Of a DNA stretch of 64,000 bases, positions 1 to 64,000 are shown in pieces. Position 1 is the first letter of the stretch. Every line of letters starts with the position of its first letter. The notes beneath the pieces were generated by a model. That model saw only the letters and a list, made by a program, of their open reading frames with translations, did no database searches and had not been told where the DNA came from. Made by a program: the position numbers and the translations under genes. Source of the stretch: Arcobacteraceae bacterium (GTDB lineage Bacteria; Campylobacterota; Campylobacteria; Campylobacterales; Arcobacteraceae); assembly GCA_021107755.1 (NCBI GenBank), contig JAIOSF010000009.1, forward strand, positions 1-64,000, written 5' to 3'.

Positions 1-64
1 ATCGATTATTTAAACAACTCGTTCAAACTCTCTTCTTAAAGTGCCTTACTTTAATTGGACGCGA

Positions 65-93
65 ATTATAATAAAATTTTTGCCCTTTGTCAA
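65..93 (-). promoter_or_regulatory. Perfect sigma-70 consensus promoter firing left, rRNA-like
   Basis: On the minus strand TTGACA (93-88) is separated by exactly 17 bp from TATAAT (70-65). This is followed by a GC-rich discriminator (TCGCGTCC) unlike the AT-rich surroundings. Campylobacterota promoters usually lack a -35 box, so a full consensus implies very strong transcription. The GC-rich discriminator is typical of stringently controlled stable-RNA promoters. A boxA-like GGCACTTTAAGAA follows about 20 nt into the transcript. The transcribed gene lies left of base 1 and cannot be seen; an rRNA operon is an inference. Confidence 0.8.
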
Positions 94-143
94 GGGGTTT
101 GGCTTAATTATTGCTGAAATTTTGAAATTCTTTTTTGCATAAA

Positions 144-171
144 AAAAGGCAAGGTAACAACCTTGCCTTTT
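144..171 (-). terminator. Rho-independent terminator of pyrG
   Basis: Inverted repeat AAAAGGCAAGG / CCTTGCCTTTT with a 6-nt loop, 24 nt past the pyrG stop codon. T-tracts flank both sides, so it could work in either direction. Confidence 0.85.
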
Positions 172-195
172 TAACTATATAATGAAGTAAATAAA

Positions 196-1812
196 CTATT
201 TATTTAACATACCATTTTTTACAAAATCAAATATAATAGGATTCGGTGTTTGTAAACTACTTGTAAACTCCGGATGAAATTGCACTCCTACAAACCATGG
301 ATGAGATGGTATCTCTACAACTTCTATAAGCCCATGGGATTCACCTGTTATTATCATCCCATTTTTTTCTAGTACTTCTTTATAAGCTGGATTTGCCTCA
401 TATCTATGTCTATGTCTCTCATTAGAGATTCCACTTCCATAGGCAGCTTCAAGATGACTTCCTTTTTTTGTTTGGAAAGGATATTCACCAAGTCTTAGTG
501 TTCCACCCATTGGCGATTGGTGTGTTCTTAATTGTGTATCACCTGTTGTATCTAAAAATTGTTCTATAAGATAAATTGCTGGTTCTTTGGTATCTTTATC
601 AAACTCAACACTTGTAGCATCTTTAATGCCCACTACATTTCTAAGATATTCTATGATAGAGAGTTGCATACCTAAACAGATACCTAAATATGGGAGTTTA
701 TTTTCTCTTGCATACTGAATAGCTTGAATTTTACCCTCAACTCCTCGCTCACCAAATCCACCAGCAACAAGAACACAACTACTATCACCAATAATTTTTT
801 CTGCACCCTCTTGCTCTATTTTTTCACTATCACACCAGTTAATATTTATCTTAGCATTTAAATGTGCTCCACTATGTGTTAGAGCTTCTATAAGTGACTT
901 ATATGATTCTTTTAGTTCAAGATATTTTCCTACAAAAGCTATATTAACATCATCTTTTGGTGCAATAATATGTTTTACTAAGCTATCCCATTTTTCCATA
1001 TCTGGTTTTAATTCTGAAAGCTCAAAATGTTTTGCGATAGGTTTTAAGATATCTTCTTTTAAAAAGTTCATTGGTACTTGATAGATTGTTTTTGCATCCC
1101 CTGCTTCTATAATAGCATCATCATCAACATCACAACTATATGCTAGTTTTCTTTTCAACTCTATAGGAAGTTTTTGTTCTGTTCTACAAACAAGCATATG
1201 TGGCATAATACCAATTCTTCTTAACTCTTGAACTGAGTGTTGTGTTGGTTTTGTTTTCAACTCACCTGCTGCTGCTATATATGGGACAAGTGTTACATGG
1301 ATATTCATAGTTGTTGTTTTTGGATTTTCATGTCGTACTTCTCGTACAGCTTCCATAAATGGTAACCCCTCAATATCACCAACAGTTCCTCCAAGCTCTA
1401 CTATTAAAAAGTCATGCCCTTTTCCTGCTTTGTAGATTCTTCTTTTAATCTCATCTACAATATGAGGTATAACTTGGATAGTTTGACCAAGATATCCACC
1501 CTCTCTCTCTTTTTGGATAACACTACTATATACTTGTCCTGTAGTGAAGTTATTCATCTTTCCTAATGTTTTATCTATAAATCTTTCATAATGTCCAAGG
1601 TCAAGGTCTGTTTCAGCACCATCTGCAGTTACAAATACCTCTCCATGTTCTAATGGGCTCATAGTACCTGGATCTACATTTAAATAAGGATCAATCTTAA
1701 GCATACTTACATCAAATCCACTTTGTTTCAAAAGTGCAGCTACACTTGCACTTGTGATACCTTTTCCTAAACTACTTAAAACTCCACCTGTCACAAATAT
1801 GTATTTTGTCAT
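196..1812 (-). CDS. pyrG: CTP synthase
   Basis: CTP synthase makes CTP from UTP, ATP and glutamine, the last step of de novo pyrimidine nucleotide synthesis in the cytoplasm. The 538-residue length is normal for the family. The N-terminal synthetase domain opens with the P-loop-like [10 protein letters not shown]. The C-terminal class I glutamine amidotransferase domain shows the nucleophile elbow GICLGMQ (Cys near residue 380) and the HPEF dyad near the end. The ATG at 1812 follows a purine-rich AGGGTAGAAG stretch and begins the conserved [10 protein letters not shown]. It is a single-gene unit closed by the terminator just downstream. Confidence 0.97.
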
Positions 1813-2117
1813 CTTCTACCCTATATATTTATTCTCTTTATTATTTTTGGATTATAGCTAATTATTACTAAAGCTACCCTTTTAAAGCTTATATTCAATC
1901 CTTTTCTCTTTTATTTTACCTTAAGTCTTAACTACCATAAAGAGTGTACAGTTTCTTAAACTTGACTGAATGTAACTATTTTGTAACTAAATTTATTATT
2001 GATTAAGTAAACTTTAAGTGTAGTAAAGTAAAATTGCTTCATAACATTGTGATAGACCTATATTCTGTATATGTCGCGCAATTGTTAAATTTCGAAATTT
2101 AAAACAAAAGGAAAAAA
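1813..2117 (+). promoter_or_regulatory. Porin upstream region with 11-bp-spaced direct repeats
   Basis: This 305-bp gap between divergent pyrG and the porin holds no gene. The 8-mer TGTAACTA occurs at 1971-1978 and again at 1982-1989, an 11-bp period typical of OmpR-family response-regulator sites. A TATTAT follows at 1994-1999. A second -10 candidate, TATATT at 2059-2064 or TGTATATG just after it, is followed by a TCGCGC discriminator. The function is inferred from the repeats alone. Confidence 0.5.
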
Positions 2118-3362
2118 ATGAAAAACACAATTAAAATGAGTTTAGTAGCTGCTTTAGCTGTTGCTGGATTATCAACAACTGCATCTGCAGGTGGTTTAGA
2201 AGAAGCTATCAAAGGTGTATCTATCTCTGGTAAAATGGAAGTTGAGTATGATTATTCTAAAACTAATACTGGTATTGCGAATGCAGAAGATGTAAATGGT
2301 GATTCATGGGATTTAGATTGGGATGTAACTGCAAAAATTCCAGTTAATGACAATGTAACTGCTATATTTGGTCTAGAAGGTGATACTGCTACAGATACTA
2401 AATCTGCACAAATTACAGGAAAAGGAAATGTTCAAGCTACTAAAGTATATTTCCAATATGCTAATGGTCCTGTAACTGCTATGGTTGGTAAACAAGGTAT
2501 TGGTGCTCCATGGTTTGATGATGAAAGAGCAAATGGTGTTAAAGCACTTGTAGCTGCTGGTCCTGTAACTTTAGCTGCTGCACACTTTACTGGTGCAAAT
2601 GCTGATGCTGATGCTAACTCTAATAATGCATTAGGGGCTTCTTCAGTTGGTTTAGAAGCTACTCAAATATCTGCAGTTGCTGCTATAGCTTCTGTTGGTC
2701 CAGTAAATCTTCAGGTTTGGTATGCTCAATTAGCTGGTATAACTGCGCTAACTACTACAACACCTAATAACCAATTAAATGCAGATTCTATTATAGTTAT
2801 GGCTGATGCTAAATTTGATATAGTAAATGTTGGTTTTAAATATGGTACTGCTGACTACAATATGGATAACGCTGGAGCGGGTTATAATGCTTTAGATGAT
2901 GATGCAGAGATGATTCAATTAATAGTATCTGCTGACTTAGGTGTAGCTACTCCTTACATTGGTATGGGTATGACTGACTCTAAACAAGGTGGAGCTGGTC
3001 TTGACTTAACTAATGATACTGATTCAGTTATCGATTTTGGTTCTGAGCAACTTTCTATTGATGATTTAGACAATGCAGAAGCATTCATTATAGGTGTTAC
3101 AGTTCCTGTTGGAAAATTAACTCTTGATGCTTCATATGTAATGGGAGATTATGACTCTTACATAGCTGGAGATACTGCTAAAGCTACAGCATATAATGCA
3201 GATTTAAACGAATTTTTAATCCAAGCGGATTACAAAATGTCTAAAAACTTTAATATTGGTGCACATTACTCAATAGCAGAGTTAGAATATCAAAATACTG
3301 CAACTAGTAAAGTAACTCAAAAAATGGATGCAGCTTCTGTATCTTTAGAGTACAAATTCTAG
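2118..3362 (+). CDS. Major outer-membrane porin (Campylobacterota type)
   Basis: A 414-residue exported protein. The first ~24 residues form a classic signal peptide (KK, hydrophobic core, ending TASA before GG). The mature chain is rich in Ala, Gly, Thr and Asp with alternating beta-strand patterning. It ends in the aromatic YKF expected of a BAM-inserted outer-membrane barrel. Length and style match the MOMP/Opr-like porins of this phylum, which form general diffusion pores. A strong AAAAGGAAAAAA ribosome-binding site and a solid terminator suggest high, monocistronic expression. The upstream direct repeats suggest osmotic or envelope regulation. Confidence 0.85.
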   Translation: MKNTIKMSLVAALAVAGLSTTASAGGLEEAIKGVSISGKMEVEYDYSKTNTGIANAEDVNGDSWDLDWDVTAKIPVNDNVTAIFGLEGDTATDTKSAQITGKGNVQATKVYFQYANGPVTAMVGKQGIGAPWFDDERANGVKALVAAGPVTLAAAHFTGANADADANSNNALGASSVGLEATQISAVAAIASVGPVNLQVWYAQLAGITALTTTTPNNQLNADSIIVMADAKFDIVNVGFKYGTADYNMDNAGAGYNALDDDAEMIQLIVSADLGVATPYIGMGMTDSKQGGAGLDLTNDTDSVIDFGSEQLSIDDLDNAEAFIIGVTVPVGKLTLDASYVMGDYDSYIAGDTAKATAYNADLNEFLIQADYKMSKNFNIGAHYSIAELEYQNTATSKVTQKMDAASVSLEYKF

Positions 3363-3385
3363 TCTAAGCTTTATAAGCAACTTTT

Positions 3386-3416
3386 AAAAGGTTGGGGTCT
3401 TCCCAACCTTTTTTTA
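3386..3416 (+). terminator. Rho-independent terminator of the porin gene
   Basis: Stem AAAAGGTTGGG / CCCAACCTTTT (11 bp) with a 5-nt loop followed by a T run, 24 bp after the porin stop codon. Confidence 0.92.
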
Positions 3417-3566
3417 TATCTTATGATTTTTATAAATCATCTTAAATGATACTTTTGAAATTTTATAAAATACTAGTCTTTCATATTAGTTAGTATTAAC
3501 TTATAATGTGCCTCATATGGGAATAATGTATCTAATAATTTATGAGAAGTATTGTAGTATCATTAC

Positions 3567-3594
3567 AAAAGGCTATTTATATAACTAGCCTTTT
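3567..3594 (-). terminator. Terminator of the downstream lipoprotein gene
   Basis: Inverted repeat AAAAGGCTA / TAGCCTTTT with a 10-nt loop, immediately past the stop of the leftward lipoprotein gene. The T-tract is short on both strands. The ~200 bp between this and the porin terminator shows nothing recognisable. Confidence 0.65.
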
Positions 3595-3599
3595 AGAAT

Positions 3600-4172
3600 T
3601 TATGGAATTAAAACTTCTTCTGCATTATCTTTTGTACTCTGAAAGTAACTTACAAATGGAGTATTTGTAATTAAGCTTTTTGATAGTCTTGTCCCAACTT
3701 GATTTGACTTTTCTATAGTTTTTAGCTTATTTTGGGATAAGATAGTTGCCATATTACCAACATAGTCTAAAATAAAGATATCCCCTTTCCCATCATAATA
3801 ACTTATAAAATAAAATACTTTTCCTTGGCTATCATACTGATAAATCTCAATAGTATCTTTTGAATATCGATCTACTAATTTTAAATTTGTAAAGTTTTTT
3901 GCTAAAAAGTCTTTATAGAATCCTGTAGCTGAACCACTCCATTGACAGTTTGGTTTTGTAACTATTTTTTCTAGACTTAGTTCATCTGATTTTATTGCGA
4001 TACCATTTTGTACGCAACTTGTATGGGGATAAGTGATAGTTTGATTTTGAAATTTTTTACTATACTCAACAGTAGCTGTATTTATAGTGATACTTTGTTC
4101 TGTAAGTGTGTGGTTTGGTGTTGCACAGCCTATAAAAAGAAGTGGCAATACAGTAAATGATAAATATCTCAT
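3600..4172 (-). CDS. Predicted lipoprotein of unknown function
   Basis: A 190-residue protein beginning with a lipoprotein signal peptide, hydrophobic core PLLFIGC, lipidated Cys at residue 16. Two further cysteines (in TSCVQNG and KPNCQWSG) could form a periplasmic disulfide. The rest is a mixed alpha/beta soluble region, presumably periplasmic and membrane-anchored. I do not recognise the family. It stands alone on its strand between the porin and a cytochrome c gene, 80 bp from the latter. Confidence 0.75.
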   Translation of the reverse strand: MRYLSFTVLPLLFIGCATPNHTLTEQSITINTATVEYSKKFQNQTITYPHTSCVQNGIAIKSDELSLEKIVTKPNCQWSGSATGFYKDFLAKNFTNLKLVDRYSKDTIEIYQYDSQGKVFYFISYYDGKGDIFILDYVGNMATILSQNKLKTIEKSNQVGTRLSKSLITNTPFVSYFQSTKDNAEEVLIP

Positions 4173-4252
4173 ATAATCCTCCTAATAATGATTATTATAT
4201 GTGATATTAGAGCAAAAACTATAAATTAGTTATTAAGAAATATAACTAAATT

Positions 4253-4867
4253 TTATTTTAGTGTTTGAATATATGCCCAAACTGCCTTTAGATTGTCTAC
4301 AGCCATATTATTTGCATAGGGTTTCATTAAAAAAGCATATGACCCTTTTCTAAGACCCAAGTCATAGTCTGTAATAGCTATCTCCATTTGATCAAAGCTA
4401 AGTGTATTAAGCGGTCGAGCTACATTATAAGCACTTAGTTCGGCTTTTTCACCATGACACTTCACACACTGTAAGGTATAGAGTTCTTTCCCTCTTGCTA
4501 CATTGCCAACTCTTTCTTTTTCTGCTTTTTCTGCTTTTTGTTCATCTTGAAGTTCTATAAGCTTTTCTTTTAAATCTTCTTTAGTAAGTATCATCTTACC
4601 ATCTGTAGTGACCGTTGCTAGTGGTTCATCTTTTTTGAAAATATAGATATAGTTTAGCCCTGTATCACCTGCTGATATCTTGATATCTCCCACTTCATAA
4701 CCAAGGCGTTGCATATCTTGGGAACTAAGATTTCCACCACACTCTCCACCTTCAAGCTTAACAGTTTCTATAGTACTTGGGTCTATATGCTCTTTTTTAA
4801 AACACATAGTTGTAGATGCACTAAGTAGTGCTACACTTGAAGCTAAAAGTAATGTTTGTTTGAACAT
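4253..4867 (-). CDS. Periplasmic monoheme cytochrome c
   Basis: A 204-residue protein with an N-terminal signal peptide (about 20 residues). A ~90-residue N-terminal region contains Cys22 and a second Cys in GGECGG. A Glu/Lys-rich helix follows at roughly 105-125. The C-terminal class I-like cytochrome c domain has a single CVKCH heme site near residue 134. Methionine in FLMKP or NNMAVD is the likely axial ligand. It would carry electrons in the periplasm. It is leftward and separate from frdCAB by about 115 bp. The N-terminal domain is of unknown role; the partner oxidase or reductase is not in the window. Confidence 0.82.
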   Translation of the reverse strand: MFKQTLLLASSVALLSASTTMCFKKEHIDPSTIETVKLEGGECGGNLSSQDMQRLGYEVGDIKISAGDTGLNYIYIFKKDEPLATVTTDGKMILTKEDLKEKLIELQDEQKAEKAEKERVGNVARGKELYTLQCVKCHGEKAELSAYNVARPLNTLSFDQMEIAITDYDLGLRKGSYAFLMKPYANNMAVDNLKAVWAYIQTLK

Positions 4868-4981
4868 AGTTGTCCTTTTTTATTTGTAAAATTTATCTTG
4901 AGATTTTAGCATAATGTTGGTTAAGGTTTAACTTTGCTAAAAAATAGGAGAGAAAGATCAATTAATCACCTCTCTGTATCT

Positions 4982-5716
4982 TTATTTTAATTGCACCATC
5001 TTTCTTCTTAGATATGCAATCTTTATTTGTAGCGGTAAATGTTTTGGACAAGTATCATCACATCCAAGTAAACTCATACATCCAAACACTCCTTCATCAT
5101 CACCTATAATCTCATACATATCTTCCAATGTTCTTTCATCTCTTGGGTCTAATGCGTATCTTGCAATTTTATTTAATGCTACGGCACCTTTAAATTTTGG
5201 TCGCATTCTTTTTGTACCACAGGCTGCTATACAACAACCACATTCAATACAACGATCAAGTTCAAATACCTCATCAGCGATATCTGGTTCCATTGGTTTT
5301 TCTATATTGTCAATATTTGTTTGTTCTTGTGTATGAATCCAACTTTTTACATCTTTTGACATATCATTCATCCACTTTGCTGTGTTGATTGAAAGGTCAC
5401 CAATAAGTTCAAAGATAGGTAAAGGAAGGAGTGTAATCTCTCCAGCAGGAAAAGAAGATGTAAGTGTCCTACAGGCTAAAGTTGGTGTACCATTTATAAC
5501 CATAGCACAACTACCACAAATACCTGCACGACATACAAAGTCAAACTGTAATGTATGATCAAGTCTATCTCTTATAAAGTTTAACGCTACAAAGATAGTC
5601 ATACCAGGAGTTTCTTCTATCTCATATGTTTTTAATTTTGGTGTGTCGTTACAATCTAATGGATTGTATTTAAAAACATGAAATTTTAATACTCTAGTTT
5701 TTGTTTGATTATTCAT
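4982..5716 (-). CDS. frdB: Fumarate reductase iron-sulfur subunit
   Basis: Electron-transfer subunit of quinol:fumarate reductase. It shows the [2Fe-2S] ligands in CRAGICGSC plus a later Cys in LACRT, the [4Fe-4S] set [11 protein letters not shown], and the canonical [3Fe-4S] pattern C-x5-C-x3-CP in [14 protein letters not shown] chose the ATG at 5716 (244 residues), preceded by AGGA at good spacing, over a TTG two codons upstream. It overlaps the frdA stop by 8 nt, so translation is probably coupled. Size and gene order (C-A-B) match Wolinella/Campylobacter FrdB. Confidence 0.95.
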
Positions 5717-7706
5717 ATCCAATTCCTACTCTTTGGTTTTTTTCTTGGTACTTTGATGGTAACTCATATGGCATAAGATTATTTTGTAGAGTAAATCTAT
5801 CAAAAGATGGATTTTGCTCTTTTAATTTTTCTATTGACTCTAGTCTTTTTTGAGAATCTGGATGCTCTATAATATTCCCTTTTTTCCCATATCCTCTAAA
5901 TCCAGGGGGGAGTTCCATATTCATAATATCTAACTCTTCATAACTAACAGTTGGCTCATAACTTCCCTCTTCCCATGAAGTAAGAGTTCTTTTTAGCCAA
6001 TTAAGATCATCTCTTTTTGGATAATCTTCTCTTGTATGTGCTCCTCTACTTTCAGTTCTATCAAGTGCCCCTTTTGTGATACAAAGAGAGAGTTTGAGCA
6101 TCTTTTTAACCCGTAGTGTATCTATGAGCCCTGGATTTGCTGATTTTGTATTTGTTCTAACATATACACCATCACTTTGTTTTAAAAGTTCTTGTAACTC
6201 ATCATATGCACTTTGTAGTTCACTTCCTGTTCTAAAGATACCAACCTTATCCATCATAATTTTTTTCATCTTATCTCTTATGTCATAGATACTTTTGTCA
6301 TTTTGTTTAATAGTGATATCACAAATATTTCTTAATATCAAATCTTGCTCTTCATCAAACGCTTTCATAAAATCATTTGCTAGTTTTGTATCAAATTGAA
6401 TATTTGTATTGAAACAGTGTTGAGAAACATATTCTCCAATAATCATCCCTGAAACAACTGTTTCTGCTACACTATTTCCTCCAAGTCTGTTAAATCCATG
6501 CAAATCCCAACAAGCTGCTTCTCCACAAGAGAAAAGTCCTTTTAGATGTGGTGATTGACCTGTTTCATCTACTTTTATTCCACCCATAGAGTAATGTTGC
6601 ATAGGTCGTACGGGTATCCAAACCCCCTCATCAGCTGGATCAATTCCTAAAAAGCTCATACAGATATCTTGCATATCTCGAAGGTTTTTTTCTATATGTT
6701 CTCTTCCCAATATAGAGATATCTAGCCAAAGATGGTCACCATATGGAGATGGTACCCCTTTCCCTTTTCTTATATGTTCTGTCATTCTTCTACTTACAAC
6801 ATCTCGGCTAGCAAGCTCTTTTTTCTCAGGCTCATAATCTGGCATAAACCTATATCCATCCACATCCCTTAGAACTCCACCATCACCTCTACATCCTTCT
6901 GTCATCAAAATACCATTTGGTACTAATCCTGTTGGGTGAAACTGTACAGCTTCCATATTTGCTAATTTGGCTATTCCTGTTTCTAAGGCTAGTGCAGCAC
7001 CTGTCCCTTCACATATAACAGCATTTGTAGTGTGTTCGTAAATTCTTCCATATCCACCTGTTGCTATTACAGTGGCTTTTGCTAGATATGCTGATATTTT
7101 TCCATCCATAAGGTCTTTTACTACTGCCCCATAACAAACATCATCTTTGTAGATAAGTTTTACAGCTTCTTTTTTCTCTAATATTGTTACATTATTTTTG
7201 ATAGCTTCATTTGCAACTGCAAAAAGCATAGAGTGCCCTGTAGCATCTGCTGTATAACATGTACGCCACTTTTTTGTACCTCCAAAATCTCTTGAGGCTA
7301 TCAGTCCATGTACATTTTTATCTTCTGTTATAGTTGTTTGTTCTGAATTGATGACAACTTTTTTATCACCTTTTCTAATTCGTGTCCAAGGAACTCCCCA
7401 AGCAGTGAGTTCACGGATAGCTTTTGGAGCGACATGGGTAAACATACGAGCTACTTTTTGGTCACATCCCCAGTCACTTCCTTTGACTGTATCTTCAAAA
7501 TGAATATCTTCATTATCCCCTTTACTCATAACAGAATTTCCAAGACTCGCTTGCATCCCACCTTGAGCTGCTGCACTATGTGATCTTTTTACTGGTATTA
7601 ATGAAAGGACTGTTGTTTTGTGTCCCGCTTGTTGTGTGGCAATAGCCACTCTTAATCCTGCTAATCCACCACCTATAACTAATGTATCTGTATAAAATAT
7701 CTTCAT
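5709..7706 (-). CDS. frdA: Fumarate reductase flavoprotein subunit
   Basis: A 665-residue catalytic subunit reducing fumarate to succinate. In autotrophs of this phylum it also serves the reductive TCA cycle. An N-terminal Rossmann motif ([12 protein letters not shown]) binds FAD, and the His in [10 protein letters not shown] is the covalent flavin site. Catalytic residues are visible in SRDVVSRRM (Arg), MQHYSMGG (His) and [10 protein letters not shown] (Arg). It overlaps frdC by 4 nt (ATGA) and frdB by 8 nt, so the three are one operon. The length matches Wolinella FrdA (~656). Confidence 0.96.
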
Positions 7707-8482
7707 TTTGTAACCTCAGTATGTGTTGGAATATATTTTTCTCCATAATTATCTTGATGGTCATATCCTATTTTCATATATGCACCAAGTGATAATGTCC
7801 CTAAGACTATATAAAAGATAATAATACCATTTCTAATGAGTTTAAGTTTTTCTCTAGTAGCTTTATAACTTTTATTTGCAAACCACCCCCACTTTACAAC
7901 TAATCTATACAATCCAATTGTTGCATGAAGTTCAACAGCTATAAGTAAAATAATATACATTACCCAAGCACTATCACTCCAAATTCTATCAGAACTTAAA
8001 TATGGTCCTATGTTTGATGGTTCACTCATCATTTGATACAGATGCATAGAAACAAAGAAAAAAAGTATAAATCCTGTTACAATTTGTATTCCCCACAATT
8101 TGGTATCACCGTGTGGAAACATTTGAGTATGAGATGTGAAGTTTCTATATTGTCTATATGAATTTGGAAATTTTCGTACTGCCATGAGAGCATGAATAAC
8201 TAATATAATAAATAATATAAAAGCCGAGCCAACAATAAAAGCTGGATGACCACCCTCAATAATTGCACTTCCTGATAAAAACTTATCAACACTGTGCATA
8301 AAATCTTTACTGATTAAAATTGATGATACAAATATAAGATGAAACTTGACAAATATAGCAAGAATTAATCCTGTCGCACTTTGGTAAAAGTCAAGTTTTG
8401 CTGGTATTTTACTTTTTTTACCATCTACTTTTTTATCAACTATACCCTCTATTATCCGTTCTATATTTTCATTTTTTTCCAT
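7703..8482 (-). CDS. frdC: Fumarate reductase cytochrome b subunit
   Basis: A 259-residue diheme membrane anchor that oxidises menaquinol and passes electrons to FrdB. Five hydrophobic segments are visible. The four heme-ligand histidines fall in KFHLIF, VIHALM, SMHLYQ and ELHATIG. The glutamates known to matter in Wolinella FrdC (Glu66 and Glu180) appear to be present in IIEGGHP and in the ELH motif. It is the first gene of the frdCAB operon, with a TATAAT promoter upstream and AAAGG as ribosome-binding site. Confidence 0.95.
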
Positions 8483-8511
8483 CTGGTACCTTTGGATTTT
8501 TTAAAGTCATC

Positions 8512-8517
8512 ATTATA
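8512..8517 (-). promoter_or_regulatory. -10 box of frdCAB
   Basis: TATAAT on the minus strand about 30 bp before the frdC start codon, preceded by TTTGT and no clear -35, which is usual for this phylum. Confidence 0.6.
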
Positions 8518-8571
8518 ACAAATTAAACCTATTTTTGCTAATCTTTTCAATTAGGTATCAAAATAAAATAG

Positions 8572-8577
8572 TATAAT
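8572..8577 (+). promoter_or_regulatory. -10 box of the 2-hydroxyacid dehydrogenase gene
   Basis: TATAAT 31 bp before the ATG at 8609, with AGGAAG as the ribosome-binding site in between. Confidence 0.6.
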
Positions 8578-8608
8578 TTATTATTTAATTAAAAATATAG
8601 GAAGTGAA

Positions 8609-9535
8609 ATGACAATAGCATTCTTGGATAGAAAAACTTTAGGTAATGATGTAAGTTTAGAACAATTTAATGAACTTGGAAAAGTTATTATTTATGAAAC
8701 TACAACCCCAGAACAAACTCTTCAAAGAGTTCAAAATGTAGATATCGTTGTAACAAATAAAGTAGTAATAGATAAAAATATTATGGAAAATAGTAATATA
8801 AAACTTGTCTGTATTGCAGCAACTGGGATGAATAATATTGATTTAAAATTTGCAGAACAAAAAGGTATTGAAGTTAAAAATGTGGTCGGATATTCAACAT
8901 CTAGCGTAGTACAACTCACATTAGCATTCGTATTACAGTTTGTACAGAAAATTGACTTTTATGACAAATTTGGAAAGTGTGACTGGAAATATAGTGATAT
9001 ATTTACAAATTTAAGTAAGCCATTTTATGAGCTAGAAAATAAAAAATGGGGGATTATAGGGCTTGGTACTATTGGTCTTGGCGTTGCAAAAGTAGCTGAT
9101 GCCTTTGGCTGTGATGTACAATACTTTTCTACAAGTGGTAAAAACAAAAATGGACAATATAAACAAGTATCTTTAGATGAACTATTACAAACATCTGATA
9201 TTATATCTATCCATTGTGCTTTAAATGAGCAAACACTCAATCTACTGAATAGTTCTAATCTTACAGTGATAAAAAATGGTGGAGTTTTAGTAAATCTAGG
9301 TAGAGGTGGTATTGTAAATGAAGAGGATATAAGCGAGCTTATTGACAATGGACAAGATATATATTATGGTACTGATGTTGTTACAAAAGAACCTATTGAG
9401 TCAACAAATCCACTTTTAGCAATTCATGATAAAGATAGAATAATAATAACACCTCATATAGCTTGGGCATCTAAAGAAGCAAGAGTTAGACTTATTAACG
9501 CAATTGAAAAAAATATAACAAGTTTTATAAATTAA
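8609..9535 (+). CDS. D-2-hydroxyacid dehydrogenase (NAD-binding)
   Basis: A 308-residue oxidoreductase of the D-isomer 2-hydroxyacid dehydrogenase family, interconverting 2-oxo acids and D-2-hydroxy acids with NAD(H). The nucleotide-binding GLGTIGLGVA lies near residue 150. The family signature NLGRGGIVNEEDI with its catalytic Arg lies near 235. The catalytic Glu is in TKEPIES and the His in TPHIAWAS near the end. Short length fits glycerate/hydroxypyruvate reductases, but the substrate cannot be read from sequence. It is a single gene with its own promoter, divergent from frdCAB. Confidence 0.88.
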   Translation: MTIAFLDRKTLGNDVSLEQFNELGKVIIYETTTPEQTLQRVQNVDIVVTNKVVIDKNIMENSNIKLVCIAATGMNNIDLKFAEQKGIEVKNVVGYSTSSVVQLTLAFVLQFVQKIDFYDKFGKCDWKYSDIFTNLSKPFYELENKKWGIIGLGTIGLGVAKVADAFGCDVQYFSTSGKNKNGQYKQVSLDELLQTSDIISIHCALNEQTLNLLNSSNLTVIKNGGVLVNLGRGGIVNEEDISELIDNGQDIYYGTDVVTKEPIESTNPLLAIHDKDRIIITPHIAWASKEARVRLINAIEKNITSFIN

Positions 9536-9546
9536 CTTTTATATGG

Positions 9547-9566
9547 TATAATATTTGTTATATAAT
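9547..9566 (+). promoter_or_regulatory. Tandem -10 boxes upstream of the Phd-like/sdhAB-like operon
   Basis: TATAAT occurs at 9547-9552 and again at 9561-9566. AGGAG follows at 9584-9588 before the ATG at 9596. Confidence 0.55.
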
Positions 9567-9595
9567 ACATATAACTTTACATATAGGAGTTTGCA

Positions 9596-10288
9596 ATGGG
9601 TTTATTGCTTTATAAATCAAATGAGATGTTTTCCGCTACTGAACTGATTCGAAAAAGCAAAATGATTTTTGATAAGGTTGTTAACAAAGAGATAGAGAAA
9701 GCTATTATCTTAAGGGATGGAAAACCTAGCTTTCTTTTGATGGATTTTGAAAAATATGAAAATATTATGGCAGAATTTGAAGAGTTAAAACAACAACTTC
9801 AAACTCCAAAAGAGCCAAAAAAGAAAAAAAAGAAAGATTCTAAAGTTGTACAAAAAAGCGTATTAGAAGATGTACCTATTGTTGTAGAAGAAAAGGAAGT
9901 TACCCTTGAAAAAAAAGATACTTCTGAAATTAAAGAAGAGATTACTCCCCAAATAAGTAGCCAAGAAGATACTATAAAAGAGAAGGACTCAACCGAAGTT
10001 TTGGCAGAAAATGAAGTAAGTGATTCTCCTATTGAATTAAGTGAAGAGGAAGAGGTAAATAATGCTTTTTTAACCATTGAGGGGATGAACTTTAATGATG
10101 ATATGAAAAAAGAGGCACAAGAAAAAATAAGAATAAAAATTTTACAAGCAAGAAGAGAGAGAGCTGAACTCCTTGCACTTCAGGAACAAGAATTGCAAAA
10201 GGAAACTGAAGAAGAGTTAGAGATAAAACAACATATTGAAGAAGAGAAATTAAAAAAAGAGAGAGAACTTAAAGAGTTTTGGGATTAA
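9596..10288 (+). CDS. Phd/YefM-like N-terminal domain with long charged coil
   Basis: A 230-residue protein in two parts. Residues ~1-65 resemble the Phd/YefM antitoxin fold: SATELIRKSK, then AIILRDGKPSFLLM and FEKYENI, the usual helix-strand-helix. Residues ~70-230 are extremely rich in Lys and Glu, with a KKKKKKD patch and a long C-terminal coiled coil. No toxin gene is adjacent. The stop lies 2 bp before the start of a fumarate reductase-like flavoprotein, so it probably leads that operon. A DNA-binding regulator or scaffold is possible; the function is unknown. Confidence 0.75.
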   Translation: MGLLLYKSNEMFSATELIRKSKMIFDKVVNKEIEKAIILRDGKPSFLLMDFEKYENIMAEFEELKQQLQTPKEPKKKKKKDSKVVQKSVLEDVPIVVEEKEVTLEKKDTSEIKEEITPQISSQEDTIKEKDSTEVLAENEVSDSPIELSEEEEVNNAFLTIEGMNFNDDMKKEAQEKIRIKILQARRERAELLALQEQELQKETEEELEIKQHIEEEKLKKERELKEFWD

Positions 10289-10290
10289 AT

Positions 10291-11886
10291 ATGATAGATA
10301 TACTTATAATAGGAAGTGGTGGAGCAGGACTTAGTGCGGCACTAGAAGCCAAAAAAAATGGTGCTAATGTTTTAGTTGTATCTAAAACTTACCCAACTCA
10401 ATCTCAAACTTGCCAAGCTCAAGGTGGTATAAATGGTGTCCTATCTTTAAAAAACAATGGTGATTGTGTAGAAAACCATATTAAAGATACACTAAAATCA
10501 GCACATGGATTAGGTGATGAAGAAGCTATTAACTTTATGTGTAAAGAAAGTGAAAATACAATATCTTGGCTTGATAATTTAGGTGTACCATTTAGTAGAG
10601 ATGAGGAAAACAATATTGCCCAAAGATCCTTAGGTGGTGCTTCAAACCCAAGAGCATGTTATAGTAGTGATTATACGGGACTAAAAATACTTCATACACT
10701 CTATGATAAATGTTTACAAGAAAATATAGAGTTTTTAAATGAATATATGCTTTTAAATTTTATTATAGAAGAACAGTGTATAAAAGGGATCACAGCTCTT
10801 GATATTGCCACTACAAAAGTGAAACAACTATTAGCAAAAAAAGTTATTATAGCAACAGGTGGATATGGTGGTCTTTATCATGGATTTACTACAAATTCAA
10901 GTGCCACTACAGGAGATAGTATCGCTATTGCACTAAAGTGTGGTATTGAGCTATCAAATATGGAGTATGTTCAGTTTCATCCAACTGCTTTAAAAAAGAG
11001 TTTTGTACTTATGAGTGAAAGTGCAAGGGGTGAAGGTGGCTATCTTGTGACAAAAGATGGAACTCGTTTTGTAGATGAGTTGCTCCCTAGAGATGTTGTA
11101 GCTAGAGCTATTATTGAAAAAATGCAAGAGGGTGAAGAGGTTTTTTTAGACCTTAGACACTTAGGAGTCCAAAAGATAAAACAAGCTATGCCTCAAGAAT
11201 ATAATCTTGCCTTGGAGTTTGCAAAAAAAAGACTTGATACAGACTTATTACCTATTATGCCAGCTGCTCATTATACAATGGGTGGGATAGATACAGATAT
11301 TTATGGTAAAACCTCCATAAAGAATCTTTATGCAATAGGTGAGTGTTCATCAAACGGTGTACATGGAGCAAATAGACTTGGAGGAAACTCTTTATTAGAG
11401 ATTATAACCTTTGGTAGGCTTTGTTCTAACAATGTGCTTTCTACACTAAATGGTACAACTATAGAGCAAAAAGAATATTTTACATATCAAGAAGATATAA
11501 AGAATATTGATACAATTTTATCACTTCCAAATGAGATTGATTTTTATAATATTAAGAAACTTTTAGGGGTAGAGTTTTATAAAAATGTAGGACTTTTTAG
11601 AACAAAAGAGAAACTAGAAACAACTTTAAAAAAAGTACAACACTGGAAAGAGCAACTTCCAAAAATGGGAGTAACAGATAAATCAGAAAAGTACAATACT
11701 AATCTTTTAGAATTTATAGAGTTTACGAATATGTTACAACTTTCAGAAGTTGTTATTTTAAGTGCCCTTAAAAGAGAAGAGAGTCGAGGGGCACATTATA
11801 GAAGTGATTATCCACACGAAGTCAAAAATTTTGCAAAAAAAATTGTAAGTAAAAATAAAAAAACACTACAAGTGGAGTTTATATGA
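10291..11886 (+). CDS. Fumarate reductase/succinate dehydrogenase-like flavoprotein, second copy
   Basis: A 531-residue FAD protein of the FrdA/SdhA/NadB family, about 130 residues shorter than the FrdA in this window. It has the GSGGAGLSAA dinucleotide-binding motif and conserved catalytic elements (LPRDVVARAI, AAHYTMGG, HGANRLGGNS). At the covalent-FAD position it reads SQTCQAQGG, so the usual His is Gln and flavin is probably non-covalent. I chose ATG 10291 over the in-frame TTG at 10279, whose spacing to AAAGAG is only 2 nt. It overlaps the next gene by 4 nt. It is likely cytoplasmic, with no Tat signal. It could be a soluble or thiol-linked fumarate reductase; the electron partner is unknown. 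Confidence 0.85.
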   Translation: MIDILIIGSGGAGLSAALEAKKNGANVLVVSKTYPTQSQTCQAQGGINGVLSLKNNGDCVENHIKDTLKSAHGLGDEEAINFMCKESENTISWLDNLGVPFSRDEENNIAQRSLGGASNPRACYSSDYTGLKILHTLYDKCLQENIEFLNEYMLLNFIIEEQCIKGITALDIATTKVKQLLAKKVIIATGGYGGLYHGFTTNSSATTGDSIAIALKCGIELSNMEYVQFHPTALKKSFVLMSESARGEGGYLVTKDGTRFVDELLPRDVVARAIIEKMQEGEEVFLDLRHLGVQKIKQAMPQEYNLALEFAKKRLDTDLLPIMPAAHYTMGGIDTDIYGKTSIKNLYAIGECSSNGVHGANRLGGNSLLEIITFGRLCSNNVLSTLNGTTIEQKEYFTYQEDIKNIDTILSLPNEIDFYNIKKLLGVEFYKNVGLFRTKEKLETTLKKVQHWKEQLPKMGVTDKSEKYNTNLLEFIEFTNMLQLSEVVILSALKREESRGAHYRSDYPHEVKNFAKKIVSKNKKTLQVEFI

Positions 11887-12596
11887 AACTAATAATATGT
11901 AATAAAGAGTATATCATTGATGACAACAAAATAAAAAGGGATAGTTTACTTTCTATTTTAACCTATATAAAAACCAAACTTGACAATACTCTTAGCTTCA
12001 GAAGTGGCTGTAGAAGTGGTGTTTGTGGAAGTTGTGCCATTAGAGTAAATGGTGTTGAAAAGCTAGCTTGCAAAACACATTTAGAAGATGGAGATATAGT
12101 TGAACCTCTTAAAAATACTACTATAATAAAAGATTTGGTTGTAGATATATCTTCACAAGCACTTTGTATCAAAAAAGCCAAAGCAAATTTAGAGGAAAAA
12201 AGTAATCAAACTATTACATCATTAGATCAAAAAAATATAGACCTACAAAGCAACTGTATTTTATGTAATAGTTGCTATAGTTCTTGTCCAGTTTTTGAGG
12301 TAAACAAAGACTTTATAGGACCTTTTGCTCTTACCCGTGCCTATCGATATGTAAATGATAAAAAAGAGGATAATACTCAAACAAAAATTGATGCTGTACA
12401 AAAAGATGGTATTTGGGATTGTACTTTATGTGGAAACTGTAATATGGTATGTCCTGAACGAATAGATATTAAAAATGATATTATGATGTTACGAAACAAA
12501 TCAGCACAAATGGGTTATAGTGATCCTAATATAGGAAGTTTTGATGGAGGATTTAATACAAATATGGACTTTGGTTTTAATCCAAATGGATTTTAA
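11883..12596 (+). CDS. SdhB/FrdB-like iron-sulfur protein with extra cluster Cys
   Basis: A 237-residue partner of the preceding flavoprotein, translationally coupled by ATGA overlap. It carries the ferredoxin-like [2Fe-2S] motif CRSGVCGSC, then CILCNSCYSSCP, then CTLCGNCNMVCP. In a canonical SdhB/FrdB the last set is C-x5-C-x3-CP for a [3Fe-4S] cluster. Here it is C-x2-C-x2-C-x3-CP, as in two-[4Fe-4S] proteins. The C-terminal ~20 residues form an unusual Gly/Asn/Phe-rich tail. No membrane anchor gene (SdhC/E or FrdC type) follows, so electrons may come from a soluble donor or an anchor encoded elsewhere. Confidence 0.87.
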   Translation: MKLIICNKEYIIDDNKIKRDSLLSILTYIKTKLDNTLSFRSGCRSGVCGSCAIRVNGVEKLACKTHLEDGDIVEPLKNTTIIKDLVVDISSQALCIKKAKANLEEKSNQTITSLDQKNIDLQSNCILCNSCYSSCPVFEVNKDFIGPFALTRAYRYVNDKKEDNTQTKIDAVQKDGIWDCTLCGNCNMVCPERIDIKNDIMMLRNKSAQMGYSDPNIGSFDGGFNTNMDFGFNPNGF

Positions 12597-13309
12597 ACCT
12601 TTTCTTTTTTACTAGGACAAAGGGGATTACTTATTTTTATAAGCTCCTCTATCTCCTCTACTTTTATATCTTTATAGTCTATATTATCAATTGCCTCTAA
12701 AATATTTGCTAACTCTTGAGTTTTTCTAGTAATCAATTTAGCAGATTCAATATCCTCTTCAATTTTTGTTTCAATACCCATCTCTTTTTTATAACTGCAA
12801 CTACTTGATAGGGTTGATATAATACTTAATGGCTGTTTCCAATGATGGGATATCTGCTTAATAACTCCTAATAAAAACTCTTCCCTCTCCTCTTTCATTT
12901 TTAAAAGCTTAAAATGGTTTGCATCTAATTTATTTTGTAATATATGGCAAACAGCTTGTATCTCTTGGGTTAATCTATTAATTTTCACAATTGGTTTGAA
13001 TAAAATCTTTGATACACCTAAATTTATTATCTCTTCTAGTATTGCTATGTTTTTTTGTGCTGTTAAAACAATTATTGCTTGTTCTGATGAGAAACTTTTC
13101 AGTTGCTTACAAAAGTTTATCCCTTTATCACTAAACACATCAACTATTACTATATCGGGGATATATGTTTCATAGGCAGATAAAGCATCCTCGAAACTAT
13201 TTACAATGTGAAGTTTTTTTGTTTTATTTTTTAAAGTCTGTTCAGCTTTTTCAATAAGTTGCGTGTCATTATCTATAAATAAAATAGAAAAGTTTGTTAG
13301 AAGTTCCAT
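12593..13309 (-). CDS. Receiver domain plus histidine-kinase dimerisation helix, no ATPase
   Basis: A 238-residue protein. Residues ~8-125 form a receiver domain (FIDND acid pocket, Asp in VIVDVF as phosphoacceptor, TAQ, and Lys in FKPI). A coiled stretch then leads to an H-box, IKQISHHWKQPLS, near residue 155, with a following helix. The protein ends before any N, G1 or G2 ATP-binding box, so it cannot be a complete kinase. The same ISH-W-QPLS box is in the two receiver-kinases at 50.7-56.5 kb, suggesting a relay or phosphotransfer role. It is convergent with the SdhB-like gene, overlapping by 4 nt. Confidence 0.82.
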   Translation of the reverse strand: MELLTNFSILFIDNDTQLIEKAEQTLKNKTKKLHIVNSFEDALSAYETYIPDIVIVDVFSDKGINFCKQLKSFSSEQAIIVLTAQKNIAILEEIINLGVSKILFKPIVKINRLTQEIQAVCHILQNKLDANHFKLLKMKEEREEFLLGVIKQISHHWKQPLSIISTLSSSCSYKKEMGIETKIEEDIESAKLITRKTQELANILEAIDNIDYKDIKVEEIEELIKISNPLCPSKKEKV

Positions 13310-13405
13310 GTATTTAGTCCTAATTTCAAAACATTAGTTGATTATATCATATAATGTTTTAACTATTAAAATTGTTGTTTAAAGTAAGTCAGTTATTTTG
13401 TATGG

Positions 13406-13411
13406 TAGAAT
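13406..13411 (+). promoter_or_regulatory. -10 box of gltX
   Basis: TAGAAT followed by ACGCG, 28 bp before the gltX ATG. It also lies over an upstream in-frame ATG (13398), arguing that this ATG is not the start. Confidence 0.6.
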
Positions 13412-13439
13412 ACGCGATATTTATAACAAAAGGGTAACA

Positions 13440-14849
13440 ATGGCAATTACAAGATTTGCACCTAGTCCTACAGGATATTTACATATTGGAGGTTTACGAA
13501 CTGCACTTTATAGTTATTTGTGGGCAAAAAAAACCAATGGTGAATTTAAACTTAGAATTGAAGATACTGATAATGCAAGAAATAATGAGGATGCTGTAAG
13601 AGCAATACTTGAAGCTTTTGAGTGGGTTGGAATGCCAAGTGACTGTGAGATTGAGTATCAATCAAAAAGATTTGATATTTATAAAAAATATATCGATAAA
13701 CTTTTAGAAGAGGGAAACGCATACAAATGTTATATGAGTCGTGAAGAACTTGATGCACTCCGTGCAAAACAAGAGAGCAACAAAGAAACTCCAAGATATG
13801 ATGGAACTTGGAGACCAGAAGATGGAAAAACTCTGCCAGCTATTCCAGATAGCGTAGAGCCAGTTATTAGAATAAAAGCACCCACAACTGGAACTATAGA
13901 GTTTACAGATGGAGTAAAAGGTGCTATGAGATTTGATGCTAACCAAGTGGATGATTTTGTTATTGCGAGAAGTAATGGTGCTCCAACATATAATTTTGTA
14001 GTTGCAGTTGATGATGCTTTAATGGGTATGACTGATGTACTAAGAGGGGATGATCACCTTTCAAATACACCAAAACAAATTGTAGTATACAATGCACTTG
14101 GATTTGGTATACCTAAATTTTTTCATATCCCTATGATAAACAATCCATCTGGAAAAAAACTCTCTAAAAGAGATGGTGCTATGGATGTAATGGAATATAA
14201 AAGACTAGGATTTCTACCAGAAGCACTTTTAAACTTTCTTGTAAGACTTGGTTGGTCAAATGGAGACCAAGAGATATTTAGTATGGATGAGATGCTTACA
14301 CTTTTTGATCCAAACAATATCAATAAATCTGCATCTGCTTATAATGAAGAGAAACTATTATGGCTCAATGCACACTACATAAAAAATGTCTCAAATGAGA
14401 GATTGGCAAATGATTTAAAATTTCATGATTGTGAAATCCATGGTCATGATAAAAAAGAGATGATACTTGACCTTTGTAAAGAAAGAGCAAATACATTATT
14501 AGAGTTAAAAGATGCCATATCAAATATACTTGATATTCCAACTTCTTATGACAATAAAGGGGTAAAGAAATTTATCAAAGAGGATACAGTAGATATGTTA
14601 AACAGCTATTGTAAGCTAATTGAGCAAAATAAAGAGCTTCATATACCTGTTGATATTGAGGCTATAACAAAACCATTTATAGAAGAAAATGGATTGAAAT
14701 TTCCTCAACTATTTCAGCCTATAAGAATATCTTTAACAGGTGGAACAAATGCACCTTCTGTATATGATATCATTGCCATTTTAGGAGTTGAAGAAACTTT
14801 ACAAAGAATAGAAACAGCTATTAGTAAAAATTTTGATAAAGGAGACTAA
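13440..14849 (+). CDS. gltX: Glutamyl-tRNA synthetase
   Basis: Class I aminoacyl-tRNA synthetase charging tRNA with glutamate, 469 residues. The HIGH-type motif appears as YLHIGG after the conserved RFAPSPTG, and the KMSKS-type motif as KLSKRDG near residue 240. I take ATG 13440 (MAITRFAPSPTG) with AAAGGG upstream, because the longer frame from 13398 begins inside the promoter -10 region. Campylobacterota often carry two GltX paralogues, one acting on tRNA-Gln; which one this is cannot be told from the sequence. The next gene starts directly after its stop. Confidence 0.95.
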   Translation: MAITRFAPSPTGYLHIGGLRTALYSYLWAKKTNGEFKLRIEDTDNARNNEDAVRAILEAFEWVGMPSDCEIEYQSKRFDIYKKYIDKLLEEGNAYKCYMSREELDALRAKQESNKETPRYDGTWRPEDGKTLPAIPDSVEPVIRIKAPTTGTIEFTDGVKGAMRFDANQVDDFVIARSNGAPTYNFVVAVDDALMGMTDVLRGDDHLSNTPKQIVVYNALGFGIPKFFHIPMINNPSGKKLSKRDGAMDVMEYKRLGFLPEALLNFLVRLGWSNGDQEIFSMDEMLTLFDPNNINKSASAYNEEKLLWLNAHYIKNVSNERLANDLKFHDCEIHGHDKKEMILDLCKERANTLLELKDAISNILDIPTSYDNKGVKKFIKEDTVDMLNSYCKLIEQNKELHIPVDIEAITKPFIEENGLKFPQLFQPIRISLTGGTNAPSVYDIIAILGVEETLQRIETAISKNFDKGD

Positions 14850-15200
14850 ATGATAACAATTTGGCACAATCCACGATGTGGGAAAAGTAGAGATGGATTA
14901 AAACTACTTGATGAAAAAGATGTAAAATATGAACTATTTGAATATCTAAAACAACCGATCTCTATCCAAGATATTAAAAACTTAATTAGTATGTTAGGTA
15001 TATCTGATGTTAGAGAGATGTTACGAACAAAAGAGAAAGAATACAAAGAGCTTCATCTTGATGATAGTGAAAAAACTCAAGAGGATATCATATATACTGT
15101 TATGAAAAATCCTAAACTCATAGAGAGACCTATTGTGATTAAAGACAATAAAGCAGCAATAGGAAGACCTCTTGAAAATATTATAGAGCTTTTAGGATAA
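14850..15200 (+). CDS. ArsC/Spx/YffB-family thioredoxin-fold protein
   Basis: A 116-residue protein of the arsenate-reductase-like family. The catalytic-type Cys lies in NPRCGKSR at residue ~10. The three anion-site arginines of ArsC align in MLRTKE, LIERPIVI and IGRPLE, which supports true arsenate reductase chemistry, although many relatives (YffB) have other roles. AAAGGAG precedes the ATG, and the gene directly follows gltX, so it is probably co-transcribed. No other ars gene is nearby. Confidence 0.85.
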   Translation: MITIWHNPRCGKSRDGLKLLDEKDVKYELFEYLKQPISIQDIKNLISMLGISDVREMLRTKEKEYKELHLDDSEKTQEDIIYTVMKNPKLIERPIVIKDNKAAIGRPLENIIELLG

Positions 15201-15206
15201 TTGGGT

Positions 15207-15830
15207 ATGTCTAAAAAATATTTTTTGAAGAAAGTATCAAACTATGCGGTTGTTGGAGGTATGGGTGCAATTTTAGTCTCTAGTTTTACAGGGTGTGAAG
15301 ATAAAAACTCTAATGGTCAAAATAACCAAAATGGTGCAGTAACAACGGCAAGTCAAAAACAAGGTGCCTTTGTGGTTATTGAAAAAACTGCAACTAATGA
15401 CTATAAAATAGTTGATGAATTTCCAAGTACAAGTACCACTATTGTTTTAAGGGAAGATGGAAAAGAAAGAATTCTTTCAAAAGCTGAGATAGATGCACTT
15501 GTAGCACAAGAAGCTACTAAAATTGATAATGGCACCTCAAATCTTACAAATCCTAATGGAATGGGTGGAATGAGTCTTGGGGAAACACTCTTAGCAAGTG
15601 CTGCTGGTGCTATCATAGGTAGCTATATAGGGAATAGACTTTTTAATAATCAAAACTATCAATCTCAAAGAAGAACTAGCTACAAATCACCCTCAACTTA
15701 CTCGAAAAGTGTAGATAGTTTTAATAAAGCAAAAACTGCATCAACATCTTCAAAAACAGCAAGTAGTAAAAAGAGTGGCTTTTTTGGTGGGAGTAGAACA
15801 AGTGGTTCTAGAAGTTTTTTTGGAGGATAA
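15207..15830 (+). CDS. UPF0323 family lipoprotein
   Basis: A 207-residue lipoprotein. The N-terminus (KKVSNYAVVGG, then SFTGC as lipobox with lipidated Cys) and the Ser/Gly-rich C-terminus ending GSRSFFGG match the UPF0323 family of Helicobacter and Campylobacter, from memory the Cj0371 type linked to motility and virulence. I chose ATG 15207, 9 nt after AGGA, over TTG 15201 which is too close. It follows the ArsC-like gene by 6 bp. A glutathionylspermidine-synthase-like gene, its usual neighbour in the phylum, lies 1 kb further on. Confidence 0.85.
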   Translation: MSKKYFLKKVSNYAVVGGMGAILVSSFTGCEDKNSNGQNNQNGAVTTASQKQGAFVVIEKTATNDYKIVDEFPSTSTTIVLREDGKERILSKAEIDALVAQEATKIDNGTSNLTNPNGMGGMSLGETLLASAAGAIIGSYIGNRLFNNQNYQSQRRTSYKSPSTYSKSVDSFNKAKTASTSSKTASSKKSGFFGGSRTSGSRSFFGG

Positions 15831-15845
15831 TAAAAACCTCCTTTT
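15822..15845 (+). terminator. Weak convergent terminator
   Basis: GGAGG / CCTCC with a 10-nt loop followed by TTTTC. The hairpin includes the lipoprotein stop codon and ends 10 bp before the stop of the small leftward gene. Confidence 0.4.
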
Positions 15846-15854
15846 CTTATAGAT

Positions 15855-16028
15855 TTATGCAACTAATCCTATTATATTACAAAACTGTTTGAATTTTTTT
15901 TCACCTAAAGTATCTTTTGCCATACTTTTAGTAGTTACACAAACTTGACAGCTACATTTTTTTGGCATAGCAACTAATAAACTTTCTACATTATTCGCTG
16001 GTTGAAACATTTTATTTTTTGAATTCAT
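15855..16028 (-). CDS. Small 57-residue Cys-motif protein
   Basis: An ATG-to-TAA frame of 58 codons with a strong AAAGGA ribosome-binding site 7 nt before the start. The product is basic, 57 residues, with CSCQVC near residue 25 and one further Cys (QFC) near the C-terminus. The cysteine arrangement could bind a metal or an iron-sulfur cluster, but I do not recognise a family. It fills most of an otherwise gene-free 327-bp gap and is convergent with the lipoprotein gene. Confidence 0.6.
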   Translation of the reverse strand: MNSKNKMFQPANNVESLLVAMPKKCSCQVCVTTKSMAKDTLGEKKFKQFCNIIGLVA

Positions 16029-16105
16029 AATCAATCCTTTTTCTTTATATATTGTAATTATAAAACTAAATAATGAAGATTTAGTGAAGATTCAAAATTT
16101 TTCAA

Positions 16106-16111
16106 TATAAT
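16106..16111 (+). promoter_or_regulatory. -10 box of the response regulator operon
   Basis: TATAAT about 47 bp before the ATG at 16158. A later GATTATTTACGCG (near 16125) is an alternative. AAGGGATAAA is the ribosome-binding site. Confidence 0.45.
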
Positions 16112-16157
16112 TAACCAAATAAAGATTATTTACGCGCCATCCAAACTAAGGGATAAA

Positions 16158-16841
16158 ATGAAATTAAAAAATATAAATATATTGTTTGCTGATGATGAAC
16201 CAGCAATTAGAGATATAATGAAAAATATTTTAGGTGATCTAGTAAATGAACTCTATATTGCCAAAGATGGTAATGAAGCTTTTGAAATTTATAAAAATAA
16301 AAAACCAGATATAATGCTACTTGATATAAATATGCCAAACTGTAGTGGTTTAGAGATGGCTAAAAAAGTAAGAGAATCTGATCATGCAACGCGTATTATA
16401 ATTATTACCGCTTATTCAGATACAACTAATCTTTTAAGTGCTACAGAACTAAAGCTAACAAAATATATTGTAAAACCACTTACCACAGATAATCTTTTAG
16501 AAGCTTTAGAACTAGCGGCAGAAGAGATTAGTAATTTTAAAACAACTAATAGAAAAAATATTTATTTAAAAGAGAACTATATTTGGGATAGCGATGCACA
16601 AACTCTATTGAAAAGTAATGATGAAATAAAACTTACCCCAAAAGAGAGAAAAATATTATCTATTTTATTTTCAAATCTTAATAGTACAATCACTTATGAC
16701 AATTTACTCATAGAGGTTTGGGATGATTTTGAAAACTATAGTATTGATACACTTAAAACAATGATGAAAAATATAAGAAAAAAACTACCAGAAGAGACGA
16801 TAACAAATGTATATGCAACAGGATATAAAATAATATTATGA
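16158..16841 (+). CDS. OmpR/PhoB-type response regulator
   Basis: A 227-residue transcription factor. The receiver domain (~1-120) shows the acidic pair in ADDEP, the phosphoacceptor Asp in LLDINMP, Thr in ITAYS and Lys in YIVKPL. A C-terminal winged-helix DNA-binding domain (~140-227) includes LTPKERKIL and TLKTMMKNIRKKL, with the typical ATGYKI ending. It overlaps the following ATP-grasp gene by 4 nt (ATGA), so the two are co-translated. No partner kinase is adjacent. Confidence 0.92.
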   Translation: MKLKNINILFADDEPAIRDIMKNILGDLVNELYIAKDGNEAFEIYKNKKPDIMLLDINMPNCSGLEMAKKVRESDHATRIIIITAYSDTTNLLSATELKLTKYIVKPLTTDNLLEALELAAEEISNFKTTNRKNIYLKENYIWDSDAQTLLKSNDEIKLTPKERKILSILFSNLNSTITYDNLLIEVWDDFENYSIDTLKTMMKNIRKKLPEETITNVYATGYKIIL

Positions 16842-18016
16842 AACTACAACCACTTCAACCACTCACAAATGATTACTTAGACTCTATTGGTTTTCTATGG
16901 CATACAGAAAAAGATGCTAGTTCTTATGTTAGCAATGACTTTATAGTAATAAGTGAAAAAGAAGCAGAAGCTTATTATGATGCCACAAATGAACTTTATG
17001 AGATGTATAAAAAAGCTGCTGCTTATGTTGTAGATAATAATCTTTTTCATGAGCTTAATATCCCTTTTAATCTAGTAGAGATTATCAAGGAGTCTTGGAG
17101 TAATCAAGTACATTGGCATCTTTATGGACGATTTGATTTAGCTGGAGGATTAGATGGTAAACCAATAAAACTAATTGAATTTAATGCAGATACACCAACA
17201 GCTCTTTTTGAAACAGCAATTATCCAATGGGCTATGTTAAAATTCAACGAACATGATGAAACAAAACAGTTTAACTCTTTATATGAAGCTATTGGGGATA
17301 ATTTTAAACGACTTATTACACTAGATAGTGATATAGAAGATTTTTCAAAACATTATGACAAACTCAATTGGAAAATACTTTTCTCAAGTATAGCAGGGAG
17401 TTTTGAAGAGGAACATACCACAAGACTACTACAACATATAGCTAGTGAAATTGGCTTTCATACAGAGTTTGCCTATGTAGAAGATGTTGAGTTTAGTGAT
17501 GATGGGATTTCAGTAAATGACGAGCTTTATGAGTTTTGGTTCAAACTTGTCCCTTGGGAAGAGATAGGGATACAAGAAGGAGAATTAGCAGTAATTTTAA
17601 CAGAACTTATCAATGATAAAAAAAATATCATTTTAAATCCTGCATATACCCTACTCTTTCAAAGCAAAGGGATGATGAAAATACTTTGGGATCTCTTTCC
17701 AAATCATCCACTCTTACTTGAAACCTCATTTGAACCACTACAAAATAAAAAACAAGTAGAGAAGATGTGTTTTGGACGAGAGGGTGCAAATGTAGCTATT
17801 GTAAATGAGGATAACTCACTTGAACTCAAAACAGAGGGTGAATATGAAAGCTTTAAACCAATCTATCAAGAGTATGTTAAGTTCCCTCAAGATAGTGAAG
17901 GTAACTACTATCAAGCTGGAGTATTTCACTCTTATGAAGCGTGTGGATTAGGATTTAGAAAAGGTGGTAAGATACTAAATAATACGGCTAAATTTGTAGG
18001 GCATATTGTAGAATAG
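16838..18016 (+). CDS. Glutathionylspermidine synthase-like ATP-grasp enzyme
   Basis: A 392-residue member of the glutathionylspermidine synthase (YgiC/YjfC) family, an ATP-grasp ligase related to the synthetase half of E. coli Gss. Recognisable blocks are WHLYGRFDL and LIEFNADTPT near residues 100-130, KILFSS mid-protein, and the C-terminal Gly-rich AGVFHSYEACGLGFRKGG. The true substrate of the bacterial stand-alone members is uncertain. Its overlap with the response regulator is unusual. In C. jejuni a homologue neighbours the UPF0323 lipoprotein, as here within ~1 kb. Confidence 0.87.
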   Translation: MKLQPLQPLTNDYLDSIGFLWHTEKDASSYVSNDFIVISEKEAEAYYDATNELYEMYKKAAAYVVDNNLFHELNIPFNLVEIIKESWSNQVHWHLYGRFDLAGGLDGKPIKLIEFNADTPTALFETAIIQWAMLKFNEHDETKQFNSLYEAIGDNFKRLITLDSDIEDFSKHYDKLNWKILFSSIAGSFEEEHTTRLLQHIASEIGFHTEFAYVEDVEFSDDGISVNDELYEFWFKLVPWEEIGIQEGELAVILTELINDKKNIILNPAYTLLFQSKGMMKILWDLFPNHPLLLETSFEPLQNKKQVEKMCFGREGANVAIVNEDNSLELKTEGEYESFKPIYQEYVKFPQDSEGNYYQAGVFHSYEACGLGFRKGGKILNNTAKFVGHIVE

Positions 18017-18022
18017 CTTTTT

Positions 18023-18406
18023 CTATCCTAAAATATGTTTTTCAAGAGTAACTGTGTAAAAAGTCCCTTTAAATACTAGATTTTTATCTACAGTAGCTAC
18101 AACTTCAATAGTTGACTTTTTACCCTGATTTTCTACTAGTTTCCCTTCAAAAATCACAATATCTCCTAACTTTATAGGAGCTAGAAACTTTGTTTCACTT
18201 TTTGCCAAGACAACATTTGGATCATTTACAACAGCCATCGCACAAAAATCAGCTGCACAAAATGTAAAACCACCATGTATCAAACCAACCTCATCTGCTA
18301 CCATAAAATCTTTTGTAATTTGCTCTATTTTTGCATAGTTTTCACTTAATTCTACCACTTTCCCATTGATTGTATTATCAAGTTTTAGATGTGTATTTAA
18401 CTTCAT
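18023..18406 (-). CDS. Hotdog-fold thioesterase family protein
   Basis: A 127-residue single hotdog domain. The conserved GLIHGGFTFCAADFCAM helix region (HGG motif) and the strand pattern FKGTFYTVTLE support the PaaI/YbgC-like thioesterase superfamily, probably acting on acyl-CoA or a related thioester. The substrate is unknown. It overlaps the upstream YkgJ-like gene by 4 nt, so the two form a small operon. It is convergent with the ATP-grasp gene. Confidence 0.82.
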   Translation of the reverse strand: MKLNTHLKLDNTINGKVVELSENYAKIEQITKDFMVADEVGLIHGGFTFCAADFCAMAVVNDPNVVLAKSETKFLAPIKLGDIVIFEGKLVENQGKKSTIEVVATVDKNLVFKGTFYTVTLEKHILG

Positions 18407-19005
18407 GATTTTTCCTTTATTACTTTATTAAGTTTATCAAGTGACTTTATATGTAGATTCATATAGTTATCACTTGAAGCCTTTGTATAGATGTAAAACT
18501 CTATATTATTAATTGTTATTACTTTATCAAAATTTTCTTTATGATTGAATTGTTCTAGATAATGATGTGTATCTAAAAATTTATTTTGATAGTCATGGAG
18601 TGTCTCATTATCAAATGTTTTTTGCACTATCCCATCTACTACAATATCTTGACCAACTTCACTATGAATTGCTGGGCAACTATCATCAATATAGATTTGA
18701 TTATCAAGATTTCCACTTAATGGATAATTTCTACATACATTTGGTCGTTCATCATAAATGATACATTGATGATTTATAATATATGGACAAAAATCTTCTC
18801 CATTTGAAAGTAAAACATTTGCTTTGAGATATCCCAAATCACCAAAAGTAAAAAGGATTGGAAAGTTTTTTGAAACAGATTCAAAATCTTCTAGTAAAAG
18901 CTGAGAAAAGACACTCCCTTCTCTTCCATCACAACATCGAGCAGGACAGCCATCACAAGAACTAAAAGTAAAAGATTTATCCTCAGTAGAAAGAAAAGTT
19001 TTCAT
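18403..19005 (-). CDS. YkgJ-type cysteine-cluster protein
   Basis: A 200-residue protein of the YkgJ/CxxCxxCC zinc- or iron-chelating family. The N-terminal cluster reads CDGCPARCC, followed by Cys in DFCPY, HQCIIYDERP and NVCRNYP, then SCPAI. The RPNVCRNYPL block is characteristic. Function in the cell is not established. No good ribosome-binding site precedes the ATG, and a large palindrome begins 14 bp upstream, so it may depend on transcription from purB through that structure. Confidence 0.83.
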   Translation of the reverse strand: MKTFLSTEDKSFTFSSCDGCPARCCDGREGSVFSQLLLEDFESVSKNFPILFTFGDLGYLKANVLLSNGEDFCPYIINHQCIIYDERPNVCRNYPLSGNLDNQIYIDDSCPAIHSEVGQDIVVDGIVQKTFDNETLHDYQNKFLDTHHYLEQFNHKENFDKVITINNIEFYIYTKASSDNYMNLHIKSLDKLNKVIKEKS

Positions 19006-19018
19006 AAATTAAATACAG

Positions 19019-19122
19019 TTAAAAAGTAAAGAATGGTGCTAATACAAGGCAGAGATTTGAAGATTTACTGTAGTAAATCGAAAATCTCTAACGAAGTAGT
19101 AGTGCCATTATTTACTTTTTAA
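19019..19122. repeat. ~104-bp imperfect palindrome after purB
   Basis: The outer arms 19019-19045 and 19096-19122 are reverse complements over 27 bp with four mismatches. Inner arms containing AGAGATTT and GATTTACT pair around a centre at 19070/19071 with one bulge. The right arm includes the last purB codons (the Lys-Lys and stop). No T-tract follows, so it is not an ordinary terminator; a dispersed REP-like or MITE-like palindromic element is more likely. Confidence 0.75.
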
Positions 19123-20443
19123 ATACTCGCTTGAAGATGTTGTTTACGTTCTTTGTGTAGTATTCAAAGTTAAAACACTCTCTTATTTGCTCTTCACTAA
19201 GTTTACTTCTTAACTCTTCATCTGCAAGTAAGTGTCCAAGATACAAAGACTCACCTTTTTTATTTGTAGTTGGTTTACCTTGTTGTATCTCTTCCCACAC
19301 TTTCATAGCATTTCTTTGAACTATTCTATAGGCATCTTCTCTACTTACACCAGCTTTTGGAAGCTCTAGTAATACTCTTTGAGAAAATACAAGTCCACCA
19401 GTAAGATTCAGATTTCTCATCATATTTTCAGGCATTACTGTAAGATTTGCAATAACACTGTTCATTCTATGTAACATAAAGTCAGTTGTGATAAAAGCAT
19501 CAGGTAACCAAAATCTTTCATTTGAAGAGTGAGAGATATCTCTTTCGTGCCATAATGCAACATTTTCCATAGCAGGTGCTGCAAACGATCTAATAGTTCT
19601 AGCAAGTCCAGTTATATTTTCAGTTAAAATAGGATTTCTTTTGTGTGGCATAGCAGAACTACCTTTTTGCCCTTTAGCAAAAAACTCTTCACACTCATAC
19701 ACTTCTGTTCTTTGTAAGTGTCTCACCTGTACTGCAAACTTTTCTATAGAAGAGGCCATAAGTGCTAATGCAGTTGCAAGTCTAGCATATCTATCTCTAT
19801 GAACCACTTGATTTGAACATGGCTCAGGTTTAAGTCCTAGTTCTTTCATCGCTAACTCTTCAAGCTCTAATGGAGCGTGAGCGAAGTTCCCCATAGCACC
19901 ACTTATTTGACCAACAGAGATAACTTTTAGAGTCTCTTTTAAGTTTTTAAGATGTCTTGCCATCTCATCATACCAAACTGCAAGTGTAAGACCAAAAGTG
20001 ATAGGTTCACCGTGAATTCCGTGGCTTCTTCCTACCATTGGTGTATATTTATGCTCTTTAGCTCTTTTTTTGATAGATTTCATAAGCATTTTCACATCTT
20101 TGATAATGATTTTTAAAGAATCTCTCATTTGTAGAGCGACACCAGTATCAACCGCATCAGAACTCGTCATACCATAGTGAAACCATCTTGATTCTTCACC
20201 TAAAGACTCTGATACACTTGTATTAAAAGCGATTAAATCGTGTTTTGTTACAGCTTCAATCTCTTCAATTCTTTCAACTGAAAATGTAGCATTTTTAACA
20301 ATTTTTTTACAATCTTCATCTGGAATAAGACCTATTTTATTCCACGCTTTTACAGCTGCTTTTTCAACCTCAAGCCATGCTGCATATCTTGCATGTTGAG
20401 TCCAATGTTGAGTCATCTCTTCTCTAGCGTATCTTTCTACCAT
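19112..20443 (-). CDS. purB: Adenylosuccinate lyase
   Basis: A 443-residue enzyme of the fumarase/aspartase superfamily. It cleaves SAICAR and adenylosuccinate, two steps of purine synthesis, releasing fumarate. The signature loop GSSAMPHKRNP near residue 262 carries the catalytic Ser. The substrate His is in GRSHGIHGEP, and TSSDAVDTG matches the third conserved region. It begins MVERYAREEM like other family members. It appears monocistronic or leads the YkgJ/thioesterase pair; its last codons lie inside the palindrome. Confidence 0.96.
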   Translation of the reverse strand: MVERYAREEMTQHWTQHARYAAWLEVEKAAVKAWNKIGLIPDEDCKKIVKNATFSVERIEEIEAVTKHDLIAFNTSVSESLGEESRWFHYGMTSSDAVDTGVALQMRDSLKIIIKDVKMLMKSIKKRAKEHKYTPMVGRSHGIHGEPITFGLTLAVWYDEMARHLKNLKETLKVISVGQISGAMGNFAHAPLELEELAMKELGLKPEPCSNQVVHRDRYARLATALALMASSIEKFAVQVRHLQRTEVYECEEFFAKGQKGSSAMPHKRNPILTENITGLARTIRSFAAPAMENVALWHERDISHSSNERFWLPDAFITTDFMLHRMNSVIANLTVMPENMMRNLNLTGGLVFSQRVLLELPKAGVSREDAYRIVQRNAMKVWEEIQQGKPTTNKKGESLYLGHLLADEELRSKLSEEQIRECFNFEYYTKNVNNIFKRVFKK

Positions 20444-20576
20444 TAACTAATCCTCTTAATCTATTTTTTGTATTTTATCTAAATTTTACTTTTGAATACT
20501 ATATATACAATATTGTAATCATTATAAATTCAAATTGGAGTAAAATAGGGTTATTAGATTATTAAAAGGAGTTATT

Positions 20577-21437
20577 ATGCAAGAATTCATAGAGACATAT
20601 ACAAAAAACAGTACCGATATTGAAAACTTTTTGATAGAAACAATTAGGAATTTAGGACATCTTCAACTGCAAGAACATAATAAATATGATAAATTATTTA
20701 ATACTTTTCCCTCATTAGAATTGATCTATATATGTGAAAAAGAAACATTAACACAATGTTCACCAAATATATACAAAGATAAGGTAAGTGATTCTCAAAA
20801 TGGTATCAATAGAAAATATCTTATGAATAAAATACATTTTAACGAAAATGGAATCTCTGTATCTGCACCTTATATTAGTAGTGCCTCAGGTATGATGTGT
20901 GTCACTGTTGCAAAACTAGAAAAAGACAAAATATATTTTCTAGATTTTAAAATGACACTCCTGCTACAAAGATTAGGTCTAGTGGAGATACATAAACAGT
21001 TTAATATAGTCAATAAATCTTTTTATTTTCTTATCTCTATGGTGATGATTTTATTATCAGTTTTTACACTTGGATATTCATTTTTTGAATTTGTTAATGC
21101 GGTTGTTATTAAAGCACATTTCTCTATAGAGGCAATTTTCAAGCCAATTGTTGCTGTAACCTTAGGATTAGCGATATTTGATCTTGCCAAAACGGTCTTA
21201 GAACAAGAGGTATTTTTCAAAAGTTATTCAAAAAATAGTAAAGCTGAATATAAAGTTCTTACAAAATTTTCAATAACTATTATCATCGCACTTTTAATCG
21301 AATCACTTATGGTAGTATTTAAAATTGCTCTTGATGATTATTCTCAAATGGTAAACGCTGTGTATCTAATAGGTGGCGTTTCTTTTTTAATCATTTCACT
21401 AGGGATATTTATCTATTTAAGTAAAAAAAGTGAGTAA
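20577..21437 (+). CDS. Four-TM protein with N-terminal PDC/Cache-like sensor region
   Basis: A 286-residue protein. Residues ~1-140 are soluble and resemble the PDC/Cache-like sensor domains common in this phylum (LELIYICEKE, GISVSAPYISSASG). Four predicted transmembrane helices follow at about 150-175, 185-205, 228-250 and 262-281. There is no preceding signal anchor, so the first domain is probably cytoplasmic unless processed otherwise. AAAAGGAG precedes the ATG. No output domain is present, so the role is unclear. It is convergent with the response regulator gene 34 bp downstream. Confidence 0.68.
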   Translation: MQEFIETYTKNSTDIENFLIETIRNLGHLQLQEHNKYDKLFNTFPSLELIYICEKETLTQCSPNIYKDKVSDSQNGINRKYLMNKIHFNENGISVSAPYISSASGMMCVTVAKLEKDKIYFLDFKMTLLLQRLGLVEIHKQFNIVNKSFYFLISMVMILLSVFTLGYSFFEFVNAVVIKAHFSIEAIFKPIVAVTLGLAIFDLAKTVLEQEVFFKSYSKNSKAEYKVLTKFSITIIIALLIESLMVVFKIALDDYSQMVNAVYLIGGVSFLIISLGIFIYLSKKSE

Positions 21438-21471
21438 GGTAGTAATTTATATATGGAAAGAGACTAAGCAT

Positions 21472-22143
21472 TTATACTTTTAAGATATAGCCTTCACCTT
21501 TAATAGTTTGTATCTCTAAATCAGGTATTTTTTTTCTTAATCTGAAAAGTAATTGTCTCCTGTTTTCATCATAAGTGCTATACTCGTGCCATACCACTAA
21601 ATCTACATATTCATTGGTGACAACTTGATTTTTATTTTGTATTAATATATGTAAAAATTGTTCCTCTTTTTTTGTTAAGTTTATTGCTTCATTATTTTTG
21701 AGTAAAACCTTATTTTGGATATCATAAATATACCCATTGTTAAGTTCAATTGGTTCTAATTTATTATTAAGACCAAATCGAAAAGAGGCGAGTTTTACTT
21801 CTCGAAGAAGATGTGCATCTAAATATGGTTTTACAATATACCCCGTAAAATTAACGCTAGAAGCATCAGAAAGTGTGTTGTCATCATGATATGATGTTAA
21901 AAATATAACTGGAACATTGAAGTTCTTTTGGATAAGTTTTGCTGTTTCAATTCCGTTGAGTTCACCTTTGATATTGATATCTGCAATGATAATATCAACA
22001 TGATCTTTGAACATCACCTCTAAAGCAGTCTCACTTCTATTTGCTATAGCAACCACATAATATCCAGCCCACTGTAAAGTTCTTTTCATTTTTTGTGCAG
22101 TTAATGTTGTATCTTCTATGATTAATATATTTACCTTTTTCAT
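21472..22143 (-). CDS. Response regulator of the adhesin/HD-GYP locus
   Basis: A 223-residue receiver plus winged-helix regulator. The receiver has IIEDT at its start, Asp in IIADINIKG, the LTSYHD switch Thr/Ser, and Lys in YIVKPY. The DNA-binding domain (~140-223) shows LTKKEEQFLHIL and RQLLFRLRKKIP, ending GEGYIL. It is divergent from the 7TM histidine kinase, its likely partner. Its own promoter carries the same tandem TAACG box as two promoters downstream of the kinase, so autoregulation and control of that locus are inferred. The -10 lies only 6 bp before the ATG, implying a leaderless mRNA. Confidence 0.92.
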   Translation of the reverse strand: MKKVNILIIEDTTLTAQKMKRTLQWAGYYVVAIANRSETALEVMFKDHVDIIIADINIKGELNGIETAKLIQKNFNVPVIFLTSYHDDNTLSDASSVNFTGYIVKPYLDAHLLREVKLASFRFGLNNKLEPIELNNGYIYDIQNKVLLKNNEAINLTKKEEQFLHILIQNKNQVVTNEYVDLVVWHEYSTYDENRRQLLFRLRKKIPDLEIQTIKGEGYILKV

Positions 22144-22149
22144 ACTAGT

Positions 22150-22181
22150 ATTCTATCACTTCTGCGTTATATTTACCGTTA
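22150..22181 (-). promoter_or_regulatory. Tandem TAACG operator and -10, copy 1
   Basis: On the minus strand TAACG occurs at 22181-22177 and 22169-22165 (12-bp period). After 9 nt comes TAGAAT at 22155-22150, then ACTAGT and the regulator's ATG. Spacing matches copies 2 and 3 exactly. Confidence 0.8.
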
Positions 22182-22209
22182 TATTGTAAGAATATCACTT
22201 TTTTTATGT

Positions 22210-22215
22210 TAGAAT
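22210..22215 (+). promoter_or_regulatory. -10 box of the 7TM histidine kinase gene
   Basis: TAGAAT 19 bp before the ATG at 22235, with AAAGAG as ribosome-binding site. The TAACG boxes of the divergent promoter lie about 30-45 bp upstream and could affect both directions. Confidence 0.5.
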
Positions 22216-22234
22216 TTAATTAAAAAAGAGTTTT

Positions 22235-24094
22235 ATGCGTTATATCATTATTTTATTAGTTTCTTTATATGTCAACTTACAAGCAACTATTTTTGTCAAT
22301 ACACAAGATACAATAGAGCTACTCCCCAACTCCAAAATCTATCATGATATAGGCAATCAAGAAACTATAGACACGATTTTACAAAATACTCATAAACTCA
22401 CCTCAAGCAATAAAAATGCCATAGATTATTGTAACTTACAACCAGAGGGAGTATGGATAAAATTTCAGCTTCACAATCCAACAAATAAAACTATACAAAA
22501 GATTTTAAAAATAGACAATTTCTCTACAGAAAGAATTGATTTATATAAAGTTTCAAATAACAAAGTATTATCAAAAAAAACAACAGGTATTTATCATCTT
22601 GAAAAATTTCATGGTCTTGTTACACTTAATATTCCAATTGATATCAAAGCAAATAGTTATGAGATGTATTATTTGAATGTAAAAAATGAAAAACTCTCAC
22701 TATGGTTCAAGCCAGAGCTTTATGAGCCAAAAGTATTTTATAAAGAAGATACTTTTTGTCAAATTATATGGGCACTTTTTTTTGGCGGTATTTTTTCTCT
22801 TATTTTGTATAATGTTTTTTTATTTATCTTTACAAAAGACAAAATCTATCTCTATTATTTCTTATACTTAATCGCAACTTTACTGCAAGGTCAATTCTCA
22901 ATATACCCAAAACTCTATTTTTTTCCTATGGAAGATATTGAGTTTGTGAAAAAAAGCTTATCTTTTAATGTTTTTTATGTCAATGTTTTTGTGACTTTTA
23001 CAATGACTTTATTTATAAGAAAGTTTTTAGATACTACTCTTTATCCTAAGATTGACTTTAGTTTGAAGTTTCTTATTTTTATTATTCCTGTGTATTATGT
23101 TTTACAACTATTTCATATTTTTACCATTCCACAAGTCGTACTTTTTCAGTTTCTTACTCCTTACTATTTTTTATGGATAGGTTTTTATGCTTTATACAAG
23201 AAAAACCCTCAAGCAAAATTTTTCTTATTAGGATGGAGTTTTGCTCTTTTAGCATGGTTATCTCTATTTTTTAAATTTTTAGGACTATTACCTGAACAGT
23301 ATGTATTTACTTATACCTTTGAAACTCTCATTATGACAGAAGTTATTTTATTTGCTATATTTTTAGCATATCGCATTAAAACATTAGAAAAGAAAAAAAA
23401 CAATTTAACAAAATCACTTTTAATACAACAACAAAATGAATCTATGCGCTTAGAAAAAATCGTAAATAAAAGAACCCAAGAGTTAAACAGCGAATTAAAA
23501 CAAAATGCACTCTTACTAAAAGAGTTACATCATCGTGTGAAAAACAACATGCAATTTATCACTTCACTGTATGCACTTAAACTCAATGATAATAACGATG
23601 AACTTATTCAAGAAAAACTCCATGATGTGGAGAGAAAAATTCACGCCATGAGTATAGTTCATCAGATGCTTTACAATCAAAAAGATATTGTAAATATTGA
23701 TGCCAAAGAGTATTTTGAAAAAGTTTTACAAAACATAAAAAACAGTTTTGAACTTGAAAATATCACATTTGAACTTGATATAAACTCTCTTCTTGACACA
23801 GAAGAGGCTATATATTGTGGTCTTATTGTCAATGAACTGGTTACCAATGCTATCAAACATGCTTTTGATTCAAGGGGAGGAGTTATAAAAATCTCACTCA
23901 ATAGTGTTGATAATGGGACACTATTAGAAGTTTCAGACAATGGTATTGGGAAAAGTCATAACACAGAAGCAAGCTTTGGTGAGATGATGATTGAATCACT
24001 TGCAACTGACCAGCTAGATGGAAATCTTCAAGTAGTAGTTGATCATGGAACACACATCTCTTTATGGTTTAAAAACAAAATACAAAAAAAGTAA
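22235..24094 (+). CDS. 7TM-DISM sensor histidine kinase (HisKA_2 type)
   Basis: A 619-residue membrane kinase. A signal peptide (~1-18) is followed by a periplasmic 7TMR-DISM extracellular domain (~25-175, with the WIKFQLHNPT block). Seven transmembrane segments follow at ~180-385, then a coiled stretch. The HisKA_2 dimerisation motif LLKELHHRVKNNMQ lies near residue 430. The ATPase domain has GLIVNELVTNAIKHAF (N box) and VSDNGIGK (G1). It probably binds an extracellular ligand, perhaps a carbohydrate, and phosphorylates the divergent response regulator. Its stop codon overlaps the first TAACG box of the next promoter. Confidence 0.92.
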   Translation: MRYIIILLVSLYVNLQATIFVNTQDTIELLPNSKIYHDIGNQETIDTILQNTHKLTSSNKNAIDYCNLQPEGVWIKFQLHNPTNKTIQKILKIDNFSTERIDLYKVSNNKVLSKKTTGIYHLEKFHGLVTLNIPIDIKANSYEMYYLNVKNEKLSLWFKPELYEPKVFYKEDTFCQIIWALFFGGIFSLILYNVFLFIFTKDKIYLYYFLYLIATLLQGQFSIYPKLYFFPMEDIEFVKKSLSFNVFYVNVFVTFTMTLFIRKFLDTTLYPKIDFSLKFLIFIIPVYYVLQLFHIFTIPQVVLFQFLTPYYFLWIGFYALYKKNPQAKFFLLGWSFALLAWLSLFFKFLGLLPEQYVFTYTFETLIMTEVILFAIFLAYRIKTLEKKKNNLTKSLLIQQQNESMRLEKIVNKRTQELNSELKQNALLLKELHHRVKNNMQFITSLYALKLNDNNDELIQEKLHDVERKIHAMSIVHQMLYNQKDIVNIDAKEYFEKVLQNIKNSFELENITFELDINSLLDTEEAIYCGLIVNELVTNAIKHAFDSRGGVIKISLNSVDNGTLLEVSDNGIGKSHNTEASFGEMMIESLATDQLDGNLQVVVDHGTHISLWFKNKIQKK

Positions 24095-24153
24095 CGGTAA
24101 AAATAACGCAAGCTTAATATAATACTTAAAAATAAAAAAGAGATTCCTCTCTT
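24092..24153 (+). promoter_or_regulatory. Tandem TAACG operator, -10 and leader hairpin, copy 2
   Basis: TAACG at 24092-24096 and 24104-24108 (12-bp period), 9 nt, then TATAAT at 24118-24123. The leader carries a 6-bp hairpin, AAGAGA / TCTCTT with loop TTCC, at 24138-24153. The segment resembles copy 3 over about 75 bp up to the start codon. Confidence 0.8.
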
Positions 24154-24173
24154 CTTAATTCAAGGTTCATATT

Positions 24174-25364
24174 ATGAAACAACTTTTTATGACTGAGATT
24201 TGTAATATAAATGTTCAATGCATATATTTTTTGTTAATATTTTTGATTATCATAATTTTACTTCTAATCATTTATTATAAAAAGAATTTTAAAAAAATTT
24301 TTACTAAAAATACTAAAGAGATTGAATCATTAATTCAATCTTATAGTAAAAATGTTATTGCTTCTAAAACCGACACAAAAGGTATTATTACTTATACGAG
24401 TGAAGCTTTTGAAAAAATCTCTGGTTACACAAAAAAGGAACTCTTAGGAAAACCTCATAGTATCGTCAGACACCCAGATATGAGTAAAGAAGACTTTAAA
24501 AATATGTGGTCAACTATACAAAAAGGTCATACTTGGCAAGGTGAAGTTAAAAATAAAAAGAAAAATGGGGAGTATTATTATGTCAAAGCAACTATCTCTC
24601 CTATTTTTAATGAAGAAAATGAAATCATAGGATACAGTGCAATAAGGGAAGATATTACTCAACACAAAAAAATTGAAGAATTGAACAAACAGTTAGCTAC
24701 TTATAAAAAACACTTAGAAGATAGAGTTAAAAAAGCAACCTCTCATATTGAAGAATTAATAATAGAAATTGAAGATACTCAAAAAGAAGTTATATTTACT
24801 ATGGGAGCTATAGGAGAAAGAAGAAGTGAAGAGACAGGTTTACATGTAAAAAGGGTGGCTGAATACTCAAAACTTCTTGCTCTATATTATGGATTAGATG
24901 AAAAAGAGGCAGAAATGTTAAGACAAGCCAGTCCAATGCATGATATAGGGAAAGTGGGGATTGCGGATTCTATTTTAAATAAACCAGGATTTTTTACTCA
25001 AAAAGAGCATGCAATAATGCAAGAACATACTACTTTAGGCTATAACATGATTAAGTCATCCAAAAGGCCAATACTTCAAACTGCTGCCATTGTTGCACAT
25101 GAACATCACGAAAGATGGGATGGAAGTGGTTACCCAAATGGATTAAAAGGTGAAGGGATTCATATTTATGGAAGAATTACAGCTGTTGCTGATGTTTTTG
25201 ATGCTTTAGGAAGTGATAGAATTTATAAAAAAGCGTGGGAAGATGAAAAAATATTTCAACTCTTTATGGAGGAGAAGGGAAAGCAATTTGATCCTGTGTT
25301 AGTTGATATCTTCTTTGAACATATAGATGAGTTTTTAGATATTCGAAACAAACTCCAAGACTAA
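24174..25364 (+). CDS. PAS and HD-GYP domain protein, probable c-di-GMP phosphodiesterase
   Basis: A 396-residue inner-membrane protein. One N-terminal transmembrane helix (~15-36) is followed by a PAS domain of aerotaxis type (~55-165; FEKISGYTKKELLGKPHSIVRHPDM). A coiled coil comes at ~165-205, then an HD-GYP domain (~200-390). The metal-binding HDIGK, the EHHERWDGSGYP signature and VADVFDAL are intact, so c-di-GMP hydrolysis is likely active. PAS suggests redox or oxygen sensing. It lies under the second TAACG promoter, so it belongs to the local two-component regulon. Confidence 0.92.
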   Translation: MKQLFMTEICNINVQCIYFLLIFLIIIILLLIIYYKKNFKKIFTKNTKEIESLIQSYSKNVIASKTDTKGIITYTSEAFEKISGYTKKELLGKPHSIVRHPDMSKEDFKNMWSTIQKGHTWQGEVKNKKKNGEYYYVKATISPIFNEENEIIGYSAIREDITQHKKIEELNKQLATYKKHLEDRVKKATSHIEELIIEIEDTQKEVIFTMGAIGERRSEETGLHVKRVAEYSKLLALYYGLDEKEAEMLRQASPMHDIGKVGIADSILNKPGFFTQKEHAIMQEHTTLGYNMIKSSKRPILQTAAIVAHEHHERWDGSGYPNGLKGEGIHIYGRITAVADVFDALGSDRIYKKAWEDEKIFQLFMEEKGKQFDPVLVDIFFEHIDEFLDIRNKLQD

Positions 25365-25385
25365 AATATATGAAAAGAAAAAATA

Positions 25386-25417
25386 TAACACCAAATATAA
25401 CGCAAGCTAAATATAAT
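25386..25417 (+). promoter_or_regulatory. Tandem TAACG operator and -10, copy 3
   Basis: TAACA at 25386-25390 and TAACG at 25398-25402 (12-bp period), then 9 nt to TATAAT at 25412-25417, as in copies 1 and 2. The leader again contains an AGAAG / CTTCT hairpin ahead of AAAGGA and the ATG at 25471. Confidence 0.8.
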
Positions 25418-25470
25418 ACTTGAATAAGACAAAAGAAGAACTTCTCTTCTGTTTATTAAAGGATTATGTT

Positions 25471-26715
25471 ATGAAATTAACAAATAAATACTTACTCACT
25501 TTGAGTTTTTTCTTTATCCCTTTTTCCATAAGCTTTGGAGAAACTTTAGAGAATAATCTTTATTCTCTTAATTCTAAAGATAATGGTTCAGAGGTAAGAG
25601 TATTTGGTGTGGGGGAAAAAAGCAATGATAAAACCTACTCAGGACTTGGAATTGAGTACAAAGATGACCAAAGCCAAGCAGGGTTAGAGAATGGAGATGA
25701 ATATCAAAAACTCTACGGTGTCTATAAATATGCGCTTCCACAAAGTTTTTATATCAAAGGTGGACTTGGGTATTTAAAAAAAGAGGTACTCTTTGGGGCA
25801 GATAATATTGATATTAAGCAATACACACTGGGAACCTCTGTTGGTTGGGGAGATGATAAAAACTACAACATAGAACTTGGATATGTGGGAAATAAACTGC
25901 GTGATGCGTATGAAGCCAATGGTTATACCAACACTGCTTACATTGAAGCTTTGGGTCAATATGAACTTGAATTTACCAAAGATTGGGGAACTCTTGAAGC
26001 CATGCTCACATACCAAAACTCACATGTTTATCATAACAACTATTCAGGTCTGATTGCCCAAGGGGCATATTATCCCATAGAAGATATACGAACTTTTGTA
26101 CAATATAACGATGCTTTACAAACCGATGAAAACGATTATCGCATCACACTGGGAGTAAAATATGCCTTTGCTTCAAAAACTTGGTCCCCCATATTAACTG
26201 CTCAAGCGAATACTTCAAACTCTGTGTCATATGGCATTGTTTATGATGAAGATATTGAAAATGATCCGTTAAGTAACCGAGACTTCTTTGAAAGCCAAGT
26301 AAGTACTACCACTTTTAAAGCACAAGAGTTGGCTTCCAATGAGTTCAATCAACGATTAAATAAGAGTCTCAATCCTAGACAAAAACCAAATGTAGAACCA
26401 AGTAATTCTGCTCCTACAGGAGAGAGTTTCACCGTCAGTGCAGGATGGACCAAAAGTGTTACTGTAGACTTAAGTTCACACATCCATGATGCTGATGGCG
26501 ACGCACTTACAATAAATATTGTGGGAAAAAGACATATTGGTGGTCTTCCTTACACCATTACTGTGACGAAGTCAGGCACCAATGTAACAGTAGCTTACCC
26601 TACAAGCGTAGGATTACCTACTTATGAAACTTTTCAGGTTATGTATACCGTCAGTGATGGGGAAAATACAAGTGAAGTCTATACTATGACAATTGCACAT
26701 CTAAAATTGTCATAA
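25471..26715 (+). CDS. Outer-membrane beta-barrel protein with C-terminal Ig/cadherin-like domain
   Basis: A 414-residue exported protein. A signal peptide (~1-25, ending ISFGE) precedes an N-terminal beta-barrel-like region (~30-240) with repeated amphipathic strands. A linker (~245-305) leads to a C-terminal Ig-like domain whose SSHIHDADGDALT motif is typical of cadherin-like/VCBS-type repeats. ATG 25471 follows AAAGGA; a TTG in frame at 25420 lies at the predicted transcription start and is unlikely. Barrel first, exported domain last is the order of inverse autotransporters. It is controlled by TAACG copy 3 and may be co-transcribed with the next gene. Confidence 0.75.
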   Translation: MKLTNKYLLTLSFFFIPFSISFGETLENNLYSLNSKDNGSEVRVFGVGEKSNDKTYSGLGIEYKDDQSQAGLENGDEYQKLYGVYKYALPQSFYIKGGLGYLKKEVLFGADNIDIKQYTLGTSVGWGDDKNYNIELGYVGNKLRDAYEANGYTNTAYIEALGQYELEFTKDWGTLEAMLTYQNSHVYHNNYSGLIAQGAYYPIEDIRTFVQYNDALQTDENDYRITLGVKYAFASKTWSPILTAQANTSNSVSYGIVYDEDIENDPLSNRDFFESQVSTTTFKAQELASNEFNQRLNKSLNPRQKPNVEPSNSAPTGESFTVSAGWTKSVTVDLSSHIHDADGDALTINIVGKRHIGGLPYTITVTKSGTNVTVAYPTSVGLPTYETFQVMYTVSDGENTSEVYTMTIAHLKLS

Positions 26716-26786
26716 GAAGTCGCTGAATTTGTAATTTTTGATATATGACTTGTAGAAATTGGTTTAATAATAAAAAAGGTTAGATT

Positions 26787-28448
26787 ATGAGTAAAAAAAA
26801 TATTTTCTTTATATCTTTAATATGGATATTGTTAGTAATAACAAACGCCATAGCACGAGACAAAGAAAAAAAATGGCAACCATTCTTAGATGTAGAAAGT
26901 AAATTGGGAAGTCACCGACACTTAGGGGAAGTAGATGTTTTTATTCCTATTTTACAAAACAAAAATACTCTTTTTTATACAGATATTCGTTATAGACTAG
27001 ATAATCAAGATAGTCGTGAAGGAAACTATGGTTTAGGGATACGACACATCTTGCCAAGTGATTGGATTATTGGTGGTTACACCTATTATGATAGGCGTAA
27101 AACTCCTTACAATAACTATTTCTCTCAAATAACGGCAGGTCTTGAAGCACTCTCAGTTGATTGGGACTTTCGTGCAAATGTTTATATTCCTACAGGTAAA
27201 AAAAGCTACCTTGAAGAATCACTTAGTAGTGTAAGTTTTACAGGTACTGATATCATGTATGCTCAAGGTGAAGAACGTGCAATGAAAGGATATGATGCTG
27301 AAATTGGCTACAGGTTGCCTATTTTCGATGAAAGTAAAGAGCAACAAATCCGTGTCTATGCAGGTGGTTATCGTTTTTATGAGAACAATGTTCCATCCAT
27401 ACAAGGGCCAAGAGGTCGTATTGATATAACTTTTGATGATATCTCTTATCTTTGGGAAGGATCAAGGCTCACATTAGGAGCAGAGATACAAAAAGATGAT
27501 ATAAGAGGGAAACAAAGTTTTGCATCACTTCGTATTCGTATACCTTTTGGAACTAAAAAAAAGAAGAAGAATACTCCTCACCAAGAACTAACTCCAATCG
27601 AAAAGCGTATGACCACGCCTATTATTCGTGATGTGGATATTGTCTCTCAATCAGGTGTTTTTGAAGCGCCTAAAAAAGTTACTACTGATGCCAATGGAAA
27701 CCGTATTAAATTTGTAAAAAGCGATTCAACAACAGGTGCAACTTTAACATCAACCATTGAAAGTGCAGGAGAAAACTCTACGGTTGTTTTAAGTGGGGAT
27801 TTCAGTGGTGTTGATTCATACACATCACTCAAAGAGGGACAAACTATTATTGGAGGTGGGAGTATAGGTATCACCACTCCAGCGGGGAAAAAAGTCTCGG
27901 TGCTTGTTCCTAATGCATCCATAACAGGAAAAGGCTCGTATTTCGGAAATGCTAATACCTTCTTTAATATGGCAAATAATAGCAGTCTTATAGGTATATC
28001 CGCCAACCTCAATCATACTGACCCTGCATCAGGGACGAATATGTTTTATATAAATAATGTTCATAATGTCACTATCAAAAACAATAACTTCTCTTTGAAT
28101 GCATCAGATGGTACAAATTTGTACATGACCACCATCATTGATTCAACAAATGTTTATATTGGAAACAATACGATGAATATGAACAGTGATGGAGATTTCT
28201 CATATTTTATGAGCGTTTTAGGTCGTCAGAATAATAATTTTACTGTTGAGAAGAATGCTTACAATGTTTCAGGAACAGCCCTTCCCATTAGAACTTTCTA
28301 TGTTTATAGAACAACCATTGAAAACTTAAAAGGTTCAGGCAATACAACTAATCTGAATGCTGCTCAAATGAGGACTTGGGATGGAGATTCAAGTATCATC
28401 AATGGAAGTATCAGTTTTACCAATGGATTTACTGTAACATTGCCTTAG
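26787..28448 (+). CDS. Inverse autotransporter-like adhesin with beta-helix passenger
   Basis: A 553-residue protein. Residues 1-23 are a signal peptide. Residues ~30-260 match the intimin/invasin inverse-autotransporter barrel (YGLGIRHIL, DWIIGGYTYYD, LSVDWDFRANVYIP). The basic linker and EKRMTTPIIRDVDIV are the usual transition to the exported part. Residues ~310-553 repeat short Asn-rich strand units (NNVHNVTIKNNNF, DSTNVYIGNNTM) typical of a right-handed parallel beta-helix of the pectate-lyase/NosD type. Surface adhesion or polysaccharide binding is inferred. AAAAAAGGT precedes the ATG; no separate TAACG box is seen, so it is probably transcribed with the preceding gene. Confidence 0.85.
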   Translation: MSKKNIFFISLIWILLVITNAIARDKEKKWQPFLDVESKLGSHRHLGEVDVFIPILQNKNTLFYTDIRYRLDNQDSREGNYGLGIRHILPSDWIIGGYTYYDRRKTPYNNYFSQITAGLEALSVDWDFRANVYIPTGKKSYLEESLSSVSFTGTDIMYAQGEERAMKGYDAEIGYRLPIFDESKEQQIRVYAGGYRFYENNVPSIQGPRGRIDITFDDISYLWEGSRLTLGAEIQKDDIRGKQSFASLRIRIPFGTKKKKKNTPHQELTPIEKRMTTPIIRDVDIVSQSGVFEAPKKVTTDANGNRIKFVKSDSTTGATLTSTIESAGENSTVVLSGDFSGVDSYTSLKEGQTIIGGGSIGITTPAGKKVSVLVPNASITGKGSYFGNANTFFNMANNSSLIGISANLNHTDPASGTNMFYINNVHNVTIKNNNFSLNASDGTNLYMTTIIDSTNVYIGNNTMNMNSDGDFSYFMSVLGRQNNNFTVEKNAYNVSGTALPIRTFYVYRTTIENLKGSGNTTNLNAAQMRTWDGDSSIINGSISFTNGFTVTLP

Positions 28449-28536
28449 TTATATTTTTAGAGATAATCCTACTTGTTAATGCTATAATTTTAAGCTTTAC
28501 TATGCCAAGTGTTAACAAGTGGCTACTATAAATCAA

Positions 28537-28556
28537 GTTGGTAAGAAATTACCAAC
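28537..28556. other. Perfect 8-bp hairpin with GAAA tetraloop
   Basis: GTTGGTAA-GAAA-TTACCAAC in the ~200-bp gap between the adhesin and PhoH-like genes, 49 bp after a TATAAT at 28483-28488. There is no T-tract, so it is not a standard terminator. A small RNA is possible but unproven. Nothing else is recognisable in the gap. Confidence 0.4.
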
Positions 28557-28649
28557 ATCAACCAATCTACTTCTAAAGCCTCTATTAAATGGTAATTCTT
28601 TACTTGATCTAGTTGTAGATATAGTTATCTTAGATGATTTAATAGCAAA

Positions 28650-30047
28650 TTATCGTTTTGTAAAAATATCTTCTGCCCATTGAGTAATAGGCCCTCTCAA
28701 TACTTTTTCTAAATTTATTGCAAAACTATTTACTAAATCTGTTTTATTTTTTGTTGATTTTAAAAGGGTAGTTAGTGCATTTGTGTATTTGTTTACATAG
28801 AAGTTATCTATTTGGTTGTTACTTCCTAAAATCACCACTTTACAACTACTATCAATTCTACTTAAAACCATCTGCATAGTTTTGTTTGACATATTTTGTG
28901 CTTCATCTATGATTATAAATGCATTGGAAAGAGTTCTTCCTCTCATCTCCCCTACCCACATAGTTTGGATACTATAGTTATCCATCATATTTTGAACTCT
29001 TAAAACCACCTCTTGCTCATCAAGTTCTTCTACTGTTTTTTGTTTATTGTTAGATTTTTTCTTATGCTCACTTCGTACCATATAATTTAAACTATCCACT
29101 AAAGGATGATTATAAATAGCAAACTTTTCTTCATATCCAGGGAGGTATCCTACATCCTCACCTTTGTCCAAAGATTCTATAGAGTTTCGTACATAAATGA
29201 TTTTTTGGTATTGTTTTCTTCGTACCTTTTTTATAGCACCGCTGAGTGCTAAAAGTGTCTTTCCACTTCCTGCTTTTGCATCTACTATAATCACATTGTA
29301 GTATGTATTTAAAATCGCATTACTAAAAAATAGTTGCTCTTTATTTAGAGGTGTTATTATCTGATCTCTTATCTCACCCTCATCTAAAACAGATACTTTA
29401 CCATTGATAATATTAGCAAGTATCATCTGGTCTGAATCAATCACCTTAAAACAATACGAATAATTATACGAACTGTAGTTTGTATCAAAGTTTGTTATAT
29501 CTGACTCTGGTAATTGCTCTAATTTATCAAATGGGATATCTATAGTTTTGACAAATTCATAGGTGAACTCATCACTATCACCTCGTAGTGAATCCACATC
29601 AATGTCTAGTGAAATTGCTCTAGTTCTTGCCATTATATCTAGTGATAAAAACTTTGTTTTTTTGTATAAATCTTTTGCAAAAGCAGCTATCTCTAATATC
29701 TTTCTATCATTGTAAATATTAAGTTGAACATTTTTGCTGTTTGCTTCATAATCCTCTTTTGAGATGATTTGAATATGGGCATTTAACACACCTTCAATTA
29801 CAACCGTAATTAAAGTATAGTTGTCAATATGTTTTTTGTCTTTAGTGATTCCTGTTTCTAAAACTCTTGCAAACTCTCTTGCTTGGAAGTTTATCTCATC
29901 AAAACCACTTTTTTTTGTATCTACCTCATCTAAAACAGTTTCTGGAATAATAATCAGATTTGTACTATTATCTGATAGTTTAAATAAATTTGCCGCGTCT
30001 TGTAAAATAATATTTGTATCTATCACATAATAATTATCATATTCCAT
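28650..30047 (-). CDS. PIN-PhoH family ATPase
   Basis: A 465-residue protein with an N-terminal PIN nuclease domain (~1-150; VIDTNIIL, with acidic residues at DEVDTKK and near ISLDID) joined to a PhoH ATPase domain. Walker A is VDAKAGSGKTLL near residue 260 and Walker B is FIIIDEAQNM near 380. PIN-PhoH proteins are thought to couple RNA cleavage to ATP-driven unwinding. The gene follows murC by 10 bp and ends a leftward cluster (aminotransferase, unknown, murC, this gene). Confidence 0.9.
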   Translation of the reverse strand: MEYDNYYVIDTNIILQDAANLFKLSDNSTNLIIIPETVLDEVDTKKSGFDEINFQAREFARVLETGITKDKKHIDNYTLITVVIEGVLNAHIQIISKEDYEANSKNVQLNIYNDRKILEIAAFAKDLYKKTKFLSLDIMARTRAISLDIDVDSLRGDSDEFTYEFVKTIDIPFDKLEQLPESDITNFDTNYSSYNYSYCFKVIDSDQMILANIINGKVSVLDEGEIRDQIITPLNKEQLFFSNAILNTYYNVIIVDAKAGSGKTLLALSGAIKKVRRKQYQKIIYVRNSIESLDKGEDVGYLPGYEEKFAIYNHPLVDSLNYMVRSEHKKKSNNKQKTVEELDEQEVVLRVQNMMDNYSIQTMWVGEMRGRTLSNAFIIIDEAQNMSNKTMQMVLSRIDSSCKVVILGSNNQIDNFYVNKYTNALTTLLKSTKNKTDLVNSFAINLEKVLRGPITQWAEDIFTKR

Positions 30048-30057
30048 ATATTTTCCC

Positions 30058-31356
30058 CTATTTTCCTCTAAGCTGATATGTTATATCACCAGCACCAACA
30101 CCTACAACCATACCATTATCAATTGTATGAAAAACCTCTTCATCTTTTATTAATTCTATTTTTCCTGCTATTGTATGTACTTTGTCTGCTAATATTGTAT
30201 TATACCCTTCAAACTCTTTTTCAAAGTCAATATCTTTTATCTCTTCAGCTACTGACCAGACTGGTAAGATTATAAGCTTATCACATCCTTTAAAGCAGGT
30301 TTTAAAATATTCTAAATTATCAATTGTACGACTATATTTATGAGGTTGCCATATTACAGTAGTAGTTGGAAGTTGTTTTTGATTTCTATAGAGCTTTACA
30401 GACTCTAAAGTTGCTATTATCTCTGTAGGATGATGAGCATAATCATCTATGAGTACAAAGTTTTCCGATTTTTGAATAATATCAAATCGTTTTTTAATCC
30501 CTTTATATTTTGATAAGTTTGCTTTTATCTCTTCAATACTCATTGAAGTAGCCGCAGCTAAAATAGCACAAGAAGCATCAATAGCTATATGTACACCAAA
30601 TCCCCAAACCTCAAAAAACCCATAATCTTTTAAAGAAAACTTTGTATAAGGTTCATCATCTTTTAAAATAAACTCTATATGATTTATATCTTTTGATGGA
30701 TATAACTTGATTGCATACCCTTTATAGTTTTGTAAAAAAGGATCTTCTGCATTGATGACTCTTAGTTTTGCTATATCAATAAACTTCTCATAAGCAGCAT
30801 AAAATCTTTTCTCATCATAATTATAGTATTCCATATGTTCAGGCTCTGTATTGATAACTATAGAACAATATGGATGTGATAAAATAAAGCTCTCATCACT
30901 CTCATCTGCTTCAAAGGCTAATACCTCATCAATATATCTAAAGTTTGAATCAAACTCTTTACTAATAGCTCCTATAATTGCTGAGCTTTGTAAGATAGAA
31001 CTCAAAATTGCTGTTGTTGTTGATTTTCCATGAGCAGCACACACACAATAGTTTGTAGTTTTTTGCATAATAATACTTAATGCATCTTTTCTCGGAAGTA
31101 ACAAAAGCTCCTGTTTTTTAGCTTCTTGAATCTCAACATTATCATTTTGTACAGCAGCACTATAGATAACCAAATCTTGACCGTCGATTGAATCTTCAGA
31201 TTGTGGAATAGTTACTTTTATCCCCTCTTTCTCTAGCTCTTGAGTGATTGGTGTAGATTTAACATCAGATCCACTTACTTTATAGCCTCTATATTGTAAA
31301 AATCGTGCAAGTGCAGATAATCCAATCCCACCTATCCCTATAAAATGTACTCTCAT
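30058..31356 (-). CDS. murC: UDP-N-acetylmuramate--L-alanine ligase
   Basis: A 432-residue Mur ligase adding L-Ala to UDP-MurNAc, the first peptide-stem step of peptidoglycan synthesis. The Rossmann-like start HFIGIGGIGLSALAR binds the UDP substrate. The ATP loop is AAHGKSTTTAIL near residue 110, FEADESDESF is the central acidic motif, and DDYAHHPTEI is the conserved C-terminal hinge motif. The start overlaps the upstream unknown gene by one base, so translation is coupled. Confidence 0.95.
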   Translation of the reverse strand: MRVHFIGIGGIGLSALARFLQYRGYKVSGSDVKSTPITQELEKEGIKVTIPQSEDSIDGQDLVIYSAAVQNDNVEIQEAKKQELLLLPRKDALSIIMQKTTNYCVCAAHGKSTTTAILSSILQSSAIIGAISKEFDSNFRYIDEVLAFEADESDESFILSHPYCSIVINTEPEHMEYYNYDEKRFYAAYEKFIDIAKLRVINAEDPFLQNYKGYAIKLYPSKDINHIEFILKDDEPYTKFSLKDYGFFEVWGFGVHIAIDASCAILAAATSMSIEEIKANLSKYKGIKKRFDIIQKSENFVLIDDYAHHPTEIIATLESVKLYRNQKQLPTTTVIWQPHKYSRTIDNLEYFKTCFKGCDKLIILPVWSVAEEIKDIDFEKEFEGYNTILADKVHTIAGKIELIKDEEVFHTIDNGMVVGVGAGDITYQLRGK

Positions 31357-31934
31357 TAGTTTAACAGATGCTTTAATTGTTGGTATTGCTCATCTAGAAG
31401 TTTACTATTATTATTTAAATACTCTTCCACATCAAAATTAAACTCATGGATAAAATATCCATATTTTTCATTATCCACTACATCTAGATGATGTACATCC
31501 TCTTCATAAAAAGCATCCATATCTTTGTTATTTGCACACGCAATTAGATGTATTTTCATAGCATCACTTAATTTCTTATCTTCAATTATTTGTGTCAAAA
31601 TAAAAAACAGTTCCCTTGCCCCATCAAAATTTAATACACTCCATTTTTCAACTGCATGTTCATAAAAACTTCGTATAAAATATATATCATCATTATCTAG
31701 ACTAAGTTTTTTTGTATCTTTTAATCTCTCTTCAATAGAGTCAAATGCTACTTTTAGTATCTCTTGATATACATTGTGAATTCTTTGTTCATCAAGATCT
31801 AAAACAAGAAGTGTATCAAGAACTTCATATAGCCCAGCTATACTTTTTGTTTCTATCACTTCCTCCTCTTTCTCTTTTAAATAAGACAAAAACTCTGGAT
31901 TAACTCTTGCTTCTTGTAACTCTTCTTGATTCAT
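31356..31934 (-). CDS. Conserved hypothetical protein next to murC
   Basis: A 192-residue, strongly acidic, predicted all-helical soluble protein. No signal peptide, membrane segment or known motif is seen. It lies between the aminotransferase (15 bp) and murC (1-base overlap), so it is surely part of that operon and probably cytoplasmic. I do not recognise the family and infer no function. Confidence 0.75.
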   Translation of the reverse strand: MNQEELQEARVNPEFLSYLKEKEEEVIETKSIAGLYEVLDTLLVLDLDEQRIHNVYQEILKVAFDSIEERLKDTKKLSLDNDDIYFIRSFYEHAVEKWSVLNFDGARELFFILTQIIEDKKLSDAMKIHLIACANNKDMDAFYEEDVHHLDVVDNEKYGYFIHEFNFDVEEYLNNNSKLLDEQYQQLKHLLN

Positions 31935-31949
31935 ATATTTCTATCCTCT

Positions 31950-33092
31950 TTATTGTACTTTATATAAAGTAATGAACTCTTTTAATCTTGTTAGCACTTC
32001 TTTAGTTTTTTGTGGGCTTTCAACAAGTGCAATTCGCACAAAATTTTTCCCTATTCCATTTCGTCCAAGAAAACTTCCTGGTAATACTTTGATATTTTTA
32101 GCTTCATAAAGCTCTTTTGTAAATTTCAATTCATCTTCAACTTCAAGCCAAATATAAAAGGTGGCTTCTGGTGCACTAATACCTAATATATCACTTGCAA
32201 TTTCAAAATTTTCTTTATAAAGCTTTCGAAATTCTTCCACATGTTTTTCATCGTTCCAAGCAACTGTGGCAGTTTTTTGTAATGGTAAAGGTAATGCACA
32301 TCCTACATAAGTTCTATATTTCATATACTCTTGTAATATCTCTTTATCCCCTGCTATAAAACCACTTCTAAGCCCTGGTGCACTACTTCTTTTAGAGATA
32401 GAGTTTAGTACTAAACAGTTTTTAAAACTATTGTTACCAACCATTTTACACGCTTCTAATAGCGACAAGGGTTTATTCGTCTCATCAAAATACAATTCGC
32501 TATAACATTCATCATTTATAAGTATAAAATCATATTCTAAGGCTCTATTTACCCATTTTGATAATTCTTCACTTGTTATTGTTGCACTTGTCGGATTATT
32601 AGGATAATTTAAAATAACTAAATCACAACTTTTTAGCTCATCATCTGTAAGATCTACTAAAAAGTTATTCTCTTTTGTCATATCCATATGAATTACATTT
32701 GCTACACTTGCAATCGCTGCACCTTCATATATCTGATAAAAAGGATTTGGGAAAGCGATAGTTGGATTTTCCTTATCAAATAGTGCAAACTGAGGGAAGT
32801 TAAATAAAACTTCTCTTGTACCAAAAGTTGGGATAATCTCATCATAAGATAAATCTACATTAAATCGTTTTGATACAAAGTTTATCATTGCATCTTTTAG
32901 ATACTCTTCCCCTGCACTTTTAGGGTATTTATTTAATAAACTAGCACTATTTGAGAGTTCATCTTGTATAAATTGTGGTGTAGCAAACTGTGGTTCTCCA
33001 ATAGTTAAACTACTTGGTTCATATTTCTCATTTCCCTTTGAGTTCTCAAGCAATTGTGCTAATCTTTCAAAAGGGTATTGTTCAAATTGCAT
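31950..33092 (-). CDS. Class I/II aminotransferase, probable succinyldiaminopimelate transaminase
   Basis: A 380-residue PLP enzyme of fold type I. The PLP lysine lies in SISKRSSAPGLRSGF near residue 230. NYPNNPTSA near 165 and the Asp/Tyr pair in NDECYSELYF complete the cofactor site. Arg in FVRIALVE near the end binds the substrate carboxylate. In Campylobacterota a similar gene sits beside murC and is assigned to lysine/diaminopimelate synthesis (DapC), which fits a peptidoglycan context. The exact substrate is inferred. It is first in the operon. Confidence 0.85.
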   Translation of the reverse strand: MQFEQYPFERLAQLLENSKGNEKYEPSSLTIGEPQFATPQFIQDELSNSASLLNKYPKSAGEEYLKDAMINFVSKRFNVDLSYDEIIPTFGTREVLFNFPQFALFDKENPTIAFPNPFYQIYEGAAIASVANVIHMDMTKENNFLVDLTDDELKSCDLVILNYPNNPTSATITSEELSKWVNRALEYDFILINDECYSELYFDETNKPLSLLEACKMVGNNSFKNCLVLNSISKRSSAPGLRSGFIAGDKEILQEYMKYRTYVGCALPLPLQKTATVAWNDEKHVEEFRKLYKENFEIASDILGISAPEATFYIWLEVEDELKFTKELYEAKNIKVLPGSFLGRNGIGKNFVRIALVESPQKTKEVLTRLKEFITLYKVQ

Positions 33093-33137
33093 ATTTGATT
33101 GACCTTGTCTTTAGTATTATGGAGTGATTATATCAAA

Positions 33138-33746
33138 TTATTGCTTATGTATATAACCTGTGTTTGGCTCTATAATTATTGTACTGAAATTATTATTGCT
33201 ATCAGTTAATTTTATACTACAAGGTTGTGTTATAGATTCTATATTTGTCCCTAGTTGTGAATAGATTTTTCCATCTTTCCCAAAACTTATTTGACCTATT
33301 GTTGCTGTGGTATTACAACTAATATCTACATCTACGATACCATATTTTTTTGTCAATAATATATCTGGAGATTCATTATTATTGGGGATACAATCATAGC
33401 CACTATAAAGATATTTATTATTCAAAGGGTCTTTGAGTGTCTCCTCTTTTTTAAAGTGTGCGGTACCTCCACTTTCATCACTATAGACTACAAAGTAGAG
33501 TCCATCCTCTTCATTGGAACAGTTTTGAAACTTTAATGTCCATCTTTTCTTCTCCCATTCATTGTCATCAATACTATATTTATTATCTATCATAGCTGTA
33601 TATCTTGTATAGTTAAGATATATTAGAATTTTATCAGTTGCTAGTTCTAGTTTAGATATAGATAGTTTTGGCAGAGACACTACAATAACAACTGCAATGA
33701 GTGATATTACAAGAATAATTTCAAGAAGTGAAAAACTTTTTTTCAT
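33138..33746 (-). CDS. Type IV prepilin-like/pseudopilin protein
   Basis: A 202-residue protein. The N-terminus KKSFSLLEIILVISLIAV is the type III signal: short basic leader, Phe at +1, Glu at +5 and a hydrophobic helix. The -1 residue is Ser instead of the usual Gly. The globular C-terminal part has four cysteines that could form disulfides. It would be a minor pilin or a type II secretion pseudopilin. The ATG lies only 4 nt after the T-run of the aclA terminator, and no ribosome-binding site is visible, which is odd. Confidence 0.8.
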   Translation of the reverse strand: MKKSFSLLEIILVISLIAVVIVVSLPKLSISKLELATDKILIYLNYTRYTAMIDNKYSIDDNEWEKKRWTLKFQNCSNEEDGLYFVVYSDESGGTAHFKKEETLKDPLNNKYLYSGYDCIPNNNESPDILLTKKYGIVDVDISCNTTATIGQISFGKDGKIYSQLGTNIESITQPCSIKLTDSNNNFSTIIIEPNTGYIHKQ

Positions 33747-33750
33747 ATAA

Positions 33751-33781
33751 AAAAAGCCACCTCAATCTTGAGATGGCTTTT
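33751..33781 (-). terminator. Terminator of aclBA
   Basis: Strong hairpin: AAAAAGCCA and CTCAA on one arm, TTGAG and TGGCTTTTT on the other, one mismatch, 2-nt loop, T-tracts on both strands. It lies about 20 bp past the aclA stop and directly against the pilin start. Confidence 0.9.
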
Positions 33782-33800
33782 GTGTTTTTTTAACAACTTA

Positions 33801-35615
33801 TTAAAGCTCTGGAGCTTTTTTAACATCATAAAGGATGTCAGTCATTGGATGTCTATACATAGGCATAGCAAGTCGTTTTTCATCAAGGATATGACCAATA
33901 AACCCTATACTTCTTCCAAGAATAAAGAATGCATTTAAAGCACCTGCTTCAATAAATACATCAATCTCATCATCTTCATACCCTAATGCTCTCCACATAT
34001 CAATCATTAAAATACCAATTGTACCATCAACATTAAGAATTAAATTCTCTTTTTTAGATGTTGTTAATTGCTCAACTGTTAATGCATAATCAAGTAGTGG
34101 CGTACTTGGAAAATTTTCTTTAGCAAATTTTTTAAGACCTTCAACTCTTAAATCTGGATTTTTAAGAGACTTAATTCTATGCCCGATACCAGGGATTGGA
34201 ACACCTTGGCTTTTCATATATCCTAAAAACTCTGCAGGAGTCATATCATTGTCACCTGCATGTTTAAAGTATTTAGCAGCACCATCAATAGCTCCACCAA
34301 ATCTTGGACCAATTGTAAGTAAACCAGCAATTAGTGAAGATATTACATCTTTACCAGCTCTTGCAGTTACTTTTGCATTATGTGCTCCACTTACTGCTGG
34401 ACCATGATCTGCAACTGTTTTAAGTACTGTTTCTAAGAAATCAACAGCCCATCTTGGGTATCTTTTTTTGAACCAAAGAATTGACATTACATCTCCAACT
34501 GTAAATCCAGTATCTGGAGTTGCAACTGAACTAATAGGATAACCACAATAGTGAGCTTCTTCACCTCTATCATCAGAGATAGTACAAATAAACTCTTTTG
34601 CTTTTCTAACACTTGGACATACATTCATCTCAGGTTCAGCAATCTCACCGATTGTACCTTCAGATTTTAGTTTACCATAAACTTCTGCAATTGTATCTGG
34701 TAAGTCATTGAATGAATCTGGTACAAATATACCAGCTTCTGCCATAGCTTTATTTTTAGCTGCTGCTGTTTCAGCTTCTGCATTTGCAGAAGCTCCAGCA
34801 TGACCAAATTGAACACCTGTTGAGAAGTGTTTAGCAATAGTACCTATACACCATGCAATAACTGGCTTTGTAATTTGACCATTCTTAACTGCTTCTATAA
34901 TCTTATACTCTTCAGTTCCACCAACTTCACCTAAAAGTACCATATATTTTACATCTGGATTTTTTTCCATTCTAAGCATATTATCAATAAATACAGATCC
35001 AACAAATCTATCTCCACCAATAGCAACACCCTCTGCAATACCATCAGCATTTATAGAGATAATATTTGATAACTCATTAAATAATCCACCTGATCTTGTT
35101 ACAAGTCCACATGAACCACATCTGTGTAGTTTAGAGTTAACAATATTTTCAATTGTACCACCAACATTTGCAATTTTAAATGCACCTGGACTAATTCCAC
35201 CAACAGTTGCAGGTCCAATAACGATTACATCTTTATCTCTTGCTGCTTGATTCATTTTTCTAGCTAATCTTTCTGGTATACCTTCTGCTGTTACCATGAT
35301 TGAACTAAATCCACCAATCTCTAATGCTTCCATTGTAACATCATATGCTGTTCTAAATGATGCAAAGTTTAATAATACATCTGCTTGAGGTTGTGCCTCT
35401 TTAGCATCTTTAGTATTCTTATATAATGGAATCATAATCTCATCTGGTCCATAGAAAAACTTATCAAATTTTCCAGAACTTGTTGGAGCTACGATAGCTG
35501 CAACTGATGGTGTTTCTCTTTTGATTGTATAATCATAATCCAACATTCGCTGAATTGCTGATTTATTATTATTCCAAAAAATTGCTTGTGTATCTTTAGT
35601 ATATAATTGTGCCAT
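33801..35615 (-). CDS. aclA: ATP-citrate lyase alpha subunit
   Basis: A 604-residue large subunit of ATP-citrate lyase, which splits citrate with ATP and CoA into acetyl-CoA and oxaloacetate, the hallmark step of the reductive TCA cycle. The N-terminal half is succinyl-CoA-synthetase-alpha-like, with the phosphohistidine loop FGHAGASAN near residue 275. The C-terminal part is citrate-synthase-like (PGIGHRIKS, VSGAHNAKVTARAG). Size matches AclA of Chlorobium and Sulfurimonas. It follows aclB by 9 bp. Its presence implies autotrophic CO2 fixation. Confidence 0.97.
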   Translation of the reverse strand: MAQLYTKDTQAIFWNNNKSAIQRMLDYDYTIKRETPSVAAIVAPTSSGKFDKFFYGPDEIMIPLYKNTKDAKEAQPQADVLLNFASFRTAYDVTMEALEIGGFSSIMVTAEGIPERLARKMNQAARDKDVIVIGPATVGGISPGAFKIANVGGTIENIVNSKLHRCGSCGLVTRSGGLFNELSNIISINADGIAEGVAIGGDRFVGSVFIDNMLRMEKNPDVKYMVLLGEVGGTEEYKIIEAVKNGQITKPVIAWCIGTIAKHFSTGVQFGHAGASANAEAETAAAKNKAMAEAGIFVPDSFNDLPDTIAEVYGKLKSEGTIGEIAEPEMNVCPSVRKAKEFICTISDDRGEEAHYCGYPISSVATPDTGFTVGDVMSILWFKKRYPRWAVDFLETVLKTVADHGPAVSGAHNAKVTARAGKDVISSLIAGLLTIGPRFGGAIDGAAKYFKHAGDNDMTPAEFLGYMKSQGVPIPGIGHRIKSLKNPDLRVEGLKKFAKENFPSTPLLDYALTVEQLTTSKKENLILNVDGTIGILMIDMWRALGYEDDEIDVFIEAGALNAFFILGRSIGFIGHILDEKRLAMPMYRHPMTDILYDVKKAPEL

Positions 35616-35624
35616 TGTTACTCC

Positions 35625-36956
35625 CTACTTCTCTAATGCCATTCTAACAATATCTGTTACATGTGTCTCAGGTCCATATACTTCTATGTATAAACCTAAT
35701 CTATCTGCTGCTTCTTTGATATCTTTAAGACCTTTTTCATAGTTTGGTCCACCTCTTCTTACATAAATCTTTGTATTATGTGCTTTCATTTTTTCTGCAT
35801 TTGATTCAAATGATTGGATAATTCCTGTAAATGTTTTTGCAACATCTGTAAAGTTTGCAATCGCACCACCTATGATTAAAATTTTATCTTTACCTTTTGG
35901 ATCCTTATGTCTTGTCATAAGATCAATTACTGTATCTGCATAAAATTTTGTCTCACCTGTTGTAGGACCACCTGAATACTCACCATAGTTTGCAAGATCT
36001 TTTACACTTCCACCATTTGCTTCTGCAAAGTCTGCGATGGTATCTGCATATACAACTGATGCTCCACCACCTGCTACCATTGTCCAAATTCTTCCCATTG
36101 GGTTAAGTACAGTTAATTTTAGTGATGCTCCTGATTTACTATCTGCATCTGCAATTGCTTTCTCTTCTGGTGATTGATCTTCCATACCAAAAGCTGTTGG
36201 GTATTCAATATCTCCCCATGTATCAGCCATCATAAATCCTGCTGTATCATCAAGTCTTGCTACTAAATCTAAAATAGCCATATCATTATTTTCAAGCATA
36301 ACAATTGGATTTATCTCTAAATATGCAAAGTTCATATCTCTATAAAATTTAAAAAACTGAATTGCAAATGAAGCAAATTTTTCTCTATCTTTTGCAGGAA
36401 TATCTTTTGGGATATTTGCTTTTACTGCATGTTCCATATCAGCATCACTCATAGTTATAGGGATAGCTACTTCATTAACTTTCTCATCCCAACCCTCTTC
36501 AACTTCCATTCCACCTTCAGCTGACATATAAAGGACATCATCTTCACCAACTGTTGTTGCAGAGATATAATATTCTTGCTCTTGTGAATGAGGAGTAAAT
36601 GGTTCAACAATAAAGTGTGTTAACATTCCATGTTGACCAGATAATAATGTTGTATTATGTGACATCTTTTCATCTATCCACTTTGCAGCTTCCTCTAAAG
36701 TAACATCACCTGGTTTATTTGTTTTAAATAAAACAAGATCATTTTTCCCTCTTTTACCAAATAACATATCTGGTTTTGCTACAAGTGGTTCTTGCTTTAA
36801 CCATTCAAATCCATGTTGTTTAGAGATCTCAAGTAGTTCTTTTCCACTTGTTACTAATACAGATTTAAAACCATAGTGAAATCCACTAAAATAATTTTCC
36901 CATTGTTTCGAAAACAATGCTTTTCCATCATATTCTCGTATTGCTTTTTGTGCCAT
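35625..36956 (-). CDS. aclB: ATP-citrate lyase beta subunit
   Basis: A 443-residue ATP-grasp subunit resembling succinyl-CoA synthetase beta, forming ATP-citrate lyase with AclA. Recognisable elements are the N-terminal ATP-grasp strands, FAYLEINPIVML (metal-site Glu/Asn) near residue 210, and the C-terminal Gly-rich GGGASVVYAD with EYSGGPT. AAGGGGAAAG precedes the ATG. A TATAAA -10 candidate lies at 36987-36982. The pair is a dedicated operon with a strong terminator. Confidence 0.96.
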   Translation of the reverse strand: MAQKAIREYDGKALFSKQWENYFSGFHYGFKSVLVTSGKELLEISKQHGFEWLKQEPLVAKPDMLFGKRGKNDLVLFKTNKPGDVTLEEAAKWIDEKMSHNTTLLSGQHGMLTHFIVEPFTPHSQEQEYYISATTVGEDDVLYMSAEGGMEVEEGWDEKVNEVAIPITMSDADMEHAVKANIPKDIPAKDREKFASFAIQFFKFYRDMNFAYLEINPIVMLENNDMAILDLVARLDDTAGFMMADTWGDIEYPTAFGMEDQSPEEKAIADADSKSGASLKLTVLNPMGRIWTMVAGGGASVVYADTIADFAEANGGSVKDLANYGEYSGGPTTGETKFYADTVIDLMTRHKDPKGKDKILIIGGAIANFTDVAKTFTGIIQSFESNAEKMKAHNTKIYVRRGGPNYEKGLKDIKEAADRLGLYIEVYGPETHVTDIVRMALEK

Positions 36957-37020
36957 ACTTTCCCCTTATAAGAATTTTTATTTTATAATCTTATCTAGTG
37001 AATAATAAAAGTTAGCAAAA

Positions 37021-37071
37021 AGTAACACTTTTATTGTTTTCAACTAAATTAGTGTTTAGTTTAGTAACACT
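37021..37071 (-). promoter_or_regulatory. Repeated AGTGTTACT boxes upstream of aclBA
   Basis: On the minus strand AGTGTTACT occurs twice (37071-37063 and 37029-37021), 42 bp apart, close to four helical turns. The upstream copy also forms an inverted repeat AGTGTT-N9-AACACT (37051-37071). They lie 35-85 bp before a TATAAA -10 candidate (36987-36982). A regulator site is inferred only from the repeats. Confidence 0.35.
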
Positions 37072-37080
37072 ATTCTTTTA

Positions 37081-38274
37081 TTATCTCTTGTATAGATAGT
37101 ATCTTTCTACTATTCTATTAAAGTATTTTATATCTATCAATTCATAGCGATTGTTAAATAATCTTCTACTTATTATATATTTTTCTGAGCTATTAATCCC
37201 ATAGAATCTTAGTCTTAATGCAAGTTTTGAATCATTTGTATATACTTCATTAATATTTCTACTTTTTAATTCCTCTGATAACTCTTTTACAATGTGATAT
37301 TTATAAGTAAAATGTTTGCTTGAGTTTTCTAAAAATATATAAATATATTTATTAAAAACTAATCCTAAAAAACTTACAATTAAAACACCTAGGGCTAAGC
37401 GCATCATATTATAATGTATTTTTCTAAACTCTTTTAATCTTACATTTAAACTATGACTAAACAATTTTACCATTAGGGGTATTGCAATTACTACAAATGG
37501 TGCAAAATCTTCTATCTTAATATTTTGCCTCAATGAAAATATTAAAGACAATCCTAATGCAGTAGCAGAGATATACCACATAATCTCTTTTTCTTGTTTA
37601 ATACCAATTCGATAAATTGCATAAAAAAAGTACAAAAATAAAACAGGAGAAAATATACTAGCATAAATACCAAAGGTATCAAGAAGAAAGCTTTTAGGTT
37701 TTCCACCTATATCAAATCCAAAATATGACATAGATATTCCAAATAATATTAATGATACCACTAATAACTTATTGTTCTTTTTTGCTAATGAATAGAAAAA
37801 CAATCCTAAAAAGAGTATGGCAAAAGAGTTATCTAGAAATAGAAATAATATTAATAACACATAGCAGTGTCTCTTCTTTATTTTATAAATTACCAAATAC
37901 AATAAAGTAAAAAATACTACTATGATTGATTCATTGACTAAAAGTGCAGCACTATTGACCCCAGGTAATATCATAAATATAGCAACAGATATAACTCTTT
38001 GAAGTTCTGTTTTAAAGAAATCTTTTGTAAGATAATATAAAAGAAGTGAACTTCCTATATAAAATAATATAAATGGTCCACGAAGTGCAAAGTCATTTTG
38101 TCCAAAGAGAGTTGTGGAAAGATTTGTTATTAAAGATAATAAAGACAACTCTGAATTAAAATAGATATACGCTTCTTTAAAAGATATACTAAACTCATTT
38201 GTTAGGTACAATAAAACTGCTGTATGAAAAAATAGTAGTGATAAGAAAACTCCGTTGTACCTATTTAAATTCAC
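37081..38274 (-). CDS. Multi-spanning GT-C/PMT-like membrane glycosyltransferase, tentative
   Basis: A 397-residue integral membrane protein with about nine to ten hydrophobic helices and a basic C-terminal soluble tail. The first loop contains FSISFKEAYIYF and FALRGPFIL, resembling the acidic first loop and the downstream R-P of ArnT/PMT-type glycosyltransferases (GT39/83). A lipid-linked sugar transfer role is possible but not proven. It ends a leftward cluster, 9 bp after the pabA-like gene. Confidence 0.6.
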   Translation of the reverse strand: MNLNRYNGVFLSLLFFHTAVLLYLTNEFSISFKEAYIYFNSELSLLSLITNLSTTLFGQNDFALRGPFILFYIGSSLLLYYLTKDFFKTELQRVISVAIFMILPGVNSAALLVNESIIVVFFTLLYLVIYKIKKRHCYVLLILFLFLDNSFAILFLGLFFYSLAKKNNKLLVVSLILFGISMSYFGFDIGGKPKSFLLDTFGIYASIFSPVLFLYFFYAIYRIGIKQEKEIMWYISATALGLSLIFSLRQNIKIEDFAPFVVIAIPLMVKLFSHSLNVRLKEFRKIHYNMMRLALGVLIVSFLGLVFNKYIYIFLENSSKHFTYKYHIVKELSEELKSRNINEVYTNDSKLALRLRFYGINSSEKYIISRRLFNNRYELIDIKYFNRIVERYYLYKR

Positions 38275-38283
38275 AACTACCCT

Positions 38284-38853
38284 TTATAGTTTTAGAAAGT
38301 TATCCAACATCTCATGTCCATATTCACTCATAACAGACTCTGGATGAAACTGTACGCCATAGATATCTTTATCTTTTATTTTTAAAGACATTATCTCTTG
38401 ATCATCCAAAGATTTTGATGTTACTATAATATTCCTAGGAAGATTCTCTTTATTTACTGTAAGTGAATGGTATCTTGTTTGGGTAATAATTTTTGGAAGA
38501 TTTTTAAATAATAAATCATCCTCTATTACCTCTATTTGTGATGTTTTCCCATGCATCATTTTAGGAGCTTTTATAACTTCACCACCAAATGCTTGTGCTA
38601 TGCTTTGATGCCCAAGACAAATACCAAGTATTGGTATAGTATCACCAAAAGTTTTGATCACATCTAAGGTTATACCAGCATCATCTGGAGTTGCAGGACC
38701 AGGTGAGAGTATTATTTTTTGAGGATGTAACTCTTTTATCTCTTCAATTGTTAACTCATCATTTCTAATTACTTTTAAATCTGCACCAAGTTCTAAGCAA
38801 TATTGAACAATATTGTATGTAAAACTATCATAATTATCAATCATTAAAATCAT
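38284..38853 (-). CDS. pabA: Glutamine amidotransferase, aminodeoxychorismate/anthranilate synthase type
   Basis: A 189-residue class I glutamine amidotransferase. Its catalytic triad is Cys in GICLGHQ (~79) with His and Glu in FHPES (~171). It starts ILMIDNYDSFTYN as PabA/TrpG do. It supplies ammonia to PabB (folate) or TrpE (tryptophan). No trp gene is in the window but pabB-pabC lie 10 kb away on the other strand, so PabA is favoured; a dual-use enzyme is possible. It sits between kdsD and a membrane glycosyltransferase-like gene. Confidence 0.85.
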   Translation of the reverse strand: MILMIDNYDSFTYNIVQYCLELGADLKVIRNDELTIEEIKELHPQKIILSPGPATPDDAGITLDVIKTFGDTIPILGICLGHQSIAQAFGGEVIKAPKMMHGKTSQIEVIEDDLLFKNLPKIITQTRYHSLTVNKENLPRNIIVTSKSLDDQEIMSLKIKDKDIYGVQFHPESVMSEYGHEMLDNFLKL

Positions 38854-38867
38854 CTGTATATATCCTC

Positions 38868-39815
38868 TTATAAACCTAAATCATACATTTGTACAATTCC
38901 AACTAATTTATCTTCACTGTTAACTACTAGTAATGAATTGATTTTAAAATTACCCATTATCTCACTTGCAGTTACTAGTTTTTCATCTTTATTTATCTGT
39001 TTTGGAGAGTGACTCATAATATCTTTTGCATTTAAATTAAAAAATTTTTCCTCTTGGCTCTCCATAACTCGTCTAATATCACCATCAGTTATAATACCAT
39101 TTATTTTATCATCCTCTAGTATTACAACTAATCCACATTTACCATCAGTTATTTTATGAATAATCTCTTTTACATTTGCATCTTTTGTAATAATAGGAAG
39201 ATTATCTTTTTTCATAACATTTTCTATTTTTGTTAACAGTCGTCTCCCTAAACTACCCCCTGGGTGAAATTTAGCAAAATTCTCATCTTTAAAGTCTCTG
39301 AGTTTCATTAGTGCAACTGCAATTGCATCTCCCATTACAAGAGTTGCCGTTGTAGAGCTTGTGGGTGCTAATTGCAAAGGACACGCTTCATGTTCAACTG
39401 CAACATTAAGATGATAGTTTGTATTTTGTGCTAATGTAGAACTTGGATTTCCACTCATTGATATTGTAATATTTTCTTGATTTTTCAAAAAAGGGATTAG
39501 CTTTAATACTTCATCTGTTTCACCAGAATTAGAGATAAGTAATACGATATCGTCCTTTTCTATCATACCAAGATCTCCATGATATGCTTCCCCTGGATGC
39601 AAAAAGAAACTTGGAGTCCCTGTACTAGCAAGAGTTGCAGCTATTTTTTTTCCAATAATTCCTGATTTACCCATTCCTGATATTATAAATTTTCCATTTG
39701 TATTCAATACTGCATTTATTGCATCTTCAAAATCACTTGTTAAAAGATTTGATAGTTTTGCTATCTCTTTTGCTTCTATTTCAAATACATCTTTTGCTAT
39801 ATTTTTTATATCCAT
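38868..39815 (-). CDS. kdsD: Arabinose-5-phosphate isomerase (SIS + two CBS domains)
   Basis: A 315-residue KdsD/KpsF family enzyme converting ribulose-5-phosphate to arabinose-5-phosphate, the first step towards Kdo for lipopolysaccharide or capsule. The SIS domain (~30-175) shows ISGMGKSGIIGKKIAATL, HPGEAYHGDLG and LISNSGETDE. Two CBS domains follow (~200-315). I chose the ATG at 39815, 8 nt after AGGT, over the ATG at 39833 which lacks a ribosome-binding site. It belongs to the leftward hisF-rlmN cluster. Confidence 0.92.
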   Translation of the reverse strand: MDIKNIAKDVFEIEAKEIAKLSNLLTSDFEDAINAVLNTNGKFIISGMGKSGIIGKKIAATLASTGTPSFFLHPGEAYHGDLGMIEKDDIVLLISNSGETDEVLKLIPFLKNQENITISMSGNPSSTLAQNTNYHLNVAVEHEACPLQLAPTSSTTATLVMGDAIAVALMKLRDFKDENFAKFHPGGSLGRRLLTKIENVMKKDNLPIITKDANVKEIIHKITDGKCGLVVILEDDKINGIITDGDIRRVMESQEEKFFNLNAKDIMSHSPKQINKDEKLVTASEIMGNFKINSLLVVNSEDKLVGIVQMYDLGL

Positions 39816-39865
39816 TTTATTACCTATATTCATATATTATATTTTTATATTACCATATTTTAACT

Positions 39866-40084
39866 TCATATATAGATATATGTAGAGCTAAATAGTATAC
39901 TTATCATTACAAGCATTATTAAAAGATGTTTATGCCATTTTTTTTGTATAAAGAGCATCACATAGGCAAATAGAAGCATCAATTTTAATACTAACTCTAA
40001 ATTACTAAAAGATATTAACCCGATAGTTATTACTTGTATAAGAATCACTATTATCTTATTTTCATAATACTTTTTTGTCATCAT
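39866..40084 (-). CDS. Small two-TM membrane protein
   Basis: A 72-residue hydrophobic protein with two predicted transmembrane helices (~10-30 and ~50-70) flanked by Lys. The start is one of two adjacent ATGs, preceded by GAGGAG of the upstream small gene at rather long spacing. I do not recognise it. Its position between the 31-residue gene and kdsD, same strand, suggests it is genuine, but the hydrophobic AT-rich composition makes this less certain. Confidence 0.5.
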   Translation of the reverse strand: MMTKKYYENKIIVILIQVITIGLISFSNLELVLKLMLLFAYVMLFIQKKWHKHLLIMLVMISILFSSTYIYI

Positions 40085-40094
40085 CTATATTTGA

Positions 40095-40190
40095 TTACTC
40101 CTCTTTATTATTGTAGATAAAAAAACCTACCATTCCACCTATCAATACTACAAATAAAAAGCCTACCATTACTAAATCGAGTGTTCCCAT
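40095..40190 (-). CDS. 31-residue single-TM small protein
   Basis: An ATG-to-TAA frame with AAAGGA 6 nt upstream. The product is one hydrophobic helix (LVMVGFLFVVLIGGMVGFF) with a charged NNKEE tail, so a membrane microprotein with its tail in the cytoplasm. It lies 33 bp after rlmN and 10 bp before the next small membrane gene on the same strand. No family is recognised. Confidence 0.55.
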   Translation of the reverse strand: MGTLDLVMVGFLFVVLIGGMVGFFIYNNKEE

Positions 40191-40223
40191 ATTAATTCCT
40201 TTATCTTTATTGCCTCTATGGCT

Positions 40224-41288
40224 TTATTTTTCTTCAGCAACTTTTTCTTTTAATTGCCCACATGCAGCACTAATATCTATCCCTTTTGACTCCCGTATTG
40301 TACAAAGTAATCCTTTACTCAAGAGATACTCTTGAAATTTAATCATTGCATTTTTTGATGGTCTTTCATAACTTGAACCCTCAAATGGATTAAAGAAAAT
40401 TAAATTAACTTTTGCATCAATACCGTTTAAAAGTTTTACCAATTTATCTGCAGATTTTATATCGTCATTTTTATCTTTAATTACAAGATATTCAAACATA
40501 ACTTTTTTTCTTGTATCTATTGGAAATTTTTTTACTGCTTCTATAATAGAGTTTATATTATAAGCTTTATTCATAGGGATAAGCTCTGTTCTTAACTCAT
40601 CATCAACAGCGTGAAGTGATATAGCTAATTGCACTCCCAGATCCATTTTTCCTAGCTTCTCTATTTTAGTACTAATACCACTTGTAGAAATCGTTTGTCT
40701 TCTTGTACTTATAGCCAAACCATCTAAATCTGAGATAATTTTAATTGCATCTGTAAGATTATCAAAGTTATCTAATGGTTCACCCATCCCCATGTAAACA
40801 ATATTTACAGCTTTGTTTTGAGCTATATTATTTTGTTTTTTCAAGTAAACTATTTGTGCTATAATCTCCCCTGCACTTAAGTCTCTTACAAATCCCCCTC
40901 GTGCTGTTAAACAAAAACTACACCCTACTTTACAACCAACTTGACTTGAGATACAAAAAGTATATTTTTCACTTTTTGTTATATTTCCATCTTCATCTTT
41001 TTGCTTATCTTTCATTAAAAGTAGTACTGCTTCAGCTGTTTTTCCATCTTTAAACTCAAATAGATATTTTTTAGTTCCATCAGAACTTTCTTCTATTTGT
41101 ACTATTTTTGCAACATCTATAGGATATTTTTCTTCTAGTTCAATTTTGAGATTGTTTGGAATATTTTTCATCTCATCATAAGTTGTAGCATAATTTTTAT
41201 ATACCCAATTATATATCTGTTTTGCCCTAAATGATGGTTTTATTTTTTCTTGTAACTCTTTTAGTGAATAATCATATATTGTTTTTAT
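40224..41288 (-). CDS. rlmN: 23S rRNA/tRNA adenine-C2 methyltransferase, apparent AUA start
   Basis: A radical-SAM methyltransferase making 2-methyladenosine in 23S rRNA (A2503) and some tRNAs. The radical-SAM cluster is CKVGCSFC, and the second catalytic Cys is in AACGQ near the C-terminus. The first ATG (41171) would give 315 residues and lose the N-terminal accessory domain. The frame upstream encodes that domain in full ([22 protein letters not shown]). The expected start has ATA at 41288, 6 nt after AAAGGA, with an ATT just before it. No ATG, GTG or TTG suits. The full protein would be 354 residues, normal for RlmN. It follows the nucleoside phosphorylase gene. Confidence 0.88.
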
Positions 41289-41308
41289 AATTTTTCCTTT
41301 ATTAAAAA

Positions 41309-41326
41309 TTGTTCTATGTGGAACAA
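41309..41326. promoter_or_regulatory. parS-like palindrome, copy A
   Basis: TTGTTCTATGTGGAACAA, identical to the copy at 45572 and two mismatches from the one at 50593. Against the known parS consensus TGTTTCACGTGAAACA it matches 12 of 16 positions. It sits between rlmN and the upstream gene's stop codon. Confidence 0.55.
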
Positions 41327-41869
41327 CTAGTTTTTTATGATGATATTTTTTTCTTCTAAATACTTTAGCAAATTATCCATTGCTTTATTATGATTTGATA
41401 TAAAGTCTTTATGTGCCTCTTTATTTGTGTAGTTTGTCACTACAAAAATTCCTTTCACATCTATCTCAAATTCTTTGGCAACTTTTACTACAGAATAGAA
41501 CTCCATATTTTCAATTCCTATCCCATATTGTAAAAATTCTTTTGTTATTTCACTATTTGTAGAGATATAATTTGAAGAATTAACTATTGTCTTACTTGGA
41601 AGCTTTGTATCCTCACATTTAACCATATTATCTATAGGTGTATATGAATTATCTTCAAAGAAAGAGAGCTCTATATTTGAAGCATTTGAGCTCTCTATGA
41701 TATCAAAGATGTCGTACTCTCCATAGCTACCCGCACTCCCTACAAATAAGATATATTCAGGCTTATCAAATAAACATAATCGAGTCAAATTTATAGCACT
41801 ATCTATAAGACCAACCCCTATAGGTGTAGCAAATGGAAATGTTTCATTGTTTCCTGCACATACTATCAA
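41327..41869 (-). CDS. Purine nucleoside phosphorylase/nucleosidase-like protein
   Basis: A 180-residue protein of the PNP/UDP-phosphorylase (nucleosidase) family, though shorter than the usual 230-250 residues. Recognised blocks are [11 protein letters not shown] near residue 42 and [16 protein letters not shown] near 120, where the Glu contacts ribose in relatives. It begins with TTG at 41869, two bases after the hisF stop, with AAGGATATAGAG inside hisF serving as ribosome-binding site. The TTG start is required because the conserved [13 protein letters not shown] follows at once. The substrate is unknown. Confidence 0.78.
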
Positions 41870-41871
41870 CT

Positions 41872-42633
41872 CTATATCCTTACTGGTATATTGTTAGCAG
41901 AGAGATATCTTTTTAAATCCATTATATCTATCTCCTTAAAATGGAATATAGATGCAGCAAGCGCAGCCTCAGCACCACATAAAAAAGCTTCTTTAATATG
42001 TTCCATAGTCCCAGCACCTCCTGAAGCAATAACAGGAATCTCAACTGCTCTACTTATCTGTCCAGTAATATTAGTTTCAAATCCTGCTTTAGTGCCATCT
42101 GCATCCATAGAGGTTAAAAGTATCTCCCCTGCTCCTCTATTATATACCTCTTTCGCCCACTGTAATGCATCGATTCCTGTATCTTCTCTACCACCTTTTA
42201 CAAATACATGATAACTACCATCAGCTACTTTTTTAACATCAATTGCTACAACGATACATTGACTACCAAATCTTTTTGCACCTTGATTAATAAAATCTGG
42301 ATTTGTAACAGCACTACTGTTGATACTAACTTTATCACATCCTACATTTAAAAGATTATAAATATCTTCAAGTTTTCTAATACCTCCGCCTACTGTAAGT
42401 GGGATAAAAACCTCTTGAGCAACTTTTTTTACAACATCTACTATTGTATCTCTACCCTCGTGACTTGCACCAATATCAAGAAAAGTAATCTCATCAGCAC
42501 CCTCTTGATTGTATCTCTTTGCTACTTCCACTGGATCACCAGCATCTCTAAGACCTACAAAGTTTATACCTTTTACAACTCTACCATTATCAACATCTAA
42601 ACATGGTATAATTCTTTTTGCGAAATAACTCAT
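41872..42633 (-). CDS. hisF: Imidazole glycerol phosphate synthase cyclase subunit
   Basis: A 253-residue TIM-barrel subunit that, with HisH, makes imidazole glycerol phosphate and AICAR in histidine synthesis. It begins [18 protein letters not shown] with the catalytic Asp at about residue 12. The second catalytic Asp is in [13 protein letters not shown] near 130. The phosphate-binding loops TVGGGIR and ASGGAG are intact. It leads a long leftward cluster through rlmN to kdsD and pabA. HisH and other his genes are not in the window. Confidence 0.96.
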
Positions 42634-42666
42634 CTATTTTCCTATAATTGCTTATTAATATTTGAC

Positions 42667-42672
42667 ATTATA
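42667..42672 (-). promoter_or_regulatory. -10 box of the hisF cluster
   Basis: TATAAT on the minus strand 33 bp before the hisF start, followed by a TAGGAAAAT ribosome-binding region. Confidence 0.5.
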
Positions 42673-42728
42673 TCAAATGAATACAAACATATAGATATAA
42701 CTAAATATCTCGTAGTTACAAAAATAAG

Positions 42729-42734
42729 TATAAT
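42729..42734 (+). promoter_or_regulatory. -10 box of rsmA-rnj
   Basis: TATAAT in the 156-bp divergent gap, 55 bp before the rsmA ATG. The rsmA start itself has no clear ribosome-binding site. Confidence 0.4.
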
Positions 42735-42789
42735 AAAATTATTTATTACCTTTTTGTAAGTATTTTTTTGCTAAACTCTATTTAATATT

Positions 42790-43605
42790 ATGAATAACAT
42801 TAAAGCAAAAAAGAAATTTGGACAAAATTTTTTAAAAGATGAGTCAGTATTAATTAAAATCATCCAATCGATGCCCCATAACAATAATCATATTGTAGAA
42901 ATCGGGCCTGGATTAGGTGATTTGACAAAGAAACTTGTCAAGTGCAAAGATGTAACAGCCTATGAGGTTGATAGAGACTTATACTCTATATTGCAAACCG
43001 AGTTTTCTGATGAGTTGAAATCCAATAAATTAAAGATCATTTTAGGTGATGTTTTAGAAAAATGGAACGAAAACTCATCATTATATAATAGTAGATATGA
43101 CTTAATAGCAAACCTACCATATTATATAGCTACGAACATTATATTAAATTCATTTAACGATAATAATTGTGAGAACATTATCGTTATGATACAAAAAGAA
43201 GTTGCGGACAAATTTACAGCACAGTGTGGAGATAAAGAATACTCTAGCCTGAGCGTAATAACACAGTTAATCTCAAAACAGGCACGAACACTAATTGTTG
43301 TTCCGCCTATTAGTTTTGATCCACCTCCAAAGGTGGATTCAAGTGTTATCTATATTCAAAAAGATATGGATAAAGAACTTGATTTTGACTTTAACAAATT
43401 TTTAAAAGTGTGTTTTTCCCAACCAAGAAAAAAATTGAGTAAAAACTTATCAACTGCTTATAACAAAGCGATGATTAACTCTATTTTTGATGAACTTAAT
43501 ATAAAAGAGTCTGCAAGACCTCATGAAGTTGATGCATCTTTGTATAGCCATATTTATACAAAGGTAAAACAAAATGGAAGAAACGAAAGTTACACAAACG
43601 ACTGA
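42790..43605 (+). CDS. rsmA: 16S rRNA (adenine1518/1519-N6) dimethyltransferase
   Basis: A 271-residue KsgA-family methyltransferase that dimethylates two adjacent adenosines in helix 45 of 16S rRNA late in 30S assembly. The SAM motif VEIGPGLGDLTKKL is near residue 37 and the catalytic NLPYYIATNI near 100. KKKFGQNFLKD at the N-terminus is typical. Its 3' end overlaps the RNase J gene by 32 bp, a pairing seen in this phylum that links ribosome maturation with RNA processing. Confidence 0.95.
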   Translation: MNNIKAKKKFGQNFLKDESVLIKIIQSMPHNNNHIVEIGPGLGDLTKKLVKCKDVTAYEVDRDLYSILQTEFSDELKSNKLKIILGDVLEKWNENSSLYNSRYDLIANLPYYIATNIILNSFNDNNCENIIVMIQKEVADKFTAQCGDKEYSSLSVITQLISKQARTLIVVPPISFDPPPKVDSSVIYIQKDMDKELDFDFNKFLKVCFSQPRKKLSKNLSTAYNKAMINSIFDELNIKESARPHEVDASLYSHIYTKVKQNGRNESYTND

Positions 43606-45532
43606 AACATTACAATCAGCTATTAATAATACTCCACAAGAAACAAATAGCAAACCAGTAAAAGAGACAAAGCAACAACATACTGAAACAGAACAAAAAC
43701 AAAACAATAACGCACCTCAAGAACGAGGACAAAAAGGTAAAACTGTACCACAAAAGAAAAAGCCACCCGTTAGTGGTAATGGATGGACAAATGACCTAAA
43801 AAAAGCATTTGAAACCAATGAAAGAATACAAAAAGAGAGATTAAATCCACACAATAAACTTAATCTAAAAACAGAAGCGAGTATCAAAGTTACACCACTT
43901 GGTGGACTAGGTGAGATTGGTGGAAATATGATGGTAGTTGAAACTGACAAAAGTGCAATTATTATAGATGTTGGGATGAGTTTCCCAGATGATTCTATGC
44001 ATGGTGTTGATATACTTATCCCAGATTTCACATATATAAGACAAATCAGAAGTAAAATTGCAGCTATTTGTATCACTCACTCTCATGAAGATCATATTGG
44101 TGCTATGCCATATATTTTTAAAGAATTACAAGTTCCAATCTATGGTACATCACTTCCTTTAGAATCTATTGGTGCAAAATTCGATGAGCATAAAATGAAA
44201 CAACATAGAAGTTACTTTAGAGCTGTTCAAAAAAGAAAACCTATTAAAATAGGAGAGTTCGAAGTTGAATGGATGCATATGACTCACTCAATTATTGATA
44301 GTTCATCTTTAGCTATCACAACTGAAGCTGGTACAATTATACATACAGGAGATTTTAAAATAGATCACACACCTGTAGATGGATATCCAGCAGATATACA
44401 TAGACTAGCTTATTATGGAGAGAAAGGTGTATTAGCACTACTAAGTGATAGTACAAACTCTCACTCACCAGGGTTTACAAAAACAGAAAAAACTGTAGGA
44501 CCAACTTTTGAGAGAATATTTTCACAGGCAAAAGGTAGAATTATCATGTCTACATTCTCATCAAATCTTCACCGTGTAGCACAAGCTATTCAGTGTGGGC
44601 TTGATTATGGAAGAAAAGTTTGTGTTATTGGTAGAAGTATGGAAAAGAACCTTGATATTGCACTTACTTTAGGATATTTAAAATTTCCAAAAGATAAGTT
44701 TATAGATGCTCATGAGGTAAACAAATATCTTGACAAAGAGGTACTTATTATTACAACAGGAAGCCAAGGGGAGCCTATGAGTGCTTTATTTAGAATGTCA
44801 ATTCATGAGCATAGACATATCAAGATTAAGCCTGAAGATACTGTAGTATTATCAGCTAAAGCAATTCCTGGAAATGAAGCAAGTGTATCTGAGATAATCA
44901 ATCAAATACAAAAAGCAGGGGCACATGTTGCATATCAAAACTATACTGATATTCATGTATCTGGACATGCTGCACAAGAGGAACAAAAACTTATGCTTAG
45001 ACTTCTAAAGCCGAAGTTTTTCTTACCAATTCATGGTGAATATAACCATGTAGTAAGACATATTCAAACAGGTATTGAGTGTGGTGTTTTAGAAAGAAAC
45101 ACTTATATTTTAAGTGATGGAGAGCAAGTTGAAATATCTCCTAAATTTCTTAAAAAAGTAAAAACTGTTAAAACTGGGAAAACATATATTGACAACCAAA
45201 GAAATAGAAAAATTGGTGATGATGTTGTTATTGATAGACAAACTATGGCAAACGAGGGTGTTATTATGATTGTAGCACAAATAACAGAAAGTGATAGAAA
45301 AGTTGTAGGTCCTGCAAGAGTAAGTTCATTTGGTATGGTTGATTCAAAACAAGAAAAACATTTTTCTAAAGAGATTGAAGATATTTTAGAGCACTTCTTA
45401 GAACACATCAAAGAGGGAATTTTACAAAATACAAGAGCAGTAGAAGAAGAACTTAGAAAAGTAGTAAGAAAACATTGTATAAGAAAATATAGAAAATATC
45501 CAATGATAGTACCTACAATTTTTGTTCAATAA
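43574..45532 (+). CDS. rnj: Ribonuclease J
   Basis: A 652-residue metallo-beta-lactamase/beta-CASP ribonuclease for mRNA decay and rRNA processing. Residues ~1-100 are a low-complexity Gln/Thr/Asn/Lys tail, as in Helicobacter RNase J. The catalytic core then starts (IKVTPLGGLGEIGGNM). The zinc motif HSHEDHIGAM is near 165, HTGDFKID near 260, and the beta-CASP His near the ISGHAAQ-equivalent HVSGHAAQEEQ. The start inside rsmA has AAAGG 9 nt upstream. Two nested palindromes follow the stop. Confidence 0.94.
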   Translation: MEETKVTQTTETLQSAINNTPQETNSKPVKETKQQHTETEQKQNNNAPQERGQKGKTVPQKKKPPVSGNGWTNDLKKAFETNERIQKERLNPHNKLNLKTEASIKVTPLGGLGEIGGNMMVVETDKSAIIIDVGMSFPDDSMHGVDILIPDFTYIRQIRSKIAAICITHSHEDHIGAMPYIFKELQVPIYGTSLPLESIGAKFDEHKMKQHRSYFRAVQKRKPIKIGEFEVEWMHMTHSIIDSSSLAITTEAGTIIHTGDFKIDHTPVDGYPADIHRLAYYGEKGVLALLSDSTNSHSPGFTKTEKTVGPTFERIFSQAKGRIIMSTFSSNLHRVAQAIQCGLDYGRKVCVIGRSMEKNLDIALTLGYLKFPKDKFIDAHEVNKYLDKEVLIITTGSQGEPMSALFRMSIHEHRHIKIKPEDTVVLSAKAIPGNEASVSEIINQIQKAGAHVAYQNYTDIHVSGHAAQEEQKLMLRLLKPKFFLPIHGEYNHVVRHIQTGIECGVLERNTYILSDGEQVEISPKFLKKVKTVKTGKTYIDNQRNRKIGDDVVIDRQTMANEGVIMIVAQITESDRKVVGPARVSSFGMVDSKQEKHFSKEIEDILEHFLEHIKEGILQNTRAVEEELRKVVRKHCIRKYRKYPMIVPTIFVQ

Positions 45533-45535
45533 TCC

Positions 45536-45565
45536 AATTTAAAAGGTGAATTCACCTTTTAAATT
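45536..45565 (+). terminator. 30-bp perfect palindrome after rnj
   Basis: A self-complementary sequence centred on GAATTC: the arm AATTTAAAAGGTGAA is followed by its exact complement, with no spacer. It ends in TTTTAAATT, so it could act as a terminator hairpin directly after the rnj stop, although a loopless palindrome is unusual. Confidence 0.6.
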
Positions 45566-45600
45566 TAATGATTGTTCTATGTGGAACAATCATTAAATTT
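45561..45600. promoter_or_regulatory. 40-bp palindrome containing parS-like copy B
   Basis: Arms of 17 bp (AAATTTAATGATTGTTC and its complement) flank the six-base centre TATGTG. The inner 18 bp, 45572-45589, are TTGTTCTATGTGGAACAA, identical to copy A. It may serve as a ParB-type site, a hairpin, or both. It abuts the rnj palindrome. Confidence 0.6.
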
Positions 45601-45618
45601 AAAATTAAGGAAATAATC

Positions 45619-46458
45619 ATGGGAAATAATGACAATGACGAACACAAAACAAGGCTAAATAAGTTTATATCACACAATAGTAGATTTAGTAGAAGAGAAG
45701 CTGATGAACTAATTAAAACTGGGAAAGTTTCAATTGATGGAAAAGTTATTAGTGACTTATCTACAAAAGTTAATGATAAAACTATTGTAAAAGTAAATGG
45801 AAGAACTGTAAAAGTTGATTATAAAAGAGCATCAACTGTAATAGTTTATAATAAACTAAAAGGTGAAATAGTATCAAAAAAAGACCCTCAAGGTCGTAAA
45901 ATAATCTATGATACAATTCCAAAAAAATTCAATCATTTTATACCAGTAGGACGACTTGACTTTGCTAGTGAAGGGATGCTTTTACTTACAGATGATCCAA
46001 AAATAGCAACATCTCTCATGAACTCAAATCTTGAGAGAGTTTATAAAATTAAAATTGAAGGCGAAGTAACAGCTTCAATGATTAGTGCAATGGAAAATGG
46101 TATAACTCTTGATGATGCAACTGCTGGTGCTTGGGATAAAACAAAAACAATTAGTATGGAGTTTTCAAAATTTTTAGGATATCAGATACAAACAAATACA
46201 CCTAAATTCTCAAAACTAAAAGTTGCAATATCTGAGGGGAAAAATAGAGAGCTTAGAAGGTTTTTTGCTCACTTTGGCTCGAAGGTTGTTGATCTTAAAA
46301 GGGTGAGTTTTGGTGGAATAAATCTAAATAACCTCCCTTCAGGGAAAGTAAGATATCTTGAAAGTGATGAATATGAAAACTTACGACACTTTATGAAAGA
46401 GCAAACAAAACTAAATAGAAAAAACTCTAACGAAGATTTTTACGAAGATGAGTACTAA
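45619..46458 (+). CDS. rluB: 23S rRNA pseudouridine synthase, RluB/RsuA family
   Basis: A 279-residue enzyme isomerising uridine in rRNA. An N-terminal S4 RNA-binding domain (~8-60; LNKFISHNSRFSRREADELI) precedes the RsuA-type catalytic domain with GRLDFASEGMLLLTDD, the Asp being the nucleophile. The basic EGKNRELRRFFAHFG block is typical. I took ATG 45619, after AAGGAAATA, instead of the in-frame ATG at 45568, which lies inside the palindrome and would add a non-homologous tail. It overlaps rarA by 11 bp. Confidence 0.9.
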   Translation: MGNNDNDEHKTRLNKFISHNSRFSRREADELIKTGKVSIDGKVISDLSTKVNDKTIVKVNGRTVKVDYKRASTVIVYNKLKGEIVSKKDPQGRKIIYDTIPKKFNHFIPVGRLDFASEGMLLLTDDPKIATSLMNSNLERVYKIKIEGEVTASMISAMENGITLDDATAGAWDKTKTISMEFSKFLGYQIQTNTPKFSKLKVAISEGKNRELRRFFAHFGSKVVDLKRVSFGGINLNNLPSGKVRYLESDEYENLRHFMKEQTKLNRKNSNEDFYEDEY

Positions 46459-47632
46459 CCTAGCAAATCTATTAAGACCAAGTAGTCTAGAAGAGTTTGT
46501 GGGACAATCTCACATTATAGGTAACAATAAAGCTCTTTATAAACTCATAGAAAAAAAGGAAATTCCTCATCTCTTTTTTTATGGAAAACCAGGAACTGGA
46601 AAAACATCTTTAGCAAAAATCATAGCAAAAAATAGTGGCTATGATTTTTATAATATGAATGCAACAAGTCTTAAAATTGACGATTTACGAACCATATTTA
46701 AAAGATATGAAAATGGTTTGTTAAAACCTCTTATTTTTATCGATGAAGTTCACAGATTGACAAAAACACAACAAGAAGTACTCTTACCAGTTATGGAAAA
46801 CTATGATGCAATAATTATAGGAGCAAGTACAGAAAATCCATTTTTCACTTTAACAAATGGAATTCGCTCGAGAGGTTTTTTATATGAGTTTAAACCTCTA
46901 AATTATCAAGAATTAGAAAACTTAACAAACAAAGCCATAAAAGAACTTAATATCACTATTAATCAAGAAGCAACAGAATACCTTATAGTTTCAAGTAGCG
47001 GAGATGGTAGAGCTTTATTAAACTTAATTGATTTTGCATCTAAAGTAGATAAAGAGATAACTATGGAGCTTTTAAAAGAGCTAAGGGAAACATCTATGGG
47101 TGATGGGGTTAGTAGTTCCCAAAGCCACTACGACATTATAAGTGCCATGATAAAATCTATACGAGGTAGTGATGTTGATGGAGCATTATATTATCTTGCT
47201 CGACTAATTGATGGTGGAGAGAGTGTTGAGTTTATCTGTAGAAGGTTAGTGATACTTGCAAGTGAAGATATTGGTAATGCAAACCCAAATGCACTTAATC
47301 TAGCTTCTAGTACTTATCTTACAACTTCAAAAATAGGGTATCCAGAATCTAGAATCATACTCTCTCAATGTGTAATATATCTAGCATCATCACCAAAATC
47401 AAATAGTGCTTATAATGCAATAAACAGTGCTCTTGAGTTTGTAAAAACCGAACAGCTACTAGAGATACCAAAACATCTCCAAGATACTCATATAGGTTAT
47501 AAATATCCACATGATTTTGGAGGATTTGTAACACAAAAATATCTAGAAAAAGATATAAAATTTTATGAAACTAAAAAAATTGGTTATGAAAAAACATTAG
47601 ATGAGTGGCTTGAAAAGATTAAAAAAATATAG
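46448..47632 (+). CDS. rarA: Replication-associated recombination AAA ATPase RarA
   Basis: A 394-residue RarA/MgsA/WRNIP1 family AAA+ protein acting at stalled replication forks with single-strand-binding protein. LLRPSSLEEFVGQSHIIG opens the ATPase. Walker A is GKPGTGKTSLA near residue 45, Walker B FIDEVHR near 98, and sensor 1 GASTENPFF near 125. The C-terminal part has the usual MIKSIRGSDVDGALYYLAR and PKSNSAYNAI blocks. It starts within the end of rluB. Confidence 0.92.
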   Translation: MSTNLANLLRPSSLEEFVGQSHIIGNNKALYKLIEKKEIPHLFFYGKPGTGKTSLAKIIAKNSGYDFYNMNATSLKIDDLRTIFKRYENGLLKPLIFIDEVHRLTKTQQEVLLPVMENYDAIIIGASTENPFFTLTNGIRSRGFLYEFKPLNYQELENLTNKAIKELNITINQEATEYLIVSSSGDGRALLNLIDFASKVDKEITMELLKELRETSMGDGVSSSQSHYDIISAMIKSIRGSDVDGALYYLARLIDGGESVEFICRRLVILASEDIGNANPNALNLASSTYLTTSKIGYPESRIILSQCVIYLASSPKSNSAYNAINSALEFVKTEQLLEIPKHLQDTHIGYKYPHDFGGFVTQKYLEKDIKFYETKKIGYEKTLDEWLEKIKKI

Positions 47633-47642
47633 AAAAATATGT

Positions 47643-47648
47643 TATAAT
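47643..47648 (+). promoter_or_regulatory. -10 box of pyrB-pabBC
   Basis: TATAAT 25 bp before the pyrB ATG, with TAGGGAC as ribosome-binding site, giving a short leader. Confidence 0.6.
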
Positions 47649-47672
47649 CAAAAATAAATTTAGGGACAATAT

Positions 47673-48566
47673 ATGAAACATTTAATAACAACTAGTGACT
47701 TCTCAAATGATGAAATTCTTAAACTTTTCAATGATGCAAAACTTTTTTTAGATCTTAGTTCAAATAAACTTTTAGAAGGGAAACTAATAGTTACACTTTT
47801 TTTTGAAAACTCAACAAGAACAAGAAGTAGTTTTGAAATAGCAGCAAAAAGACTTGGTGCAGATGTAGTTAATCTTGAAGTTCAAACAAGCTCAACAAAA
47901 AAAGGGGAAACTGTCGAGGATACAGTTGCAAACTTAAATGCTATGAAACCAGATGCTATTATTATAAGACATAGTGAGTGTGGTTTACCAAATAGTTTAA
48001 AAAGTTATGTGAATTGTCCTATCCTTAATGCAGGAGATGGTAAAAATGCCCATCCTACTCAAGCACTCTTAGACCTCTTTACAATAATGGAACATTTTAA
48101 TTATGATGTAAAAGATAAGAATATAGCTATCGTTGGTGATATTTTCAATTCACGAGTTGCCTCTTCAAACTTGGAATTATTACCTCGATTTGGATTAAAA
48201 CCAATTCTTGTAACACCTAAAGAATTTAGAGTAGTATCACAATACAAAACAGTAAAGAATATTAATAAAGTGATTGATAAACTTGATGTAATAATGAGTT
48301 TACGAGTACAACACGAAAGACATACTTTTACACTTTCAGATGATGAGCTAGAGGAAAATACAAAAAAGTATAGTAAAAAATATTGTATCACTAAAAAAAT
48401 GATGGGTAGTAGAGATATCTTACTTATGCATCCAGGACCAGTGAATAGGAATATCGATATAAGTGATGAGATGTTAGAAGATCCTCGTTCAAAAGTTCTA
48501 GAACAAGTGAGAAATGGTGTAGCAGTAAGAATGGCTTGTTTAAAAAAACTAATACTAAATCAATAA
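47673..48566 (+). CDS. pyrB: Aspartate carbamoyltransferase catalytic subunit
   Basis: A 297-residue transferase joining carbamoyl phosphate to aspartate, the committed step of pyrimidine synthesis. The carbamoyl-phosphate site FFENSTRTRSSFEIA is near residue 50. HPTQALLDLF near 130 and MHPGPVNRN near 255 complete the active site. No regulatory chain PyrI is adjacent. It has its own promoter and is probably followed by pabB and pabC in one transcript. Confidence 0.95.
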   Translation: MKHLITTSDFSNDEILKLFNDAKLFLDLSSNKLLEGKLIVTLFFENSTRTRSSFEIAAKRLGADVVNLEVQTSSTKKGETVEDTVANLNAMKPDAIIIRHSECGLPNSLKSYVNCPILNAGDGKNAHPTQALLDLFTIMEHFNYDVKDKNIAIVGDIFNSRVASSNLELLPRFGLKPILVTPKEFRVVSQYKTVKNINKVIDKLDVIMSLRVQHERHTFTLSDDELEENTKKYSKKYCITKKMMGSRDILLMHPGPVNRNIDISDEMLEDPRSKVLEQVRNGVAVRMACLKKLILNQ

Positions 48567-48576
48567 TATAAAAATA

Positions 48577-49515
48577 GTGAACTTAAAAAAGATACTCAAT
48601 AATTATGGCTCCAAAAAAGAGCCATTTTTTTTTATGATTAGTTATGATTTAAAAAACTATGAAGTGATTCCATTAAAAGATATTCCAAAAGATATTCAAT
48701 ATAAAATAAATTCAAAAGAGCTATTTTCAAAAAAAAATCAAACAATAACAAAAACACCAATAAGTTATGAAAACTATTTAACAAAATATAACTCCATACA
48801 AAATGAGATAAAAAATGGAAATACCTATCTTATCAATCTAACAACACCAACAAAAGTGAACGGAAAATTAGATTTAAAAAATATCTATGATAATGCAAAT
48901 AGCAAATATAAATTGTTGTATAAAAATCAATTTATTTGTTTCTCACCTGAAAGTTTTTGTACAATTGATGAAAACAAAATCTACACCTATCCAATGAAAG
49001 GTACAATAGATGCCAATATAAAAAATGCAAAAGAGTTAATTCTAAAAGATCCAAAAGAATTAGCTGAACATACAATGGTTGTTGATCTATTACGAAATGA
49101 TCTATCAATCGTTTCAAAAAAAGTAAAAGTTGAAAAATTTCGATATTGTGAAAAAATAAAAGCAGGAGAGAAAGAACTTTTTCAAATAAGTTCAAAAATA
49201 TCTGGTGAACTAGAAAATAGTTGGCAAGATAGAGTAGGAGATATTATCACCTCTTTATTGCCAGCAGGAAGCATCACAGGGACTCCAAAGAAAAAAACAA
49301 TACAAATCATAGCTGAAGTGGAAAAATACGAAAGAGGCTACTTTACAGGCGTTTTTGGAGTATTTGATGGAAAATCTTTAGATAGTGCCGTGATGATACG
49401 ATTTATTGAGAAACAAAATGGTAAATATATTTATAAAAGTGGTGGAGGGATAACTTGTGATAGTGATCCTCAAAAAGAGTATCAAGAGATGTTAGATAAA
49501 GTATATATCCCATGA
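48577..49515 (+). CDS. pabB: Aminodeoxychorismate synthase component I
   Basis: A 312-residue chorismate-binding enzyme that with PabA converts chorismate and glutamine to 4-amino-4-deoxychorismate for folate. YPMKGTIDA, AEHTMVVDLLRNDLS, LLPAGSITGTPK and the C-terminal VFDGKSLDSAVMIR with the YKSGGGITCDSDP block are diagnostic. It is short because the usual N-terminal subdomain is reduced, as in other Campylobacterota. The start is GTG at 48577 with no clear ribosome-binding site. A later ATG would lose the conserved PFFFMISYDL strand. It overlaps pabC by 4 nt. Confidence 0.88.
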   Translation: MNLKKILNNYGSKKEPFFFMISYDLKNYEVIPLKDIPKDIQYKINSKELFSKKNQTITKTPISYENYLTKYNSIQNEIKNGNTYLINLTTPTKVNGKLDLKNIYDNANSKYKLLYKNQFICFSPESFCTIDENKIYTYPMKGTIDANIKNAKELILKDPKELAEHTMVVDLLRNDLSIVSKKVKVEKFRYCEKIKAGEKELFQISSKISGELENSWQDRVGDIITSLLPAGSITGTPKKKTIQIIAEVEKYERGYFTGVFGVFDGKSLDSAVMIRFIEKQNGKYIYKSGGGITCDSDPQKEYQEMLDKVYIP

Positions 49516-50078
49516 ATTATTTTTTCGAAACAATTAGATGTGATGATTTTGAAGTTTTTAATCTCCATTACCACAATCAAAGAATATCAAGAACAATAGG
49601 ACTTAATATTGATTTACAAGAATATATCTATCCACCAACAGACCATCTTCTTAGGGTAAAAGTAATTTACTCAAAAAACGGTATTGAGAAAATTGATTAC
49701 TACAAATATACACCTAAAGAGATAAAAGTGTTGAAAATTATTGAAGATGATAAAATAGAATATAATTATAAATATCTTAATAGAGAATCTATAGATAATC
49801 TATATTCAAAAAAAAGTATAGCTGATGAGATAATTATAGTAAAAAACAAGCTAGTTACAGATACCTCTATAGCAAATATTGCAATATATAAAGAAAATAG
49901 ATGGTTAACACCAAAGCAACCCTTACTAAAAGGAACCACTAGAGCAAGATTATTAGAAGAAGAAATAGTATATGAATCAGAGCTAAGTGTAGAGGATCTA
50001 AAAGATGCTTCTAAAATTGCTCTTTTGAATGCGATGATTGGATTTAAAGAGATTGAGAATTTTACAATTTTAGATTAA
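49512..50078 (+). CDS. pabC: Class IV aminotransferase, probable aminodeoxychorismate lyase
   Basis: A 188-residue compact fold-type-IV PLP enzyme expected to release pyruvate from aminodeoxychorismate to give p-aminobenzoate. The PLP Lys is likely in KYLNRES near residue 95. DTSIANIAIY and LTPKQPLLKGTTRARLL are family signatures. It overlaps pabB by ATGA, the arrangement that in some relatives is a PabB-PabC fusion. It is shorter than E. coli PabC (~269), mainly at the N-terminus. It is convergent with the response regulator gene. Confidence 0.82.
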   Translation: MNYFFETIRCDDFEVFNLHYHNQRISRTIGLNIDLQEYIYPPTDHLLRVKVIYSKNGIEKIDYYKYTPKEIKVLKIIEDDKIEYNYKYLNRESIDNLYSKKSIADEIIIVKNKLVTDTSIANIAIYKENRWLTPKQPLLKGTTRARLLEEEIVYESELSVEDLKDASKIALLNAMIGFKEIENFTILD

Positions 50079-50079
50079 A

Positions 50080-50742
50080 TTATAATCTATATCCTATATT
50101 CTGAATTGTATAAAAAAAATCTTTTCCAACTTTTTTTCTTACTCTTAACAAAAAGTTTTTCAATGCCGATTCACTCATAATTTCATTTTCCCAAATAAAA
50201 TTATTGATATCATCTTTACTTGTAATACTATTTTTATTTTTTATGAGTAACTCAACAAATAGAGATTCTTTTTTACTCAAAAGTATCTCCTCTTGATTTT
50301 TATAAATAGACTTTGTGTCATAATCATAAAAAATATCATCTTTTATAAGTAATAAATTTTTACTGTTAATAGCTTGAGCACATTTATTAAGTAAACTTTT
50401 AAAATCAGTAAAATTAATAGGCTTGACTTCATAAGAGGTGAGCCCTAAAGGGATTGCTTTTAGCAAAAATTCTTCATCTTTATGTGCACTTAACACAACA
50501 ATTGGAACCTCTTTATTATCAACCCTAATTTGCTCAATAAAATGTAAAGCCAATCCATCTTCAACCTTTAGATCACTAATAATAATATCAATTTGTTCCA
50601 TATGGAACAAACTCAAAGCATCTTGCATATTAGTACAGTGAATCACCTCTTTAGCATAAAGCTCTAAAAAATAGATTGTATGTTCTGCAAATACCAAGTT
50701 ATCTTCTAAAAATAATATTCTTAAATTTTTTAAATTATTCAC
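50080..50742 (-). CDS. Response regulator closing the four-gene phosphorelay
   Basis: A 220-residue receiver plus winged-helix regulator. The receiver shows FLEDN, Asp in IIISDLKVE, LSAHKD and Lys in YEVKPI. The DNA-binding half includes LSKKESLFVELL and SALKNFLLRVRKKVG. The start is GTG at 50742, 7 nt after a perfect AAGGAG and overlapping the kinase stop by 8 nt; longer frames from the ATG at 50793 lie inside the kinase gene. It is the likely output of the two receiver-kinases and the large sensor upstream. A parS-like palindrome lies inside it. Confidence 0.9.
   Translation of the reverse strand: MNNLKNLRILFLEDNLVFAEHTIYFLELYAKEVIHCTNMQDALSLFHMEQIDIIISDLKVEDGLALHFIEQIRVDNKEVPIVVLSAHKDEEFLLKAIPLGLTSYEVKPINFTDFKSLLNKCAQAINSKNLLLIKDDIFYDYDTKSIYKNQEEILLSKKESLFVELLIKNKNSITSKDDINNFIWENEIMSESALKNFLLRVRKKVGKDFFYTIQNIGYRL
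50593..50610. promoter_or_regulatory. parS-like palindrome, copy C (inside a gene)
   Basis: TTGTTCCATATGGAACAA, a perfect 18-bp palindrome, within the receiver part of the response regulator gene. It differs from copies A and B at two central positions. Like them it matches the parS consensus at 12 of 16 positions. Intragenic parS sites are common in bacteria. Confidence 0.55.
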
Positions 50743-51874
50743 TTTCCAACTCCTTCTTACTTGTAAGGATAAATTTTGCACCATTTTTTTCATTGTTGCC
50801 CTCTATATCCCAAGAATTTTTTTTACAAATCGCCTTTACTAAGTAAAGACCAATTCCCGTACTATCACTACTACTAACATATGGAGCAAATATATCCTCA
50901 CCTTGAGTAACAATTCCACCACCATTATCAACTATTGTTACAATAATAGTATCTTCACCATTAATTATAGAAATAGTAATTTTTGGATTATCAATTTTTC
51001 TTCTTACAAATATATTCTTTGCATTATTTAAAATAGATAATATAATTTGAGCATATTCATTTTGATTTCCAAGAATCTTAGATAAATTTTCATCTTCTAT
51101 AGTATCTAACTCTATATTGTTGTAATTAAAAGTAGCAGCTACTATATTTATTGCTATATTTACTGCTTCACTGACATTAAAATATCCAGAAAGTTGGTTT
51201 GGCTGGTAAAAATTTTGAAATGTTTTCATTGTCTCTGCCATAAATGAGATAATTTGTCCATTTTTCTCTAAATAGCGTTTATATTCTTCTATATCAATCA
51301 TTTGACTATGTTCTAGCTTACCTTCTTGAAATGTATTAATACTCCCAAGCTCACTCAATGGTTGTTTCCACTGATGAGAGATGTGCATCAACAACTCACC
51401 AATTTCTGCTTGCTTAGACTTTTGGAATAGTATTTGCTGATTTATCTTATTCTCTTCTATTGCTGTGGCAACTTTTTGCTCTAAATTATTTTTGTAACTA
51501 AGAAGTTCTAAATGGGTATTGAGTCGTATGTCTAACTCTGAGGGATTGAAAGGTTTAACAATATAATCAATCGCCCCATACTCAAAACCTTTTTTAATAT
51601 CATCCGTTTCATTTTTAGCTGTAAGAAATATAATTGGAATATTTGAGTACTTATCACTATTTTTTAATATTCTACAAACTTCATATCCATCTAAAGAGGG
51701 CATCATAATATCTAGTAGTATTAAGTCTACTTTCTCTTTTTTAACAATATCTAATGCTTCTTGTCCACTAAGTGCAGCAATAATATCATATTTATTTAAG
51801 GCACCTAATAATATATCTATATTAATTTCATTGTCATCTACAATTAATATTGTTGGGGATTTTTTATTTTTCAT
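50735..51874 (-). CDS. Receiver-histidine kinase hybrid (soluble), copy 2
   Basis: A 379-residue cytoplasmic protein. An N-terminal receiver (~8-125; LIVDDNE, Asp in LILLDIMMP, FLTAK, YIVKPF) is followed by a coiled coil. The dimerisation H-box MHISHQWKQPLS is near residue 165. An ATPase domain contains the N box (LSILNNAKNI), VDNGGGI and GIGLYLV. Receiver-first order means its own kinase activity may be gated by phosphorylation from the upstream sensor. It is coupled to both neighbours by overlaps. Confidence 0.9.
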   Translation of the reverse strand: MKNKKSPTILIVDDNEINIDILLGALNKYDIIAALSGQEALDIVKKEKVDLILLDIMMPSLDGYEVCRILKNSDKYSNIPIIFLTAKNETDDIKKGFEYGAIDYIVKPFNPSELDIRLNTHLELLSYKNNLEQKVATAIEENKINQQILFQKSKQAEIGELLMHISHQWKQPLSELGSINTFQEGKLEHSQMIDIEEYKRYLEKNGQIISFMAETMKTFQNFYQPNQLSGYFNVSEAVNIAINIVAATFNYNNIELDTIEDENLSKILGNQNEYAQIILSILNNAKNIFVRRKIDNPKITISIINGEDTIIVTIVDNGGGIVTQGEDIFAPYVSSSDSTGIGLYLVKAICKKNSWDIEGNNEKNGAKFILTSKKELESE

Positions 51875-54800
51875 ATTTATTTAGTATCTCGCTTGCTTCA
51901 TGAAACATATATCTCTTAATATATGTTTTTATATTCTTAAAATCTACACTACTTAGTATTTGTAAATTATATTTATCTAATTCATCAATAATAGGATATA
52001 CCACATTTGGTCTTTTTCTCAATACTGCCTCTTCTAATTGTTCAAGTAACTCTTTCTCTTTTTCTAAAACTATTGTCTCTCTCTTATTATACAGATTAAA
52101 CTCTATTTTTTTCTTTGCTTTTTCTAACCCTTTCTCGTTAATGTAATCCTCTTGTTTTATTTCTCTTAACTCAATATCAAAATATATTTGTGTACCCTCT
52201 TTTACCTTACTTTCAATTCTAAGTGTTCCACCCATTAACTCTACAAGTTGTTTTGATATAGATAGACCAAGTCCAGTACCACCATATTCTCTTGTAATTG
52301 TGTCATCTGCTTGAGTAAATGGCTCAAAAATATTTTCTATTTGTTCTTGTGTTACTCCAATACCTGTATCACTTACACTAAATCTATACCTATTGTAGCT
52401 TATATTTTCTATAGATAATTGTACTGAGCCTTTTTGTGTAAATTTTGTAGCATTACTTACAAGGTTTATTAAAACTTGCTCTAATCGTAAACTATCTCCA
52501 TTAAAGTATTTTGGTAAAACTTTGTCATAATGAACCTCAAAATCTATATCTTTAGCTTCAATATTAGATGTTGCAACTGCTTTAACATTGTTTAATACTT
52601 GATCCATATTGAAGTTATTTTTTACAATATTAAGCTTTCCTATCTCTATTTTTGAACTATCTAAAATATCATTAATCAATCTTAATAATGAAGTTGTTGC
52701 TTTCTCTATATTATGAAGTTGTTCTTGCTGTTTTTTATCTTGAACCTCTTTTTGCACTAAATAAGTCATACCTAAAATTACATTAATAGGTGTCCTTATC
52801 TCATGACTCATATTTGCTAAAAAATTTGATTTTACTTTTAATGCTTCTTGTGCTTTGTTTTTTTGAAACTCTAACTCACTATTCATTATTCGTAACTTTC
52901 TATTCCAGTAGAGAAAAACTAAAAAAATAACCATCGCAATAGATATTATTTCCCATAGTAATTGGTAATCTATTTTACTCTCATATTTAATAGCTATCCA
53001 GTTATTAAAAATATTTTTATGTTCCTCGCTAGATATTGTATCTAATGTTTTTTGTAAAATATTTAATAAGGTTATATCATCACCTCTAATAGCAATTCCT
53101 AACTCCCAACTTTCATCAAATTTTCCTGCAATTTTCAACTCCCCAACAAATTGTGTTTGAAAAAGGTATCCCACACTAGCGAGAGTTCCAATAAACCCAA
53201 ATAGCTCACCATTTTTAACTTTTGTAAGCCCCTCAATATTATTATTTACCTCTACAAAATTTATTTTAGGATATTTCTCTTTTAATATTTCATAAAATGC
53301 ATATCCTCGTGGTATCCCTATTTTTTTCTTGTCTAAACTAGCAAGATCGGTAATAAATGTTACATCATATTTAGTAGCTATTACAAGTGGTATATTTATG
53401 TATGGTGTTGTAAAATTCAAATACTCTTTTCTCTTTTTTGTTTCCATTGTTAGAAATGATAAAATATCGCATTTTCTCATTTTGGCATACTGTAAACTTT
53501 GGCTCCAAGAGTTAGTTTCTACAAGACGAAATGGTATACCAATAGCTTTACTAAATATTTTTATATAATCAGAAGTTATCCCATCAATTTTACCGTTTTT
53601 AATCCCCTCTAAAGGCATCCATGAGGGATCAGCACAAAACTTTATCTCTTTTTTATTTTCTAAATATTCTTTCTCTTTTATTGTTAGGTATACTCTACTG
53701 GCTTCTCTTTTATCTTGTATATATAGATTCATCATCCATTTATTGATAATTTTTGAGTATTGATCTTCCGTTATCTTCTTCATTGACTTTTTTATAATAC
53801 TATATAATAGTTTATTCTCTTTATTTATTCCAAACCGTAAATCTTCTTTTTTTATCTCTTTAAATTCCCCTAGTGGTTTAATACTAGTTATTCCTTTAGT
53901 ATTAATTGATTTTTGAGCTGAAGTATATGAGGATAAAAAATAATCTATTTTATTTAATACTAAAGCTTCAACCTTTTCATCACTGCCTACAAACTCAACA
54001 ATCTCAATCCCTTGCTTCTCTAAGATATCTTTATAAAAAATATTTCTACTTATACCTACCTTTTTCTCTTTTAAGCTCTCTAGTCCCACATATGAATTGT
54101 CTTTTTTCAATCCAAATATATAAGTAGGAATTTCAAAAAAGGGTTTTGTAAATAATGAATATTCTTCTCTTTCTAAAGTGTGTGAAAGACCACTAATCAT
54201 ATCTACTTTTTTCTCTTTAAATCTTTGTAAGCTAGGGGACCATGTATCTGTCACTTTTTCAAACTTTAAATCACTAAGTTGAGATATCTCTTTAAGTATA
54301 TCATTACTCAAACCTTGATGTACACCATTTTCTATAAATGAAAAAGGTTTAAAATCATTTAACATAGCAATTTTCACTATCGGATTTTTTTCTATATAGT
54401 TCAACTCTTCAAGTGTTAAGTTTAAAGAGTTATTAGAATATTCATGATATTTATAAATATATTCATTCAATAGTTTTTCTAAATCGTAATCTGGGTTTGC
54501 TAACCCTAACTTCACATACATATCTGTATTTAATTTAACTAATTCAGCGACAACTGAACCTATTTTAAAAATATTAGTTTTAAAAAACTTTTCTGTTTCT
54601 ATTGCTTCAAAATTTAAAGATTCTTTAGTTTTTCTTTTTGTATATTTTTCATATATTAAATCAACTATCTCTGATTTATGTTCAAAAGCATATTCCCATC
54701 CTTTATTTGTAGCATCAACAAAGTTTTTTACCAATTTAGCATTATTAAGAATAAAATCTTTACTTGTAAAAAGTTCTACATCATATGAAAATATACCATT

Positions 54801-55403
54801 ATTAGCTGGATTAAAAGTATTATATCTTATCCCTGCACGACTAAGTTCATAGGGTTGTGAGGTTAAAAAAATACTCATAGCATCTACTTCCCCATTGATA
54901 AACTTATCTATTTTAAAATCATGATCAACTAGTGTAAAATCTGTTGCTTTTATCTTATTGTCTTTTAGCATCAATCCAATACTAGTATGTCCTATTTCCC
55001 AATCTAAAGCCATAAGTTTTTTACCCTTTAGCTCGCCTAATGTTTTGATATTTTCTTGAGTAATAATTGCTAAAGCATTTTGTTTAAAAAAAGAACTTAA
55101 AAGAACAACTGGTTTATTGTTTAATTTTTCTAAGATTAAAGAGGAGGAGGATATACCAAATGTTGATTTACCAGTAAGAACATCTTCAGAAAGATTCACA
55201 CCCTCTTGAAACTCTTTTAATTCAACTTCAAGCCCTATATCTTTGTAGTAGCCTTTTTCAATAGCAGCATAAAAACCTGCAAATTCAAATTGGTGTTTCC
55301 ATTCTAATTGTAAAGATACTTTTGTTAAGTTACTATTAGAGTAAAGATTTGTGACAAATAAAAAAAATAAAAAAAAATTAATTAAGTGGTATCTGTATCT
55401 CAA
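51864..55403 (-). CDS. Giant sensor kinase with NMT1-like and two SBP_bac_3-like periplasmic modules
   Basis: A 1179-residue membrane sensor. After a signal peptide come an NMT1/ThiY-like binding domain (~20-310; LQLEWKHQFEFAGFYAAIEKGYY) and two amino-acid-binding-protein-like (SBP_bac_3) modules (~335-560 and ~580-820; KPFSFIENGVHQG and WMPLEGIKNGKIDG). Next are one transmembrane helix (~830-850), the H-box NMSHEIRTPIN near 885, and an ATPase with NLVSNATKF, SDTGIGV and GTGLGLSI, then ~100 C-terminal residues. BvgS is the closest well-known layout. I prefer TTG 55403 (8 nt after AAGGG) because it gives a clean signal peptide; an upstream ATG (55439) lacks a ribosome-binding site. Confidence 0.88.
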   Translation of the reverse strand: MRYRYHLINFFLFFLFVTNLYSNSNLTKVSLQLEWKHQFEFAGFYAAIEKGYYKDIGLEVELKEFQEGVNLSEDVLTGKSTFGISSSSLILEKLNNKPVVLLSSFFKQNALAIITQENIKTLGELKGKKLMALDWEIGHTSIGLMLKDNKIKATDFTLVDHDFKIDKFINGEVDAMSIFLTSQPYELSRAGIRYNTFNPANNGIFSYDVELFTSKDFILNNAKLVKNFVDATNKGWEYAFEHKSEIVDLIYEKYTKRKTKESLNFEAIETEKFFKTNIFKIGSVVAELVKLNTDMYVKLGLANPDYDLEKLLNEYIYKYHEYSNNSLNLTLEELNYIEKNPIVKIAMLNDFKPFSFIENGVHQGLSNDILKEISQLSDLKFEKVTDTWSPSLQRFKEKKVDMISGLSHTLEREEYSLFTKPFFEIPTYIFGLKKDNSYVGLESLKEKKVGISRNIFYKDILEKQGIEIVEFVGSDEKVEALVLNKIDYFLSSYTSAQKSINTKGITSIKPLGEFKEIKKEDLRFGINKENKLLYSIIKKSMKKITEDQYSKIINKWMMNLYIQDKREASRVYLTIKEKEYLENKKEIKFCADPSWMPLEGIKNGKIDGITSDYIKIFSKAIGIPFRLVETNSWSQSLQYAKMRKCDILSFLTMETKKRKEYLNFTTPYINIPLVIATKYDVTFITDLASLDKKKIGIPRGYAFYEILKEKYPKINFVEVNNNIEGLTKVKNGELFGFIGTLASVGYLFQTQFVGELKIAGKFDESWELGIAIRGDDITLLNILQKTLDTISSEEHKNIFNNWIAIKYESKIDYQLLWEIISIAMVIFLVFLYWNRKLRIMNSELEFQKNKAQEALKVKSNFLANMSHEIRTPINVILGMTYLVQKEVQDKKQQEQLHNIEKATTSLLRLINDILDSSKIEIGKLNIVKNNFNMDQVLNNVKAVATSNIEAKDIDFEVHYDKVLPKYFNGDSLRLEQVLINLVSNATKFTQKGSVQLSIENISYNRYRFSVSDTGIGVTQEQIENIFEPFTQADDTITREYGGTGLGLSISKQLVELMGGTLRIESKVKEGTQIYFDIELREIKQEDYINEKGLEKAKKKIEFNLYNKRETIVLEKEKELLEQLEEAVLRKRPNVVYPIIDELDKYNLQILSSVDFKNIKTYIKRYMFHEASEILNKYEK

Positions 55404-56478
55404 AATTTGCACCCTTATACTTTTTACCCTCATATTCAAAGATTGTATTTGTGACCTTTATAGTGCCCAAAAAAGAGTTTTTTATAATATTATAAACAAT
55501 ATATAAACCCAGTCCTGTACCCACATACTTATGCTTTGTAGTAAAATAAGGATCAAAAATTTTATCTATAATCGCATCATCAATCCCACCACCATTATCT
55601 TTTATAGTGATAGTCACTTTTTTATCTTTTTGAACTACATCTAAAAATATCAATTTTTTATCATCTTGACACTCTATACCTTTTGCATTATCCACTATAT
55701 GTAAAAGTACCTGTATAAGCTCATTTTTAGAACCATTTATATGAATGTCTCGAGGAGTATTGATAAGCAACTGACTACTTGTATCATCTGTTGAATATTG
55801 CAATAATGATAGATTATCATTAATTGCATCATAAAGATTAAATTGTTCTTTTTTTAAATCATAAACAAGTATTTTTTTAAAATTATCTATAGTATCTGAT
55901 AAAAAATCACAACTTTTCAATATAGAATTACAACCTACTGCTACCTCTTCATCAGATATCATCCCTAACTCTTTTTGAAGTAAAATACTACTTGCTTGAG
56001 TTGAAATAATTGATAATGGTTGTCTCCATTGATGGGCTATATTATTTATCAACTCTTCTAAAACAATATGTCTATTATTTTCAATAACTTGTTTTTGATG
56101 AGTAACAAGTTCTAGATGTGTTTTAATTTTTGATGTTAATTCAATAGGTCTAAATGGTTTTGTAAGATAATCAATCCCTCCAACTTCAAATGCTATTTTA
56201 ATAGAATCATCATCCGATTTTGCAGTAAGAAATATTACAGGGATATCTCTTGTTTTTTTATTTTTTTTTATAGTTTTACAAACCTCAAAACCATCTAAAA
56301 CAGGCATCATAATATCTAAAAGAATTAAATCTATATTATCATCTTCTTCTAATATATCTAAAGCTGATTTACCATCCATAGCAACAACAACATCGTACCC
56401 TTTCAGTAAATCTAAAAGAATATCTATATTTGTTGTTGTATCATCTACTACTAAAATTGAATGTTTATTATTTTCCAA
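55378..56478 (-). CDS. Receiver-histidine kinase hybrid (soluble), copy 1
   Basis: A 366-residue protein like the one at 50.7 kb: receiver (~7-120; LVVDDTT, LILLDIMMP, FLTAKSD, YLTKPF), H-box NNIAHQWRQPLS near residue 150, and ATPase domain with LHIVDNAKG, IKDNGGG and GTGLGLYIV. The start is TTG 56478, 8 nt after GAGG. The upstream ATG at 56502 abuts the TATAAT and would precede the transcript start. It leads the operon and overlaps the big sensor gene by 26 bp. Confidence 0.88.
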   Translation of the reverse strand: MENNKHSILVVDDTTTNIDILLDLLKGYDVVVAMDGKSALDILEEDDNIDLILLDIMMPVLDGFEVCKTIKKNKKTRDIPVIFLTAKSDDDSIKIAFEVGGIDYLTKPFRPIELTSKIKTHLELVTHQKQVIENNRHIVLEELINNIAHQWRQPLSIISTQASSILLQKELGMISDEEVAVGCNSILKSCDFLSDTIDNFKKILVYDLKKEQFNLYDAINDNLSLLQYSTDDTSSQLLINTPRDIHINGSKNELIQVLLHIVDNAKGIECQDDKKLIFLDVVQKDKKVTITIKDNGGGIDDAIIDKIFDPYFTTKHKYVGTGLGLYIVYNIIKNSFLGTIKVTNTIFEYEGKKYKGANFEIQIPLN

Positions 56479-56503
56479 AATACTTACCTCTACTATTCTC
56501 ATA

Positions 56504-56509
56504 ATTATA
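56504..56509 (-). promoter_or_regulatory. -10 box of the phosphorelay operon
   Basis: TATAAT on the minus strand, one base before an ATG that is therefore unlikely to be translated. It supports a TTG start 24 nt further on. Confidence 0.6.
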
Positions 56510-56533
56510 CAATGAAAAAGTCTTACTAAAGTA

Positions 56534-57976
56534 TCAAGTAGTTTTTGTTGACTCTATATCTTCAATAACAGGCATTAAAATTTGGTTAAATTTATTATTG
56601 TCATAAGATAATAAATCACTATCAATAGTAAAAAATTGTAATAATCTTTTTTGAAACATACTCTCTTTTAGTGGTAATACTTGTAATATATTATGTTCTT
56701 TATTTAACCGTTTTATCGGATTTGCTTCCTCTTGAACTAAAATAATATTTTGTACAAATATTTTTGATAAATTGTTAAAGTGAGCAATTAGCCCTTCCCT
56801 TGTTTTATCTCCAATAGGATCTATATCTAAAACTTTTAATTTTATTTTTAATTGTGATGAGATATCAAAAAGTGTAGGCGATATCTGCTCATAAAGTTTC
56901 TCATCATTTAGTAAAACCAATGTATGTTTCAATGATGAGATATTTTCACTTCCCACTTTAAAAATTGGGAGCTTTAAAAGTATCACATTTTTAATAGCTT
57001 CTTTATGTTTTAAAATATTTTTTGTTAATACAAGAAGTCCTATATCAAAGCGTACCTTATCCTCTTTCAGAATAGCATGTATCCCTATATTATGATAATC
57101 TATCTCTAGTTTCATATCTGGAATTTGATTTAGATTAAATTTTATTTTATTTAATGATTCTACTGTAGTTGGTCGCGTTATTTTTACAACTAATAGATTA
57201 TTTTTCATTCTCTGGTGTAAAATCTTTACATCTTCAATAGCACTTATTATCTCATCTTCATCTTGAACAAACATATCAACATAAAGATAAATATTCTTAC
57301 CAAAAGGCATAGGAAACTGTGTACTTGATTTTGAAATAGCATTGTACACTTGAATCAATACATCTGGTTTTCCAATAATGATTATTACATCATTTGGTTT
57401 TATAATCAATGATGGTTTTATATTTATAAGCTTTTCATTTCTATATAAAGCTACTATTTTCCAATCTTTTTGTCCTATACTTCCAATATATCTATATGCA
57501 TAAGTACTACCAAATGGAATTTTAATCTCCATTATTTCACCTTGTCTTAAACCAATATTTTGGGCAAAAACAGGAATATTTGGTAGCTGCTCAATTAATC
57601 CATTGGAGATAATATCATTTCCTCTGTAATATTGGACATTTTTATCTTTTAAATCCAATCCCCACTGATCATATACTGTAAAATTTAAGTCTTTGTATTT
57701 TACTCGTATATTATAAACTACTGCCAATGTATCCTCTTTTGTATCTAACGCTATTAAAGCATCTTGATACAAAGACTTATTTAATATAAATTTTAATTTT
57801 GAGAAACTCGTTGGATCAAATTTATAAAAAGTAAAATTTGATGGAATATCTTTTGGCAAGATTTTTTCATCGGTATAGACAATATCATATTGGTTGAGAT
57901 TATTATTTAGATCAACCATTTTTTTTACTAAATGTTTCGCTATTTTCCCATCTAGTATTACAAGTACATTTTTCAT
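56534..57976 (-). CDS. COG3400-like protein with TrkA-C (RCK_C) domain
   Basis: A 480-residue soluble protein. The N-terminal ~130 residues resemble a TrkA-N-like Rossmann domain (VLVILDGKIAKHLVKKM). Residues ~135-215 form an RCK_C/TrkA-C module (GEIMEIKIPFGSTYAYRYIG, KPNDVIIIIGKPDVLIQVY). The C-terminal half (~225-480) is an unassigned alpha/beta region with universal-stress-like strands (NVILLKLPIF, HTLVLLND). Such proteins are thought to gate potassium or other ion transport, but no channel is adjacent. It lies just upstream of, and co-directional with, the phosphorelay operon. Confidence 0.68.
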   Translation of the reverse strand: MKNVLVILDGKIAKHLVKKMVDLNNNLNQYDIVYTDEKILPKDIPSNFTFYKFDPTSFSKLKFILNKSLYQDALIALDTKEDTLAVVYNIRVKYKDLNFTVYDQWGLDLKDKNVQYYRGNDIISNGLIEQLPNIPVFAQNIGLRQGEIMEIKIPFGSTYAYRYIGSIGQKDWKIVALYRNEKLINIKPSLIIKPNDVIIIIGKPDVLIQVYNAISKSSTQFPMPFGKNIYLYVDMFVQDEDEIISAIEDVKILHQRMKNNLLVVKITRPTTVESLNKIKFNLNQIPDMKLEIDYHNIGIHAILKEDKVRFDIGLLVLTKNILKHKEAIKNVILLKLPIFKVGSENISSLKHTLVLLNDEKLYEQISPTLFDISSQLKIKLKVLDIDPIGDKTREGLIAHFNNLSKIFVQNIILVQEEANPIKRLNKEHNILQVLPLKESMFQKRLLQFFTIDSDLLSYDNNKFNQILMPVIEDIESTKTT

Positions 57977-58038
57977 AGGTATTATTATAGCAAGTATTAT
58001 CTAATTTATGATAAAATATCAACCTTTTAAGGATACAA

Positions 58039-58368
58039 ATGGAAAATGAAGTAAGAAAACTTCCTAAAAAAACAATAATTATTATGATAATTTTAGGATT
58101 ATTAGGAATTGTATGGTTTGTAGCAGTTGCTTATGGGCAATCAGTAAAAGCAACAAAGATATTAAATACACTAGGATACAAAAATGTATCTGATGTAAAA
58201 GTATATGCAAATCATCAATTTATAAGAGAAGATATTAATGTAAAAGGTTTCAAATATACAATTAGTTTTACAAACTTGGATACAAATGAAGAGTGTAAAG
58301 GATTTGTATTAAAAGACTTTAAACGAAATGTTGAAAAAGATTTAATATGTCAAAAAATAGACAACTAG
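58039..58368 (+). CDS. Single-TM membrane protein of unknown function
   Basis: A 109-residue protein with a Lys-rich N-terminus, one transmembrane helix (~12-33) and a ~75-residue C-terminal domain, probably periplasmic, with two Cys (EECKGF and LICQK) that could pair. AAGGA precedes the ATG. It is 7 bp upstream of tal and so likely in the same transcript. I do not recognise the family. Confidence 0.7.
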   Translation: MENEVRKLPKKTIIIMIILGLLGIVWFVAVAYGQSVKATKILNTLGYKNVSDVKVYANHQFIREDINVKGFKYTISFTNLDTNEECKGFVLKDFKRNVEKDLICQKIDN

Positions 58369-58375
58369 GAAAAAA

Positions 58376-59368
58376 ATGAGTTTAAATAGTAAAATAAATT
58401 ATTCAATTTGGTGTGACTTTGTAGAGAGAAATTTTTTAGAAAATGAATTTCAAGAGTTAATAGAAAACAAAATAATAAAAGGGGCAACAAGTAACCCTGC
58501 TATATTTCAGCAATCTATTGGTAACTCTACAGCATATACACAACAAATTAATATGCTCCAAGCTAATGATAATAAAAAAATATATGAAGAGTTAGCAATT
58601 ACAGATATCAAAAGAGCAGCTGAACTTCTAAAACCTCTTTATGATAAAAATGCAAATGATGGTTTTATCTCGTTAGAGGTTGACCCAACACTATGTGATG
58701 ATATGATGGGTACAATAGAAGAGGGTGCAAGATTACACAGCCAAATTGGATGTGATAATGTGATGATAAAAATTCCTGCAACAGAAGCTGGATATGGTGC
58801 AATGGAGCATCTAACTTCAATTGGAATTAGTGTTAATGCAACTTTAATATTTTCACCACAACAAGCATTAAAATCAGCAACTGCCCTTAACAATGGTATA
58901 AAAAAGAGTGGAAAAGATACAAAAGGTGTTGTATCTATTTTTGTAAGTAGATTTGATAGAACTCTTGATGATAAATTAAAAAAACTTGAATTAGAAACTG
59001 CTCAAACAGGAATTATCAATGCAACGCTATGTTATCACGAGATAGAATCAATTGGAAGCAAAAATATAAGAACACTTTTTGCAAGTACAGGAGTAAAGGG
59101 GAAAGAACTGGTTCCAAGTTATTATATAGATGAATTAATTTTCCCTAATTGTATTAATACTGCACCATTAGATACTATTAATGCTTGGTTAAAAGAGGGC
59201 AAACAAAAACAATCTGAAATACTTGAAAAAGATGATTGTATCAAATATTTTGAAGTTTTAAAAAGTCACCATATTGATATTGAAAAAGTATATAATGAAC
59301 TACTTCAAGATGGATTGAGTGCCTTTAAGGTATCATTTCAAGAGTTATTAAAAAAAGTAAAACTATAA
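58376..59368 (+). CDS. tal: Transaldolase
   Basis: A 330-residue transaldolase exchanging a dihydroxyacetone unit between sugar phosphates in the non-oxidative pentose phosphate pathway. GATSNPAIFQQSI near residue 37 is the family signature, and the Schiff-base Lys is in NVMIKIPATEAG near 130. SIFVSRFDRTLD and the downstream Ser/Arg site are conserved. In an rTCA autotroph it makes pentose and erythrose-4-phosphate, the latter being a substrate of the DAHP synthase encoded 12 bp downstream. Confidence 0.93.
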   Translation: MSLNSKINYSIWCDFVERNFLENEFQELIENKIIKGATSNPAIFQQSIGNSTAYTQQINMLQANDNKKIYEELAITDIKRAAELLKPLYDKNANDGFISLEVDPTLCDDMMGTIEEGARLHSQIGCDNVMIKIPATEAGYGAMEHLTSIGISVNATLIFSPQQALKSATALNNGIKKSGKDTKGVVSIFVSRFDRTLDDKLKKLELETAQTGIINATLCYHEIESIGSKNIRTLFASTGVKGKELVPSYYIDELIFPNCINTAPLDTINAWLKEGKQKQSEILEKDDCIKYFEVLKSHHIDIEKVYNELLQDGLSAFKVSFQELLKKVKL

Positions 59369-59380
59369 GAGGACAACAAG

Positions 59381-60736
59381 ATGAGTAATATTTGGACACC
59401 AAGTAGCTGGAGAGATTTTCCAATAAAGCAACAACCAATTTATCAAGATATGAAAAAAGTAAAGAATGTTGAGAAAGAACTTAGTACTTATCCTCCACTT
59501 ATTTTTGCAGAAGAAGCTAGAAGATTAAAAACACAATTAGCAGATGTTTCAAATGGAAAAGCCTTTTTATTACAAGGTGGAGATTGTGCAGAAAGCTTTA
59601 ATGCTTTTAATGCTCAAAACATAAAATCACTTTTTCAAGTTATGATGCAAATGGCAGTTGTAATGACATTTAGTGGTGGAAAACCTGTTGTAAAAGTTGG
59701 AAGAATTGCTGGTCAATTTGCAAAACCCCGATCAAGTGATACAGAAATTATTGATGGTATTGAATACCCAAGCTACAGAGGTGATATAGTAAATGATATT
59801 GAAGCTGATGCAAAAGCTAGAATACCAAATCCTAAAAAACTTTTAAAAGCATACAACCAAAGTGCAGCTACATTAAATCTTCTAAGAGCTTTTGCACGAG
59901 GTGGTATGGCTGATTTACATAAAGTACATAGCTGGAATCTTAACTATATGAGAGATCATACGCTAGGTGAAAAATATGAAGAGTTAGCTACTAAAATATC
60001 TGAATCTTTAAAGTTTATGGAGTCTTGTGGAATAACTTCACAAAATACTGCACAACTAGCACAAACAACACTATTTACTTCTCATGAAGCACTTCTTTTA
60101 AACTATGAAGAGGCACTTACAAGAAAAGATAGTTTAACAGGTGATTGGTATGATTGTAGCGCTCATATGTTATGGATAGGTGATAGAACAAGAGGTTTAG
60201 ATGAAGCACATGTAGAGTTTTTTAGAGGTATTAAAAATCCAATTGGATGTAAAGTTGGACCTTCTATGCAAGAGGATGAGTTGATTAAACTTATTGATAA
60301 GTTAAACCCAGATAATGAAGCTGGAAGATTAAATTTAATCGTAAGAATGGGAGCATCTAAAATAGCTGATCACTTCCCAAATCTTCTTAAAAAAGTTGAA
60401 TCTGAAGGTAAAAAAGTTGTTTGGAGTTGTGATCCAATGCATGGGAATGTTGAAAAAACATCAAATGGATACAAAACTAGAGATTTCGCTAATATCCTAA
60501 GTGAAGTGAAACAATTTTTCCAAATTCACAAAGCACAAGGAAGTGTCGCGGGTGGTATTCACTTAGAGATGACTGGGCAAGATGTTACAGAGTGTACAGG
60601 AAGTACAAGTAGTGCAATAACAGAAGAATCACTAGGAAGTAGATATCATACACAATGTGATCCAAGACTAAATGCTGATCAATCTTTAGAATTAGCATTT
60701 ATGATTGCAGATACTTTAAAAGAAGCAAATTACTAA
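59381..60736 (+). CDS. aroG: Class II 3-deoxy-7-phosphoheptulonate (DAHP) synthase
   Basis: A 451-residue plant/Mycobacterium-type DAHP synthase condensing phosphoenolpyruvate with erythrose-4-phosphate, the first shikimate step. [15 protein letters not shown] opens the protein. The metal-site Cys is in [11 protein letters not shown] near residue 65, and [14 protein letters not shown] and DPMHGN (metal His) are intact. Its 12-bp distance from tal pairs production and use of erythrose-4-phosphate. A strong terminator follows. Confidence 0.94.
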
Positions 60737-60760
60737 ATAACTCTTTTAAATAAAATTATA

Positions 60761-60791
60761 AAAAAGGTTACCTTTGTTTGGTAACCTTTTT
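60761..60791 (+). terminator. Terminator of tal-DAHP synthase unit
   Basis: Stem AAAAAGGTTACC / GGTAACCTTTTT (12 bp) with a 7-nt loop and a T-tract, 24 bp after the stop codon. Confidence 0.93.
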
Positions 60792-60865
60792 TTATGTTCA
60801 AAATTTACAATAAATAATTTTTATTGCTCATAATTTGTTAATTTATAATATAATAAATAACTTAA

Positions 60866-60925
60866 TTATAAGTTTCTTATTAGAAACTTATAAGAACTTA
60901 TATAGGAATAAGTTTACTTATTATA
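60866..60925 (+). promoter_or_regulatory. Nested palindromes upstream of the 160-residue gene
   Basis: A perfect inverted repeat, TTATAAGTTTCT-TATT-AGAAACTTATAA, at 60866-60893 is followed by AATAAGT-TT-ACTTATT near 60910-60925. The core AAGTT/AACTT recurs between them. They sit 25-90 bp before the ATG at 60952, over or next to the likely promoter, and look like operator sites. Confidence 0.5.
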
Positions 60926-60951
60926 AAATATAGCTTATAAAAAGGATCACT

Positions 60952-61434
60952 ATGAAAGATATAGTTAATACTATTTTAGATGAAACAAAATTAGCCTATA
61001 AAGAAAGCATACTAACTGAGAATAAAATAATCGAAGACAAACTACTTTCGATTATGGCAAATACAAAATTATTATTAAATGAACTAGAAACTGTAAAGTT
61101 AAAAAAGAAAAAAAAATATAAGCTTAATGAAAATACAGAAGCCTTAGAGGTTGAAAAAGTAAAAAGAAAAGTACCTCTATGGCTAAAAAAGCAAAATCAG
61201 TACAATTACAAAATTTTAAATACTTTTATGAGCTTATCAAACAACAATAACCACACAATAAGTACAAGATTGTTAGAGATGCATTGCAATATTGATCCAA
61301 AAGTATTTTTATCTAACTATAATCTATTAAAAACAATATCAGAAAAAAATCATGGAAAAGTTTTTAATGAAAAAGATGGTCAGGTGAGCCTTTGGGAACC
61401 TGTAGAGGAGATAATTATAAAATATTTTCAATAA
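60952..61434 (+). CDS. Basic hypothetical protein, possibly DNA-binding
   Basis: A 160-residue protein. Residues ~1-55 are predicted coiled-coil helix, then a Lys-rich stretch (KLKKKKKYK and KVKRKVPLW), then a C-terminal ~80-residue folded part (QYNYKILNTFM, STRLLEMHCNIDP, KNHGKVF) that could be a helix-turn-helix or winged-helix module. AAAAAGGA precedes the ATG. The dense palindromes upstream fit autoregulation, but the function is unknown. Confidence 0.7.
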   Translation: MKDIVNTILDETKLAYKESILTENKIIEDKLLSIMANTKLLLNELETVKLKKKKKYKLNENTEALEVEKVKRKVPLWLKKQNQYNYKILNTFMSLSNNNNHTISTRLLEMHCNIDPKVFLSNYNLLKTISEKNHGKVFNEKDGQVSLWEPVEEIIIKYFQ

Positions 61435-61468
61435 ATATATATAATATAATTTTCATTAATACTTTAAA

Positions 61469-61509
61469 TGTGACATAGATGTGACATTCTTAAGATATAA
61501 TAATATAAT
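61469..61509 (+). promoter_or_regulatory. Tandem TGTGACAT repeats and -10 of the lipoprotein gene
   Basis: TGTGACAT at 61469-61476 and 61480-61487 (11-bp period), then 8 nt to TATAAT at 61496-61501, with a second TATAAT at 61504-61509. The geometry is that of an OmpR-family activator site over the -35 region. Confidence 0.6.
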
Positions 61510-61528
61510 TTAAATATAAAGGATTAAA

Positions 61529-61906
61529 ATGAAAAAAACTACTTTAGTATTGTCATTAACAGTACTTACACTTGGATTTAGCGGATGTGGTGCTTACAGA
61601 ACAGAATCAGGTATAACACCTCCCTCTTCAAAAAATAAAAATATAAAACCTTCAATAATGGTAACAGAGTTATTATTAGAAAATAAAAATTGCAAAACTT
61701 TAGAAAATATTGATACTAGTATTAAAAAACTAACTTTATTTCATCCCGATCCAACAAAAGAACAAGCTAATTATGTATTAGCAGAGAAAGGTAAAAAAAT
61801 TGGTGCTAATGTGATAAGAAATGTAAAATATGAATCAGGAGTAGGGCTTACAACTTGGGGATACATTGATGCAAAAGGTGATGCATCTAAATGTGATTTA
61901 AATTAA
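61529..61906 (+). CDS. Small lipoprotein with RcsF-like C-terminal part
   Basis: A 125-residue lipoprotein with signal peptide and lipobox GFSGC (lipidated Cys near residue 20). The C-terminal half (AEKGKKIGANVIRNVKYES, then TWGYIDAKGDASKC) loosely resembles the RcsF/YbjQ-like alpha/beta fold in which small outer-membrane lipoproteins sense envelope stress. Cys in KNCKTL and ASKC could form the disulfide expected of such a fold. The assignment is tentative. Its promoter carries tandem regulator-type repeats, and the gene is convergent with gyrB. Confidence 0.72.
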   Translation: MKKTTLVLSLTVLTLGFSGCGAYRTESGITPPSSKNKNIKPSIMVTELLLENKNCKTLENIDTSIKKLTLFHPDPTKEQANYVLAEKGKKIGANVIRNVKYESGVGLTTWGYIDAKGDASKCDLN

Positions 61907-61937
61907 TTTTTTCAAAGGATAAAATCCTTTGAAAAAA
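61907..61937. terminator. Bidirectional terminator between the lipoprotein gene and gyrB
   Basis: Stem TTTTTTCAAAGGAT / ATCCTTTGAAAAAA (14 bp) with a 3-nt loop, T-rich on both strands, 4 bp from the gyrB stop. Confidence 0.9.
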
Positions 61938-61940
61938 CGA

Positions 61941-64000
<2,060 letters not shown>

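Follow-up and report, generated by a model that had tools for sequence, protein, structure and literature searches.

A tandem TAACG promoter box tied to an OmpR-type response regulator and to predicted surface protein genes in Campylobacterales

Three promoters in one locus of an Arcobacteraceae bacterium share a tandem direct repeat, TAACG-N7-TAACG, that lies 9 nt upstream of a -10 element and precedes the genes for a response regulator, a PAS/HD-GYP phosphodiesterase and a predicted surface protein. Comparison with related genomes strongly supports, short of proof, a tie between this box and the OmpR-type response regulator encoded in the same locus. We consider it likely that the regulator, driven by its kinase, activates the boxed promoters in a PhoB-like class II manner and so controls its own gene, the phosphodiesterase gene and surface protein genes. 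Both the components and the mechanism belong to known kinds, and the regulon is new.

Promoters and genes of the locus

The window, that is, the whole stretch of DNA that was analysed, is 64,000 nucleotides long. The locus has the following features.

21472-22143, minus strand: response regulator, 223 aa, REC (PF00072) and winged-helix Trans_reg_C (PF00486)
22144-22149, minus strand: 6 nt between the -10 element and the regulator ATG; same spacing in 11 of 11 orthologous loci
22150-22155, minus strand: -10 element TAGAAT of the regulator promoter; TANAAT in 11 of 11 orthologs
22150-22181, minus strand: site 1, regulator promoter, TAACG-GTAAATA-TAACG-CAGAAGTGA-TAGAAT-ACT; 5' to 3' from 22181 to 22150, TAACGGTAAATATAACG cagaagtga TAGAAT act
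22165-22181, minus strand: box 1, TAACG-N7-TAACG, upstream of the response regulator; both units invariant in 11 orthologs
22207-22215, plus strand: predicted extended -10, TGTTAGAAT, for the divergent kinase gene; the block upstream is largely kept in orthologs
22235-24094, plus strand: sensor histidine kinase, 619 aa, divergent to the regulator; 7TMR-DISMED2, 7TMR-DISM_7TM, HisKA_2/HWE and HATPase
24092-24108, plus strand: box 2, TAACG-N7-TAACG, upstream of the HD-GYP gene, its start overlapping the kinase stop codon; conserved in G011 (L090:9264)
24092-24123, plus strand: site 2, HD-GYP gene promoter, TAACG-GTAAAAA-TAACG-CAAGCTTAA-TATAAT-ACT; 5' to 3', TAACGGTAAAAATAACG caagcttaa TATAAT act
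24118-24123, plus strand: -10 element TATAAT of the HD-GYP promoter
24174-25364, plus strand: PAS and HD-GYP protein of 396 aa with both the HD and the GYP motif, a predicted c-di-GMP phosphodiesterase
25386-25402, plus strand: box 3, TAACA-N7-TAACG (one mismatch), upstream of the surface protein gene
25386-25417, plus strand: site 3, surface protein gene promoter, TAACA-CCAAATA-TAACG-CAAGCTAAA-TATAAT-ACT; 5' to 3', TAACACCAAATATAACG caagctaaa TATAAT act
25412-25417, plus strand: -10 element TATAAT of the surface protein gene promoter
25471-26715, plus strand: predicted surface protein, 414 aa, with a signal-peptide-like N-terminus and a C-terminal bacterial Ig domain (Big_9)
26787-28448, plus strand: inverse autotransporter (IAT_beta, PF11924), after a 71-nt gap behind the 25471-26715 gene

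The spacing given in an earlier, sequence-only reading of this DNA, 12 bp between the unit starts, 9 nt before the -10 element and then ACT, was read directly at all three sites. Its description of two TAACG units per promoter held for sites 1 and 2 and failed at site 3, whose first unit reads TAACA, a variant also present in G011 (L090:10517). It had further compared the sites with the direct repeats "near 11 bp" that are typical of OmpR-family regulators; the direct repeat over the -35 region was borne out, and the period had to be corrected to 12 bp. With the -10 element counted at its usual -12 to -7, one TAACG unit spans about -38 to -34 and the other about -26 to -22, so that the pair straddles the -35 position. 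The three promoters have no recognisable TTGACA.

The pattern is rare. Four repeat pairs with at most one mismatch were found in the window against 0.79 expected, a number reached by none of 100 shuffles, and the exact full pattern occurred twice, with about 1e-5 expected in the window if its parts are taken as independent. Throughout the 2.62-Mb genome, sites 1-3 were the only sites with two or fewer mismatches to the full pattern; the next matches had three mismatches and were background, rarer than those of a reversed-pattern control. The genome-wide search proposed in the sequence-only reading thus returned three good matches, all in this locus, and not a scattered background. Near a contig end, an inverted pair of TGACGCNATATGTGACGCC-type repeats (G000:C22:101093-101124, minus strand, and 101930-101961, plus strand; L106) has the 12-bp architecture of the TAACG boxes with one base different (TGACG). 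These repeats were dropped, since no regulator adjoins them.

The regulator belongs by its domains to the OmpR/PhoB family: PF00072 (2.4e-20) and PF00486 (4.8e-10) are both over cut-off, it matches OmpR-family structures along its full length, and the REC phosphoacceptor and partner residues are present on inspection. The putative direct-repeat target over the -35 region, a further mark of the family, was found in 11 of 11 orthologous loci. In the PhoB equivalog test (NCBIfam TIGR02154), the regulator scored 63.7 bits, below the cut-off of 296.2, so it would be PhoB-like in its working and is not PhoB itself.

The kinase carries PF07696, PF07695, PF07568 and PF02518, all over cut-off, which places it in the 7TMR-DISM HisKA_2 class. 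The presence of 7TMR-DISMED2 suggests that the ligand is extracellular and may be a carbohydrate. The kinase gene divergently adjoins the regulator gene in 11 genomes, and it is from this conserved adjacency that we infer their pairing. In G016 (L091:15277-17158), the kinase is split into two frames, possibly a pseudogene or a sequencing error; the regulator and boxes there are intact.

The product of the HD-GYP gene matches PF13487 (4.7e-29) and has HDIGK and DGSGYP in its translation, which assigns it to the HD-GYP class with a predicted activity. The 25471-26715 product had been labelled a beta-barrel/Ig protein. The Ig part agrees with the Big_9 domain at its C-terminus, and a profile test of this product gave no match to the IAT_beta domain (PF11924); an AlphaFold model made with two sequences had a mean pLDDT of 27.6 and gave no confirmation of the beta-barrel part. 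The gene behind it, at 26787-28448, encodes an inverse autotransporter (type Ve), with PF11924 in its N-terminal part (7.6e-20). It has no box of its own, and related copies in G011, G028 and G093 each have one. It is probably read from the box-3 promoter together with the preceding gene.

Co-occurrence of box and regulator across genomes

Orthologous loci were fetched from 10 relatives by the regulator protein alone (75-87% identical), giving 11 loci with this genome, and were scanned for TAACG pairs at every spacing from 5 to 30. Each of the 10 held exactly one TAACG pair, with a 12-bp period and 9 nt from TANAAT, and none held a pair at any other spacing in that range. No TAACG pair was found in 28 loci of other response regulators (0/28). 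Taken over all fetched regions, the spacing histogram showed 46 pairs at 12 bp; it was not used as evidence, since many of those regions had been fetched by motif.

Such likeness could also reflect descent alone, a promoter cassette having been copied in front of several genes that have no common regulator. The target promoters are alike beyond the box (AGCTAAATATAATACTT) and in the leader, so copying likely occurred. As the whole explanation it is scarcely credible, since it leaves unexplained why the two TAACG units are invariant in the 11 orthologous loci whereas the surrounding sequence has drifted, why the box stands at regulator promoters of otherwise different sequence, and why box and regulator co-occur.

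We surveyed 399 genomes across the order and called the regulator subfamily at E <= 1e-38. The strict box was present in 15 genomes, 13 of which also encode the subfamily; 30 of the 399 encode it. The association gave a Fisher p of 1.4e-14 with genomes treated as independent, an optimistic value because the genomes are related. The reversed-pattern control gave 4 hits in the same genomes versus 31 for the box. The strict boxes in G145 and G301 were discarded as chance matches; they lie inside reading frames, and the regulator subfamily is absent. Within genus g19, strict boxes are present in all five ortholog-bearing genomes and absent from the 11 that lack the ortholog. Thus, in the relatives, where the sequence-only reading had suggested a motif search, the box tracks the regulator subfamily. 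In another family, f20, boxes flank the regulator-kinase pair in five genomes (G402, G229, G239, G326, G347) whose regulators are 36-51% identical to the one described here; in G402 (51%), a box stands immediately before the regulator gene.

Box-carrying regulators have in common a recognition-helix core, RRQ-[LV]-x-[FH]-R, and the box-less paralogs in this genome have RRTFIYR, LRTLIYR or IRGSIFR in its place. The subfamily members G020, G005 and G036 have no strict box and also carry RRQL, so the core is not sufficient.

These results bear on an inference of the sequence-only reading, that the regulator binds the boxes. The contrast of 10/10 with 0/28 loci, the 13 of 15 genomes and the common helix core argue for such binding; the imperfect unit of box 3, the subfamily members with no strict box and the 12-bp period, compared with the usual 10-11 bp of OmpR-family sites, count against it. 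The suggested autoregulation and the two other targets gain support from the presence of these boxes in the nearest relative, G011. It is very improbable that the element is instead an alternative sigma promoter class, with TAACG in the -35 region, or the site of an unlinked regulator of which the two-component genes are merely members. The -10 and flanking sequence common to all three promoters would suit either, and Arcobacter butzleri has several ECF sigma factors (PMC3445524); however, the element comes and goes with the regulator subfamily, both among the 399 genomes and within one genus, the -10 is of the sigma-70 type, and a tandem direct repeat suits a winged-helix dimer.

Target genes and leaders

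In genomes with the ortholog, boxes stand before the regulator gene and before genes for exported surface proteins. It lies before TpsA exoproteins (TPS domain, 1000-1540 aa) in G016, G032, G065, G085, G093 and G103, several of these genes adjoining a TpsB transporter, and before a TpsA N-terminus only, at contig ends, in G021 and G096. Inverse autotransporters follow the box in G011, G028 (on another contig) and G093, and classical autotransporters in G016, G085 and G096. Among more distant genomes, it precedes an autotransporter in G196, TpsA and TpsB in G326, TpsA in G402, and Slam and a TbpB-like lipoprotein in G229 and G347. The HD-GYP gene is a box target in this genome and G011 only. 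There are exceptions: a box in G028 (L094:7007) has no evident target gene, the target in G239, a multi-domain protein of 1297 aa, is not evidently a surface protein, and genes of other kinds follow unlinked boxes in G229 and G347. As judged from the predicted products, the common theme of the targets in the wider family is surface-exported proteins. The regulon had been called local. This is so in this genome; in the wider family it is not merely local, since unlinked inverse autotransporter and autotransporter genes carry the box.

Two further observations were made in these genomes. An unlinked box, TAACGCAAGACGTAACG, is kept in both G229 and G347 (L144:9707, L145:9980); the gene behind it encodes a protein of 459-460 aa that matches TPR weakly and is possibly a further regulon member. 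In addition, G085 (L100, G085:C6) and G103 (L098, G103:C2) each have a second, paralogous kinase-regulator pair, with TAACGCAAGACRTAACG boxes before autotransporter and TpsA genes; this suggests duplicated systems with near-identical sites, between which cross-talk is possible.

The 6-nt distance from the -10 element to the regulator ATG, found likewise in G402, means that transcription should begin at the ATG or within a base or two of it, and we predict from this spacing that the regulator mRNA is leaderless. Leaderless mRNAs with TAnAaT -10 elements just 5' of the ATG are documented in C. jejuni (PMC3847290). For the HD-GYP, surface protein, TpsA and autotransporter genes, the leader is in most cases about 40-50 nt long and contains an AAGG ribosome site. 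One may speculate that a leaderless, self-activated regulator could be translated while leadered mRNAs compete poorly. Possible stem-loops occur in the leaders at 24124-24173 and 25418-25470, with arms that differ between the genes and stay complementary; their z-scores averaged about -1.2 over 13 related sequences, and we make no claim for these hairpins.

Proposed control and its relation to known systems

We propose that the 7TM sensor kinase (22235-24094) would phosphorylate the OmpR-type regulator (21472-22143), which would bind the two TAACG units as a head-to-tail dimer centred at about -36 and -24 from the predicted start. The bound dimer would replace or overlap the -35 contact and recruit sigma-70 RNA polymerase to the -10 element 9 nt downstream. 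In this way the regulator would activate its own leaderless gene, a positive feedback, and also the c-di-GMP phosphodiesterase gene and the surface protein gene with the inverse autotransporter behind it. Across Campylobacterales, the pair of regulator and box may control whichever exported surface proteins a genome holds.

The 9-nt phase is fixed at linked and unlinked genes, which favours activation through polymerase contact over repression. Repression, in which a dimer bound over -35 to -22 blocks polymerase and its release or dephosphorylation turns the genes on, would tolerate drift in this phase, and we regard it as unlikely; that the promoters have no recognisable TTGACA also speaks against it. 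In its favour, the boxes overlap the polymerase position, the -10 elements are near consensus (TATAAT), and ArsR of H. pylori shows that repression of adhesin genes and of its own gene is within the reach of an OmpR-type regulator (PMC9449129). The missing -35 does not by itself imply an activator, since Campylobacter sigma-70 promoters often have none.

Activation as proposed here has a parallel in E. coli, where PhoB contacts sigma region 4 and the pho box takes the place of the -35 region; both systems have a winged-helix regulator and tandem direct repeats in place of the -35, upstream of a sigma-70 -10 element (PMC4971064). The period differs (11 bp in the pho box, 12 bp here), and phosphate is not implicated here. 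Within Campylobacterota, the PceS/PceP system of Sulfurospirillum is likewise composed of a kinase with a periplasmic N-terminal domain and seven transmembrane helices and an OmpR-family regulator, with a small regulon around its own genes and direct repeats (PMC7755780). As a precedent, PceP was shown by EMSA to bind direct repeats, most of which overlap the -35 box, and removal of either repeat abolished binding (PMC7755780). However, PceP controls organohalide respiration, not surface proteins, and its repeat is CTATW-N17-CTATW, with units 11 bp apart and a central copy (PMC7755780). The sites found here, TAACG-N7-TAACG, do not match this PceP-regulon site.

The DccRS system of Campylobacter jejuni, whose repeat consists of TTCAC units, differs in both targets and repeat. 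It resembles the present system in that an OmpR-type regulator activates a handful of genes for periplasmic and membrane proteins (PMC9449129). A plasmid of A. cryaerophilus carries a filamentous haemagglutinin gene as well as a response regulator beside a 7TMR-DISM kinase (PMC6690266). Searches of the literature on DccR with direct repeats and on TAACG gave no prior description of the box. In Bordetella, a TpsA exoprotein (FHA) and autotransporters are likewise under two-component control, by BvgAS. The regulator BvgA belongs to the NarL/FixJ type, the kinase BvgS is a hybrid of another kind, and no common descent is claimed. No regulator of adhesin-like exoproteins (TpsA, autotransporters) in Arcobacter-like bacteria was described in the literature searched, nor was there a prior description of this regulator, its box code or a surface protein regulon in that literature, most subscription papers being outside its scope.

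Somewhat more tentatively, we favour the view that this is a widespread switch for surface display in Campylobacterales, in which one regulator subfamily and TAACG-N7-TAACG-N9-TATAAT would be fixed across families, the regulator gene being leaderless and self-activating, while TpsA/TpsB, classical and inverse autotransporters and Slam-exported lipoproteins would replace one another as targets. One regulatory switch would then be kept while the export route of its targets changes. The box code may allow regulon members to be predicted from sequence in other genomes, and it offers a testable binding code and a candidate regulator for adhesin-like exoproteins in Arcobacter-like bacteria. In the lineage studied here, the switch would link surface proteins with c-di-GMP breakdown.
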